A stretch of DNA of 64,000 nt. Origin: Pseudomonas avellanae BPIC 631 (GTDB lineage: Bacteria > Pseudomonadota > Gammaproteobacteria > Pseudomonadales > Pseudomonadaceae). The position numbers and the translations under genes are program-made. The DNA lies in assembly GCF_000444135.1 (NCBI RefSeq), contig NZ_ATDK01000229.1:1-64000 (forward strand). The letters run 5' to 3'. Below are positions 1 through 64,000 of the stretch, piece by piece. The notes under the pieces were generated by a model. The model searched no databases, had not been told where the DNA came from, and worked only from the letters and a program-made list of their open reading frames with translations. Position 1 is the stretch's first letter, and every line of letters begins with the position of its first letter.

Positions 1-21
1 GCCGGCGTGCCGGGCTTTTTG
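1..21 (+). terminator. Possible rho-independent terminator cut by window edge
   Basis: A GC-rich inverted repeat (CCGGC at 2-6, GCCGG at 9-13) is followed by TTTTT at 16-20. The window starts inside it, so the full stem cannot be judged. It would end a plus-strand gene lying to the left, converging on bamE. Low confidence because part is missing. Confidence 0.3.
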
Positions 22-36
22 CTGAGCGGCTGGTGA

Positions 37-558
37 CTAACGGGTGTTAGTGTCCAGTGGCTCTTGAGTCGGGACCGGTACGGTCTCGACGCTGTCGACG
101 TCCTTCTGGATGGTGTCCAGCAGCGAGCCTGGCTTGGCTGGCTGTTCAGGCGGCTGCTGCGGCTGATTCTCTACAGGCGCAGTGGTATCGCTGCCTTTGC
201 CGAGAATGGCTTCATCGCGGCTGACGCCTGGCATGAAGTCGCCGGACAGGCTCACGAGCTGGTCATTGCCATTGAATATCAGGCTGACACGCTCCTGCTG
301 GCGTTCACCGCCACCTGGCTGCAGGCTGTACAGGTAATCCCACCGATCGGCGTGGAAGGTGTCGGTCAGCAGGGGGTTGCCCATGATAAACCGTACTTGC
401 CGCCGGGTCATTCCGGGGCGTAACTGGTCTATCATGTCCTGCGTGACGACATTACCCTGCTGGATGTCGATTTTGTAAACCCCGGGGAATGAACAACCGG
501 CGAGTGCGAGCAGTCCCACGAAGGTGAAACTGGTTAGCAAGAGCTTGGTGTTTTGCAT
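37..558 (-). CDS. bamE: Outer membrane assembly lipoprotein BamE (SmpA/OmlA)
   Basis: 173 residues. BamE is an accessory lipoprotein of the BAM complex that inserts beta-barrel proteins into the outer membrane. The N-terminus is a lipoprotein signal with lipobox LALAGC, putting the lipidated Cys at residue 22. The SmpA/OmlA fold follows, with the family motif [15 protein letters not shown] (about residues 46-60) and the DRWDY stretch. The C-terminal third is Pro/Gln-rich and probably disordered; it is longer than in E. coli BamE (about 113 residues), as is usual in Pseudomonas. The gene diverges from fur with about 98 bases between the two starts, and the pairing of omlA with fur is known in pseudomonads. 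Confidence 0.95.
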
Positions 559-656
559 CGGTGGGCGACTTCCACTATCTTGGCTGGGACAACGTAAACC
601 CCGATCATACCTGCATTAAGAGAAGCTGCGAAGCAGCGTCTGCGAGAAAGCTGACC

Positions 657-1064
657 ATGGTTGAAAATAGCGAACTACGAAAAGCAGGACTAAAGGTAAC
701 CCTACCGAGGGTTAAAATACTCCAAATGCTCGATTCTGCCGAGCAGCGCCACATGAGTGCCGAGGATGTTTACAAGGCGCTGATGGAGGCTAGCGAGGAC
801 GTCGGCCTGGCCACGGTTTACCGTGTCCTGACCCAGTTTGAAGCTGCGGGATTGGTGGTTCGCCACAATTTCGACGGTGGTCATGCTGTGTTTGAGCTGG
901 CTGATGGCGGCCATCACGACCACATGGTCAACGTGGAATCAGGCGAGGTGATCGAATTCTTCGACGAAGAAATCGAGAAGCTTCAAAAAGCCATCGTCGA
1001 AAGACACGGCTTTGACCTGGTGGACCACAATCTGGTGCTCTACGTCCGTAACAAGAAGGCGTGA
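657..1064 (+). CDS. fur: Ferric uptake regulator Fur
   Basis: 135 residues. Iron-dependent dimeric repressor. An N-terminal winged helix (residues 1-83, recognition region near ATVYRVLTQFEAAGL) is followed by a dimerisation domain with the metal-binding HHDH motif at residues 86-89. The protein contains no cysteine, so it lacks the CxxC structural zinc sites of E. coli Fur; this is normal for Pseudomonas Fur. The ATG at 657 was chosen because homologues begin MVENSELRKAGLK and GAGAAAG lies just upstream; the reading frame stays open back to 561, but that part looks non-coding. A strong terminator follows at 1075. A good Fur box occurs in this same window upstream of fagA (56159). Confidence 0.98.
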   Translation: MVENSELRKAGLKVTLPRVKILQMLDSAEQRHMSAEDVYKALMEASEDVGLATVYRVLTQFEAAGLVVRHNFDGGHAVFELADGGHHDHMVNVESGEVIEFFDEEIEKLQKAIVERHGFDLVDHNLVLYVRNKKA

Positions 1065-1074
1065 AACCAGATGA

Positions 1075-1107
1075 CACAAAGGCGACCCAAGGTCGCCTTT
1101 GTGCTTT
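1075..1107 (+). terminator. Rho-independent terminator of fur
   Basis: Perfect 13-bp stem (1075-1087 with 1091-1103) closed by a 3-base loop CAA, then CTTTCT. It begins 10 bases after the fur stop codon and separates fur from the convergent recN. The U tract is short, but the stem is exceptionally stable. Confidence 0.85.
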
Positions 1108-1143
1108 CTATGATTGCGTTTTAAGTGACTGCGTTTCAGTGGC

Positions 1144-2817
1144 TCAGGTTTTAGCCGTCACGACCATCTTCTTGGCGTGTGCCAAGGATTCCTTGGTCAG
1201 GTCGATGCCGCCCAGCATTCGGGCCACTTCTTCTATGCGCTCGGTTTTCGTCAGTTTGGAGACCGCCGTGCGCGTCGCTTCGTTATCCCTGACTTTGTGC
1301 ACGAACAGATGCTGATGGCCCTGCGCGGCGACCTGCGGCAAGTGCGTGACGGTCATGACCTGCCCACGCTCGCCCAGGCGACGCAGCAGTTGACCCACGA
1401 TCTCGGCAGTCGGGCCGCCAATGCCCACATCCACCTCGTCGAACACCAGTGTCGGCACTCGTGAGGTTTGTGCGGTGATCACCTGAATGGCAAGGCTGAT
1501 CCGTGACAGTTCGCCTCCCGAAGCCACTTTAGCCAGCGCTTTCAGTGGTTGACCGGGGTTGGCGCTGACCAGTAGCTCCACTTGCTCAAGGCCGTGAGGC
1601 AGCGGCTCGGCATTGGCGTTGGGTTTGAGGTCGATCTGGAAGCGCCCGCCCGGCATGCCCAGGCGATGAATTTCCTGCTCTACCGCATTGGCCAGTGTGG
1701 TCGCTGACATATGACGCCGGTCGCTCAATTCGCGCGCTTTCTCCTGATAATGGCGGGCAAAGGCCTGCACCTCGTGCTCCAGGCGCTCGATGGATTCGTC
1801 GTTGGCGTTCAGTGTTTCTATTTCATCCAGCAGCTTTTGTTGCAGTGTGGCCACTTCGCCCGGCTGGATACGGTGCTTGCGCGCCAGCGTATAGATAGCA
1901 TCGAGTCGCTCTTCAAGCTGTTGCAAGCGGGCTGGATCGGCATCGAAATGATCCAGAAAGCGATTCAGCTCGCCTACGGCCTCTTCTACCTGGATCTGCG
2001 CACTGGACAGCAAGCCTGTGGCCTCGCTCAGGGCGGTGGGTGAGTGGTCGACGCTGCCGAGGCGATGCAGGCTGGCGGTCAAGGCTGTGAGTACGTTGCC
2101 GGAATCGCTTTCGCTGCATTGCTCGACGACCTGTCGGCAAATGCTCAGCAGGCTTTCGGCGTTGGTCAGGTCCTTGTGTTCCTGCTCGAGCTGCTCCAGC
2201 TCGTTTTCGCCCAGGCTCAGGCTTTCCAGTTCTTCAAGCTGGTAGCTGAGCAGTTGATGGCGTGCGCGTTGCTCGTCGCCGGAGTTGGAGAGGCGCTCCA
2301 GCTCCTGTCGCGTCTGCCGCCAGCGCTGCGCAGCAAGATGAACCTGGCGGGCAAGGTCGGTCGCGCCCGCGTATTCATCCAGCAGGCGTCGGTGGGTGTC
2401 GGTCTTGAGCAGCGACTGATGCTCGTGCTGGCTGTGGATATCAATGAGCAGTTCGCCCAGCGCTTTCAAGTCTCCCTGAGGGCAGGGCGAGCCATTGATG
2501 TAAGAGCGCGAGCGACCTTCGGCGGTAATCACCCGGCGCAGGATGCAGGGGCCGTCGTTGTCGAGGTCGCGTTCTTTGAGCCAGGCCTGGGCCTCGGGAA
2601 TGTCGCCCAGGTCGAACGTGGCAAGGATGTCTGCCTTGTCGGCCCCCGGCCTGACCACGCCGCTGTCGGCCCGGTCGCCCAGAGTCAGGCCCAGGGCGTC
2701 GAGCATGATCGACTTGCCGGCACCGGTTTCGCCAGTAATAACGCTCATGCCTCGATCCAGTTCCAGATCAAGGTGTTCGACGATGGCGTAGTTGTGTACG
2801 GAAAGGTGCACCAGCAT
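1144..2817 (-). CDS. recN: DNA repair protein RecN
   Basis: 557 residues. SMC-like ATPase acting in recombinational repair of double-strand breaks. Walker A GETGAGKS sits at residues 29-36, a long central coiled coil follows, and the C-terminal ABC signature (VASGGELSRISLA) and Walker B (TLVFDEVDVGIGG) complete the split ATPase head. The ATG at 2817 is preceded by GGGAG and gives the family start MLVHLSVHNYAIVEHLDL; an in-frame ATG at 2877 would place the LexA site inside the gene and is unlikely. It converges on fur. A 16-bp LexA-type operator over the promoter points to SOS control, as known for recN elsewhere. Confidence 0.97.
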   Translation of the reverse strand: MLVHLSVHNYAIVEHLDLELDRGMSVITGETGAGKSIMLDALGLTLGDRADSGVVRPGADKADILATFDLGDIPEAQAWLKERDLDNDGPCILRRVITAEGRSRSYINGSPCPQGDLKALGELLIDIHSQHEHQSLLKTDTHRRLLDEYAGATDLARQVHLAAQRWRQTRQELERLSNSGDEQRARHQLLSYQLEELESLSLGENELEQLEQEHKDLTNAESLLSICRQVVEQCSESDSGNVLTALTASLHRLGSVDHSPTALSEATGLLSSAQIQVEEAVGELNRFLDHFDADPARLQQLEERLDAIYTLARKHRIQPGEVATLQQKLLDEIETLNANDESIERLEHEVQAFARHYQEKARELSDRRHMSATTLANAVEQEIHRLGMPGGRFQIDLKPNANAEPLPHGLEQVELLVSANPGQPLKALAKVASGGELSRISLAIQVITAQTSRVPTLVFDEVDVGIGGPTAEIVGQLLRRLGERGQVMTVTHLPQVAAQGHQHLFVHKVRDNEATRTAVSKLTKTERIEEVARMLGGIDLTKESLAHAKKMVVTAKT

Positions 2818-2840
2818 TGAGCGGCTCCCGGGCTGTTTGT

Positions 2841-2877
2841 CTGGATATTTATACAGTGTTTTGTTCGTGGCTGACAA
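2841..2877 (-). promoter_or_regulatory. recN promoter with overlapping LexA (SOS) box
   Basis: On the minus strand, 2856-2841 reads CTGTATAAATATCCAG, matching the CTG-N10-CAG LexA consensus with the AT-rich centre expected in Pseudomonas. It overlaps a sigma-70-type -10 (TATAAA, 2853-2848), with a -35 TTGTCA at 2877-2872 and an 18-base spacer. The box ends 24 bases before the recN ATG. Direct sequence match; function inferred. Confidence 0.88.
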
Positions 2878-3006
2878 TGCCTCTGCTTAGCTCGATTTGG
2901 TCTGCTTTCAGTGTTTTTTAGTACCGGTTGCTTCATGGCGCCATTTTTTTCTGGCCCCATATCCGGTTTTTTTGTCAGGGAATACGTATCTCGATCACAT
3001 CAGACC

Positions 3007-3034
3007 CTTGAAGCGGGAAATTCCGATCCCATAT
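3007..3034 (+). promoter_or_regulatory. Heat-shock (sigma-32) promoter of grpE
   Basis: CTTGAA (3007-3012), a 14-base spacer, then TCCCATAT (3027-3034), one mismatch from the RpoH consensus CTTGAA-N13-15-CCCCATnT. Transcription would start near 3041, about 45 bases before the grpE ATG. A second possible -10 CCCCATAT lies upstream at 2955-2962 but has a poor -35 (CTTCAT at 2931). Confidence 0.85.
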
Positions 3035-3086
3035 AGGTGGCAGAAGCGCGAGTCGGGATCGCGGACGTTTTTAGAGGAGAATATTT

Positions 3087-3650
3087 ATGGCTGACGAACA
3101 GAATCTGGATGCGCAGGCTCAGGATCAGGCTGCCGAGGCAGGCGCGGGTGAAGAACTGACAACCCGTGTGCAGGTGCTCGAAGAGCAACTGGCTGCTGCG
3201 CAGGACCAATCCCTTCGGGTGGCTGCGGATTTGCAGAATGTCCGCCGCCGTGCCGAACAGGATGTTGAAAAGGCGCACAAGTTTGCGCTGGAAAAATTTG
3301 CCGGTGATCTGTTGCCGATCATCGACAGTCTGGAGCGAGGCCTTGATCTGTCCAACCCGGACGATGAAAGCATTCGCCCGATGCGTGAAGGCATCGAGCT
3401 GACCTTGAAGATGTTTCAGGACACCCTCAAGCGTTATCAGCTGGAAGCCATTGATCCGCATGGTCAACCGTTCAGTGCCGACCAGCACCAGGCAATGGCC
3501 ATGCAGGAAAGTGCCGATGTAGAGCCTAACACTGTGCTCAAGGTATTCCAGAAGGGTTATCAGCTTAATGGTCGTCTGCTGCGCCCGGCCATGGTCGTGG
3601 TCAGCAAGGCACCATCGCCTGCAACGCCGTCAATCAACGAGCAGGCTTGA
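3087..3650 (+). CDS. grpE: Nucleotide exchange factor GrpE
   Basis: 187 residues. GrpE releases ADP from DnaK and thereby drives the chaperone cycle. The first 35 residues are acidic and low-complexity. A long helical coiled-coil follows (about 36-95, including [20 protein letters not shown]), then the four-helix region and the C-terminal beta domain with the conserved HQAM and [18 protein letters not shown]. The ATG is preceded by AGAGGAG. It is first in the grpE-dnaK-dnaJ cluster and has its own sigma-32 promoter; its last codons contain the -35 element of the dnaK promoter. Confidence 0.98.
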
Positions 3651-3673
3651 AATCAGCTGTAAGGCCCCCATTT
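3646..3673 (+). promoter_or_regulatory. Consensus heat-shock (sigma-32) promoter of dnaK
   Basis: CTTGAA (3646-3651), exactly 14 bases, then CCCCATTT (3666-3673): a full match to the RpoH consensus. The -35 overlaps the grpE stop codon (TGA at 3648-3650). The start of transcription would be near 3680, giving a leader of about 80 bases before the dnaK ATG. Confidence 0.92.
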
Positions 3674-3760
3674 AAAGGTCAAGCGTTTAAGAGCTACCGC
3701 AATTTGTAAACGCAATTGCGGCAACTACATCAAATTTTTGCAAGTTTCGGGAGAGTCAAG

Positions 3761-5677
3761 ATGGGCAGAATTATCGGTATCGACCTGGGGACTACCAACT
3801 CCTGCGTCTCCATTCTGGAAAACGGTAACGTCAAGGTTATCGAGAACGCCGAAGGCACGCGTACCACGCCTTCGATCATTGCTTATGCCAACGATGGCGA
3901 GATCCTGGTCGGTCAGTCCGCCAAGCGTCAGGCCGTGACCAACCCGCACAACACCCTGTACGCGGTAAAGCGTCTGATCGGTCGCAAGTTCGACGAGCAA
4001 GTCGTTCAGAAAGACATCCAGATGGTCCCTTACAAGATCGTCAAGGCTGACAACGGTGATGCCTGGGTTGAAGTGAATGGCCAGAAAATGGCGCCTCCTC
4101 AGATTTCCGCTGAAATCCTGAAGAAGATGAAGAAGACTGCCGAAGACTACCTCGGTGAAGCGGTTACCGAAGCGGTCATCACCGTTCCGGCCTACTTCAA
4201 CGACAGTCAGCGTCAGGCGACCAAGGACGCTGGCCGTATCGCCGGTCTGGACGTCAAGCGCATCATCAACGAACCTACCGCAGCCGCTCTGGCGTACGGT
4301 ATGGACAAAGCCAAGGGCGACCACACTGTCATCGTTTATGACCTGGGTGGCGGTACTTTCGACGTTTCGGTTATCGAAATTGCCGAAGTCGATGGCGAGC
4401 ACCAGTTCGAAGTGTTGGCCACCAACGGTGACACGTTCCTGGGCGGTGAAGACTTTGATATTCGTCTGATCGACTACTTCGTTGACGAATTCAAGAAAGA
4501 AAGCGGCATGAGCCTCAAAGGCGACCCGCTGGCCATGCAGCGTCTGAAAGAAGCGGCTGAAAAAGCCAAGATCGAGCTGTCTTCCAGCACCCAGACCGAA
4601 GTCAACCTGCCGTACATCACTGCAGATGCCACCGGTCCAAAGCACCTGGTCGTGAAGATCTCGCGCTCCAAGCTGGAATCGCTGGTTGAAGACCTGGTTC
4701 AGCGCACCATCGAGCCTTGCCGTACTGCATTGAAAGATGCTGGCATCGACATCGGCAAGATTAATGACGTGATTCTGGTCGGTGGCCAGACGCGTATGCC
4801 GCTGGTACAGAAGCTGGTAACCGAGTTCTTCGGTAAAGAAGCCCGTAAAGACGTCAACCCGGACGAAGCTGTTGCAATGGGGGCTGCTATCCAGGGCGCC
4901 GTATTGGCCGGTGATGTAAAAGACGTTCTGCTGCTGGACGTCAGCCCGCTGACTCTGGGTATCGAAACCATGGGCGGCGTGATGACTGCGCTGATCGAGA
5001 AAAACACCACGATTCCTACCAAGAAATCCCAGGTGTTCTCGACGGCCGATGACAACCAGAACGCTGTGACCATTCACGTACTGCAGGGTGAGCGCAAGCA
5101 AGCCGGTCAGAACAAGTCCTTGGGCAAGTTCGACCTGGCCGAGATTCCACCTGCTCCACGTGGCGTGCCACAGATCGAAGTGACCTTCGACATCGACGCA
5201 AACGGCATCCTGCACGTTGGCGCGAAAGACAAGGCTACCGGCAAGCAGCAGTCCATCGTGATCAAGGCCAACTCCGGTCTGTCCGAGGAAGAAATTCAGC
5301 AGATGGTTCGCGATGCTGAAGTCAACTCCGAAGAAGATCGCAAGTTCGAAGAGCTGGCCTCTGCCCGTAACCAAGGTGATGCGCTGGTCCACTCGACTCG
5401 CAAGATGATCGCTGACGCAGGCGACAAGGTCACTGCTGAAGAGAAGACGGCTGTTGAAGCGGCGCTGGTTGCTCTGGAAGCGGCCATCAAGGGCGACGAC
5501 AAGGCTGCCATTGAAGCCAAGGTCGAAGAACTGTCGAAGGTTTCCGCGCCAATCGCTCAGAAGATGTACGCCGAGCAGGCCGAGAATCCGGAAGCAGCAG
5601 CCAAGCCGGCTGAAGAAACTGCCAAGGCTGACGACGTCGTTGACGCCGAGTTTGAAGAAGTGAAAGACCACAAGTAA
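3761..5677 (+). CDS. dnaK: Molecular chaperone DnaK (Hsp70)
   Basis: 638 residues. ATP-dependent Hsp70 that binds exposed hydrophobic segments with DnaJ and GrpE. The actin-like ATPase domain begins with GIDLGTTNS and carries the phosphate-loop motif [12 protein letters not shown] and the adenosine motif LVGGQTRMP; the linker [15 protein letters not shown] leads to the substrate-binding beta domain and an alpha lid. The tail ends in acidic [11 protein letters not shown], as in most proteobacterial DnaK. The ATG at 3761 was chosen because homologues start [10 protein letters not shown]; the open frame back to 3716 lies in the promoter leader. Transcribed from a consensus sigma-32 promoter, and possibly also by read-through from grpE. 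Confidence 0.99.
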
Positions 5678-6001
5678 GCGCAGGCTCACTTGCAAGCCGG
5701 TTGACCTCTTTTGAGCGCTGACTGGTAGGATGTCGCCGCGCGGGAGCTTGCTCCCGCGTTGGCGTGTCTGGAACATGCAAAATTTCGGCGTGCGGATTCG
5801 CTCCGTGCGCCATGTGGCAAGATCGTTACGCTCCTGCGTGGCGAATCATTCTGCCGCTTTCTCGGCCAGTTCGTCTGGCTGTTGAACGAAGACCAGGATC
5901 GTTGAATTGACGTGAGTTGGGTCCGGGCCTGTATGGGGCTCAACGAGTTTGGCTGGGCTCAGGAGAGTCTTGCCAAACGTCCTCAAGAGTGCGGAAGAAC
6001 T
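5678..6001 (+). other. 324-base gap between dnaK and dnaJ
   Basis: No gene seen. It holds a REP-like palindrome (5739-5758) and a second imperfect dyad around 5786-5815. I found no sigma-32 promoter for dnaJ here, so dnaJ is probably read from the dnaK promoter, with the palindrome acting as an attenuating or RNA-processing hairpin. The dnaJ frame is open back to 5912, but that stretch lacks homologue-like sequence. Confidence 0.5.
5739..5758. repeat. REP-like palindrome between dnaK and dnaJ
   Basis: Perfect 9-bp arms CGCGGGAGC / GCTCCCGCG with a TT centre. The core GGGAGC-TT-GCTCCC is the kind of palindrome found in Pseudomonas REP sequences. It starts about 60 bases after the dnaK stop and has no U tract after it. 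Confidence 0.6.
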
Positions 6002-7970
<1,969 letters not shown>

Positions 7971-8186
7971 TTCAATACATGGTCTTTAAAGGCCCTGTCG
8001 CATTTTCCCGCATTTCAGGCTCATTGGTGGTAGACCAAAATGGGCCTTTTCTGTAAGCTACAGCTTTAGTGTGTCCACTAAAAGCGCGCAGATGATTCCA
8101 TAAGAAAGCGGGGTGACGTAACTACGTCATTCCGCTTTTTTGCAACCTGCGATCGCCCTTTCAGGCTTTATTTACGGGAGGTCTTC
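7971..8186 (+). promoter_or_regulatory. Structured dapB-carA intergenic region (carA leader)
   Basis: 216 bases with several dyads: AAAGGCCC (7988-7995) pairing with GGGCCTTT (8042-8049) before TCTGT; CTGTA/TACAG around 8051-8063; CTTTAGTG/CACTAAAAG (8064-8084); and the strong terminator-like hairpin at 8105-8138. TGTCGC at 7996-8001 resembles a Pseudomonas ArgR half-site, but the second part of the motif is not convincing. This suggests dapB termination plus control of carAB; the mechanism is inferred. Confidence 0.5.
8105..8141 (+). terminator. Strong terminator or attenuator hairpin upstream of carA
   Basis: Stem of about 15 bp (8106-8120 with 8123-8137, including two G-U pairs), centred on GACGTA-AC-TACGTC and followed by a run of T to 8141. 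It ends 46 bases before the carA TTG. It either ends the dapB transcript or attenuates carAB, depending on where the carA promoter lies. Confidence 0.75.
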
Positions 8187-9323
8187 TTGACTAAGCCAGC
8201 CATACTCGCCCTTGCTGATGGCAGCATTTTTCGCGGCGAAGCCATTGGAGCCGACGGTCAAACCGTTGGTGAGGTGGTGTTTAACACCGCAATGACAGGC
8301 TATCAGGAAATTCTTACCGATCCTTCCTACGCCCAGCAGATCGTTACCCTGACTTACCCGCACATCGGCAACACCGGTACTACACCTGAAGACGCCGAGT
8401 CGGATCGTGTCTGGTCAGCTGGCCTGGTCATCCGTGACCTGCCACTGGTTGCCAGCAACTGGCGTAACAAGATGTCCCTTGGTGATTACCTGAAAGCCAA
8501 CAATGTCGTTGCCATCGCAGGCATCGATACGCGTCGCCTGACCCGCATCCTGCGTGAGAAAGGCGCCCAGAACGGCTGCATCATGGCGGGTGACAACATT
8601 TCCGAAGAGGCAGCGATCGCCGCCGCTCGCGGGTTCCCTGGCCTCAAGGGCATGGACCTGGCGAAGGAAGTCAGCACCAAGGACACCTACGAGTGGCGCC
8701 ACAGTGTCTGGAACCTGCAGACCGACAGCCACCCTGAAATCGCCGCTTCCGAGCTGCCTTATCACGTGGTTGCCTACGACTACGGCGTCAAGTTCAACAT
8801 CCTGCGCATGCTGGTCGAGCGCGGTTGCCGGGTGACGGTAGTCCCTGCGCAAACGCCTGCCAGCGAAGTGCTTGCCTATAAGCCGGACGGTGTTTTCCTG
8901 TCCAACGGCCCTGGCGACCCTGAGCCATGCGACTACGCCATCAAGGCGATCAAGCAAGTGCTGGGAACCGAAGTGCCGGTGTTCGGCATCTGCCTCGGTC
9001 ACCAGTTACTGGCGCTGGCTGCCGGTGCCAAGACCGTGAAAATGGGTCATGGCCACCACGGTGCAAACCACCCGGTTCAGGATCTGGACACCGGCGTTGT
9101 GATGATCACCAGTCAGAACCACGGTTTTGCGGTTGATGAATCGACGTTGCCGGGCAACGTTCGCGCTATCCACAAGTCGCTGTTCGACGGCACCCTGCAG
9201 GGTATCGAGCTGACTGACAAAAGCGCGTTCAGCTTCCAGGGTCACCCTGAAGCAAGCCCGGGCCCGAACGATGTAGCGCCCCTGTTTGACCGCTTTATCG
9301 ACGCCATGGCCAAGCGACGCTGA
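8187..9323 (+). CDS. carA: Carbamoyl-phosphate synthase small (glutaminase) subunit
   Basis: 378 residues. Hydrolyses glutamine and passes ammonia to CarB for carbamoyl phosphate, used in arginine and pyrimidine synthesis. The N-terminal CarA domain is followed by a class I glutamine amidotransferase domain with the nucleophile motif FGICLGHQ (Cys269) and the HPEASPGP segment supplying the catalytic His. Translation starts at TTG (8187), preceded by GGGAGG; the first residues match the family start [11 protein letters not shown] and no ATG is available nearby. carB follows after 135 bases with no intervening gene. Confidence 0.97.
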
Positions 9324-9458
9324 CCGGTTGCCTTGAGACTGTAAACGCAGGTGCCCAGGGCGGCCCCGGACCACACGTCCGGTTGCTGCCGCCCAGGCCA
9401 CCTCAGAAAAATGTTCAAGACGGCTTGCCGACTGACCTGCGGATTTGAGTGACAACCC

Positions 9459-12676
<3,218 letters not shown>

Positions 12677-12680
<4 letters not shown>

Positions 12681-13153
12681 TCAAATACCCGATGACCGTT
12701 CAGGGCGCTCGCGCCCTGGAAGAAGAGCTGACCCACCTGACCAAGGTGATCCGTCCCAAATTGAGCCAGGACATTGGTACTGCGCGCGAGCTGGGCGACC
12801 TCAAGGAAAACGCCGAATACCATGCTGCCCGCGAGCAGCAGGGTATGGTTGAAGCGCGCATTCGCGATATCGAAGGCCGTATGCAGAACGCGGTGGTGAT
12901 TGACGTCACCACGATCCCGCATACCGGCAAGGTGATTTTCGGCACGACAGTCGAGATCGCCAACGTCGAAACCGACGAGCGCGTGACTTACAAAATCGTG
13001 GGTGAGGACGAGGCGAATATCAAGGATGGCAAGATTTCAGTGGGTTCGCCCATTGCTCGCGCCTTGATTGCCAAGGAAGAAGGCGATGTCGTGGTCGTGA
13101 AAACGCCGAGTGGCGTTATCGAGTACGAAATCATCGAAGTGCGTCACGCCTGA
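12677..13153 (+). CDS. greA: Transcription elongation factor GreA
   Basis: 158 residues. Stimulates RNA polymerase to cleave the 3' end of stalled transcripts. The N-terminal coiled-coil finger (about 1-75) carries the basal [16 protein letters not shown] motif with the acidic tip residues, followed by the FKBP-like C-terminal domain with [23 protein letters not shown] in two halves. Start ATG at 12677, overlapping the carB stop. It converges on yhbY across a double-hairpin terminator. Confidence 0.98.
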
Positions 13154-13160
13154 TGGCGGT

Positions 13161-13178
13161 CGCCCGCTTCGGCGGGCG
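13161..13178 (+). terminator. Hairpin after greA with UUCG loop
   Basis: Seven-bp stem CGCCCGC/GCGGGCG around a TTCG tetraloop, 7 bases after the greA stop. No U run follows directly, so it probably acts with the next hairpin to protect the 3' end. Confidence 0.6.
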
Positions 13179-13189
13179 CAGTCAGCGGC

Positions 13190-13232
13190 AAAAAAAGTCA
13201 GGGCACGCGTTTCGCGGTCCTGACTTCTGTTT
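13190..13232. terminator. Bidirectional terminator between greA and yhbY
   Basis: Arms AAGTCAGG (13195-13202) and CCTGACTT (13219-13226) with an inner CGCG/CGCG dyad; a run of A on the left (from 13190) and CTGTTTTT on the right. This fits a terminator working for both convergent genes. Confidence 0.8.
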
Positions 13233-13544
13233 TTATCCGTGTGCGCGGTGGACGTTTGACAGTTGCTTGTTTACCTTTGGGTTCTTGCGGTAGATCAGCG
13301 CCATTTTGCCGATGACCTGTACCAAGTCCGCTGAACCAGCCTTGCACAATTCTGCAACGGCGCCGAGGCGGCTTTCGCGGTCAAGGATATTAAGCTTGAT
13401 CTTGATCAGCTCGTGATCGCTCAATGCGCGTTCAAGCTCTGCAAGTACACCTTCAGTCAAACCATTGTCAGCCACGGTCAATACCGGTTTCAGATGGTGA
13501 CCAATGGATTTGTATTGTTTCTTCTGCTCTGGAGTGAGCGGCAT
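13233..13544 (-). CDS. yhbY: Ribosome assembly RNA-binding protein YhbY (CRM domain)
   Basis: 103 residues. Small CRS1-YhbY (CRM) domain protein that associates with pre-50S particles. Nearly the whole protein is the domain: LTPEQKKQYKSIGHHLKPVLTV, then NGLTEGVLAELERALSDHELIKIKL with the GxxG-like loop near the middle, ending in LIYRKNPKVNK. Divergent from rlmE, the same arrangement as in other gammaproteobacteria where both lie next to ftsH. Confidence 0.93.
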   Translation of the reverse strand: MPLTPEQKKQYKSIGHHLKPVLTVADNGLTEGVLAELERALSDHELIKIKLNILDRESRLGAVAELCKAGSADLVQVIGKMALIYRKNPKVNKQLSNVHRAHG

Positions 13545-13647
13545 AATCTGACCTCTGCGTCTGATCTTTTAAAAGCGGCGGCCAGTTTACCCGAGCGAGT
13601 CCGGGACCGCCCAGTTAATCACGACTCGTTTATTTTTGAGGTGCCCT

Positions 13648-14298
13648 GTGGCCCGTTCCAAGACAAGCCATAACTGGCTCAAAGAACACTTCGACGACAA
13701 GTACGTCAAAATGGCACAGAAGGACGGCTACCGTTCGCGTGCCAGTTACAAGCTTCTCGAAATCCAGGAAAAGGACAAGATCATCCGCCCTGGCATGACC
13801 GTTATCGACCTCGGCGCTGCGCCGGGAGGCTGGTCGCAAGTGACCAGTCGTCTGATCGGGGGTCAAGGTCGCCTGATCGCTTCCGACATTCTTGAGATGG
13901 ACAGCATCCCGGATGTGACCTTCATTCAGGGGGATTTCACCGAGGACGCCATCCTCGAGCAGATTCTCGAAGCGGTCGGTAATACGCAGGTAGACCTTGT
14001 GATTTCCGATATGGCCCCCAATATGAGTGGATTGAGCGCTGTCGATATGCCGCGTGCGATGTTTCTCTGTGAATTGGCGCTCGACCTTGCCGGTCGGGTA
14101 CTGCGTCCCGGTGGCGATTTTCTGATCAAGGTCTTCCAGGGTGAAGGCTTCGATATCTACCACAAGGACATTCGCAAGCTGTTCGACAAGGTGCAGATGC
14201 GCAAGCCTTCGTCGTCCCGCGACCGATCGCGCGAGCAGTACCTGCTGGCTCGTGGTTTTCGCGGAATCGATGGCGCAGCCAGCATCGAACGTTTTTGA
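13648..14298 (+). CDS. rlmE: 23S rRNA (uridine-2'-O)-methyltransferase RlmE (FtsJ/RrmJ)
   Basis: 216 residues. Methylates the 2'-OH of U2552 (E. coli numbering) in 23S rRNA in the A loop. SAM-binding motif [12 protein letters not shown] follows an N-terminal [15 protein letters not shown] carrying the first catalytic Lys; [16 protein letters not shown] and the C-terminal [16 protein letters not shown] complete the K-D-K-E active site. The start is a GTG at 13648, preceded by GAGGTG at 13638-13643; a TTG at 13636 is in frame but has no ribosome site. It lies 184 bases before ftsH, as in many proteobacteria. Confidence 0.96.
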
Positions 14299-14482
14299 TA
14301 AGGCGCGATAGCTTTTTTCAAATGGCGTCGTCAGTGCAGCATCAACGAACATTATGGTGTCAAAGTTTCACAAAGGGTTACAGACGGTGTCTGCCGTATC
14401 TGTAGGTTCTGTAGTAAGTTAGGCCAGTGAATATCATGCGAGGCACGCTTGCTGCGTGGAGCTTGCTTCAGAGGGTAGCTAA

Positions 14483-16396
14483 TTGAACGATATGGCAAAG
14501 AATTTGATCCTGTGGTTGATCATCGCAGCTGTCCTTGTGACGGTGATGAACAACTTCTCAAGCCCTAACGAGCCGCAGAACCTCAACTATTCCGAGTTCA
14601 TCCAGCAGGTCAAGGATGGCAAGGTCGAGAAGGTTTCTGTCGATGGCTACGTGATTACGGGCAAGCGCAGCGACGGTGACACCTTCAAGACCATTCGCCC
14701 GAACATTCCGGACAATGGCCTGATCGGCGATCTGGTCAGCAACAACGTTGTGGTCGAAGGCAAGCAGCCTGAACAGCAGAGCATCTGGACCCAGTTGCTG
14801 GTCGCCAGCTTCCCGATTCTGGTGATCATCGCCGTCTTCATGTTCTTCATGCGCCAGATGCAGGGCGGAGCGGGCGGCAAAGGCGGCCCGATGAGCTTTG
14901 GCAAGAGCAAGGCGCGTCTGTTGTCCGAAGATCAGGTCAAGACCACCCTGGCGGATGTTGCTGGGTGTGACGAAGCCAAGGAAGAAGTCGGCGAGCTCGT
15001 CGAGTTCCTCCGTGATCCGGGCAAGTTCCAGCGTCTGGGTGGTCGAATTCCGCGCGGCGTGCTGATGGTCGGTCCTCCGGGTACCGGCAAGACGCTGATC
15101 GCCAAGGCGATTGCCGGCGAAGCCAAAGTGCCGTTTTTCACGATTTCCGGTTCCGACTTCGTTGAAATGTTCGTGGGTGTCGGTGCAAGCCGCGTCCGTG
15201 ACATGTTCGAACAAGCCAAGAAACACGCGCCGTGCATCATCTTCATCGACGAAATTGATGCGGTCGGTCGTCATCGTGGTGCCGGCATGGGCGGTGGTCA
15301 CGACGAGCGCGAGCAGACCCTCAACCAGTTGCTGGTAGAGATGGACGGCTTTGAAATGAATGACGGCATCATCGTCATTGCCGCGACCAACCGTCCTGAC
15401 GTACTGGACCCTGCATTGCTGCGTCCAGGCCGTTTCGACCGTCAGGTTGTTGTGGGCCTGCCGGACATCCGTGGTCGCGAGCAGATTCTCAAGGTCCACA
15501 TGCGCAAAGTGCCTATGGGTGAGGACGTCAATCCAGGCGTTATTGCTCGTGGTACTCCGGGTTTCTCCGGTGCCGATCTGGCCAACCTGGTCAACGAAGC
15601 GTCGCTTTTCGCTGCGCGCTCCGGCAAGCGCGTCGTCGAAATGAAGGAATTCGAACTTGCCAAGGACAAGATCATGATGGGCGCCGAGCGCAAATCGATG
15701 GTCATGTCCGACAAGGAAAAACGCAACACGGCGTACCACGAGGCGGGTCACGCCATCGTCGGTCGTCTGGTGCCCGAGCATGACCCGGTCTACAAGGTGT
15801 CGATCATTCCTCGCGGTCGCGCCCTGGGTGTGACCATGTTCCTGCCGGAAGAAGACCGTTACAGCCTGTCCAAGCGTGCACTGATCAGCCAGATCTGCTC
15901 GTTGTATGGCGGTCGTATCGCTGAGGAGATGACTCTGGGCTTTGATGGCGTCACGACGGGTGCGTCCAACGACATCATGCGTGCCAGCCAGATTGCCCGG
16001 AACATGGTCACCAAATGGGGCTTGTCTGAAAAGCTGGGTCCATTGATGTACTCCGAAGACGAAGATGCAGGCTACCTGGGGCGCGGCGGCAGCCAGAACT
16101 CCAGTGTTTCCGGCGACACCGCCAAGCTGATCGACTCGGAAGTACGCAGCATCATCGACCACTGCTACGGCACCGCCAAGCAGCTGCTGACGGACAATCG
16201 CGACAAGCTTGAAGCGATGGCCGATGCTTTGATGAAGTACGAAACCATTGATGCCGATCAGATCGATGACATCATGACCGGTCGCCCACCGCGCGAGCCG
16301 CGTGACTGGGATGGCGGTTCAGGCACCAACGGTACTCCGATCACACCTGATCCTCGTCCGGAAGCGCCTATCGGCGGTCCTGCTGCTGAGCATTAA
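14483..16396 (+). CDS. ftsH: ATP-dependent membrane zinc protease FtsH
   Basis: 637 residues. Hexameric inner-membrane AAA+ protease that degrades misassembled membrane proteins and regulators such as sigma-32 and LpxC. Two membrane segments (about 7-23 and 104-122) flank a periplasmic domain. The AAA module has Walker A GPPGTGKT (197-204), Walker B IIFIDEID and the second region of homology [20 protein letters not shown]; the protease domain has the zinc motif HEAGH (419-423). TTG at 14483 is preferred over ATG at 14492 because GAGGG (14471-14475) is correctly spaced only from the TTG. folP follows after 8 bases. Confidence 0.98.
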
Positions 16397-16404
16397 GGTC
16401 TGAC

Positions 16405-17256
16405 ATGACATCTGCGCTGTACCCAACCCGGTTGCCTTGCGGCAACCGGGTTCTTGATTTGGCCCATACGCATGTGATGGGCATTCTCAATGCGACTCCA
16501 GATTCGTTTTCCGACGGCGGCCGCTACAGCCAGCTCGATGCTGCCCTGCGCCATGCAGAAGCCATGGTGCTGGCCGGTGCCACGCTCATCGATGTCGGTG
16601 GTGAGTCGACCCGTCCTGGCGCACGTCCGGTGTCCCCCGCGCAAGAAGTCGAGCGTGTGGCGCCGGTTGTCGAGATTATTGCGCGTGAACTCGATGTGAT
16701 CATCTCGGTTGATACGTCAACGCCTGAGGTCATGCTGGCGACGGCAGGGCTGGGCGCTGGCCTGATCAACGACGTTCGCTCGTTGCAGCGTCCAGGCGCG
16801 CTTGAGGCGGCTGCAAGCACCGGTTTGCCGGTGTGCCTGATGCATATGCAGGGCGAGCCGGGCACCATGCAGAATGATCCGCACTATGAGGACCTTCTGG
16901 CTGAGGTCAGTGCCTTTTTACTGGATCGCATGAATCAATGTGTGGCTGCGGGGATCGATCGGCAGCAGATCATCCTTGATCCGGGTTTTGGTTTTGCCAA
17001 GACGCTGGAACATAATCTGAGCCTGTTCAAGCGTATGGAAGCGTTGCACGCGCTGGGTCGGCCGCTGTTGGTGGGGGTTTCGCGCAAAAGCATGATCGGT
17101 GCAGTGCTGGGACGCCCCGTAGATCAGCGTTTGTTCGGCGGGCTGGCCCTGGCCGCCCTGGCGATGACCAAAGGGGCAAAAATTCTACGTGTGCACGATG
17201 TCGCCGAAACGGCTGACGTGGTGCGCATGATCGCAGCTGTCCAGGCAGCTGAATAA
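16405..17256 (+). CDS. folP: Dihydropteroate synthase
   Basis: 283 residues. Condenses p-aminobenzoate with hydroxymethyl-dihydropterin diphosphate in folate synthesis; the sulfonamide target. The TIM-barrel family motifs are present: [17 protein letters not shown] near residue 30, [15 protein letters not shown], the basic loop SRKSMIG and the C-terminal [10 protein letters not shown]. The N-terminal stretch before the first motif contains an imperfect repeat ([10 protein letters not shown]). Located between ftsH and glmM, 16 bases before glmM, the same ftsH-folP-glmM order as E. coli. Confidence 0.97.
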
Positions 17257-17272
17257 CAACAGTGGGGCATCC

Positions 17273-18616
17273 ATGACTACCAGAAAATACTTCGGAACCG
17301 ACGGCATTCGCGGTCGTGTAGGGCAATTCCCGATTACGCCAGAGTTCATGCTGAAGCTGGGCTGGGCTGCAGGCATGGCCTTTCGCAAGATGGGCGCCTG
17401 CCGCATTCTTGTCGGCAAGGACACGCGCATTTCCGGCTACATGTTCGAATCCGCACTGGAAGCCGGGCTATCTGCAGCGGGCGCTGATGTGCTGCTGCTG
17501 GGGCCGATGCCTACACCTGCCATCGCGTACCTGACGCGCACATTTCACGCCGAAGCAGGCATTGTCATCAGTGCTTCGCACAATCCGCACTACGACAACG
17601 GCATCAAGTTCTTCTCTGGTCAGGGCACCAAGCTGCCTGACGAGATCGAAATGATGATCGAGGAGTTGCTCGACGCGCCGATGACCGTGGCCGAGTCCGA
17701 AAACCTCGGCAAGGTCTCGCGGATCAACGATGCTGCCGGGCGTTACATCGAATTCTGCAAGAGCAGCGTGCCTACCAGTACCGATTTTGCCGGGCTCAAG
17801 GTGGTGATCGATTGCGCACACGGCGCGACCTACAAAGTGGCGCCCAACGTATTCCGTGAGTTGGGTGCGCAGGTTGTAGTGCTCTCGGCGCAGCCCGACG
17901 GGCTCAACATCAACAAGGACTGCGGTTCTACGCACATGGAGGCCTTGCAGGCCGCTGTGGTTGCGGAGCACGCCGACATGGGCATCGGTTTTGACGGTGA
18001 CGGCGACCGCGTGCTGATGGTCGACCACACCGGGACCATCGTTGATGGCGATGAGCTGCTTTACATCATTGCGCGTGATCTGCACGAGCGCGGCCGCTTG
18101 CAGGGTGGTGTCGTCGGCACGTTGATGAGTAACCTTGGCCTTGAGCTGGCCCTTGCCGAACAGAATATTCCGTTCGTGCGGGCCAACGTTGGCGACCGTT
18201 ATGTCATTGCCGAGCTACTTGAGCGCAATTGGCAGATCGGTGGTGAAAACTCCGGGCACATCGTGTGCTTCCAGCATGCCACCACCGGTGACGCCATTAT
18301 CGCCTCGCTGCAAGTGATACTCGCCCTGCGTCGCAGCGGCATCAGCCTTGCCGAGGCGCGCCTGAAATTGCGCAAATGTCCGCAAATCCTGATCAATGTG
18401 CGTTTCGAGGGTTCCAGTGTCGACCCGGTTACCCACCCGTCTGTGCAGGAAGCCTGCGCGCGCGTCACCGAGCAGATGGCAGGGCGTGGCAGGGTGCTGT
18501 TGCGCAAATCCGGCACAGAGCCTCTGGTGCGTGTGATGGTCGAAGGTGAGGATGAAACGCAGGTCAGGGCGTACGCCGAAGAGCTCGCAAAACTGGTTGC
18601 TGAAGTTTGCGCCTGA
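17273..18616 (+). CDS. glmM: Phosphoglucosamine mutase
   Basis: 447 residues. Converts glucosamine-6-phosphate to glucosamine-1-phosphate for UDP-GlcNAc, feeding peptidoglycan and LPS. N-terminus [10 protein letters not shown] is the family signature. The catalytic phosphoserine lies in [12 protein letters not shown] at Ser102, the same position as in E. coli. The metal-binding loop is GFDGDGDRV, the sugar-binding GGENSGHIV, and the C-terminal phosphate-binding [14 protein letters not shown]. Probably transcribed with ftsH-folP. Confidence 0.98.
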
Positions 18617-18682
18617 TTTCGGCTTGCCAGTGTCGGAAGTGTTGGGTAACATCTGCGCCCACTTTGACCCACGAGGTGTAGC

Positions 18683-19823
<1,141 letters not shown>

Positions 19824-19869
19824 AAAAGAATTCGGCGATGTTTTTGCGAGATCGCCAAAGAGTTGTAAT

Positions 19870-19955
19870 GCCGAGGTGGTGGAATTGGTAGACACGCAAC
19901 CTTGAGGTGGTTGTGCCCAATGGGTGTAGGGGTTCGAGTCCCCTTCTCGGTACCA
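19870..19955 (+). tRNA. leuU: tRNA-Leu (anticodon GAG)
   Basis: 86 bases, class II tRNA with a long variable arm. Acceptor arm 19870-19876 pairs with 19945-19951 (G-U ends); discriminator A then encoded CCA at 19953-19955. The anticodon arm CAACC-TTGAGGT-GGTTG gives loop TTGAGGT with anticodon GAG; the T arm is GGGGTTCGAGTCCCC. It sits between secG and metY, matching the E. coli secG-leuU-metY order. Confidence 0.96.
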
Positions 19956-19965
19956 ATTAACAAGG

Positions 19966-19986
19966 AAGCCCGCATTGGCGGGCTTG
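19966..19986 (+). terminator. Hairpin after tRNA-Leu
   Basis: Stem AAGCCCGC (19966-19973) with GCGGGCTT (19978-19985), loop ATTG. Flanking CAAG and CTTG can extend the pairing. There is no clear U tract, so it may be a processing or weak termination structure. Confidence 0.6.
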
Positions 19987-20005
19987 CTTGTAGGTGGATG
20001 TTGGA

Positions 20006-20034
20006 TTGACCCAGCAATGGATCGGTCGTATACT
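20006..20034 (+). promoter_or_regulatory. Sigma-70 promoter of metY
   Basis: TTGACC (20006-20011), exactly 17 bases, TATACT (20029-20034): near consensus. The following TCCGCCCC is a GC-rich discriminator, typical of stringently controlled stable-RNA promoters. The start would be near 20041, about 10 bases before the tRNA. Confidence 0.9.
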
Positions 20035-20050
20035 TCCGCCCCAGCTTTGT

Positions 20051-20127
<77 letters not shown>

Positions 20128-20137
20128 GTTTTAGCGG

Positions 20138-20159
20138 AGCCCCTTTTAAGGGGCTTTTT
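20138..20159 (+). terminator. Rho-independent terminator after metY
   Basis: AGCCCCTT (20138-20145) pairs with AAGGGGCT (20148-20155), followed by TTTT. It lies 10 bases after the tRNA 3' end, so reading into rimP needs read-through or antitermination. Confidence 0.85.
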
Positions 20160-20178
20160 GTTAGCTGGACAGTACGTG

Positions 20179-20201
20179 ACGCCGATGTTCAGCGGCGTTT
20201 T
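20179..20201 (+). terminator. Second hairpin in the rimP leader
   Basis: ACGCCG (20179-20184) pairs with CGGCGT (20193-20198), followed by TTT. Weaker than its neighbours; it may be part of an alternative fold. Confidence 0.5.
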
Positions 20202-20206
20202 CAGGG

Positions 20207-20228
20207 ATGGGCTTTTGCCCATTTTTTT
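20207..20228 (+). terminator. Third hairpin with long U tract before rimP
   Basis: ATGGGC (20207-20212), loop TTTT, GCCCAT (20217-20222), then a T run to 20228. A complete intrinsic terminator 30 bases before the rimP start, well placed to attenuate the rimP-nusA-infB operon. Confidence 0.8.
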
Positions 20229-20257
20229 ATTTCTAAAGCATGTACGAGGGGGTTCAG

Positions 20258-20716
20258 GTGTCGAGCAAGCTAGAACAGTTGCAGGGCTTGTTGGCCCCTG
20301 TGGTCGTGGCGCTTGGCTATCAATGCTGGGGGATCGATTTCAGTTCCCAGGGCAAGCATTCGGTGCTGCGCATTTATATCGATAAAGAAGGTGGTGTTCT
20401 GGTAGACGACTGCGCAATCGTCAGTCGCCAGATCAGCGGTGTGTTGGACGTAGAAGACCCGATCAGCACCGAGTACACCCTTGAAGTCTCTTCTCCTGGC
20501 ATGGAGCGCCCGCTGTTCACTATCGAGCAGTTCGCTTTGTACGCCGGGGAACAAGTAAGAATAAAGCTGCGTTCGCCTTTCGAAGGTCGACGCAACTTTC
20601 AAGGCCTTCTCCGCGGGGTGGAGGAGCAGGATGTCGTGGTGCAGGTTGAAGACCATGAATTCCTGTTGCCGATCGACTTGATCGACAAGGCCAACATTAT
20701 TCCCACGTTTGACTGA
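20258..20716 (+). CDS. rimP: Ribosome maturation factor RimP
   Basis: 152 residues. Needed for 30S subunit assembly. The N-terminal alpha/beta domain ([15 protein letters not shown] ... [11 protein letters not shown]) includes the family segment [23 protein letters not shown], followed by an SH3-like C-terminal domain ([19 protein letters not shown] ... [15 protein letters not shown]). A GTG start at 20258 was chosen over the ATG at 20240, because GAGGGGG at 20246-20252 is spaced for the GTG and homologues begin at MSSKLEQLQ. First protein gene after metY; nusA follows after 59 bases. Confidence 0.96.
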
Positions 20717-20775
20717 TACGTGCCGGTTACTGCGGATCCCGCGGATCCAATGGCTTGCGAAAGGCGAGGCGTACG

Positions 20776-22257
20776 ATGAGCAAAGAAGTACTGCTGGTTG
20801 TTGAGTCGGTGTCCAATGAAAAGGGCGTTCCGGCAAGTGTTATTTTTGAAGCGCTGGAGCTGGCTCTGGCCACTGCTACCAAGAAACGTTTTGAAGACGA
20901 AGTTGAGCTGCGTGTAGAGATCAACCGCCAAACAGGCAACTACGAGACTTTCCGTCGCTGGACAGTCGTCGAAGACGAAGATCTGGACGATCCTGCTTAC
21001 GAGCTGGCCGTCGATCAGGCTCAGGCTAAAAAGCCGGGTGCCGTTGCAGGCGATCTGATCGAAGAGAAAATCGATTCCATCGAATTTGGTCGTATTGCTG
21101 CACAGACTGCAAAACAGGTCATCGTGCAGAAAGTTCGTGAAGCCGAGCGTGCTCAGGTAGTCGATGCCTACCGTGAGCGTCTGGGTGAAATCATTTCTGG
21201 TACTGTTAAAAAGGTTACACGTGACAATGTCATCGTTGACCTGGGTAACAATGCCGAAGCCTTGCTGGCTCGTGAAGACATCATTTCCCGGGAAACTTTC
21301 CGGGTCGGTGTTCGCGTCCGTGCTCTGCTGAAGGAAATTCGCACTGAAAACCGTGGCCCTCAGCTGATTCTGTCGCGTACTGCGCCAGAGATGCTGATCG
21401 AGCTTTTCCGCATTGAAGTGCCGGAAATTGCCGAAGGTCTCATCGAGGTGATGGCTGCCTCTCGTGACCCGGGCTCTCGTGCGAAAATCGCTGTTCGCTC
21501 CAAGGACAAACGAATCGATCCGCAAGGTGCCTGTATCGGCATGCGCGGTTCGCGAGTTCAGGCTGTTTCCGGCGAGCTGGGTGGCGAGCGTGTGGATATC
21601 GTGCTTTGGGACGATAACCCTGCGCAGTTCGTGATCAACGCAATGTCCCCTGCAGAAGTAGCGGCAATCATCGTAGATGAAGACGCTCATGCAATGGACA
21701 TCGCGGTAGGCGCGGACAACCTGGCCCAGGCTATTGGTCGTGGCGGTCAGAACGTGCGTCTGGCCAGTCAGTTGACTGGCTGGACACTGAACGTGATGAC
21801 CGAATCGGACATCCAGGCCAAGCAGCAAGCTGAAACCGGTGACATCCTGCGCAACTTCATCGAAGAGCTCGAAGTCGATGAAGAACTGGCTCAGGTGCTG
21901 GTTGATGAAGGCTTCACCAGCCTGGAAGAGATTGCCTACGTACCGTTGGAAGAAATGCTCAACATCGACGGCTTTGACGAAGATATCGTCAACGAGCTTC
22001 GCGCTCGTGCCAAGGATCGTTTGTTGACTAAAGCCATCGCTACAGAGGAAAAGCTGGCAGACGCCCATCCGGCCGAAGACCTGCTCTCGCTTGAGGGTAT
22101 GGACAAGGATTTGGCGATGGAACTGGCGGTGCGCGGCGTAGTTACCCGCGAAGACCTGGCCGAGCAGTCTATAGATGACCTGCTCGACATCGACGGCATT
22201 GACGATGATCGTGCCGGCAAGTTGATCATGGCCGCCCGAGCCCACTGGTTCGAGTAA
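20776..22257 (+). CDS. nusA: Transcription termination/antitermination factor NusA
   Basis: 493 residues. Binds RNA polymerase and nascent RNA and modulates pausing, termination and antitermination. Visible order: N-terminal polymerase-binding domain ([16 protein letters not shown]), S1 domain (about 135-200), two KH domains ([20 protein letters not shown], then [17 protein letters not shown]), and two C-terminal acidic helix-hairpin-helix repeats (about 360-490), the AR1/AR2 pair typical of gammaproteobacteria. ATG at 20776 is preceded by GGCGAGGCG. NusA could regulate its own operon through the leader hairpins upstream; that is inference. Confidence 0.98.
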
Positions 22258-22284
22258 GTAGGCGCGGCCTGAGGAGAGAAGTGC

Positions 22285-24810
22285 ATGACGCAAGTCACGG
22301 TGAAAGAACTGGCCAAAGTGGTCGACACACCGGTAGAGCGCCTGTTACAGCAGATGCGTGAGGCAGGTCTGCCGCACACCGCCGCCGAGCAAGTTGTGAC
22401 CGATAACGAAAAACAAGCCTTGTTGACGCACCTGAAAAGCGGTCACAAGGCCAAGGTGGAAGAGCCTCGCAAGATTACCTTGCAGCGCAAGACCACCAGC
22501 ACCCTGCGCGTTGCTGGCAGCAAGAGCATCAGCGTTGAAGTGCGCAAGAAGAAAGTCTTTGTGCAGCGTAGCCCGGAAGAGATCGAAGCCGAGCGCAAGC
22601 GCGAGATGGACGAACGCCGTGCGGTAGAAAATGCCGCTCGTCAAAAGGCTGAAGAAGAAGCCAAGCGTCGCGCTGAAGAAGATGCGCGCAATCAGCCTGC
22701 TGCCGGCCAGCCTGCTTCGGCACCTGCGCAACCTGTTGCTGCAGTCGAGCCTGTACGTGAAGCACCTGCAGCCGCTGCTCCGGCACCTGCCAGCGCAGCG
22801 CCGTCTGCCGATGCTCGCAAGCGTGACGAACAGCGTCGCCCTGACAAGCCTCGTGCTGATGACCGCAATGCCCGTGGCGGCGACGGCGATCGCAAGAACG
22901 CTCCGCACCGTGCTTCGGTCAAAGAGAAGGCTCCGGCCCCTCGAGTTGCACCTCGCACCACCGACGAAGAAAGCGACAGCTTCCGTCGTGGTGGTCGTGG
23001 CAAGGGCAAGCTGAAGAAGCGTAACGCGCATGGTTTCCAGAGCCCTACCGGCCCGGTTATCCGTGACGTTGCCATCGGCGAGACCATCACTGTCGGCGAA
23101 TTGTCGGCACAGATGTCCGTCAAGGCTGCCGAAGTCATCAAGTTCATGTTCAAGATGGGTACTCCGGTAACCATCAACCAGGTGCTGGATCAGGAAACTG
23201 CCCAGTTGATCGCCGAAGAGCTGGGCCACAAGGTCACGCTGGTCAGCGACAACGCCCTGGAAGATTCCCTGGCTGAATCGCTGAAGTTCGAAGGCGAGTC
23301 GTTCTCCCGTGCGCCGGTTGTGACCGTAATGGGCCACGTTGACCACGGTAAGACCTCGCTGCTCGACTACATCCGTCGCGCCAAGGTAGCGGCTAGCGAA
23401 GCCGGTGGTATTACTCAGCACATCGGTGCCTACCACGTTGAAACCGAACGCGGCATGGTGACGTTCCTCGACACCCCTGGTCACGCCGCGTTTACCGCAA
23501 TGCGTGCTCGTGGTGCCAAGGCGACCGACATCGTGATTCTGGTGGTTGCTGCCGACGACGGCGTGATGCCTCAGACCATCGAAGCCGTTCAGCATGCTGT
23601 TGCTGCTGGCGTTCCGCTGGTGGTTGCGGTGAACAAGATCGACAAGCCGGGTGCAGATCTCGATCGCATTCGCAGCGAGTTGTCAGTCCATGGCGTGACC
23701 TCCGAAGAGTGGGGCGGTGATACGCCTTTCGTTTCGGTCTCCGCGAAAATGGGTACTGGCGTCGACGAGCTGCTGGAAGCTGTCTTGCTGCAAGCCGAAG
23801 TCCTGGAACTCAAGGCAACGCCTTCGGCTCCTGGCCGTGGTGTTGTTGTCGAGTCCCGTCTGGACAAGGGCCGTGGTCCGGTTGCTACTGTTCTGGTTCA
23901 GGACGGTACGCTGCGTCAGGGCGACATGGTTCTGGTCGGTTCGAACTTCGGCCGTATCCGCGCCATGCTTGACGAGAACGGCAAGCCGGTCAAGGAAGCG
24001 GGTCCTTCCATCCCTGTCGAGATTCTCGGCCTGGACGGTACCCCGGACGCTGGCGACGAGATGAGCGTGCTGTCCGACGAGAAGAAAGCCCGTGAAGTGG
24101 CTCTGTTCCGTCAAGGCAAGTTCCGCGAAGTCAAACTGGCCCGTGCTCACGCTGGCAAGCTGGAAAATATCTTCGAGAACATGGGCCAGGCAGAGAAGAA
24201 GACGCTCAACATCGTCCTCAAATCTGACGTTCGTGGTTCCCTCGAAGCGTTGAACGGCGCCTTGAACGGCCTGGGTAACGACGAAGTACAAGTGCGCGTA
24301 GTGGGTGGCGGTGTCGGTGGTATCACCGAGAGCGACGCCAACCTGGCACTGGCTTCCAACGCTGTACTGTTCGGCTTCAACGTGCGTGCCGATGCTGGCG
24401 CGCGCAAGATTGTCGAGCAGGAAGGTCTGGATATGCGTTACTACAACGTGATCTACGACATCATCGAAGACGTCAAGAAAGCCCTTACCGGTATGCTTGG
24501 CAGCGACGTTCGGGAGAATATCCTGGGTATTGCCGAAGTCCGCGATGTGTTCCGTTCGCCTAAATTCGGCGCGATCGCAGGTTGTATGGTTCTGGAAGGC
24601 ACGGTTTACCGTAACCGTCCGATCCGTGTTCTGCGTGAAGACATCGTTATCTTCGAAGGCGAGCTGGAATCCCTGCGTCGCTTCAAGGATGACGCTGCCG
24701 ATGTACGTGCCGGCATGGAATGCGGTATCGGCGTCAAGAGCTACAACGACGTCAAGGTTGGTGACAAGATCGAAGTCTTCGAGAAGGTCCAAGTGGCTCG
24801 CAGCCTCTAA
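22285..24810 (+). CDS. infB: Translation initiation factor IF-2
   Basis: 841 residues. GTPase that places initiator tRNA on the ribosome. The N-terminus has the IF2N domain ([20 protein letters not shown]), then a long charged Glu/Arg/Ala/Pro-rich linker (about 110-230), a second IF2N-like domain with [22 protein letters not shown] in two parts, and the G domain with G1 GHVDHGKT, G3 DTPGHAAF and G4 NKID. Domains II-IV, including the fMet-tRNA-binding C2 domain, follow. Second starts (IF2-beta type) may exist but are not clear. It sits 27 bases after nusA, in the same operon as the initiator tRNA it uses. Confidence 0.98.
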
Positions 24811-24882
24811 ATCGCGAGCTTCAGGAGTCATGGTGGGGGCGTCGCATGTACATGCAGCGCTTTCTCCATGGGCTCTAAACGC

Positions 24883-24917
24883 AACGCCCGGTCTGGCAAT
24901 TGTCAGGCCGGGCGTTT
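24883..24917 (+). terminator. Hairpin between infB and rbfA
   Basis: AACGCCCGG (24883-24891) pairs with CCGGGCGTT (24908-24916), extended by inner CTG/CAG. Only TTTGCC follows, so termination would be partial; it could set the ratio of infB to downstream transcripts. Confidence 0.6.
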
Positions 24918-24969
24918 GCCGCTTTCAGACTGTCAGGGTTTGGTCCCGGATCAGTAACAGGTAACAAGC

Positions 24970-25386
24970 ATGGCAAAAGAATACAGCCGTACCCAACGTA
25001 TCGGCGATCAGATGCAGCGCGAGCTGGCGCAACTGATCCGTCGCGAAATCAAGGACCCACGTGTGGGTCTGGTCACGATTACCGCCGTAGACGTCAGCCG
25101 TGATGTCGGTCACGCAAAGATTTTCATGACCGTCATGGGCCAGGACAACGCGGAAGACATCGCGCAGACCATCAAGGTGCTCAACGCTGCCGCAGGCTTC
25201 CTGCGCATGCAGCTGGCGCGTGAAATGAAGCTGCGCAGCGTGCCTCAGTTGCACTTCCATTACGACGAAAGCGTCGTGCGTGGCGCGCACCTCTCGGCAC
25301 TGATCGAGCGCGCAGTGGCGCAGGACAGTCAGCACCAGGAAGGCCCTGCATCGCCAGATGCAAAGCCTGAAAGTACCGAGGAATAA
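24970..25386 (+). CDS. rbfA: 30S ribosome-binding factor RbfA
   Basis: 138 residues. Cold-shock assembly factor for the 30S subunit acting near the 5' helix of 16S rRNA. It shows the KH-type fold and family motifs [34 protein letters not shown] and [12 protein letters not shown]. The C-terminal 20 residues are acidic and low-complexity. truB starts 3 bases after its stop, indicating tight coupling. Confidence 0.97.
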
Positions 25387-25389
25387 AGG

Positions 25390-26307
25390 GTGGCTCAGGT
25401 CAAGCGTATACGTCGCAATGTCAGCGGGATCATCCTGCTCGACAAGCCTCTGGGCTTCACGTCCAACGCCGCTCTGCAAAAGGTTCGCTGGCTGCTCAAT
25501 GCCGAGAAGGCCGGGCACACGGGCAGCCTTGATCCTTTGGCAACCGGCGTTCTGCCGTTGTGCTTTGGCGAGGCGACCAAGTTCTCTCAGTATCTGCTCG
25601 ATTCGGACAAGTCCTACGAGACGCTGGCCCAGCTGGGTAAGACCACGACCACTGGCGACTCCGAGGGCGATGTTTTGCTCACGCGTCCGGTGACCGTTGG
25701 TCGCGATGATATCGAAGCGGTTCTGCCCGATTTCCGCGGGAAAATCAGCCAGATACCTCCCATGTACTCGGCCCTCAAGCGTGACGGGCAGCCACTTTAC
25801 AAACTGGCGCGTGCAGGGGAAGTAGTGGAGCGCGAGCCCCGTTCTGTTACTATTGCGCGCCTGGAACTACTTGCTTGCGAAGGCGAGACAGCACGTCTGT
25901 CGGTGGATTGCAGTAAAGGCACCTATATCCGCACGCTGGTCGAGGATATCGGTGAAAAACTCGGTTGTGGTGCCTACGTCGCAGAGCTGCGCCGCACCCA
26001 GGCCGGGCCTTTCACACTGGCTCAGACGGTTACGCTGGAAGAGCTCGAGCAAGTGCATGCCGACGGTGGCAACGAAGCGGTTGACCGCTTCCTGATGCCT
26101 TCGGACAGCGGCCTGCTGGACTGGCCACTGCTGAAGTTTTCCGAGCACAGTTCGTTTTACTGGTTGCATGGCCAGCCGGTACGCGCCCCGGATGCACCGA
26201 AATTCGGTATGGTGCGGGTGCAGGATCACGAAGGTCGCTTCATCGGTATCGGTGAAGTCAGCGAAGACGGGCGTGTTGCGCCGCGTCGATTGATTCGGTC
26301 AGAGTGA
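25390..26307 (+). CDS. truB: tRNA pseudouridine-55 synthase TruB
   Basis: 305 residues. Makes pseudouridine 55 in the T loop of tRNAs. Catalytic Asp48 is in [15 protein letters not shown], the same numbering as E. coli; [17 protein letters not shown] and the Tyr-containing [11 protein letters not shown] follow, and a C-terminal PUA-like region ends the protein. Starts at GTG (25390), 3 bases after the rbfA stop, with AAAGGG across the junction. rbfA-truB-rpsO-pnp is a conserved order. Confidence 0.97.
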
Positions 26308-26318
26308 CCGGAACCAGT

Positions 26319-26344
26319 CCACTGGCAGGCTAGCCTGGCAGTGG
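26319..26344 (+). terminator. Inverted repeat between truB and rpsO
   Basis: Arms CCACTG..CAGGC (26319-26330) and GCCTG..CAGTGG (26333-26344) pair with a single G-G mismatch and a 2-base centre. No U run. It may be a processing site or a weak terminator in the rpsO leader. Confidence 0.5.
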
Positions 26345-26465
26345 GGTGGAACGAGGATGGCTGTCAACAGGCACGGTCATATCTCATTTTTTAATACGAG
26401 GTTTTGTCCTCGGCCTGTTGGAAGCGTTTCCCCGGAAGCGCTTCCCTGAAATAAGGATTGCCCAC

Positions 26466-26735
26466 ATGGCACTCAGCGTTGAAGAAAAAGCTCAGATCGT
26501 AACCGACTACCAGCAAGCTGTTGGTGATACTGGTTCGCCAGAAGTGCAAGTTGCACTGCTGACCGCCAACATCAACAAACTGCAAGGCCACTTCAAGGCC
26601 AACGGTAAGGACCACCACTCCCGTCGTGGTCTGATCCGTATGGTAAACCAGCGCCGCAAGCTGCTGGATTACCTGAAAGGTAAGGACGTTAGCCGTTACA
26701 GCGCCCTGATCGGTCGTCTGGGTCTGCGTCGCTAA
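26466..26735 (+). CDS. rpsO: 30S ribosomal protein S15
   Basis: 89 residues, the standard length. Binds the central domain of 16S rRNA early in 30S assembly. Conserved segments: [45 protein letters not shown] and [13 protein letters not shown] in pieces. ATG at 26466 is preceded by ATAAGGATT. The 130-base leader includes GGAAGCG/CGCTTCC pairing near 26421-26447; S15 autoregulates via its leader in several bacteria, so that is possible here. Confidence 0.99.
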
Positions 26736-26823
26736 TAACGACGTTGCTAGAGGTTGGTTGTCTGTCACGATCCGTCGGGTTTACCCGGTGGGTCTGGCAG
26801 GCTCCCAGCCTCAAGTTTTATCT

Positions 26824-26857
26824 GGGCTGTGGAAGGGGCCGACTCCCCACGCTGCCC
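26824..26857 (+). promoter_or_regulatory. Imperfect hairpin in the pnp leader
   Basis: GGGC (26824-26827) pairs with GCCC (26854-26857), and inside it GTGG (26829-26832) with CCAC (26847-26850). In E. coli a leader hairpin cut by RNase III mediates pnp autoregulation. The same role here is inference. Confidence 0.5.
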
Positions 26858-26910
26858 AAGAATTCGCAAGAAACCAGTTCCCCAAGAGCCACAAAGAAAG
26901 GTAGGAAACC

Positions 26911-29016
26911 GTGAACCCGGTAATCAAAAAGTTTCAGTTCGGTCAATCGACCGTAACCCTCGAGACAGGCCGTATCGCCCGTCAAGCCTCTGGCGCAGTA
27001 TTGGTCACCGTTGACGACGACGTCAGCGTACTTGTGACTGTGGTCGGCGCCAAACAGGCTGATGCTGGTAAAGGCTTCTTCCCTCTGTCCGTGCACTATC
27101 AGGAAAAAACCTACGCTGCCGGCAAGATTCCTGGTGGTTTCTTCAAGCGTGAAGGCCGTCCTTCCGAGAAAGAAACCCTGACCTCGCGCCTGATCGACCG
27201 TCCGATCCGTCCGCTGTTTCCAGAAGGCTTCATGAACGAAGTGCAGGTTGTCTGCACCGTCGTTTCCACCAGCAAGAAGATCGATCCGGACATCGCTGCG
27301 ATGATCGGTACTTCGGCTGCTCTGGCCATCTCCGGTATCCCGTTTGACGGTCCGGTTGGCGCTGCGCGCGTTGCTTTCCATGAAAGCACCGGCTACCTGC
27401 TGAACCCGACTTACGAGCAACTGCAGGCTTCGAGCCTGGACATGGTCGTAGCCGGTACTTCCGAAGCCGTTCTGATGGTTGAATCGGAAGCCAAAGAGCT
27501 GACCGAAGACCAGATGCTGGGCGCTGTGCTGTTTGCCCACGACGAGTTCCAGGTGGTCATCAACGCCATCAAGGAACTGGCTGCCGAAGCCGCCAAGCCT
27601 ACATGGGATTGGCAGCCAAAGCCTGAAGCGACTGCACTGCTGGGCGCTATCCGTGCCGAGTTCGGCGACGCGATCTCGCAGGCTTACACCATCACCGTCA
27701 AAGCAGACCGCTATGCGCGTCTGGGCGAGCTGAAAGACCAGGTCGTTGCCAAGCTGGCTGTCGAAGAAGGCAGCCCGTCTGCCGGCGAAGTCAAAGCGGC
27801 TTTCGGTGAAATCGAATACCGCACCGTTCGCGAAAACATCGTCAACGGCAAGCCGCGTATCGATGGCCGTGACACTCGCACTGTCCGCCCGTTGAACATC
27901 GAAGTCGGCGTTCTGCCAAAGACTCACGGTTCGGCACTGTTCACCCGTGGCGAAACTCAGGCGCTGGTTGTTGCCACCCTGGGTACTGCACGCGACGCAC
28001 AGCTGCTCGACACCCTTGAAGGCGAGAAAAAAGACCCCTTCATGCTGCACTACAACTTCCCTCCGTTCTCGGTGGGCGAGTGTGGTCGTATGGGCGGCGC
28101 GGGTCGTCGCGAGATCGGTCACGGCCGTCTGGCACGCCGTAGCGTACAGGCCATGCTGCCGGGCGCTGATGTGTTCCCGTACACCATCCGTGTTGTGTCG
28201 GAAATCACCGAGTCCAACGGTTCCAGCTCCATGGCTTCGGTCTGCGGCGCTTCCCTGGCACTGATGGACGCTGGTGTTCCGATGAAGGCACCGGTTGCCG
28301 GTATCGCCATGGGTCTGGTCAAGGAAGGCGAGAAGTTCGCCATTCTGACCGACATCCTGGGTGACGAAGATCACTTGGGCGACATGGACTTCAAAGTAGC
28401 CGGTACCTCCAAGGGTGTTACCGCGCTGCAGATGGACATCAAGATCAAAGGCATCACCGAAGAAATCATGGAGATCGCTCTGGGCCAAGCCCTGGAAGCT
28501 CGCCTGAACATTCTCGGTCAGATGAACCATATCATCGGTCAGTCGCGTAACGAGTTGTCGGCCAACGCTCCGACCATGATCGCGATGAAGATCGACACCG
28601 ACAAGATCCGTGACGTGATCGGCAAGGGTGGCGCAACCATCCGTGCAATCTGCGAAGAGACCAAGGCTTCGATCGACATCGAAGACGACGGCTCGATCAA
28701 GATCTTCGGCGAGTCCAAGGAAGCGGCTGAAGCAGCACGTCAGCGCGTTCTGGGTATCACCGCAGAAGCAGAGATCGGCAAGATCTACCTGGGCAAGGTT
28801 GAGCGCATCGTCGATTTCGGCGCATTCGTCAACATCCTGCCTGGCAAGGATGGCCTGGTACACATCTCCATGTTGAGCGACGCTCGCGTAGAGAAAGTGA
28901 CCGACATCCTGAAAGAAGGTGAAGAAGTCGAAGTACTGGTACTGGACGTGGACAACCGCGGCCGTATCAAGCTGTCGATCAAAGACGTCGCCGCAGCGAA
29001 AGCGTCGGGCGTCTGA
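26911..29016 (+). CDS. pnp: Polyribonucleotide nucleotidyltransferase (PNPase)
   Basis: 701 residues. Phosphorolytic 3'-5' exoribonuclease and degradosome partner. Two RNase PH-like domains (about 1-215 and 310-545) are separated by a helical region; the second has the family motif [23 protein letters not shown] in parts. A KH domain ([19 protein letters not shown], about 555-615) and an S1 domain ([18 protein letters not shown], to about 690) end the protein. Starts at GTG 26911, preceded by GTAGGAAAC. Last gene of the metY-pnp cluster, with a strong terminator. Confidence 0.99.
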
Positions 29017-29035
29017 TTGATTTAAGCAGCACTTG

Positions 29036-29063
29036 AAAAAGGACTCTTCGGAGTCCTTTTTTT
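29036..29063 (+). terminator. Terminator after pnp
   Basis: AAAAAGGACTC (29036-29046), TTCG loop, GAGTCC, then seven T. A textbook intrinsic terminator, 20 bases after the pnp stop. Confidence 0.92.
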
Positions 29064-29181
29064 ATGAGTGCAATTAGGGGCTTACGTTTGCACCGCGCGA
29101 AATGCCTGATGTGAACATGCATCTTGCAAGCCCGGGAAGTGGTGAACGGGCAATCTGCACGATTTCGTCAAACAACGAAAA

Positions 29182-29194
29182 ATTCAAGTTATTG
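29182..29194 (+). promoter_or_regulatory. Candidate IHF site upstream of the sigma-54 promoter
   Basis: ATTCAAGTTATTG matches WATCAANNNNTTR at all but one fixed position, in an AT-rich stretch about 45 bases upstream of the -24 element. This is the usual place for IHF bending between an upstream activator and sigma-54 polymerase. Confidence 0.5.
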
Positions 29195-29224
29195 ATTTTA
29201 AAGTGTTTTTTGCCTATCTCATAT

Positions 29225-29241
29225 TTGGCACACCGCTTGCG
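29225..29241 (+). promoter_or_regulatory. Sigma-54 (RpoN) promoter of the BON-domain gene
   Basis: TTGGCAC (29225-29231) and TTGC (29237-29240) give GG and GC dinucleotides exactly 10 bases apart, matching the -24/-12 consensus YTGGCACG-N4-TTGCW at nearly all positions. Transcription would begin near 29252, about 50 bases before the ATG of the BON gene. Confidence 0.85.
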
Positions 29242-29305
29242 ACATAACCGATAACCCTGCAGCCACACAGCTGGCGCAGATTTTGAGAAAAACAGGAGTT
29301 ATCGT

Positions 29306-29659
29306 ATGAAGAAGTTCGCTATCGCTGCTGCTACCGCTACTGCCCTGACGCTGACCATGGCAAACGCTGCATTCGCTCAGACTTCGGCCCAAGCTCCGAT
29401 GGTTCTGGCAGCCAACACCACGACTCAAGAAGTCAAAGAAGATACCTCTGACACCTGGATCACCACCAAAGTCAAAGCTGACCTGCTGACTGAAAAAGGC
29501 ATCCCTGGTTCGGACATCAAGGTTGAAACCAACAAAGGCGTGGTTTCCCTGTCCTCCATGGTAAAAGTCACTGAAGCACAGAAAACCACAGCTGTAGCCA
29601 TCACCAAGAAAATCAAAGGCGTCAAAGATGTATCGGCTGCTGGCCTGAAAGCCGAGTAA
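29306..29659 (+). CDS. Secreted BON-domain protein (OsmY-like)
   Basis: 117 residues. A clear Sec signal peptide (KK, then an Ala-rich core) with predicted cleavage after AFA at residue 24. One BON domain covers about residues 48-115 (DTWITTKVKADLLTEKGI, then VVSLSSMVKVTEAQKTTAV and a GVKDV turn). BON domains occur in periplasmic proteins tied to osmotic or envelope stress, such as OsmY, and are thought to contact membranes; the exact role is unknown. Ribosome site CAGGAGT precedes the ATG. It stands alone between two terminators, behind a near-consensus sigma-54 promoter, so it is likely a single-gene RpoN-dependent unit. Confidence 0.9.
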   Translation: MKKFAIAAATATALTLTMANAAFAQTSAQAPMVLAANTTTQEVKEDTSDTWITTKVKADLLTEKGIPGSDIKVETNKGVVSLSSMVKVTEAQKTTAVAITKKIKGVKDVSAAGLKAE

Positions 29660-29713
29660 TAGAACACTGCACATGAACACCCGCAGTCATTGATTGATGG
29701 AAGGTTCATGCGA

Positions 29714-29770
29714 GGCTACAAGGATGTAGCCATTACAGGCCCCGGCTGAAGAGTTGGGGCCTGTTCTATT
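29714..29770 (+). terminator. Double hairpin terminator after the BON gene
   Basis: First hairpin GGCTACA (29714-29720)/TGTAGCC (29725-29731). Second, stronger, ACAGGCCCC (29735-29743)/GGGGCCTGT (29756-29764), followed by TCTATT. Confidence 0.75.
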
Positions 29771-29813
29771 GTGGGCGGGAAATATGCATAAGGAGCTGAA
29801 CGCAACAAGGCGA

Positions 29814-30122
29814 TCAGTTACGACGCTTGCTTTCAATCCTCACCAGGCGACCGCCTTCAAAGCGCAGGTACTGATACATGCCGTTATCAGGGCCGTAGAT
29901 CCACTCTTCTATCCTGACCGCCTCTGACCTGCGATAAGTGCTGTTAAAGGTCTCTTGAGTGCCAAGAACCTCCTGACTCACGGGCTCGCCACACTTCTGC
30001 TGAACCTCGAACGCCCGGTCACCGGTGCTTACCAATTGGCTGCCGCACCGCAAGGTTGAGGTGGCGTACGAAAAGGTAGCGGTTGACCCTGCCAGGGCGG
30101 CGAGGGTCAGGGTGATCAGCAT
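29814..30122 (-). CDS. DUF2845 small exported protein
   Basis: 102 residues from ATG 30122. A hydrophobic signal (LITLTLAALAGSTATFSYA) is followed by a small domain with STLRCGSQLVSTGD, QQKCGEPVSQE and EEWIYGPDNGMYQYLRFEGGRL, the pattern of DUF2845; the two Cys may pair in the periplasm. A TTG at 30143 would add the basic residues ARTRIK and give a better signal peptide, and it lies 4 bases after the stop of the upstream DUF748 gene; either start may be used. Likely co-transcribed with the DUF748 gene. Function unknown. Confidence 0.8.
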   Translation of the reverse strand: MLITLTLAALAGSTATFSYATSTLRCGSQLVSTGDRAFEVQQKCGEPVSQEVLGTQETFNSTYRRSEAVRIEEWIYGPDNGMYQYLRFEGGRLVRIESKRRN

Positions 30123-30147
30123 CTTGATTCGGGTGCGTGCCAAGGGT

Positions 30148-33111
30148 TTATTCACTGTCGAGGTGGAGAGGGCTGACGACTTTACCATCCGGTTGAGCCT
30201 GACCCAGCCGGGCGTCGACAAAATACACGCGCGCATCTTCCAGCTTGCCGGTGTCCACCAGATAATCCTTGATGCTACTGGCCCTGCTCTGGCCCAGCTC
30301 ACGCAGCAACAGCTCGTTACCGCTCCAGAATTTAAGCACGGCGGCACGCATCTGGCCTGCGCGTTGTTCCTTGCCCAGGGTTGCCCATTCAGCAGGCGGT
30401 TGCTGTTTCAGGCGAGCTCGGTAAATGCCTTCAAGCATCGGCGCTTTCTCATCGTCCGGGACCTGAATCAGCCCGGCCCTGGCCGGGACCTTGTCACCGC
30501 GTCTCTGAAGAATCTTGTAATACGTATACTGGTATTCCCGCTCCAGCCTCTGCTGGGCAATCAACGGGCCGTCACTGCTGGCGGCACTGGTGCCTTCAAT
30601 CTCAAGCTTGAGGTCCGGGCGCTCCTTAAGTGCGGCTGAGAGCTTGTCCAGCGCCTTTTGTGCCTCGGCCGACAAGTCACTGGCGCCTGGCGCGAAACTC
30701 ACGCTGCCGAGGTCCTCTGAACTGCCGCCTGCGACCAGCCCGCCAAGCATCTTGAACGGCGCTTGCGCGGCGCGCAGCACCAGATTGCGCAGCGTCTGCC
30801 AGACAATAGGCATCACGCTGAACTGAGGGCTGTTGAGGTCGCCCTCAATAGGCAACTCCAGGGAAATGCGCCCCTTGGTGTCCTTGAGCAGCGCGACCGC
30901 CAAGCGAATAGGCAGGTCCAGTGCATCCGGGCTGTCGACCCGTTCGCCCAGTTGCAACTGTTCGATCAGCACTTTGTTCTGTGCCTTGAGCTGGCCCTTG
31001 GTGATCAGGTAATGCAGATCGAGGTTGAGCCTGCCCTTGCGGATCCGGAAGCCGGCGAATTTACCCGAGTACGGCGTCAGGTTGGTCAGCTCGACGCGCT
31101 TGAAGCTGGTGGTGATGTCGAGGCTGGCCATCGGGTCGAAAGGGTTGAGGCTGCCTTTGATGGTCACCGGTGCATAGCGGTCTACCTTGCCTTCGATATC
31201 AACCGGGGCCGGAGTGGCTTTGCGGTTGTCGATCGTGCCGATGCGACCATTGAGTTGCTGCACCGCGGTCGCGAAGTTGGGCGTCAGGGTCATGTCGGCA
31301 AAGTTTGCCGAGCCGTCCTTGATGTTCACTTCACCAACGTAGATCGCCAGCGGGTTCTCTGTTTTGGTTTTGGGCTGCGTCTTGGCTGTTTTTGGCTGCG
31401 AGGCAGCCTTGTCACCGGGCTGCGGAATCAGCAGGTCGTCAACGTTGGTGGTGCGGTCTTCGTTGATCATGAAGCGCGCGTAAGGCTGGCTCATGTTGAC
31501 TTTGGCAATCGACAGGCCTGTGCTGTGCTGGTAGTCCAGCCCTTCGAGCTCCAGTTGCTGCCACTTGAGAAAATCGCGCTGTTTGAGCGTGTCGAGCGTG
31601 TGAAGCTGATTGACCTGGGCTTTGCCCGTGACGCTGAACGCCAGCGGCTCGGTGCTTTTCAGGTTGACCGCCAGATCGCTGCCAAGCATGCCGCTGCGCA
31701 GTTCAAGAAGAATGAACGGGCTGATGTAAGCCTGCGCGACGCGTAAATCGATGTCGCGGGTGGTCACGTTCAATCGTGCGCTCACCGGGTTCAGGTTAAC
31801 GTCGCCGGTTGCAGTGAGATTGCCCTGTTTGCCCAGACCGGTGTCGAGCTTGAGCGTGAAGGGGGATTTGTTCAGGCTGTCGAAGTTTTGCATGTCCAGA
31901 TTCAGCGGGCCAACATCCAGAGCAACAGGCTCTTTGGGTACGCGATCGGCCAAGTGGACCGTGTAATTGCGCAACTGCACGTCGCGCAACAGCACTTGCC
32001 ACGGCTTGCTCGGCTGAGCATTGGCCTGCGCGTCAGTCTGCGTGGCGGGAGTGGGTTCAGCGGCCTTTTCATCCACTGCCGGTTTTTTCGGCGCGCCTGC
32101 CTTGCCCGCAGGGTTGGCGAACAGTTTTTGCCAGTCCAGTTGGCCGTCGGCTTCGCGCGCTGCCCAGGTTTCGAGCTTCTGGCTGCGAATCTTGCCGACG
32201 GTGACCAGTTGCCGGGCCAGATCAACCGATGTTTCGCTGACATCCAGGCGTTGCAGGCGCACCAGTGGGCGACCGTCGGGGGTGTTCAGCGCGAAGGGCG
32301 CCACACTGGCCGACAGGTTGGTCAGCTTGAGTTCGGTTTCTTTGGAGAGGTCGAGCTTGTACGCGGTGCTGAAATTCAGCACGCCATTTTCAAGCGCCAG
32401 CGGCAGGGCGTCACGTACATAAGGCCACCACAGCTTCATCTTGCCGTCCGTGACCTTCAACGTGCCCTCGGAGGTGATCGGCACCAGACTGATGCGGCCC
32501 ACCCAGTCGATCTGCCCGCCATCGGGGCCTGCCGCGACCAGTGTCATGTCGGCATTGTCTTCGGGCAGGGTGCTGAGGTTTTTGAGTTCGAAATTCAGTG
32601 CGTCGTAGAGGAATTCGATCGGCTGGCTGGGGCGCACGTCCTGAAAGTGCACGTAGCCATCAGCCAGCTTGATTTCGCCGATACGCAGCGGAAACGGCTT
32701 GCTCGGCGGTTGGTCTTTCGCAGGTTCGCTGGCAGGCAGCTTGAACAGCTGCGCCAGATTGAGCTTGCCTTGCTTGTCGAACAACAGCTCGGCTTTGGGT
32801 TTGATCAGTTCGACGCGTTGCAGGTGCAGCGCTTTGGTCCAGAGGCTATCGATCTGCAGATTGGCGTAGAGCTTTTCAAACGCCACCTGTTCTTTGCCCG
32901 GCGTGCCGATGTTCAGGCCCCAGAGGGTCAGTTCCAGCGTGTAGGGATTGAATTCCAGGCGTTCGAGCCTGGCGGGCACGGTCGAATAATTGGCCAGTTG
33001 CTGATTCGCGATACGCAGGGCGACACCGGGGAGGATGAAAAACCCCAGCAAGCTGTAGAGCACGATCACAGCCAGCAGTGAGCCAAATGTGCGTTTCAAT
33101 CCTTTGGACAT
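30148..33111 (-). CDS. DUF748 large envelope protein (AsmA-like)
   Basis: 987 residues. One N-terminal membrane anchor (about 9-28) followed by a long periplasmic part rich in beta-strand, similar in style to AsmA-family proteins (TamB, YhdP) that bridge the envelope. The C-terminal 200 residues show two pieces that resemble an OmpA-like peptidoglycan-binding domain: FAPGASDLSAEAQKALDKL with LKLEIEGTS, and later LGQSRASSIKDYLVDTGKL, separated by about 100 residues. The ATG at 33111 was chosen because it begins MSKGLKRTFG, directly before the anchor; an upstream in-frame ATG (33156) is possible. Function not established; lipid transport or envelope maintenance is inference. Confidence 0.85.
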   Translation of the reverse strand: MSKGLKRTFGSLLAVIVLYSLLGFFILPGVALRIANQQLANYSTVPARLERLEFNPYTLELTLWGLNIGTPGKEQVAFEKLYANLQIDSLWTKALHLQRVELIKPKAELLFDKQGKLNLAQLFKLPASEPAKDQPPSKPFPLRIGEIKLADGYVHFQDVRPSQPIEFLYDALNFELKNLSTLPEDNADMTLVAAGPDGGQIDWVGRISLVPITSEGTLKVTDGKMKLWWPYVRDALPLALENGVLNFSTAYKLDLSKETELKLTNLSASVAPFALNTPDGRPLVRLQRLDVSETSVDLARQLVTVGKIRSQKLETWAAREADGQLDWQKLFANPAGKAGAPKKPAVDEKAAEPTPATQTDAQANAQPSKPWQVLLRDVQLRNYTVHLADRVPKEPVALDVGPLNLDMQNFDSLNKSPFTLKLDTGLGKQGNLTATGDVNLNPVSARLNVTTRDIDLRVAQAYISPFILLELRSGMLGSDLAVNLKSTEPLAFSVTGKAQVNQLHTLDTLKQRDFLKWQQLELEGLDYQHSTGLSIAKVNMSQPYARFMINEDRTTNVDDLLIPQPGDKAASQPKTAKTQPKTKTENPLAIYVGEVNIKDGSANFADMTLTPNFATAVQQLNGRIGTIDNRKATPAPVDIEGKVDRYAPVTIKGSLNPFDPMASLDITTSFKRVELTNLTPYSGKFAGFRIRKGRLNLDLHYLITKGQLKAQNKVLIEQLQLGERVDSPDALDLPIRLAVALLKDTKGRISLELPIEGDLNSPQFSVMPIVWQTLRNLVLRAAQAPFKMLGGLVAGGSSEDLGSVSFAPGASDLSAEAQKALDKLSAALKERPDLKLEIEGTSAASSDGPLIAQQRLEREYQYTYYKILQRRGDKVPARAGLIQVPDDEKAPMLEGIYRARLKQQPPAEWATLGKEQRAGQMRAAVLKFWSGNELLLRELGQSRASSIKDYLVDTGKLEDARVYFVDARLGQAQPDGKVVSPLHLDSE

Positions 33112-33235
33112 GGGCGGCGGCGTCTCTCTCTTTTGGAAGCCCTTGGAGTATGGCACGCTTGTTCGGTTCCCGAGGTACTGCCGTCGTGGCTTGTAGGAAC
33201 TTTCCAGTATTGCTTTTCCAATTTCAGGCGACGAA

Positions 33236-34252
33236 TCAGAGTTGCAGGATCAGCGTCTTCAACGGTGGCTGATTGTCTTGAGATGGGAAGTCCCCGGCAG
33301 GCAGCATCTCTTGCCACTCACGGACCGGGCGGCCGGTTTTGGTGGCGCAGCGCAGCACTTGCTCGCGCCAGTCTTGCATGCTGACCTTTGCCAGATTGTT
33401 GCAGCAGATCAGAACGCCGCCATCTGCCGTCGCCAATAGGGCCGGTTTGAGCAGGCTTTGATAGTCGCGTAACAGGTCAACGGTGCCGAACGCGCTCTTG
33501 GCCCAGGCGGGAGGGTCGAGCAGAACCAGGTTATAGTGGCGCGGCTGCAGTTTCACATAGCTGGGCAATTGCTGGCTGCGCCGCGCGGCGACAGGCAACC
33601 CGGCCAGTTGGCGGATCGCCGGGAAGTAATCGGACTGAATGAATTGCATGGTCGGCAGCTGTGGGTTAAGCGCGCCGTTTTCGCGGCCCACGGCCAGATT
33701 GCCTTCGGCGAAGTCCAGATTGCACACCTCGCTGGCACCACCGGCCGCAGCGCTGAGGCCGACACCGCAGGTGTAGGCGAACAGGTTCAGCACGCTCTTG
33801 CCAGCACTGTGCTGCTTGACCCAGCCGCGCGTGTTACGCAGGTCGAGAAACAACAGCGGGTCCTGACCGGCATGCCGCCCCCGAACCCGGTAATTGAGCC
33901 CCCATTCATGCCCGACATGGTCGGCCAGGGCCGCTTCTTCGGCCTTGTAGACGGTGTCCTCACGGTCCACCCGCGAGTTGCCCTGCGAGCGATCGTTGTA
34001 GACCAGCAGTGTTTCCACACCCAGGTACGTATTGATCTGCGCATGCACGGCGAGCAAAGTCTCGCGATCCAGGCTGGCGTGAAAGCTCTGCACCAGCAAT
34101 TGCGGGCCGTAGCGGTCGATGGTCAGGCCGCTGGCGCCTTCCTGGCTGCCATGAAACAGGCGATAGCAGTCCGTGCCTTGTGTGTGCAACTCGGCAAGCA
34201 ACGGTCGACGATTATCGAGGGCGACGCTGAGCGCCTGATTCAGGGAAGACAT
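33236..34252 (-). CDS. Class I SAM-dependent rRNA-type methyltransferase (RlmI-like)
   Basis: 338 residues. Contains an EEHAD-like RNA methyltransferase core: GLTIDRYGPQLLVQSFH in the N-terminal region, SAM-binding VLNLFAYTCGVGLSAAAGGA, the acidic NLDFAEGNL, and the catalytic-type YNLVLLDPPAWAKSAFG. It resembles the catalytic part of RlmI/RlmK (23S rRNA m5C/m7G methyltransferases) but lacks an obvious N-terminal PUA domain. The substrate is inferred as rRNA. Single gene, divergent from phoD; 125 bases separate it from the DUF748 gene downstream. Confidence 0.85.
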   Translation of the reverse strand: MSSLNQALSVALDNRRPLLAELHTQGTDCYRLFHGSQEGASGLTIDRYGPQLLVQSFHASLDRETLLAVHAQINTYLGVETLLVYNDRSQGNSRVDREDTVYKAEEAALADHVGHEWGLNYRVRGRHAGQDPLLFLDLRNTRGWVKQHSAGKSVLNLFAYTCGVGLSAAAGGASEVCNLDFAEGNLAVGRENGALNPQLPTMQFIQSDYFPAIRQLAGLPVAARRSQQLPSYVKLQPRHYNLVLLDPPAWAKSAFGTVDLLRDYQSLLKPALLATADGGVLICCNNLAKVSMQDWREQVLRCATKTGRPVREWQEMLPAGDFPSQDNQPPLKTLILQL

Positions 34253-34400
34253 GCCAAGCGCCTCGGGCTGTAATAAAGCGCGGGAGTTTACCAGCTACCA
34301 GTCGTTGATGGCTTGAGCTGTCGAGAATTGGCGCCTCTGTCACACAGCGCCAACATTGCCCTGCTACGTTGCTTTTTTGCCTGTTAGCGAGGGGATAACC

Positions 34401-35984
34401 GTGAGCCAGTTCGATCTCAAACGTCGCCGTGTCATTCAGGCCGTTGGTGCCGTCGGTGCCGGTCTGCTGTTACCGGGTGTTGCACCAGCGGTCATCGCCT
34501 CGGTGCAGGATCGTCCGAAGATGGCCGACGGCGTGCAATCCGGCGATGTATTCGGTGACAAGGCGATAGTCTGGAGCCGCAGCGACCGGCCTTCGCGCAT
34601 GGTAGTCGAGTGGGACACCCGCAGCATGTTCACCCAGCCACGCCGTGTGGTGTCGGCGCTGGCCGATCAGCGCACTGACTTCACAGCGCGTGTCGAATTA
34701 AGCGGGTTACCGGTCGATCAGGCGATTTTCTACCGTGTCTCGTTCGAAGATGCCCAAACCGGTGTCGCCAGCGAACCGTGGTTCGGGCATTTGCGCAGCA
34801 TGCCACAGCAGCGCCGCGATATCCGTTTTGTCTGGAGTGGCGATACGGTCGGGCAGGGCTTTGGCATCAACCCGGACATCGGCGGCATGCGCATCTATGA
34901 AGCCATGCGCCTGCGCTTGCCGGACTTTTTTATCCACAGCGGCGACACTATTTACGCCGACGGCCCGGTGCCGGCGCAGATCACGGCCGAGGGCGGGCGC
35001 ATTTGGCGCAATATCACCACCGAGGCGAAAAGCAAGGTCGCGGAAACCCTCGACGAATACCGTGGCAATTACCGCTACAATTTGATGGATGAAAACCTGC
35101 GCCGCTTCAACGCCGAAGTGCCGCAGATCTGGCAGTGGGACGACCACGAAGTGACCAACAACTGGTCGCCCAGCAAGCAGCTGGATGATCGCTATAAGGT
35201 CAAGGACATCCAGCTGTTGTCATCGCGTGCCCGCCAGGCGTATCTGGAGTACGCGCCGCTACGCCTGCAAGAGGCGGACAAGGGCGGGCGCATCTATCGC
35301 AAGATTCCCTACGGGCCGATGCTCGACGTGTTTGTTCTCGACATGCGCAGTTACCGCGATGGCAATGACGCCAATCTGGCCGACAAGCCTGGCCCGACGA
35401 CTGCCTTTATAGGGCGTGAGCAGCTCGACTGGCTCAAGCGTGAACTTGATGCGTCCACTGCGCAGTGGAAAGTGATTGCCGCTGACATGCCCATCGGCCT
35501 GGGTGTACCGGATGGCGAAGTGAGCCCGGGCGTGCCGCGCTGGGAAGCGATTGCCAACGGTAACGATGGCCCGGCGCTGGGCCGTGAGCTGGAAATTGCC
35601 GAGCTGCTGGCTTACTTGTGTGCGCAGAAGATTCGCGACTGTGTGTGGCTGACCGCCGATGTGCACTATTGCGCCGCGCACCATTATCAGCCGGACTTGG
35701 CGGTGTTCCAGGATTTCGATCCGTTCTGGGAGTTCGTCGCCGGGCCGTTGAATGCGGGCAGCTTCGGCCCTAACGTGCTGGACAAGACCTTCGGACCTGA
35801 ACTGGTGTTCCAGAAGGCGCCTCCCGCGCAGAACACCTCGCCTTTTGCGGGTTATCAATTCTTTGGTGAGGTGAATATCGACGGGCAGACGGGCGAAATG
35901 TCTGTCGCCCTGCGCGATCTGGATGGCGTGTCGGTGTTCGAGCGCAAATTGCAGCCGGCAGCGGAAATCAGTCGCATCGTCTGA
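34401..35984 (+). CDS. phoD: PhoD-family alkaline phosphatase/phosphodiesterase, Tat-exported
   Basis: 527 residues. Ca/Fe-type metallophosphatase that releases phosphate from organic esters outside the cytoplasm. A twin-arginine signal (KRRR at 7-10, then a hydrophobic Ala/Gly/Val core) is followed by the PhoD N-terminal beta domain (GVQSGDVFGDKAIVWSR) and the catalytic domain with FVWSGDT, FFIHSGDTIYADGP, WDDHEVTNNW and WLTADVHYCAAHHYQP, the metal-ligand motifs. GTG at 34401 was chosen because GAGGGGAT precedes it and it places the twin-Arg near the N-terminus. Only half of a Pho-box (CTGTCAC) lies upstream, so PhoB control is unproven. Confidence 0.92.
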   Translation: MSQFDLKRRRVIQAVGAVGAGLLLPGVAPAVIASVQDRPKMADGVQSGDVFGDKAIVWSRSDRPSRMVVEWDTRSMFTQPRRVVSALADQRTDFTARVELSGLPVDQAIFYRVSFEDAQTGVASEPWFGHLRSMPQQRRDIRFVWSGDTVGQGFGINPDIGGMRIYEAMRLRLPDFFIHSGDTIYADGPVPAQITAEGGRIWRNITTEAKSKVAETLDEYRGNYRYNLMDENLRRFNAEVPQIWQWDDHEVTNNWSPSKQLDDRYKVKDIQLLSSRARQAYLEYAPLRLQEADKGGRIYRKIPYGPMLDVFVLDMRSYRDGNDANLADKPGPTTAFIGREQLDWLKRELDASTAQWKVIAADMPIGLGVPDGEVSPGVPRWEAIANGNDGPALGRELEIAELLAYLCAQKIRDCVWLTADVHYCAAHHYQPDLAVFQDFDPFWEFVAGPLNAGSFGPNVLDKTFGPELVFQKAPPAQNTSPFAGYQFFGEVNIDGQTGEMSVALRDLDGVSVFERKLQPAAEISRIV

Positions 35985-36088
35985 CAGGCAATGAGGCCAA
36001 TGGCGTAGGTTTTTCGGAAATTCCTTGCAACATGCCTGTCACGGGTAGCCTATCATGAGCTACCTAACGACGGGATCGGGTGTGTTGC

Positions 36089-37039
36089 ATGCTGGCTATT
36101 TTTCTCGAAACCCTGAACATCACCGCCCCGGTGTTTGCCATGCTGTTTCTGGGCGTGTTGCTGCGGCGTATCGGCGCAATCAACGACGGGTTCATCGTCG
36201 CCGCTTCGGGGCTGGTGTTTAACGTCACCATGCCTGCGCTGTTGTTTCTCGGCATCCTCCATGCCGATCTGCGCACCGCGCTCAAACCCAGCCTGCTGAT
36301 TTTTTTCAGTGCGGCGACGCTGTTGAGTTTCGCTTTTGCCTGGGGCTGGGCTATATGGCGTTGCCCGTACGAAGAGCGCGGCATCTACGTGCAGGGCGCG
36401 TTCCGCGGTAACAACGGTGTGATCGGCCTGGCGCTGGCGGCGAGCATGTATGGGCCGGTAGGGATTTCCCTGGGGGCCATTCTCGCGGCGCTGGTCATCG
36501 TCTTCTATAACACGCTGTCGACGGTGGTGCTGGCTGTCTACAGCCCGGTGATCAAGTCCGATCCGTGGAGCATTTTCAAGAGTGTGCTGGTAAACCCGTT
36601 GATCATCAGCGTGATCATCGCCTCGCCCTTTGCCTACTTTGGCATCGGCCTGCCCAAATGGCTGGAGACTTCCGGCAGCTTGCTGGCACAGATGACCCTG
36701 CCGCTGGCATTGATCTGCATCGGCGGCACGTTGTCGCTGGCGTCGTTGCGCAAGAGCGGCAAGCTGGCCGTCAGTGCCAGCGTCATGAAGATGATCACCT
36801 TGCCGCTAATCTGCACACTGGCCGCATGGCTGTTGGGCTTTCGCGGTCCCGAGCTGGGCATTCTGTTTCTTTATTTCGGCAGCCCGACCGCCGCAGCCAG
36901 CTACATCATGGCGCGCACCGCCAACGGCAATTACGAGCTGGCCGCAGCGATCATCGTCATCACCACCCTGGCCGCAGCGGTCACCACCAACGTAGGGATT
37001 TTCATCCTGCAATGGGGCGGCTGGATCAGTCCGGCTTGA
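36089..37039 (+). CDS. AEC-family transporter
   Basis: 316 residues. Inner-membrane permease of the auxin-efflux-carrier (AEC) family, with about 10 hydrophobic segments in two halves. Family features: MLFLGVLLRRIGAINDGFI and VFNVTMPALLFLGI at the N-terminus, RGNNGVIGLALA in the middle, FGSPTAAASYIMA near the end. Bacterial members carry malate, malonate or other small acids; the substrate here cannot be told. ATG at 36089 was chosen over GTG at 36080. Its 3' end overlaps the convergent decarboxylase-family gene by 14 bases. Confidence 0.9.
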   Translation: MLAIFLETLNITAPVFAMLFLGVLLRRIGAINDGFIVAASGLVFNVTMPALLFLGILHADLRTALKPSLLIFFSAATLLSFAFAWGWAIWRCPYEERGIYVQGAFRGNNGVIGLALAASMYGPVGISLGAILAALVIVFYNTLSTVVLAVYSPVIKSDPWSIFKSVLVNPLIISVIIASPFAYFGIGLPKWLETSGSLLAQMTLPLALICIGGTLSLASLRKSGKLAVSASVMKMITLPLICTLAAWLLGFRGPELGILFLYFGSPTAAASYIMARTANGNYELAAAIIVITTLAAAVTTNVGIFILQWGGWISPA

Positions 37040-37409
37040 CGTAGCTGTCGATCACTTCCTGCGCGGCCCGAAATGCATCGATAGCCGCTGGCACACCGGC
37101 ATATACCGCACAGTGCAGCAGTGCTTCACGGATTTCTTCGACCGTGCAGCCGTTGTTCAGCGCGCCACGCACATGGCCTTTCAATTCTTGCGGGCATTTA
37201 AGGGCGGTGAGGGCGGCCAGGGTGATCAGGCTACGGGTTTTCAGCGGCAGACCTTCACGGCTCCAGACGCTGCCCCAGGCGTGCTCGTTGACGAAATCCT
37301 GCAGTGGCTGGCTGAACTCGGTGGCATTGCCCAGTGCGCGGTCAACGAAGACATCGCCCATCACCTGACGACGGATCTGTTCGCCGTTGTTGATTGTCTT
37401 GTCTGTCAT
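37026..37409 (-). CDS. Carboxymuconolactone decarboxylase-family protein
   Basis: 127 residues. CMD-family small helical protein. LITLAALTALKCPQELKGHVRGALNNG and EEIREALLHCAVYAGVPAAIDAF (both split here) match the PcaC branch, which decarboxylates gamma-carboxymuconolactone in the protocatechuate pathway. No other pca genes are near, so it may instead be a paralogue of unknown role. ATG at 37409 is preceded by AAGGGGA. It lies just downstream of the exchanger gene on the same strand (31 bases), and its stop overlaps the end of the AEC gene. Confidence 0.85.
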   Translation of the reverse strand: MTDKTINNGEQIRRQVMGDVFVDRALGNATEFSQPLQDFVNEHAWGSVWSREGLPLKTRSLITLAALTALKCPQELKGHVRGALNNGCTVEEIREALLHCAVYAGVPAAIDAFRAAQEVIDSYVKPD

Positions 37410-37440
37410 GGCTTTCCCCTTGAGCAAATGTGGATTGAGA

Positions 37441-38514
37441 TCAGTGCTGGCGTCGCCAGGCGCGAACAGTGCCCCACGCGACGATAATGCCCAGCACAGG
37501 CAAAGCGAAAGTCAGCATCAAGCCTTCGAGCCTTTCGGCCAGCGCCATGCCGGTGCTGATCGCCAGGATATGCAGCCCGTAGGTCAGGTACAACGCCAGC
37601 AACAGCAAGCCTTCGATACGGTCAATGCGGTAGCCGGAATAGAACAGTGGCACGCACAGCAGCGAAACACCGAGCATGATCGGCAGGTCGAAAACCAGCG
37701 CGTTCGGCGAGACGGTCAGCGGCATCGGCGCGACCAGCGCGGTGAGCCCCAGCACGCCCAGCAGGTTGAACAGGTTGCTACCGATCACATTGCCTACTGC
37801 GATATCGCGCTCGCCGCGCAGCGCTGCGATCAAGGAAGTCATCAGCGCGGGCAGTGAGGTGCCGATGGCAATGACGGTCAGGCCGATAATACGCTCGGAC
37901 AGCCCCAGGTGGATGGCAATAACCACCGAGGCATCAACCAGCAAGTGCCCGCCCGCGACGAGCATCAGCAGGCCGACAGCCAACATGGCCATGCGCGTGA
38001 AGGTGCGCGGTTTTCCGCTTGTGGCGGCGCGCCCGTGACGTGGGCCCTGGCCTCCCTGGCGGATGATGATGACCAGACAGACCAGCAGCGCGACCAGAAG
38101 CAGCGCACCGTCAAATTTGCTGAACTCGCCGCTCCACGACAGGCCGATGGCCAGCAGGCAGGCGCCGATCATCAGCGGGATGTCGATGTGCAATACCTGA
38201 CGCGCCACGCGCAACGGAATGATCAGCGAACACAGCCCGAGGATGACCAGCACATTGAAGATGTTGCCGCCGATGACGCTGCCCACGGCAATGTCGGTGT
38301 TGTCGGAAAACGCGGCCTGCAGGCTGACGGCCATTTGAGGCGCGCTGGTGCCCATCGCCACGACAGTCAGGCCGATGATCAGTGGCCGAACCTTGAAAAT
38401 CGCCGCCAGGTGCACGGCAGCGCGCACTGACAGCTCGGCCCCGATCAACAGCAACAGCAAACCACTGAGCATCTGAATCAGCGCGGGGGCGGGCAGGGCC
38501 GATAGCTGGAGAAT
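37441..38514 (-). CDS. Calcium/sodium antiporter (CaCA family, YrbG-like)
   Basis: 357 residues from 38514, or 343 from the ATG at 38472. Inner-membrane cation exchanger with two inverted repeats, each carrying the CaCA alpha motif: VVAMGTSAPQMAVSL with GSVIGGNIFNVLVILG, and VIAIGTSLPALMTSL with GNVIGSNLFNLLGVLG. About 10-11 membrane segments. The ATG at 38472 has no ribosome site and starts right at helix 1; an in-frame ATT at 38514 is preceded by AAGGA at 9 bases and adds LQLSALPAPALIQ. I list the longer form but the start is uncertain. Follows rlpA on the same strand (24 bases). Confidence 0.85.
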   Translation of the reverse strand: MLQLSALPAPALIQMLSGLLLLLIGAELSVRAAVHLAAIFKVRPLIIGLTVVAMGTSAPQMAVSLQAAFSDNTDIAVGSVIGGNIFNVLVILGLCSLIIPLRVARQVLHIDIPLMIGACLLAIGLSWSGEFSKFDGALLLVALLVCLVIIIRQGGQGPRHGRAATSGKPRTFTRMAMLAVGLLMLVAGGHLLVDASVVIAIHLGLSERIIGLTVIAIGTSLPALMTSLIAALRGERDIAVGNVIGSNLFNLLGVLGLTALVAPMPLTVSPNALVFDLPIMLGVSLLCVPLFYSGYRIDRIEGLLLLALYLTYGLHILAISTGMALAERLEGLMLTFALPVLGIIVAWGTVRAWRRQH

Positions 38515-38538
38515 AGGGGTGTGTCCTTGATCGAGGGC

Positions 38539-38907
38539 TTAGTCGAGGGCTTGAACGCGAACTGGCGCGGTGCCGCTGCGCAGCATACCCAGTTGTTCGG
38601 CTGCTTCGCGAGAGACATCGATCAGACGACCCCGTGTGTGCGGGCCACGATCATTGACACGCACGATCACTGATTTGTCGTTGTTCAGGTTGGTGACTTT
38701 GACGCGGGTGCCAAATGGCAACTGCCGGTGGGCAGCGGTCAGGGCGTTCTGATTGAACGGTTCGCCGCTGGCGGTGCGATTGCCATGATGGCGGGCACCG
38801 TAGTACGCGGCGGTGCCGGTCTCGTCATAACCGTGTGGGTCAATGACGTTATTGGCGCAGCCAGCCAGCAAGGTCAGCAGGCTGCTGGCAAGAAGAAGTC
38901 GGCGCAT
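38539..38907 (-). CDS. Short RlpA-family lipoprotein
   Basis: 122 residues. Lipoprotein signal with lipobox LLAGC (Cys17), then a double-psi beta-barrel: GTAAYYGARHHGNRTASGE, FGTRVKVTNLNNDKSVIVRVNDRGP, HTRGRLIDVSREAAEQLGM. RlpA proteins are septal lytic transglycosylases acting on denuded glycan strands. This one lacks the SPOR domain of full-length RlpA, so it is a reduced paralogue; catalytic His and Asp candidates (in AHRQLPFG and NDRGPHTRG) are present. ATG at 38907 is chosen from the signal peptide. Likely expressed with the exchanger gene downstream. Confidence 0.88.
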   Translation of the reverse strand: MRRLLLASSLLTLLAGCANNVIDPHGYDETGTAAYYGARHHGNRTASGEPFNQNALTAAHRQLPFGTRVKVTNLNNDKSVIVRVNDRGPHTRGRLIDVSREAAEQLGMLRSGTAPVRVQALD

Positions 38908-38991
38908 GGGTGGGGTCCTGAGTGCCAGTGGGATGGGGTTCTGCAAGATCTACCTGACGCTCGTATCAATAGTCTGCGTGATATACAAAAC

Positions 38992-39084
38992 TTGTGGGAG
39001 CGAGCTTGCTCGCGAATAGGCCGGTACAGCCCCAAGAGACAGGGTGCCTGGACCATAGTCTTCGTGAGCAAGCTCACTCCCACA
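38992..39084. repeat. REPIN: two inverted Pseudomonas REP sequences
   Basis: Left REP (38992-39016) starts TTGTGGGAGCGAGC and ends GCTCGCGAA; right REP (39061-39084), in the opposite orientation, starts TTCGTGAGCAAGC and ends ACTCCCACA. The 93-base unit fits the paired REPIN structure mobilised by RAYT transposases. It lies between the 5' end of rlpA and the 3' end of gatB; no transposase is present. Confidence 0.85.
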
Positions 39085-39177
39085 GAGATCTGCAGTCCGT
39101 CTGGTGCTACGGTTTCAGACCCATTTTCCCGGCCCATCGAGACTTATGCATGACGATGAGCCCGGAGCGTGGGGCGA

Positions 39178-40623
39178 TCAACCCTCCAGTTTGGCCTTCA
39201 GCAGTTCGTTGACCTGCTGTGGGTTGGCCTTGCCTTTGGAGGCTTTCATGGCCTGGCCGACGAAGAAACCGAACATCTTGCCGCGCTTGGCTTCATCCGC
39301 TGCACGGTACTGTTCGACCTGTTCTGCGTTGGCAGCCAGTACTTCGTCGAGCATCGATTCGATGGCACCGCTGTCGGTTACCTGTTTCAGGCCGCGCTTC
39401 TCGATTACTTCATCGGCGCTGCCTTCACCATTGGCCATCGCTTCAAAAACCATTTTGGCGATCTTGCCCGAAATGGTGTCGTCAGTGATGCGCTTGAGCA
39501 TGCCGCCCAGTTGCTCGGCGCTGACCGGCGACTGATCGATTTCGACACCCTGTTTGTTCAACAGGCTGCCCAGTTCGACCATGACCCAGTTGGCGGCCAG
39601 CTTGGCGTCGCCGCTGATGCTGACCACTTTTTCAAAGTAATCGGCCTGCTCGCGGCTGGAGGCCAGCACGCTGGCGTCGTACGTCGACAGGCCAAACTGG
39701 CTCTGGAAGCGTTCGCGTTTCTGCGGTGGCAGTTCCGGCAGTGTGGCGCGGGTTTCTTCGATGAACGAGTCTTCGATGATCACCGGCAACAGGTCGGGGT
39801 CAGGGAAGTAACGGTAGTCGTTGGCTTCTTCCTTGCTGCGCATGGCGCGGGTTTCGTTGGTGTTCGGGTCGTACAGACGCGTCTGCTGGATGACCCTGCC
39901 GCCGTCTTCGATCAGGTCGATCTGGCGCTGAATCTCGCTGTTGATCGCTTTTTCGATGAAACGGAAAGAGTTGACGTTCTTGATCTCGCAGCGAGTACCG
40001 AACTCGACCTGGCCCTTGGGGCGAATCGACACGTTACAGTCGCAACGCAGCGAGCCTTCGGCCATGTTGCCGTCGCAGATGCCCAGGTAACGGACAATCG
40101 CGTGGATAGCCTTGACGTAGGCCACGGCTTCTTTGGCGCTGCGCATGTCCGGCTCGGAAACGATCTCCAGCAGCGGCGTGCCGGCACGGTTCAGGTCGAT
40201 CCCGGTCATGCCCTGAAAGTCTTCATGCAGGCTTTTGCCGGCGTCTTCTTCAAGGTGCGCGCGAGTGATGCCGACGCGTTTGACCGTGCCGTCTTCCAAG
40301 GGGATGTCCAGGTGGCCCTTGCCGACAATCGGCAGCTCCATCTGGCTGATCTGATAGCCCTTGGGTAGGTCCGGGTAGAAATAGTTTTTGCGGGCGAACA
40401 CGTTGTGCTGACCGATTTCGGCATCTACCGCCAGGCCGAACTTGACGGCCATGCGCACGGCTTCCTTGTTCAGCACTGGCAGCACGCCCGGCATGCCCAG
40501 ATCGACAAGGCTGGCCTGGGTGTTGGGCTCGGAGCCGAACGTGGTGGCGCTGCCGGAAAAAATCTTTGATCGGGTCGAAAGCTGAGTGTGAATCTCAAGC
40601 CCGATGACGACTTCCCATTGCAT
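39178..40623 (-). CDS. gatB: Asp/Glu-tRNA amidotransferase subunit B
   Basis: 481 residues. With GatA and GatC converts Glu-tRNA(Gln) and/or Asp-tRNA(Asn) to the amidated forms. GatB binds the tRNA and carries the kinase step. The N-terminal catalytic cradle begins [22 protein letters not shown]; the family signature [14 protein letters not shown] and [13 protein letters not shown] follow, and the C-terminal helical YqeY-like tail (about 330-481) holds the tRNA. ATG 40623 gives the family start; the open frame above it overlaps gatA. Last gene of gatCAB, 10 bases after gatA. Confidence 0.98.
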
Positions 40624-40633
40624 GTGTTTCTCC

Positions 40634-42085
40634 TCAGAAGCCTGCAGGTGCGCGAGTGTGCCAGTCAGTGACTTGCTGATACTGATGCGCCACATTCAAG
40701 AGACGGCCTTCCTGGAAATACGGGGCGAGCAATTGCACGCCGACCGGCAGACCATCGACAAAGCCCGCTGGCATGGACAAGCCGGGCAGGCCCGCCAGGT
40801 TGGCGGTGATGGTGTAGAAGTCTTCCAGGTATTCGGCAATCGGGTCGTTGGTCTTGGCGCCGATTTTCCAGGCCGGGTTGGGCGTGGTCGGGCCGAGGAT
40901 CACGTCGACTTCGGCAAATGCACTCATGAAATCGTTCTTGATCAGGCGGCGGATTTTCTGCGCCTGCAAGTAATAGGCGTCGTAGTAACCCGCCGACAGC
41001 GCGTAGGCGCCGACCATGATGCGTCGCTGCACTTCCGGGCCAAAGCCCTCTGCGCGCGAGCGCTTGTACAGGTCAGTCAGGTCTTTCGGGTCTTCGCAGC
41101 GGTAGCCGAAGCGCACGCCGTCGAAACGCGACAGGTTGGACGATGCCTCTGCCGGAGCGATGACGTAATAGGCAGGAATGGCGTGTTGCAGGTTCGGCAG
41201 GCTGACTTCCTTGACGATTGCGCCGAGCTTTTCCAGTTGCTTGACGCTTTCATGCACCAACTGCGCGATGCGCGGGTCGAGGCCTGCACTGAAATATTCT
41301 TTCGGCACGCCGATACGCAGGCCCTTGAGCGAGGTATTGAGGCTGGCGGAGTAGTCCGGGACCGGCTCGTCGATGCTGGTGGAGTCCTGCGGGTCGAAAC
41401 CGGCCATGCCTTGCAGCAGCAGCGCGCAATCTTCGGCGGTGCGAGCCATCGGGCCTGCCTGATCAAGGCTGGACGCATATGCAATCATGCCCCAGCGCGA
41501 CACACGACCGTAGGTCGGCTTGAGGCCGGTGAGGTTGGTCAGCGCCGCTGGCTGGCGAATCGAGCCGCCGGTGTCGGTGCCGGTTGCCGCAGGCAGCAGG
41601 CGGGCAGCAACTGCCGCAGCCGAACCGCCAGAGGAGCCGCCAGGCACGCATTCCAGGTTCCACGGGTTTTTCACCGCGCCATAGTGGCTGGACTCGTTGG
41701 CCGAACCCATGGCGAATTCGTCCATGTTGGTCTTGCCCAGCGTCACCGTGCCGGCCGAAGCCAGTTTCGACACCACCGTGGCGTCGTACGGCGCCTTGAA
41801 GTTGTCGAGCATCCGGGAGCCGCAGCTGGTGCGAATGCCCTGGGTGCAGAACAGGTCCTTGTGCGCCAGCGGGGCGCCGAGCAGCGGCCCGTTTTCACCG
41901 GCCGTGCGGCGGGCGTCTGCTGCCTGGGCCTGGGTGATGGCCAGGTCTTCGGTGAGGCTGATGAAGCTGTTGAGCTGTGGGTCAAGCTGCGCGATACGCG
42001 ACAGCAGAACGCGGGTCAGCTCTTCGGAAGAAAACTTTTTTTCGGCGAGTCCGCGAGCGATCTCGGCCAGAGTCATTTGGTGCAT
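40634..42085 (-). CDS. gatA: Asp/Glu-tRNA amidotransferase subunit A
   Basis: 483 residues. Glutaminase/amidase subunit that supplies ammonia. The amidase-signature core is intact: Lys in PLAHKDLFC, the Gly/Ser-rich [14 protein letters not shown] and the nucleophile motif [12 protein letters not shown], completing the Ser-cisSer-Lys triad. DPQDSTS and the C-terminal [13 protein letters not shown] are also typical. Starts at ATG 42085, 14 bases after gatC. Confidence 0.98.
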
Positions 42086-42099
42086 GCAGGCGCTTTCCC

Positions 42100-42387
42100 T
42101 TACTCGATGACTTTCGGAACCAGATAAAGTCCGTCTTGGACCGCTGGTGCGATGGCTTGGTAAGTGTCGCGTCGATTTCGCTCGGTTACCGCGTCTTCGC
42201 GCAGGCGCTGGGTCGCTTCCAGCGGATGAGCCAGTGGTTCGATGCCGGTGGTGTCGACGGCCTGCATCTGATCGACCAGCCCGAGGATGCTGTTAAGTGC
42301 TTCGGTAGTACGCGGAATATCGGCGTCATTAAGGCCAAGTCGGGCCAGATGAGCGATCTTTTCCACGTCGGAGCGTTCAAGCGCCAT
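42100..42387 (-). CDS. gatC: Asp/Glu-tRNA amidotransferase subunit C
   Basis: 95 residues. Small belt subunit that stabilises GatA-GatB. Family motifs: [12 protein letters not shown], a loop with [18 protein letters not shown], and [11 protein letters not shown] 42387 is preceded by GGAGATACC. First gene of gatCAB; its promoter must lie in the 206-base gap shared with the divergent mreB. Confidence 0.96.
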
Positions 42388-42545
42388 GGGGTATCTCCAG
42401 TGGAATGCTGACGGATTTGCTTTGTTGCCAATTGCGGAACACTATCGCGTTATTACTGTCTCAAGCCGCTAACGTCGAGGGTCGTGTTCGGAAAACCGCC
42501 AATTTAGCATATTGGCTCCTTGCCCAAAATCCCTGTCGTTGTTAG

Positions 42546-43631
<1,086 letters not shown>

Positions 43632-43800
43632 TTCGCCGGGGTGCCTTTCACGGAGTCTTTTGTATGCAGGTGGCGTATGTGCTACCTGTATGCCTCAGGC
43701 TGACGCCGAAACAGGGTGCCTATCCCTCTCATTGTCCAGGCCGGTTACATACCGCATGAATAATTGCCAATCGAAGTTCGATCCAACGATCGTATGCCCC

Positions 43801-43816
43801 GGAGGAGCGGCCTATT
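43801..43816 (+). promoter_or_regulatory. Ribosome site GGAGGAG and ATT start of mreC
   Basis: GGAGGAG (43801-43807) precedes an in-frame ATT (43814-43816) at ideal spacing. No ATG, GTG or TTG occurs in this frame between the upstream stop (43757) and the GTG at 43862, which lies inside the membrane helix. ATT initiation is known for infC and pcnB. Confidence 0.7.
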
Positions 43817-44941
43817 AAACCGCTTTTCGCAAAAGGCCCGTCGCTGGGTGTACGTCTGCTGGTGCTGGCCGTTCTGTCGGTAGCGTTGATGGTGGTCGAC
43901 GCCCGCTTTACGATCCTCAAGCCCGTGCGCAGCCAGATGTCGATGGTGCTCATGCAGTCCTACTGGGTCGTCGATCTGCCACAACGTTTGTATCAGGGCG
44001 TTGCCAGTCAGTTCGGCAGCCGCACAGAACTCATCGCCGAAAACGAAAAACTCAAGACCGAAGCGCTGCTCCTGCAAGGTCGCCTGCAAAAGCTGGCGGC
44101 ACTGACCGAGCAGAACGTGCGCCTGCGCGAGCTGCTGAACTCTTCAGCGCTGGTCAACGAGAAGGTCGAGGTCGCCGAGCTGATCGGCATGGACCCAAAC
44201 CCCTTCACCCATCGCATCATCATCAACAAGGGCGAGCGCGATGGCGTGGTGCTCGGCCAGCCGGTGCTCGATGCGCGCGGCCTGATGGGCCAGGTTGTCG
44301 AACTGATGCCCTATACCTCGCGGGTGCTGCTGTTGACTGACACGACCCACAGCATTCCGGTGCAGGTCAATCGCAACGGCCTGCGTGCCATCGCCAGCGG
44401 CACTGGTAACCCGGAACGCCTTGAGCTTCGGCATGTGGCGGACACCGCAGACATCAAGGAAGGCGACCTGCTGGTCAGCTCCGGCCTTGGTCAGCGTTTT
44501 CCGGCAGGCTACCCGGTGGCCACGGTCAAGGAGGTCATTCACGACTCCGGCCAGCCTTTCGCGATTGTCCGCGCCGTGCCTACGGCAGCTTTGAACCGCA
44601 GTCGCTACCTGTTGCTGGTGTTCTCCGACGGTCGCTCGCCCGAAGAGCGCGCTGCCGATGCCGCGCAGGCTCAGGAGTCGATCGACAAGGGCCTCGAGCC
44701 CACGGTCATGGCGACCTTGCCGCCGCCAACACCGGCATTCCCGATGTGGCCGCAAGCAACGGTGCCGACGTTCCCCGGCAGTACAACGACTCATAAACCC
44801 GCCGCGCAACCCGCGACGCCAGCTCCGGCTGCCACGCCTGCCGCGACACCGGCAGCAAGGCCCGCCGCCCGGCCTGCTGCGTCGCGTCCCGCTGCGTCCA
44901 CGCCTTCCAACGCCAACACCCGGGAGCCTATCGATGGTTAG
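43814..44941 (+). CDS. mreC: Rod shape-determining protein MreC
   Basis: 375 residues from an ATT start. Bitopic membrane protein whose periplasmic beta domain links MreB filaments to penicillin-binding proteins. N-terminal basic IKPLFAKGPSLGVR leads into the membrane helix (LLVLAVLSVALMVV), then a coiled coil (about 70-105, SRTELIAENEKLKTEALLL), and the beta-barrel core (VAELIGMDPNPFTHRI ... RVLLLTDTTHSIPVQV). The last 80 residues are a Pro/Ala repeat tail, longer than in E. coli. Its stop overlaps mreD by 8 bases. Starting at the GTG 43862 would delete the basic N-terminus and part of the helix. Confidence 0.95.
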   Translation: MKPLFAKGPSLGVRLLVLAVLSVALMVVDARFTILKPVRSQMSMVLMQSYWVVDLPQRLYQGVASQFGSRTELIAENEKLKTEALLLQGRLQKLAALTEQNVRLRELLNSSALVNEKVEVAELIGMDPNPFTHRIIINKGERDGVVLGQPVLDARGLMGQVVELMPYTSRVLLLTDTTHSIPVQVNRNGLRAIASGTGNPERLELRHVADTADIKEGDLLVSSGLGQRFPAGYPVATVKEVIHDSGQPFAIVRAVPTAALNRSRYLLLVFSDGRSPEERAADAAQAQESIDKGLEPTVMATLPPPTPAFPMWPQATVPTFPGSTTTHKPAAQPATPAPAATPAATPAARPAARPAASRPAASTPSNANTREPIDG

Positions 44942-45425
44942 TCATGTTTCCGGGCGCAACGGCTGGGTGGTCTGGCTGACGTTCGCAATCGGTCTGTTGC
45001 TGAGTGTTTCGCCGCTGCCGCAGTTCATGGAAATCTTTCGGCCGCTGTGGCTGGCCTTGCTGTTAACCTTCTGGGTACTGGCGCTGCCGCACAAATACGG
45101 CATGACCACTGCGTGGATATTGGGGCTGATGGAGGACGTGCTGTATGGCACGCTGCTCGGCCAGAATGCGCTGATCCTCAGCCTGATCACATTCCTGGTG
45201 ATGTCCTTGCAGCAACGTTTGCGCATGTTCCCCATGTGGCAACAGTGCCTGGTGCTGCTGGTGGTGTTCGGTCTGGCGCAGCTTGCACAGTTGTGGCTCA
45301 GTGCCTTGACGGGCAATCGCCAGCCAACCCTGGCGTTGGTGTTGCCTGCATTGGTCAGTGCGCTGTTGTGGCCTTGGGTCAGTTATGGTCTGCGTGGATT
45401 GCGCAAACGTTTGAAAATCAATTAA
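44934..45425 (+). CDS. mreD: Rod shape-determining protein MreD
   Basis: 163 residues. Polytopic inner-membrane partner of MreC, with about five helices. Family features are the [19 protein letters not shown] segment, [28 protein letters not shown] (in parts) and the basic C-terminus [13 protein letters not shown] at 44934 overlaps the end of mreC by 8 bases, indicating coupling. Confidence 0.95.
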
Positions 45426-45492
45426 GCGCAAGGTGAGCGCGGCGCTCTGCAGCGTCCATCGCGCCCACCCGTACAGACACGGAGATGTCCTT

Positions 45493-46095
45493 ATGCCCTC
45501 GCTTTATCTGGCTTCTGGCTCGCCGCGCCGTCGCGAACTTCTGACTCAGATCGGTGTGCCCTTCACCGTACTCAGCGCTCAGATCGACGAAACCCCCTTC
45601 GACGCTGAAACCCCGGCTGCCTATGTCGAGCGTCTTGCGCTTGGCAAGGCTCAGGCCGGGTTGGCCGTATTGCCGGTTGATCAGCAGGCCTGTGTGCTGG
45701 GGGCTGACACGGCAGTGGTGCTCGACGGGCGCATTCTCGGCAAGCCGGTTGATCAAGCCGATGCGCTGGCCATGCTTGCCGCGCTGTCCGGGCGCGAACA
45801 TGAAGTGCTCACCGCCGTGGCATTGACTGACCGGCAGCGCAGTGAAACCTGTGTCGTGACCAGTCGCGTGCGCTTTCGCTCGATTCAACCCCATGAGGCT
45901 CACGCCTACTGGACCAGCGGCGAACCTGCCGACAAGGCCGGAGGCTATGCGATTCAAGGCCTGGCGGCGATTTTCGTTGCAGGTCTGCATGGCAGCTATT
46001 CTGCTGTGGTGGGTCTGCCACTGTGCGAAACCGCAGAACTGCTCAGCCGTTTCGGCATACCCTGCTGGCAATGCCTGGAAGGTGACAAGTCATGA
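45493..46095 (+). CDS. Maf-family nucleotide pyrophosphatase (YhdE-type)
   Basis: 200 residues. House-cleaning enzyme hydrolysing dTTP/UTP and modified nucleotides. N-terminal [12 protein letters not shown] holds the phosphate-binding Ser-Arg-Arg; [16 protein letters not shown] carries the catalytic Asp, and [27 protein letters not shown] the C-terminal signature (in parts). The pattern fits the YhdE (dTTPase/UTPase) group rather than YceF. ATG at 45493 behind GGAGATG. Its stop overlaps the start of rng (ATGA). Confidence 0.93.
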
Positions 46096-47549
46096 GTGAA
46101 GAGATTCTGATCAACATCACCCCGATGGAATCGCGGGTGGCAGTGGTAGAAAACGGTGTACTGCAAGAGGTGCACGTCGAACGCACCCAGCGTCGTGGCA
46201 TTGTCGGCAACATCTACAAAGGCAAGGTGGTGCGGGTGTTGCCGGGCATGCAGGCGGCGTTCATCGACATCGGTCTGGATCGCGCAGCATTCATTCATGC
46301 CTCGGAAATTTCCATGCGTGAAGGGCCTGCCGTCGAGAGCATTGCGTCGCTGGTGCATGACGGTCAGAGCCTGGTGGTGCAAGTCACCAAAGACCCGATT
46401 GGCAGCAAAGGCGCACGCCTGACCACGCAGCTGTCGATTCCGTCGCGGTATCTGGTGTACATGCCGCGTACTGCCCACGTCGGGATTTCTCTGAAAATCG
46501 AAGACGAGGCCGAGCGCGAGCGACTGAAAAAAGTTGTCAGCGATTGTGTCGCCCAGGAAGGCATCAAAGAGGCCGGTGGCTTTATTCTGCGCACCGCTGC
46601 GGAAGGCGCCGGTGCCGACGAAATCCTCATGGACATTCGTTACTTGCGCAGGCTCTGGGACCAGATCGGCGATCAGATCAAGACCGTCAGCCCGCCCACC
46701 GTGATCTACGAAGACCTGGGTCTGGCATTGCGGACCTTGCGTGACCTGGTCAGCCCGCGAATCGAGAAAATTCGCATCGACTCGCGGGAAACGTTCCAGA
46801 AAACCACGCAGTTCGTGGCTGAACTGATGCCTGAAATCGCCGACCGCCTTGAGCATTACCCGGGCGAGCGGCCGATTTTCGATCTATACGGTGTCGAAGA
46901 CGAAATCCAGAAAGCCCTCGATCGCAAGGTGCCGCTCAAGTCCGGTGGTTATCTGGTGATCGACCCGGCCGAGGCGATGAGCACCATCGACGTCAATACC
47001 GGTGCGTTCGTCGGGCATCGCAATCTGGAAGAAACCATTTTCAAGACCAACCTGGAGGCGGCAACAGCCATCGCCCGCCAACTGCGCCTGCGCAATCTGG
47101 GCGGCATCATCATTATCGATTTCATCGACATGGAAGACGGTGAACACCAGCGTCAGGTGCTGCGTACGCTGGAGAAACAACTGGAGCGCGATCACGCCAA
47201 GACCAACATCATCGGTATCACCGAGCTGGGCCTGGTGCAAATGACGCGCAAACGCACTCGCGAAAGTCTTGAGCAAGTGCTGTGCGAGCCCTGCCATTGC
47301 TGCGTGGGCCGGGGCAAGCTGAAGACTCCAGAGACCATTTGTTATGAAATCTTCCGGGAAATCCTGCGCGAAGCCAGGGCCTATCAGGCGGTGGGTTATC
47401 GCGTTCTGGCCAATCAGCGTGTGGTTGACCGCTTGCTCGACGAAGAGTCGGGCAACGTGGCTGAGCTGGAGAGCTTTATTGGCCGCACCATCCGTTTTCA
47501 GGTAGAAACCATGTACTCGCAGGAACAATACGACGTGGTGCTGCTCTGA
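46092..47549 (+). CDS. rng: Ribonuclease G
   Basis: 485 residues. Endoribonuclease that matures the 5' end of 16S rRNA and degrades some mRNAs. The S1 domain (about 35-125, [23 protein letters not shown]) is followed by the 5' sensor/RNase H-like region and the DNase I-like catalytic domain with the metal motif [20 protein letters not shown] and [10 protein letters not shown]. The zinc-link [11 protein letters not shown] joins dimers. It lacks the long RNase E tail. mreBCD-maf-rng-yhdP is a conserved order. Confidence 0.97.
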
Positions 47550-47730
47550 AGCTGCTGAGCGTATGAAATATTATGACAAGCGCCCAACGGGTTTCTGGCA
47601 GGTATGCCGTTTTATCGAGAATGATGTGTGGCAAACGAGCAAAACCTGGACCTGAGCGCAGCTGCACACTTGAGCCGGAATAGATTCGCCGATTGCGGTC
47701 TTTGCATCCCGCAGCGGAGGGCATCCTGAG

Positions 47731-50700
47731 ATGGGGCGTCTTCCGCGTGCCGTTGCAACCCTGACCCGCTGGGGCCTGAGCCTCTGCGCCTTGATTCTGG
47801 TGCTCGCGGCGCTGTACGTCAGCCTCGGCCGTCAACTGACGCCGCTGGTTGCCGAATACCGCGTCGATGTAGAAACCCGAGCCAGCAGCGCATTGGGCAT
47901 ACCGCTGAGCATTGGCAGCCTGGAAGGCAGCTGGAGCAGGTTTGCCCCGGTATTGCTGGCCCACGACGTCATGGTCGGTGAGGGCGCCAATGCCCTGCGT
48001 CTGGACCGTGTGCGGGTTGTTCCTGATCTCTGGGCAAGCCTGTTGGCGCGTCAAGTGCGCATCGCGCATCTTGAAGTGGACGGTCTGCAGTTCACGATCA
48101 AGCAGGACCAGGAGGGCGGCTGGGCCGTACAGGGCTTGCCGGTGCGTAACGACACCCCGTTCGACCCAGGGCAGTTGCTCAATCAAATGCAAATGGTGTC
48201 GCACCTGTCGCTGCTCGACAGCCAAGTGACGGTGCAACCGCTCGACGCCGCGCCGCTGACCCTGACCTACGTAAACCTGAGCCTGACCACCGGCAGCTAT
48301 CACCAGCGCCTGGATGCACGCCTGACCCTGCCGGATGGCCAGCCGTTTGCGCTGAATGTGCGCTCACGTATCCAGGCCAGCCAGTGGAAAGAGGGCGAGG
48401 CGGATGCCTACGCCAGCTTGCCGCAAAGCGACTGGGCCAAATGGCTGCCGAAAAGCCTCACCCGTGAATGGACGCTTTCCAGGCTGCAAGCCGGCGGCGA
48501 CCTGTGGATGAGTTGGGGCAAGGGCACCGTGCAAAGCGCGACTGCGCGCCTGAATGCCCCGCAGATCAAAGGTGTCTATGCCGATCGCAAGCCGTCGACC
48601 ATCGATAATCTGGCGCTCAACGCCTGGTTCGCGCGTACCGTGACCGGCTTCGACCTGAGCCTTGATTCATTGGCGATGAACCTGGGCAGCGACCGCTGGG
48701 AAAGCCGCCTGCAACTGACCCAGACCGCTGCAACGCCTGACCGCGAAGAGCTTTGGCATGTGCAGGCTGACCGCCTGGACCTGACACCTCTCACGCCACT
48801 GGTCGACTCCCTCGCGCCATTGCCGGAGAAGGCAATGGCGGTGGTCGATGGACTCAAGGTGACGGGCGGGCTTCGCAACGTACTGCTCGATTACCGCCCG
48901 CAGGCCACCGGCGACAAGCGCCTGGGTTTTGCCGCCAATCTGGACAAGGTCGGTTTCAATGCCTATCGCGGCGCACCGGCGGCCGGAAATGTCAGCGGCG
49001 CGATCAATGGCGATCTGGGGCAGGGCGAACTGCGGCTTGCCACCGACGACTTCATGCTGCACCTGGACCCTATCTTCGCCAAGCCGTGGCGCTATCAGAA
49101 AGCCAATGCCCGCCTGACCTGGAAGCTGGATGATCAGGCGTTCACCCTGATCGCGCCGTATATCAAGGTGCTTGGCGATGAAGGCAAGATCGCGGCGGAC
49201 TTCCTGATCAGAATTCACCTCAGCCACGATCAGGAAGACTACATGGACCTGCGGGTCGGCATGGTCGATGGAGATGGTCGCTACACCAGCAAATACCTGC
49301 CTACCGCGCTCAGCCCGGAACTCGATCACTGGCTGCGCACTGCCGTGGTGAGTGGTGCGGTCAAGCAAGGTTTTTTCCAGTACCAGGGTTCGCTGAAGAA
49401 GAATTCGCCCGACACTGCGCATGTCATCAGTCTGTTTTTCGATGTCAGCAATGCAACGCTGGCGTTCCAGCCGGGCTGGCCTTCGCTGACCGGCGTGGAT
49501 GGCAAGGTGTACGTTGAAAACAGCGGCGTGCGGGTCAATGCAAGCAAGGGGCAGTTGTTCGACACCAGAGTCAGCAATGTGCTGGTCAACATTCCCCATG
49601 TGCCGTCGGGTCAGGACAGCCACCTGCTGGTGGACGGTAACTTTTCCGGAAGCCTGGTCGATGGCCTGAAGATTCTTCAGCAAGCGCCCATCGGCACGGG
49701 CAGCACGTTTGCCGGCTGGCAGGGCGAAGGCCCGCTGGAAGGTAAGCTCAAGCTGGATATCCCGCTGGCCAAGGGCGTCGAGCCAAAGGTCGTGGTGGAT
49801 TTCAGCACCGACAATGCGCGTCTGAAACTGGCAGATCCGGTGCTGGAGCTGACCCGGCTCAAGGGTGACTTCCGTTTTGACAGCAACAGTGGGCTGAGCG
49901 GCAAAGGCATCAGGGCACAAGCGTTCGATCGTCCGGTGACGGCTGAAATTGCGGCCGAAGGCAAGCCGGGCGCGAATGTCACGCGTATCACGGCAAACGG
50001 GCAAATCACCGTGAAGAAACTGACGGACTGGCTGAGCGTCACCCAGCCGGTACCCGCGTCGGGTGACTTGCCTTATCAGTTGCAACTGACCCTGGACAGC
50101 AAAGACAGCCCGTTGCTGATCAACTCCACGCTCAAGGGTGTGGCAATCGATCTGCCTGCGCCGTTTGGCAAAGCCGCCGATCAAGAGCGCCCGAGCGAAT
50201 TTCGCATGACCCTGCAAGGCCCAGAGCGCAGGCTGGGTGTGGCGTACGACAACCTGGCGAACTTCGCTTTCGCAGCGCCGGGTGGCAAGTTTGCCGACGG
50301 TCGCGGCGAGCTGTATCTGGGGCGCGGCGGGGCCGTCGTGCCAGACGCCAAGGGCTTGCGGATCCGCGGTGAATTGTCCGAACTGGACATTGCCCCGTGG
50401 CAGGCGCTGGCAGAGCGATACTCCAGCAATGATCCGGGTGGCAGTGCAAAACAGCGGCTTAACAGCGTGGACCTGCAGATTGGCAAGCTGACCGCGATTG
50501 GCACAACGCTCAATGACGTGCGTGTTCAATTGCAGCGCAGCGCTGCGGCCTGGGCCTTGTCGCTGGACAGCGCGCTGGCCAAGGGCACGGCAACGCTGCC
50601 AGACGCCAAAGCTGCGCCGATCGGTATCAACATGGCGTATGTGCGCCTGCCTGCGACCGATCCGAATGCCACCGTGGTCGAAAACGCGCCCGATCCGCTG

Positions 50701-51546
50701 GCTGACGTTGACCCGCGCAAGATTCCGGCGCTGGATATCAAGATCTCGCAACTGTTTCAGGGCGACCAGTTATTGGGTGCCTGGGCGTTGAAGATTCGGC
50801 CGACGCCGACCGGGATGCGCATGTCTGACCTGAGCCTGGGGCTCAAAGGCATCCTGCTGGAAGGCGACGGTGCCTGGGAAGGTGCGCCGGGAACCAGCAG
50901 CAGCTGGTTCAAAGGGCGTATGGCCGGCAAGAATCTAGAGGACGTGCTCAAAGCCTGGAACTTCGCCCCGACCGTCACCAGCGAAAGCTTTGAAATGAAC
51001 GTCGACGGGCGCTGGCCCGGCTCACCTGCGTGGGTAGGGCTAAAGCGCTACTCAGGCAGCCTGGATGCCACGTTGAACAGAGGTCAGTTTGTCGAAGTGG
51101 AGGGCGGTGCCCAGGCATTGCGCGTATTCGGGCTGCTGAACTTCAATTCCATTGGTCGCCGTTTGCGTCTGGACTTCTCCGACCTGCTCGGTAAAGGCCT
51201 CAGCTATGACCGGGTCAAAGGGCTGCTGGTGGCCAGCGACGGCGTTTACGTGACGCGCAGCCCGATCACGCTGACCGGGCCGTCCAGCAATCTGGAACTC
51301 AACGGTACGCTGGACATGGTTCGCGACCGCGTCGATGCCAAGCTGTTGGTGACCTTGCCGGTGACCAACAACCTGCCTATCGCCGCGTTGATTGTCGGCG
51401 CGCCGGCCATTGGCGGCGCGTTGTTTCTGGTCGACAAGCTGCTGGGCGACCGGGTTGCCCGCTTCGCCAGCGTGCAGTACAAGGTCGAAGGCCCGTGGAA
51501 AGAGCCGAAGATCACCTTCGACAAGCCATTTGAAAAGCCCCAGTAG
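47731..51546 (+). CDS. yhdP: AsmA-like envelope protein YhdP
   Basis: 1271 residues. Very large protein of the TIGR02099/DUF3971 family with an AsmA-like C-terminal region. One N-terminal membrane helix (about 13-33), then a long beta-rich periplasmic part. E. coli YhdP is one of the bridge-like proteins thought to carry phospholipids to the outer membrane. Typical spots: YVSLGRQLTPLV near the N-terminus, GSLEGSWSRFAPVL, and a C-terminal VEGPWKEPKITFDKP. Located right after rng, its usual place, with a 181-base gap; ATG at 47731 has GGAGGG upstream. Confidence 0.93.
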   Translation: MGRLPRAVATLTRWGLSLCALILVLAALYVSLGRQLTPLVAEYRVDVETRASSALGIPLSIGSLEGSWSRFAPVLLAHDVMVGEGANALRLDRVRVVPDLWASLLARQVRIAHLEVDGLQFTIKQDQEGGWAVQGLPVRNDTPFDPGQLLNQMQMVSHLSLLDSQVTVQPLDAAPLTLTYVNLSLTTGSYHQRLDARLTLPDGQPFALNVRSRIQASQWKEGEADAYASLPQSDWAKWLPKSLTREWTLSRLQAGGDLWMSWGKGTVQSATARLNAPQIKGVYADRKPSTIDNLALNAWFARTVTGFDLSLDSLAMNLGSDRWESRLQLTQTAATPDREELWHVQADRLDLTPLTPLVDSLAPLPEKAMAVVDGLKVTGGLRNVLLDYRPQATGDKRLGFAANLDKVGFNAYRGAPAAGNVSGAINGDLGQGELRLATDDFMLHLDPIFAKPWRYQKANARLTWKLDDQAFTLIAPYIKVLGDEGKIAADFLIRIHLSHDQEDYMDLRVGMVDGDGRYTSKYLPTALSPELDHWLRTAVVSGAVKQGFFQYQGSLKKNSPDTAHVISLFFDVSNATLAFQPGWPSLTGVDGKVYVENSGVRVNASKGQLFDTRVSNVLVNIPHVPSGQDSHLLVDGNFSGSLVDGLKILQQAPIGTGSTFAGWQGEGPLEGKLKLDIPLAKGVEPKVVVDFSTDNARLKLADPVLELTRLKGDFRFDSNSGLSGKGIRAQAFDRPVTAEIAAEGKPGANVTRITANGQITVKKLTDWLSVTQPVPASGDLPYQLQLTLDSKDSPLLINSTLKGVAIDLPAPFGKAADQERPSEFRMTLQGPERRLGVAYDNLANFAFAAPGGKFADGRGELYLGRGGAVVPDAKGLRIRGELSELDIAPWQALAERYSSNDPGGSAKQRLNSVDLQIGKLTAIGTTLNDVRVQLQRSAAAWALSLDSALAKGTATLPDAKAAPIGINMAYVRLPATDPNATVVENAPDPLADVDPRKIPALDIKISQLFQGDQLLGAWALKIRPTPTGMRMSDLSLGLKGILLEGDGAWEGAPGTSSSWFKGRMAGKNLEDVLKAWNFAPTVTSESFEMNVDGRWPGSPAWVGLKRYSGSLDATLNRGQFVEVEGGAQALRVFGLLNFNSIGRRLRLDFSDLLGKGLSYDRVKGLLVASDGVYVTRSPITLTGPSSNLELNGTLDMVRDRVDAKLLVTLPVTNNLPIAALIVGAPAIGGALFLVDKLLGDRVARFASVQYKVEGPWKEPKITFDKPFEKPQ

Positions 51547-51594
51547 CGTCTCTTGGAGTACAGTGGTGGCCATGTCCTCAAGGAGCACGTTGCC

Positions 51595-52440
51595 ATGACC
51601 TTCGCTGTGATTCAGATGGTCAGCCAGAGCGATGTCCAGGCTAATCTGGCCAGCGCCCGCCGATTGCTCGAACAGGCGGCAGAAGGTGGTGCCAGGCTTG
51701 CCGTGCTGCCGGAAAACTTCGTCGCAATGGGGCGGCGTGATGTCGCGGATATCGGTCTTGCCGAGGCTGATGGGCACGGCCCCATCCTGCCATGGTTGAA
51801 ACTGGCCGCTCGCGACCTCAAGTTATGGATTGTTGCCGGAACGTTGCCACTGCCGTCGAACGCGCAGCCAACGGGCAAGGTCACGGCCTGTTCGTTGCTG
51901 ATTGACGAGCATGGCGATCAGATAGCGCGCTATGACAAGCTGCATTTGTTTGACGTGGATGTTGCTGACAGCCGAGGCCGCTACCGTGAGTCGGATGACT
52001 ATGCTCACGGCAGCAAGGTTGTGGTGGTCGATACGCCGGTCGGTCGTCTGGGGTTGAGCGTGTGTTATGACCTGCGCTTCCCGGAGCTTTACACCGCGCT
52101 GCGTGAAGCCGGTGCTGAACTGATCACGGCCCCGTCGGCCTTCACTGCGGTCACCGGCGCTGCGCACTGGGACATTCTGATCCGGGCGCGCGCCATCGAA
52201 ACCCAGTGCTACGTGCTGGCGGCGGCACAAGGCGGGGTCCATCCGGGGCCTCGCGAGACTTACGGACACGCGGCCATCGTTGATCCATGGGGCCGCGTAC
52301 TGGCTCAGCAAGCGCAGGGTGAAGCCGTGCTGCTGGCCACACGCGACAGTGAAGAACAAGCGTCCATACGGGCGCGGATGCCGGTGTCCAGTCACCGGCG
52401 CTTTTTTTCGCAGGACGCCATGCGGCCTGCTTCGGAGTGA
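51595..52440 (+). CDS. Nitrilase-superfamily amidase (Nit/YbeM type)
   Basis: 281 residues. C-N hydrolase with the Glu-Lys-Cys triad visible in [19 protein letters not shown] and [12 protein letters not shown]. The sequence matches the Nit1/YbeM branch, whose known role is hydrolysis of deaminated glutathione; that substrate is inferred. ATG at 51595 is preceded by AAGGAG; an upstream in-frame ATG (51553) has no ribosome site. tldD begins 2 bases after its stop. Confidence 0.9.
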
Positions 52441-52442
52441 AT

Positions 52443-53882
52443 ATGAGTGATCTGTCCTCAGTCAGCGAACACCTTCTGGCACCTGGCGGCCTGACCCTCG
52501 ACAGCCTGCAATCGGTGCTCGGCGAGCTTGCCGGGCCTGGTATCGACGCGGCTGATCTGTATTTTCAGGGGATGATCTCTGAGTCCTGGTCGCTCGAAGA
52601 CGGCATCGTCAAGGAGGGCATTTTCAATCTTGATCAAGGCGTGGGCGTGCGTGCTCAGTCGGGCGAGAAGACCGGCTTTGCGTACAGCAACGCCATCACT
52701 GAGGATGCCCTGCGTACCGCTGCCCGTGCGGCCCGCTCCATCTCCCGCGCCGGACAGAATGGCCGGGTGCAGGCGTTCACATCGCAGGACGTGGCCCAGC
52801 TGTATGCCCCGGATAACCCGCTGGAAGTGCTGAGCCGCGCCGAGAAGGTCGAACTGCTCAAGCGCATCGACGTCGCGACGCGCGCACTGGACTCGCGCAT
52901 CCAGCAGGTCTCGGTCAGCATGGCCGGGGTCTGGGAGCGCATTCTGGTCGCTGCCGCTGATGGCAGCCTGGCCGCCGACGTGCGCCCGCTGGTGCGCTTC
53001 AATGTCAGCGTCATTGTCGAGCAGAACGGCCGTCGCGAGCGCGGCGGGCACGGCGGTGGCGGGCGTACCGACTACCGTTATTTCCTGACGGATGATCGCG
53101 CCATGGGCTACGCCCGCGAAGCGTTGCGTCAGGCACTGGTCAATCTGGAAGCGATTCCTGCACCGGCCGGCACCTTGCCGGTGGTACTGGGTTCAGGCTG
53201 GTCTGGCGTGCTGTTGCACGAAGCAGTCGGTCATGGTCTGGAAGGCGATTTCAACCGCAAGGGCAGTTCGGCCTACAGCGGGCGCATGGGCGAGATGGTT
53301 GCGTCGAAACTTTGCACCATCGTTGACGACGGCGCCCTCGCCGGGCGTCGCGGCTCGTTGAGCGTCGATGACGAAGGTACGCCGACCGAATGCACCACGC
53401 TGATCGAGAACGGCGTGCTCAAGGGCTACATGCAGGACAAACTCAATGCTCGGCTGATGGGTGTTGCGCGGACCGGTAACGGTCGTCGCGAGTCTTACGC
53501 TCATCTGCCAATGCCACGCATGACCAATACTTACATGCTGGCTGGGCAAAGCGACCCGCAGGAGATCATCGCCTCGGTGAAACGCGGTATCTACTGCGCC
53601 AATCTGGGCGGCGGTCAGGTGGACATCACCAGCGGCAAGTTCGTGTTTTCGACCAGTGAGGCGTACCTGATCGAAGACGGCAAGATCACCGCACCGGTCA
53701 AAGGCGCGACCTTGATCGGCAACGGGCCGGAAGCCATGAGCAGGGTTTCGATGGTGGGTAACGACCTGTCGCTGGACAGCGGCGTGGGTACGTGCGGAAA
53801 AGACGGCCAGTCGCTGCCGGTCGGCGTGGGTCAGCCTACGCTGAAAATCGACGCGATCACGGTTGGCGGTACGGGCAACTGA
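52443..53882 (+). CDS. tldD: Metalloprotease TldD
   Basis: 479 residues. With PmbA (TldE) forms a heterodimeric metalloprotease that trims unfolded peptides and RiPP precursors such as microcin B17. The zinc motif HEAVGH is at residues 259-264 in [19 protein letters not shown]-terminal [27 protein letters not shown] is the family signature (in parts). The ATG at 52443 has GGAG in front; a GTG 6 bases earlier is possible. pmbA lies nearby at 54560, separated by yjgA on the other strand. Confidence 0.96.
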
Positions 53883-53930
53883 ATGTGAGTCGGGGCTGGC
53901 CGCTTGGTGCTGCCGGCCCCGCGGTTGAAA

Positions 53931-54452
53931 TCAACGCAGACCGCGTTGAAGTTCGTCCAGCTCACGGATGTATTTAAAGATTTTGCGGCTGGTGGCCGGC
54001 GGTTTGTTACGTGCAACTTCGTGTTGCGCCTGACGAATCAGCGAACGCAGCTGCTGACGGTCGGCGTCGGGGTATTCGATAACGAATTTATCGAGGTCGG
54101 CGTCATCACCCGCGATCAGGCGATCACGCCAGCGCTCCAGATTGTGAAAACGTTCATTGTACTGGCGAGTGGAGGCATCGAGTTGGTCCAGCAACACCAG
54201 AATGGCTTCCTGGTCCTGATCACGCATCAGCTTGCCAATGAACAGGATATGCCGTTTTCGGGCGATGTTGGCCGTGTGCTTGGGCGCTTCGGCCAAGGCC
54301 TTGCGCAAAGCGTCGGTCAGCGGCAGCTTTGCCAGCACATCGGCTTTGAGTGTTGTCAGTCGCTCGCCGAGGTCGACCAGAGCATGCAGCTCTCGTTTGA
54401 CCTGGGTTTTGCTTTTCTCCCCGTCGAGGGAGTCGTCGTAAGAATCAACCAT
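53931..54452 (-). CDS. yjgA: Ribosome-associated protein YjgA (DarP, DUF615)
   Basis: 173 residues. Associates with late pre-50S particles. Motifs: [19 protein letters not shown] at the N-terminus, [26 protein letters not shown] (in parts), and NPER-like [17 protein letters not shown]. Highly charged, helical. ATG at 54452 matches the family start MVDSYDD. It lies between tldD (convergent) and pmbA (divergent), as in many gammaproteobacteria. Confidence 0.92.
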
Positions 54453-54559
54453 GGGGGCAGTCCGCAAAGAAACGCCGCCATGATAACCAGTCGGGGGCCG
54501 CTTGTCCGGCCCGGTCGGTATTCGGCCTGTGCTGAAAGAAGAATTTGATGGAGAAAGTC

Positions 54560-55906
54560 ATGAGTGCAACCCAAAGCGTCGGCCCACAAGCCTTGCCCGA
54601 GCTGCAGGAACAGGTCGAACAGATCATCGCCGAAGCCAGGCGTCAGGGCGCCAGTGCCTGCGAAGTTGCAGTGTCGGTGGATCAGGGGCTGTCGACATCG
54701 GTCCGTCAGCGAGAAGTCGAAACCGTCGAATTCAACCGTGACCAGGGTTTTGGTATCACCCTGTACGTCGGGCAGCGCAAAGGTTCGGCCAGCACCTCGG
54801 CCACCGGCGCTGATGCGATTCGCGAAACGGTCGCCGCCGCACTGGCGATTGCCGAACACACCTCCGAGGACGAAAGTTCCGGGCTGGCGGATGCCGCGCT
54901 GATGGCCAAAGAGGTCATGGATTTCGATCTTTATCACACCTGGGACATCACCCCTGAACAAGCCATCGAAAAGGCGCTGATCTGCGAGGCCGCAGCCTTT
55001 GATGCCGACAGCCGGATCAAGAACGCCGATGGCACCACGCTCAACACGCATCAGGGGTGCCGTGTGTATGGCAACAGCAACGGTTTCATCGGTGGCTATG
55101 CATCAACACGGCACAGCCTCAGTTGCGTGATGATCGCTGAGGGCGAAGGCCAGATGCAGCGTGATTACTGGTACGACGTCAATCGCAAGGGTGAGCTGCT
55201 GGTTGATGCGCAAAGCATTGGCCGCAAGGCTGCGCTGCGTGCCGCGAGCCGTCTGGGTGCGCGCCCTGTGCCGACCTGTGAAGTTCCGGTGCTGTTTGCT
55301 GCGGAATTGGCCGGTGGTCTGTTCGGCAGTTTTCTCGGCGCTATTTCCGGTGGCAACCTGTATCGCAAGTCTTCATTCCTTGAAGGTACGCTCGGCCAGC
55401 GGCTGTTCCCCGAGTGGATGACCATCGACGAGCGTCCGCACCTGAAACACGCCATGGGCAGCTCGGCGTTCGACAGCGATGGCCTGGCGACCTATGCCAA
55501 GCCATTTGTGGAAAACGGCGACCTGGTGTCCTACATATTGAGCACCTATTCCGGTCGCAAGCTGGGCATGCCGAGCACCGCCAATGCGGGCGGCGTTCAT
55601 AACCTGTTCGTCACTCACGGGTCGGAAGACCAGGCAGCGCTGATCCGGCGCATGGGCCGTGGCCTGCTGGTCACCGAGTTGATGGGCAGCGGCCTGAACA
55701 TGGTGACCGGCGACTACTCCCGAGGCGCGGCAGGTTTCTGGGTCGAGAATGGCGAGATTCAGTTCCCGGTCCAGGAAGTGACCATTGCCGGCAACATGCG
55801 TGACATGTTCAAGCAGATCGTCGCCGTTGGCAGCGATCTTGAACTGCGCAGCAACATCCGCACCGGCTCTGTCCTGATCGAGCGCATGACTGTCGCGGGT
55901 AGCTGA
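54560..55906 (+). CDS. pmbA: Metalloprotease subunit PmbA (TldE)
   Basis: 448 residues. Partner of TldD, same fold but without the HExxxH zinc motif. Visible family features: QGFGITLYVGQRKGSAST, RSRI-like DADSRIKNADGTTLN, GNSNGFIGGYAS, and the C-terminal TELMGSGLNMVTGDYSRGAAGFWVENGEI (in parts). ATG at 54560 behind GGAGAAAG. It diverges from yjgA. Confidence 0.96.
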   Translation: MSATQSVGPQALPELQEQVEQIIAEARRQGASACEVAVSVDQGLSTSVRQREVETVEFNRDQGFGITLYVGQRKGSASTSATGADAIRETVAAALAIAEHTSEDESSGLADAALMAKEVMDFDLYHTWDITPEQAIEKALICEAAAFDADSRIKNADGTTLNTHQGCRVYGNSNGFIGGYASTRHSLSCVMIAEGEGQMQRDYWYDVNRKGELLVDAQSIGRKAALRAASRLGARPVPTCEVPVLFAAELAGGLFGSFLGAISGGNLYRKSSFLEGTLGQRLFPEWMTIDERPHLKHAMGSSAFDSDGLATYAKPFVENGDLVSYILSTYSGRKLGMPSTANAGGVHNLFVTHGSEDQAALIRRMGRGLLVTELMGSGLNMVTGDYSRGAAGFWVENGEIQFPVQEVTIAGNMRDMFKQIVAVGSDLELRSNIRTGSVLIERMTVAGS

Positions 55907-55976
55907 GCCTGGCGACGCTTCAAACCGGAGCATGCGGTGCATCAGGCACAATCAGGGCGGCCCGTTCCAGGGCCGC

Positions 55977-56066
55977 TTCGCGGACAAGTCCCACGCCCTC
56001 CGGGCCGAAGCAGCCCTTCGCTTGTCCACGATATCCAGGTTTTGTAGGAGCGGACTTGTCCGCGAA
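55977..56066. repeat. Pair of REP sequences in outward orientation
   Basis: Left copy (55977-55997) begins TTCGCGGACAAGTCC, the inverted form, and decays after ACGCC; right copy (56043-56066) is a full forward REP beginning TGTAGGAGCGGAC and ending GTCCGCGAA. The orientation is opposite to the REPIN at 38992. It lies between pmbA and the Fur-controlled operon. Confidence 0.75.
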
Positions 56067-56158
56067 CTGCCGGGAACCGGCAGCAAAACGGGCATCTCGG
56101 CACCTGTGTATAACGCCCTTGCTCAAGATCAGGCTTGTAATGAGTCAATATCTCATTT

Positions 56159-56177
56159 AATAATGAATATCATTACC
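56159..56177 (+). promoter_or_regulatory. Fur box of the fagA-fumC-orfX-sodA operon
   Basis: AATAATGAATATCATTACC matches the 19-bp Fur consensus at 15 positions. It ends 16 bases before the fagA start, where it would overlap the promoter or transcript start. Fur control of this operon is established in P. aeruginosa. Confidence 0.88.
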
Positions 56178-56193
56178 AAAATGAGCTGTGGTC

Positions 56194-56589
56194 ATGGGAC
56201 GTGTTCTGCACGAGCTGTCATACTTGGAAAACTGGCGCGCGCTCAGTCTGCGGATTCGTTGTGCCCTTGAGCCTGACGAGCCTCGACTGATCGAGCACTA
56301 CCTCGCCGAGGGGCGTTATCTGGCGCGTTTCACCGCCACTCCCCAGCCCATGATTGCAGAAACCACCTTTCGTCTGTTGATGGACACCGCGCGCGACACG
56401 GTGCTGCCGTGGCATTGGCGCTGCTTGTGTCTGGATCAGGTCTGGCGGCCGCTGCGTGATTTACAGGCCATCGCCACCACGCCAGACCGACGCCAGCGCT
56501 GGCAAGCCTGTGCTCATCAGCTCGCGACCTGCGTGTTACAGCCCTCGATTCCCCTTTCTGAACTGGTGCAAGGACATTGCGATGAGTAA
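56194..56589 (+). CDS. fagA: Fur-associated gene FagA
   Basis: 131 residues. First gene of the Fur-regulated operon; product of unknown function. Begins MGRVLHELSYLENWRALSLR and is rich in Trp, Arg and Leu, with several Cys and His (WHWRCLCLDQVW, ACAHQLATCV). No signal peptide. ATG at 56194 is listed; GTG at 56188 is in frame. The stop overlaps fumC by 8 bases. Identity rests on operon position and resemblance to the P. aeruginosa gene. Confidence 0.85.
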   Translation: MGRVLHELSYLENWRALSLRIRCALEPDEPRLIEHYLAEGRYLARFTATPQPMIAETTFRLLMDTARDTVLPWHWRCLCLDQVWRPLRDLQAIATTPDRRQRWQACAHQLATCVLQPSIPLSELVQGHCDE

Positions 56590-57958
56590 TACCCGTATCG
56601 AACGCGACAGCATGGGCCAATTGCAGGTCCCGGCCGAGGCCCTTTACGGCGCGCAGACTCAGCGTGCGGTGGAAAACTTTCCGATCAGCCATCAGCGTAT
56701 GCCCAGGCTGTTCATTCGCGCGCTGCTGCTGGCCAAAGCGGCCGCTGCACAGGCAAACCTTGAGCTGGAGCAAATCAGCGAAGGGCAGAGCAAGGCGATT
56801 GCCGGTGCCGTGAAAGAGCTGTTGGCCAGCGACTACATGACCCATTTCCCGGTCGATATCTTCCAGACCGGTTCCGGCACCAGCACCAACATGAACGCCA
56901 ACGAGGTGATCGCAACGCTGGCAACGCGGTTACTGGGCGAAGAGGTCAACCCCAACGATCACGTCAACTGCGGGCAAAGCAGCAACGACATCATTCCGAC
57001 CACGATTCACGTCAGCGCCGCGCTGGCACTCCATGAACAACTGCTGCCAGCGCTTGCGCATCTGGTGCAGGTCACCGAGCACAAGGCTGTGCAAGTCCAC
57101 GCCTTCGTCAAGACCGGCCGCACACACCTGATGGACGCCATGCCCGTGCGCATGAGCCAGGTGCTCAATGGCTGGGCGCAGCAGATTCGCGCCAACATCG
57201 AACATCTGCAGGGTTTGCAGCCCAGCCTGCAAGCACTGGCTCAAGGCGGCACAGCGGTCGGCACCGGAATCAATGCGCATCCTGAGTTTGCGGCGCGCTT
57301 CAGTCGCCAATTGAGCACATTGACCGGCGTGCAGTTCGCACCGGGCAAGGACCTTTTTGCGCTGATCGGCTCGCAGGACACAGCCGTCGCGGTGTCCGGT
57401 CAGCTCAAGGCCACGGCGGTGTCGCTGATGAAAATTGCCAACGATTTGCGCTGGATGAACTCCGGGCCGCTGGCAGGGCTGGGTGAGATTGAGCTTGAAG
57501 CCCTGCAACCGGGCTCGTCGATCATGCCTGGCAAGGTCAACCCGGTGATTCCCGAAGCCACCGCGATGGTGGCCGCGCAGGTCATCGGCAACGACGCCAC
57601 CATCACCGTGGCGGGGCAGTCTGGCAACTTCGAGCTGAACGTGATGCTGCCGATCATCGCCCAGAACCTGCTCAGCAGCATCGAACTATTGGCCAACGCC
57701 AGCCGGCTGCTGGCGGACAAGGCAATCGCCAGCTTCAAGGTCAATGAATCCAGGCTCCAGGAGGCGTTGTCACGTAACCCGATTCTGGTGACCGCGCTCA
57801 ACCCGATCATCGGGTATCAGAAAGCCGCTGAAATCGCCAAGGCTGCTTACAAGCAGGGTCGCCCGGTGATTGACGTCGCTCTGGAGCACACCGATTTGCA
57901 GCGCAGCGAGCTGGAAGTGTTGCTCAATCCCGAAAAACTCACCGCTGGCGGCATTTGA
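56582..57958 (+). CDS. fumC: Class II (iron-independent) fumarate hydratase FumC
   Basis: 458 residues. Converts fumarate to malate without an iron-sulfur cluster, so it keeps the TCA cycle running when iron is scarce. Family motifs: RIERDSMGQLQVPAEALYGAQTQRA (in parts), GSGTSTNMNANEV, NCGQSSNDIIPT, the catalytic GRTHLMDAMP and the signature GSSIMPGKVNP. ATG 56582 overlaps the fagA end. Being behind a Fur box fits the iron-sparing role. Confidence 0.98.
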   Translation: MSNTRIERDSMGQLQVPAEALYGAQTQRAVENFPISHQRMPRLFIRALLLAKAAAAQANLELEQISEGQSKAIAGAVKELLASDYMTHFPVDIFQTGSGTSTNMNANEVIATLATRLLGEEVNPNDHVNCGQSSNDIIPTTIHVSAALALHEQLLPALAHLVQVTEHKAVQVHAFVKTGRTHLMDAMPVRMSQVLNGWAQQIRANIEHLQGLQPSLQALAQGGTAVGTGINAHPEFAARFSRQLSTLTGVQFAPGKDLFALIGSQDTAVAVSGQLKATAVSLMKIANDLRWMNSGPLAGLGEIELEALQPGSSIMPGKVNPVIPEATAMVAAQVIGNDATITVAGQSGNFELNVMLPIIAQNLLSSIELLANASRLLADKAIASFKVNESRLQEALSRNPILVTALNPIIGYQKAAEIAKAAYKQGRPVIDVALEHTDLQRSELEVLLNPEKLTAGGI

Positions 57959-57990
57959 TTCCAGCCAGTCAACGTCTCTGGAGGTATGTC

Positions 57991-58452
57991 ATGCAGCATT
58001 GGAAACGCACCATCGAGCAGGCCAATCGCTGTTTCAATCTCGGCGAGTGGGTGGAAGCCCGTGAGCTGTACCTTCAGGCGTTGGCGTTGGCGCAAGTGTT
58101 GTTCGAGCGCTGGGCGGATGCCGACGAAGCTGTAGCAGCCTGTGTAGTTTCTCACCACAACCTGGCGGATCTGCACCTCAGCCTGGGCCAGCCGGAGGAG
58201 AGCGCCGAGTACCTGTGCGCCATCCACCAGCACCTGTTGCAAACCATGCAGAGCCAGCGTCTGCCTCCCGCCCTGCGGCAGGCAGCCTTGCGCCACAGCA
58301 GCAAGACCTACGCCGAGCTGCTGAGTTTTATCAGCGAGCACGGCGAATATCCACGCACCCATCGGTTGTTGAACAGCAGCAGCGAGCACACGCGCTCATC
58401 TCTGCACCGCCATAGCGCAGCCACTTCCGGACTTTTCTACGGAGCACATTGA
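57991..58452 (+). CDS. OrfX of the fagA-fumC-orfX-sodA operon, TPR-like
   Basis: 153 residues, unknown function. Looks all-helical with tetratricopeptide-like repeats (NRCFNLGEWVEARELYLQAL, then HHNLADLHLSLGQPEESAEY). Rich in His near the middle and C-terminus. ATG 57991 is preceded by GGAGG; an open frame upstream overlaps the fumC stop. The stop abuts sodA directly. A corresponding gene sits at this place in P. aeruginosa. Confidence 0.8.
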   Translation: MQHWKRTIEQANRCFNLGEWVEARELYLQALALAQVLFERWADADEAVAACVVSHHNLADLHLSLGQPEESAEYLCAIHQHLLQTMQSQRLPPALRQAALRHSSKTYAELLSFISEHGEYPRTHRLLNSSSEHTRSSLHRHSAATSGLFYGAH

Positions 58453-59064
<612 letters not shown>

Positions 59065-59091
59065 CTTCTGTAACCTGACCCAAGGCAGTTT

Positions 59092-59220
59092 ATGCGCTCA
59101 GGAATATTCGCCATCGGCCGAATGCGGTTGTTGCGTCTGGCAGTCGGTACCGTGATGCTGATGGCGGGTATGGGGTTACTGGTCGCTCATGGTTTGAGCT
59201 GGCTGCGAATGCATTGGTGA
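59092..59220 (+). CDS. Possible 42-residue membrane peptide downstream of sodA
   Basis: ATG at 59092, 28 bases after the sodA stop, with AAGG upstream. It has a basic N-terminus (MRSGIFAIGRMRLLR), a single hydrophobic helix (about 16-34, Leu/Met/Ala/Gly-rich) and a short tail SWLRMHW. It converges on ptsO with 15 bases between stops. No recognised family; coding status is uncertain. Confidence 0.45.
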   Translation: MRSGIFAIGRMRLLRLAVGTVMLMAGMGLLVAHGLSWLRMHW

Positions 59221-59235
59221 CGGGTGAGGGAGGGC

Positions 59236-59508
59236 TTACTCGCCCTCATCAAACTTGTTGTCAATCAGCTCAACCAATCCGTCCAGCGCTTCCTGTTCGA
59301 ATTCGCCTTCGGTGTGCAGGTGGATGTCGGTACCTTTGCCTGCGGCCAGCATCATCACAGCCATGATGCTTTTGCCGTCGACCATGCTGTCTGGCGTGCG
59401 GCCGACCCTGATCTTGCAAGGGAACTTGCCGGCGACGCCCACGAATTTGGCGGCGGCGCGGGCGTGCAGGCCCAGTTTGTTGATGATGGTGATTTGACGA
59501 GCGGGCAT
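59236..59508 (-). CDS. ptsO: Nitrogen-PTS phosphocarrier NPr
   Basis: 90 residues. HPr-like protein that passes phosphate from PtsP (EI-Ntr) to PtsN. Active-site His15 lies in NKLGLHARAAAKF; the regulatory-site region DGKSIMAVMMLAAGKG is also present. The acidic tail (NKFDEGE) is usual for NPr. Last gene of the rpoN cluster, 16 bases after rapZ. Confidence 0.95.
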   Translation of the reverse strand: MPARQITIINKLGLHARAAAKFVGVAGKFPCKIRVGRTPDSMVDGKSIMAVMMLAAGKGTDIHLHTEGEFEQEALDGLVELIDNKFDEGE

Positions 59509-59524
59509 CGCAGTGTAAATCCTT

Positions 59525-60382
59525 TCAGCTAAGGTCGCGGTGGCGGACCTGAACGTTCTTGAGTGATTGTTGCAAGACCTGGCCAAGCCGTTCGGTCAGG
59601 TAGACGGAGCGGTGATGCCCGCCGGTGCAACCGATGGCAATGGTAACGTAGGAGCGGTTGCTGGCTGCAAAGCGCGGCAGCCATTTATTGAGGTAGGAGA
59701 AGATATCCTGGAACATCTCTTCTACATCGGCTTGCGCGGACAGGTAGTCGATAACCGGTTGTTCCAGGCCCGAATGGTCGCGCAGTTCAGGCTTCCAGTA
59801 GGGGTTGGGGAGGCAACGCACGTCAAACACCAGGTCTGCATCGACAGGCATGCCACGCTTGAAGCCGAATGACTCGATCAGGAACGCAGTACCCGGCTCG
59901 GGCTTGTTCAGCAGGCGCAGTTTCAGTGCGTCACGCAGCTGGTACAGGTTCAGGTGAGTGGTGTTGATCTTCAGGTCGGCCAGGTCGATGATCGGGCCGA
60001 GCAGGGTGGTCTCGTCCCGTATCGCCTCAGCCAGCGAACGGTCCGCTGTGCTCAGCGGGTGGCGACGACGGGTCTCCGAAAAGCGTTTGAGCAGAGTGGC
60101 TTCGTCGGCGTCCAGGTAAAGCACGTCACATTGGATATTGCGTGAGCGCACTTCATCCAGCATCTGCGGGAAGCGTGTGAGGTGGCTGGGCAGATTGCGC
60201 GCGTCGATGGAGACCGCCAGCAGCGGTTCAGCCAGTTCGGTGTTGATCAAGGCGCGCTCGGCCAGTTCCGGCAACAGGCCGGCCGGCAGGTTGTCAACGC
60301 AATAGAAGCCGTTGTCTTCCAGTACGTCGAGCGCCGTACTCTTGCCTGAGCCGGAACGGCCGCTGACGATGATCATGCGCAT
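59525..60382 (-). CDS. rapZ: RNase adapter protein RapZ
   Basis: 285 residues. P-loop protein that in E. coli binds the sRNA GlmZ and directs RNase E cleavage, controlling glmS; its role in Pseudomonas is less clear. Walker [10 protein letters not shown] at residues 8-16; a central [25 protein letters not shown] region; C-terminal [13 protein letters not shown] binds the amino-sugar in E. coli. Two bases after ptsN, before ptsO. Confidence 0.95.
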
Positions 60383-60384
60383 GG

Positions 60385-60849
60385 TCAGTGGCCGTTCTGC
60401 ACGTCCAGCACCACTTGATAAAGCGCTTCACCGCTTTCGGCACTGCGTAGGCGTTCACGCACATCGGCGCGGTCAAGCATGCTGGCGATCTGGCGCAGCA
60501 GCTCCAGGTGTGCATCGGTGGCGGCTTGCGGGACCAGCAACACGAAAAGCAGGTCTACCGGAGCGCCATCGATAGCGTCGAAGTCTATTGGGTTGGCGAG
60601 GTGAATGACCGCGCTGACGGGTTCGTCACAGCCGGCGAGGCGGCAGTGAGGGATGGCAATGCCGTTGCCGAAACCGGTCGATCCCAGCTTTTCGCGGGCA
60701 ACGAGGCTTGCAAATACCGTGTCCGAATCCATGCCCGGTACTTCACGACCGATCAGATTGGCGATTTCTTCGAGTACACGCTTTTTGCTGCCTCCCGGCA
60801 CGTTCACGAGCGAACGGCCGGGGGTCAGGATATTTTCAATTAGGATCAT
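60385..60849 (-). CDS. ptsN: Nitrogen-PTS EIIA protein PtsN
   Basis: 154 residues. Phosphorylatable regulator that ties nitrogen status to carbon use, potassium transport and (in P. putida) sigma-54 promoters. Active-site His68 is in [11 protein letters not shown]; the rest matches the EIIA-fructose/Ntr fold ([19 protein letters not shown]). Follows hpf by 11 bases. Confidence 0.96.
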
Positions 60850-60860
60850 TTAAATGGGCG

Positions 60861-61169
60861 TTAGCGAGCGGCCGCACCTTTGAGGATGCTTTGCTGCTTT
60901 TCCTTATGCTTGAGCAATTGTCTGTCGAGCTTGTCAGTGAGCAGGTCGATGGCAGCATACATGTCGTTGTGTTCAGCATTGGCAACTACCTCCCCACCGT
61001 GGATATGCAGCGTGGCTTCGATCTTCTGTTTGAGCTTTTCGACCGCCATCGTGACCTGCACGTTTGTAATCTTGTCAAAGTGCCCCTCGAGTTTTTTGAG
61101 CTTGAGCTCAACGTACTCGCGAAGGGGTTTGGTCACTTCCAGTTGGTGTCCACTGATGTTGACTTGCAT
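60861..61169 (-). CDS. hpf: Ribosome hibernation promoting factor HPF (short form)
   Basis: 102 residues. Binds the 30S decoding channel in stationary phase and promotes 100S dimers or inactive ribosomes. Fold: MQVNISGHQLEVTKPLREYVELKL (in parts), then ADATLH-like EATLHIHGGEVVANAEHNDMYAAID. Short form, without the long dimerisation tail. ATG 61169 preceded by AGGAGAAAA. Lies 74 bases after rpoN, its usual place. Confidence 0.95.
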   Translation of the reverse strand: MQVNISGHQLEVTKPLREYVELKLKKLEGHFDKITNVQVTMAVEKLKQKIEATLHIHGGEVVANAEHNDMYAAIDLLTDKLDRQLLKHKEKQQSILKGAAAR

Positions 61170-61243
61170 ACAGTTTTCTCCTTTGCCAGTGCATAAGAGG
61201 CAGGCGTGGTGCCTGCCGCTGGGACGCTTTGGCTCGGCCTGCA

Positions 61244-62737
61244 TCACATCAATCGCTTACGCTCACTGGAAGGCGCTATCCCGAGTGACTCGCGGTACTT
61301 GGCGACTGTGCGACGGGCTACTTGAATGCCTTGTGCCTCCAGTAAACCAGCGATCTTGCTATCACTCAACGGCTTTTTCTGATTTTCCGCAGCCACCAGT
61401 TTTTTGATGATTGCGCGGATTGCCGTGGACGAGCATTCGCCGCCCTCGGAGGTGCTCACATGGCTCGAGAAGAAGTATTTCAGCTCGTAAATACCACGTG
61501 GGGTGTGCATGAATTTCTGCGTGGTCACCCGCGAGATCGTCGACTCGTGCATGCCGACCGCTTCGGCGATATCGTGCAGGACGAGCGGCTTCATCGCCTC
61601 GTCGCCGTACTCGAGGAAACCGCGCTGATGCTCCACGATCTGCGTGGCGACCTTCATCAGTGTTTCGTTGCGGCTCTGCAGGCTCTTGATGAACCAGCGG
61701 GCTTCCTGCAACTGGTTGCGCATGAAGGTGTTGTCGGCGCTGGTATCAGCGCGACGCACGAAGCCTGCGTATTGCGGGTTGACGCGCAGACGCGGCACCG
61801 ACTCCTGATTGAGCTCGACCAGCCAGCGCTCGTTGTCCTTGCGCACGATCACATCAGGAATGACGTATTCGGCTTCTGTGGATTCGATTTGCGAGCCCGG
61901 ACGCGGGTTGAGGCTCTGGACCAGCTCGATGACCTGGCGCAGCTCGTCTTCCTTGAGCTTCATGCGGCGCATCAACTGGCCGTAATCACGGCTGCCCAGC
62001 AGGTCGATATAGTCGGTGACCAGTCGCTGCGCTTCTGTCAGCCAAGGCGTTTTTGCCGGCAACTGGCGCAACTGTAACAGCAGGCATTCACTGAGATTGC
62101 GCGCGCCGATGCCCGCAGGCTCAAACTGCTGGATGCGGTGCAGTACAGCTTCGATTTCGTCGAGTTCGATGTCCAGTTCCGGGTCGAAAGACTCGAGAAT
62201 CTCCTCAAGCGTCTCGTCCAGGTAGCCCTGATTGTTGATGCAGTCGATCAGCGTAACGGCGACCAGACGATCCTTGTCGGACATCGGTGCAACGTTCAGC
62301 TGCCACAGCAGATGGCTTTGCAGGCTTTCGCCGGCCGAAGTACGTGTGGTGAAGTCCCACTCGTCATCATCGTTGCTGGGCAGGCTGCTGGCGCTGGTCT
62401 GGTAGACATCTTCCCAGGCAGTATCGACCGGCAGTTCATTGGGAATGCGCTCGCTCCATTCGCCGTCCTCGAGGTTGTCCACGGTAGGCGCGGATTCCTG
62501 GTAGGTCGGTTCCTGAACGTCGGGATTGGGCTTTTGTTCGATGTTGTCGGCAAGCGGGTCGGAGTTGTCGAAGTCGTCGCCTTCTTCCTGCCGTTCCAGC
62601 ATAGGGTTTGACTCCAGCGCCTCCTGAATCTCCTGCTGGAGGTCCAGAGTGGAAAGCTGAAGTAAGCGGATTGCCTGTTGCAGCTGCGGTGTCATCGTCA
62701 GCTGCTGGCCCATTCTTAAGACTAGCGATGGTTTCAT
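61244..62737 (-). CDS. rpoN: RNA polymerase sigma-54 factor
   Basis: 497 residues. Directs polymerase to -24/-12 promoters and needs AAA+ activators. The Gln/Leu-rich region I ([20 protein letters not shown] in parts) is followed by an acidic region II (about 45-115), the core-binding region, a helix-turn-helix and the RpoN box [10 protein letters not shown] near the C-terminus. ATG 62737 gives the family start [11 protein letters not shown] near-consensus sigma-54 promoter is present at 29225 in this window. Confidence 0.99.
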
Positions 62738-62919
62738 GGCAGGGGCTAAACACCTTATTCGCTGGCGCGCACGCGCCATCTACTACAGGCGCCGGGGCGC
62801 CAACTTAAGCAAATTATATGCCTGAAACCTGTGCCTTTGCCTAGAGTGGTGTGACAAATAAAATATTGTCAACACGCTGCATGGGCATCAATCGGCCGCG
62901 AAGCGCAAAGGGCAGTCGA

Positions 62920-63645
62920 TTAAAGGCGGAACTCGTGGCCGAGGTAGACCTCTTTCACCAGCTGATTCGCCAGAATGGTTTCCGAGTCGCCTTCTGCGAT
63001 CAGCTGTCCATCGTTGACGATGTAGGCGGTTTCACAGATGTCCAGCGTTTCACGGACGTTGTGGTCTGTGATGAGTACGCCGATACCCTTGGCTTTGAGG
63101 TGGTGAATGATCTGCTTGATGTCGCCGACCGAAATCGGGTCAACGCCTGCGAACGGTTCGTCCAGCAGTATGAACTTCGGCGACGTGGCCAGCGCACGGG
63201 CGATCTCCACACGGCGACGCTCACCACCCGACAGGCTCATGCCCAGGTTGTCGCGAATGTGGGTGATGTGAAACTCCTGCAGGAGGCTTTCCAGCTCCTT
63301 GCGGCGAGCCCCGGCGTCGAGTTCCTTGCGGGTCTCGAGAATCGCCATGATGTTGTCGGACACCGACAACTTGCGGAAGATCGAGGCTTCCTGCGGCAGA
63401 TAGCCAATACCGGCGCGTGCGCGGCCATGCATGGGTTGGTGGCTGATGTCCAGATCGTCAATCAGCACACGACCCTGATCAGCCTGGACCAGACCCACGA
63501 TCATGTAGAAACACGTGGTCTTGCCGGCGCCGTTGGGGCCCAGCAAGCCGACGATCTGGCCGCTGTCGATGGAGATACTCACATCGCGCACGACCTGTCG
63601 GCTCTTGTAGCTTTTAGCCAGATGCTGGGCTTTGAGCGTTGCCAT
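62920..63645 (-). CDS. lptB: LPS export ABC transporter ATPase LptB
   Basis: 241 residues. Drives LPS extraction from the inner membrane with LptFG and passage over LptC-LptA to LptDE. Walker [10 protein letters not shown] at 36-44, Q-loop region YLPQEASIF, signature [15 protein letters not shown] and Walker [13 protein letters not shown]. The start abuts the lptA stop. A 182-base gap separates it from rpoN and presumably holds the rpoN promoter. Confidence 0.98.
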
Positions 63646-64000
63646 TTACGGGGCCTTCTGCGGTTGATCGGTTTTCTTTTTCGGCTGGATGACCATGTCG
63701 ATACGCGGGCGTGGTGTGGTCACCTTGGCGCCGCCATTGGCCCGGCCGGCGCTGACGACCTGCCTGACGGTGTCGTAGACGATTTTCTCGCCTTCTGACG
63801 TGTTGCCGTCATTGATGACCTTGGCCTTGTCGATCAGGACAATACGGTCCTGCCCGGCGTAATACTGGATGGTGATGGCATATGCCTGCACGATCGGTTT
63901 ATCCACGGCAGGTTTCTGCTCGTAGTAGGCCAGGTTGCCGACCGAGGTGAACACATCGACTTCGCCCTGGGCATTACGAGTGATCGTCACGGTGTTGCCG
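63646..64000 (-). CDS. lptA: LPS periplasmic transport protein LptA (3' part)
   Basis: Partial: the last 117 or so residues are in the window and the gene continues beyond 64000. LptA oligomers form the periplasmic bridge for LPS. The OstA-like beta-jellyroll strands are visible: GEVDVFTSVGNLAYYEQKP, AITIQYYAGQDRIVLIDKAKV and GEKIVYDTVRQVVSAGR, with a basic Pro-rich tail. Directly upstream of lptB without a gap. Confidence 0.92.
   Translation of the reverse strand, partial: GNTVTITRNAQGEVDVFTSVGNLAYYEQKPAVDKPIVQAYAITIQYYAGQDRIVLIDKAKVINDGNTSEGEKIVYDTVRQVVSAGRANGGAKVTTPRPRIDMVIQPKKKTDQPQKAP

Follow-up and report, generated by a model that had tools for sequence, protein, structure and literature searches.

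The window, by which we mean the whole stretch of 64,000 nucleotides that was analyzed, carries a gene for a BON-domain protein downstream of a gene that we take, from its sequence, to be pnp (Table 1). The match of the product to Pfam BON (PF04972) spanned residues 48 to 110 and passed the cutoff of 27 bits, with an E value of 1.3e-13 and a score of 51.5 bits. All retained relatives of this protein were from Pseudomonas, the nearest being 99% identical, and the window DNA was close to that of the P. syringae group. The BON gene was situated no more than 800 bp behind a pnp-type C terminus in 55 of 80 related loci. Its earlier description as isolated between terminators was a fair one, given the two flanking hairpins. 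In some genomes (G136, G215, G223, G231, G272, G286 and G295), the BON frame was ~225 amino acids long and gave two BON-type matches, as though a second BON domain had been added to the gene and made it longer. The leader (29253-29305) was well conserved and contained CTGC...GCAG arms together with the invariant CAGGAGT. A conserved leader hairpin was considered, for which RNAalifold returned four pairs, one of them changed on both sides, and a covariation term of 0; no claim is made for this structure. We assume that PA4739 is the P. aeruginosa orthologue of the BON gene. In one report (PMC10654054), PA4739 was up by ~4 to 6 log2 under three beta-lactams in PAO1 and down in two epidemic-type strains, and the beta-lactam response fits a regulated envelope-stress role.

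Table 1. Features at the BON locus (window coordinates)
Feature	Position	Strand	Basis or remarks
pnp, polynucleotide phosphorylase (presumed), upstream neighbor	26911..29016	+	ORF list
Hairpin and T run behind pnp, terminator	29036..29063	+	By eye; absent from the terminator scan's list
Putative enhancer box 1, TGCATCTTGCA	29118..29128		Center at -129 from predicted start
Putative enhancer box 2, GGCAATCTGCA	29149..29159		Center at -98; one mismatch to TGCA-N3-TGCA
IHF-like site, CAAGTTATTGATT	29185..29197	-	Center at -61; reverse complement fits WATCAANNNNTTR
Sigma-54 -24/-12 element, TTGGCAC-ACCGC-TTGC	29225..29240	+	Sequence and orthologue conservation; TTGGCAC 29225-29231, ACCGC 29232-29236, TTGC 29237-29240, read directly
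Predicted transcription start	29252	+	Inferred, 12 nt beyond the GC
Ribosome-binding site AGGAG, within invariant CAGGAGT	29294..29298	+	Conserved leader
BON gene; product of 117 aa with a single BON domain, N terminus resembling a signal peptide (by eye)	29306..29659	+	ORF list and Pfam
Terminator-like hairpin after the BON gene	29735..29764	+	Listed by the terminator scan

The sequence-only reading had placed a near-consensus sigma-54 element with exact GG-N10-GC spacing upstream of this gene, and direct reading confirmed it, with GG at 29227-29228, GC at 29239-29240 and ten bases separating the two. The distance of about 50 bases from the ATG required correction, as the distance from the end of the element to the start codon is 65 nt; the predicted transcription start would give a leader of 54 nt. 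A search of the window for TGGCAC-N5-TTGC with up to one mismatch yielded 6 matches versus 8.4 expected by chance, and the site before the BON gene was the sole exact match among them. As these matches were at the chance level, the motif alone proves little, and it is conservation that decides. Conservation was assessed in 81 BON promoters, comprising that of the window and those of the 80 best of 334 relatives, all of them close kin within Pseudomonas. The pattern TGGCAY-N6-[CGT]GC was present in the 300 bp before the start in 81/81 upstream regions versus 0.87/81 in dinucleotide shuffles. The element was positioned 78 to 86 nt before the ATG in every promoter, with GG and GC invariant; TGGCAC-N5-TTGC was exact in 40 of the 81, and the rest differed mostly at the first one or two bases of the TTGC. 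A fortuitous, nonfunctional motif, as the window counts might permit, is extremely improbable, being contradicted by the retention of the element in all 81 orthologues at a nearly fixed distance from the boxes described below. On the strength of this conservation, the BON promoter is almost certainly of the sigma-54 type, and it belongs to a known kind, the NtrC-type sigma-54 promoters. The proposal of an RpoN-type promoter before a BON-domain protein was supported by both the conserved element and the Pfam match. A sigma-54 promoter requires an activator.

Upstream of the element, two palindromic boxes of the form TGCA-N3-TGCA were located 31 bp apart, both within the enhancer range of ~80 to 150 bp upstream that is expected of sigma-54 promoters. 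A strict box pair, defined as two boxes with at most one mismatch each and 30 to 32 bp apart, was detected in 81/81 BON upstream regions versus 0.04 in shuffles. The boxes were separated by 31 bp in 75 and by 32 bp in 6 of the 81 orthologues, and the distance from box 2 to the TGGCAC was 77 bp in 68 orthologues; in the other 13 it was 76 or 78 bp. The IHF-like site was assigned using the IHF consensus, a strict match to which was present in 52/81 orthologues. Boxes, IHF-like site and sigma-54 element were the conserved parts of the upstream region among the 81 orthologues, and much of the intervening stretch was variable. In the usual layout of a sigma-54 promoter, boxes are about three helical turns apart and a bend lies between the boxes and the promoter; an IHF site or bend in this position is common but not universal. 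Arrays of a 7-bp repeat, TGCAAGC or its complement, were present on contigs C60, C234, C258 and C334 of the P. avellanae genome and mimic enhancer boxes in pattern searches, accounting for 22 of the 23 rows of one box search of this genome. An evolution study of P. protegens CHA0 (PMC8262913) describes a point mutation, -104G>A, upstream of an osmY/BON gene. In P. protegens FD6 (L040), the base at -104 from the BON ATG is a G inside the IHF-like stretch, and the osmY/BON gene of CHA0 may be this gene or another.

Proteins of the BON/OsmY type have been connected with osmotic and sigma-S control, and the gene could be read mainly from a sigma-S, sigma-22 (AlgU) or sigma-70 promoter, with sigma-54 contributing little. 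A BON protein of Azotobacter is discussed among AlgU-controlled proteins in a proteome study (PMC10651043). However, simple patterns detected no sigma-70-like site on the plus strand between 29017 and 29320, no AlgU-type GAACTT-N15-18-TCNNA motif was found anywhere in the window, and the conserved parts of the upstream region were those named above. Any dependence on AlgU could, moreover, run through AlgB, the response regulator considered below, since a review includes KinB/AlgB in the AlgT (AlgU) network (PMC10418997). We consider it unlikely that one of these other sigma factors predominates. The RpoN side of the contrast drawn earlier between this promoter and sigma-S or osmotic control was supported by the sequence, but the contrast itself is probably smaller than had been supposed, given the place of KinB/AlgB in that network.

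A three-part pattern consisting of the box end, the IHF-like stretch and the sigma-54 element was used to search 198 genomes of the family. As an earlier, loose pattern was found in every one of the 149 genomes of the genus and also picked up chance hits in coding DNA, only the stricter pattern was counted. Among the matches listed there were 61 of this kind, from 41/198 genomes, versus 1 in a reversed control, and a few of the 61 looked like coding DNA. In 40 fetched loci (L144-L183), a second box was present 30 to 32 bp away for 33 of 39 pattern matches. The genes behind the fetched matches included those for BON, DUF3509, hemerythrin and triple-BON proteins, for DUF1328 followed by DUF3185, and for small secreted-looking peptides. 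The short secreted-looking peptides behind this promoter type in L168, L169 and L179 ended in W/F-x-F (WVF, WTF and FTF).

A search of the P. avellanae genome for box pairs with 31-bp spacing and up to two mismatches returned six sites, versus none in the reversed control. The pairs were upstream of the BON gene, of a DUF3509 gene with the full layout, of algB and of a 97-aa ORF, and at two positions without a TGGCA element. The promoter of the 97-aa ORF, near algB, had an IHF-like site and TGGCATGCAGTCTGC. This promoter (L270, contig C55 near 50834-50875), the third in the genome with the full layout, is ~1 kb from algB, the ORF has a probable membrane segment, and ORFs resembling it were present beside algB in L213 and L216. 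The suggestion that the BON gene is the sole target of its activator was not supported, as further genes, both here and in other genera, were preceded by the same anatomy. The gene is instead very probably one member of a small regulon, assigned to AlgB and sigma-54 from the comparisons given below. This regulon would comprise mostly small proteins of envelope or stress type (BON, DUF3509 and small membrane peptides) and in other genera might also include triple-BON, DUF1328/DUF3185, DUF2383 and hemerythrin proteins.

The AlgB-type protein of the P. avellanae genome has 448 amino acids (L105), with the GAFTGA motif visible in its sequence, and is followed by a presumed KinB-like protein. Upstream regions of algB were compared for this genome and for 40 others that were hand-chosen, not random, to spread over genera from the 156 genomes with AlgB. 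A strict box pair was found within 350 bp upstream of algB in 31/41 genomes versus 0.03 in shuffles, again with 31-bp spacing, and was missing in 10/41; under looser limits, the pair was present in 37/41 genomes versus 0.41 in shuffles. The sequence [TG]GCAAGTTGCA was detected upstream of algB in 38/41 genomes, 32 of which had it no more than 80 nt from the algB start. In three genomes, DUF1328 had a full pattern promoter that was divergent from algB. In P. avellanae, the product of the gene divergent from algB (L105:2637-3476, contig C55) is 279 amino acids long and gave three BON matches; no TGGCAY element was found before this gene, and a related protein in another genome (L180) had a full box/IHF/sigma-54 promoter. 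Another protein might in principle use the boxes next to algB.

Eighteen distinct activator ORFs were identified in the P. avellanae genome from 22 Pfam activator matches, after exclusion of the three weakest (E values of 2.9e-6 to 8.4e-5) and recognition of L107 and L109 as the same ORF. Many of these activators are presumably widespread in the genus. The presence of AlgB alone does not single it out, and the boxes could be bound by another enhancer-binding protein, for example NtrC, CbrB, PilR or a DctD-like protein. However, algB was the only one of the 18 with a box pair in its upstream region (0/17 for the others), the binding sites of NtrC and CbrB differ in shape from TGCA-N3-TGCA, and loss of the boxes accompanied loss of AlgB in each of the three cases described below. 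Binding by one of these other proteins is quite improbable. A PAS-type activator (L104), considered for its DNA-reading helix, was rejected, as it was present (E ≤ 1e-110) in only 9/198 genomes, 8 of which were among the 41 pattern genomes.

AlgB (E ≤ 1e-110) was detected in 156/198 genomes and the BON gene (E ≤ 1e-17) in 132/198. Both were present in 129 genomes, AlgB only in 27, BON only in 3 and neither in 39 (Fisher p of 5e-20, uncorrected for phylogeny, in a comparison confined to AlgB and BON). AlgB was present in 40 of the 41 genomes with the three-part pattern; in G340, the pattern was present and no AlgB was detected. In the BON-only genomes (G165, G178 and G201), neither the boxes nor the sigma-54 element was found before the BON gene. 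As the BON matches of G165 and G201 were weak and not behind pnp, G178 carries the most weight: its BON gene is still behind pnp, and a congener with AlgB (G163), whose BON gene is also behind pnp, keeps both boxes and element. Three AlgB-less genomes from the genus of P. avellanae (G239, G307 and G338) were without a BON gene, in a check that drew on 32 genomes hand-chosen, not randomly, from the 198.

Of 28 BON loci from genomes with AlgB, spread over many genera, 26 showed the pair when the limits were relaxed, and the TGGCAY element was present in 23; one locus of this set (L211) probably encodes another BON protein. In G334 and G337, the element was present with only one clear box, and in G185, a genome that is 78% complete, AlgB and BON were present and neither boxes nor element was detected before the BON gene. 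One genus with AlgB (g17; loci L207, L250, L259, L260 and L262) had neither boxes nor element in the BON upstream regions of G164, G189 and G200, and the boxes were absent from the algB upstream regions of G164 and G189 as well. The AlgB proteins of G164 and G189 are divergent (77 to 78% identity), and a changed AlgB specificity could account for the box loss in this genus. The algB neighborhood, the control with 18 activators and the AlgB-less genomes together point to AlgB as the activator, which the sequence-only reading had left without a name, and we regard activation of the BON sigma-54 promoter by AlgB as highly likely.

AlgB, an NtrC-family response regulator encoded with kinB and the partner of KinB, would in its active form, phosphorylated or otherwise, occupy the boxes, with dimers bound to two TGCA-N3-TGCA sites that are three helical turns apart, at roughly -100 and -130 relative to the start. 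Bending by IHF at the IHF-like site would bring an AlgB hexamer to the sigma-54 polymerase, and the AAA+ ring of AlgB would then open the sigma-54 complex at its element with ATP. Transcription would begin near the predicted start, and the protein would be exported and act in the envelope. Envelope stress could act as the signal, via KinB and the control of algB by AlgU, or else light, via BphP.

The regulator AlgB is known and the proposed regulon is new. A conserved box, its spacing and named targets would show the use that AlgB makes of sigma-54, and the box-bearing promoters offer targets with which KinB-AlgB and BphP-AlgB signaling could be followed directly by reporters, as well as a way into the regulation of BON and DUF3509 proteins. 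A wider interpretation, which we put forward tentatively and with considerable doubt, is of an AlgB sigma-54 regulon of envelope-protective proteins that is separate from a sigma-22-type action on algD, with BON and its partners perhaps switched by light and KinB. If this were true, envelope protection would be partly light controlled on leaves, given the two phytochrome-type genes of the P. avellanae genome.

Several known systems can be compared with this promoter. The BON protein resembles OsmY of Escherichia coli in its BON domain and envelope location and gave a weak match of 51 bits to the OsmY model. It differs in scoring below the OsmY cutoff of 174 bits (NCBIfam), in having a single BON domain in 117 amino acids and in its sigma-54 rather than sigma-S type promoter.

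The qrr genes of Vibrio, under LuxO/SypG, have a sigma-54 promoter preceded by a pair of TTGCAWWWTGCAA enhancer sites (PMC10162802), and these share the shape TGCA-N3-TGCA. AlgB scored 346.8 bits with the LuxO model (NCBIfam), for which the cutoff is 800, and is not LuxO; the model had no match in 185 genomes of the class or in 14 control genomes. We assume that the DNA-reading helices of AlgB and LuxO are alike. The targets also differ, being a small RNA for qrr and a protein gene in the window.

The algD promoter, a known target of AlgB in P. aeruginosa, is read by sigma-22. AlgB has the build of a sigma-54 activator, but transcription of the target for which it is best known depends on a different sigma factor. 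Inspection by eye of the region upstream of algD in the P. avellanae genome (L254) detected no box pair and one single near-box, TGCCGCTTGCA, and so the box fails to explain this target. Three AlgB sites on the algD promoter are described in a review (PMC10418997), and another paper (PMC11957545) refers to an AlgB ChIP-seq study of P. syringae 1448A. In the literature searched, outside which the key AlgB studies lie, neither an AlgB box consensus with sigma-54 targets nor AlgB control of a BON gene was found, and part of this may be in print. AlgB carries the GAFTGA motif needed for sigma-54, as stated in PMC6932827, and is the partner of the phytochrome BphP in P. aeruginosa according to the same source and PMC10936436; in this species it is reported to gain phosphate from BphP and to lose it through KinB. 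Known work on AlgB concerns alginate and biofilm, whereas the BON promoter presented here is of the sigma-54 type with a pair of boxes.
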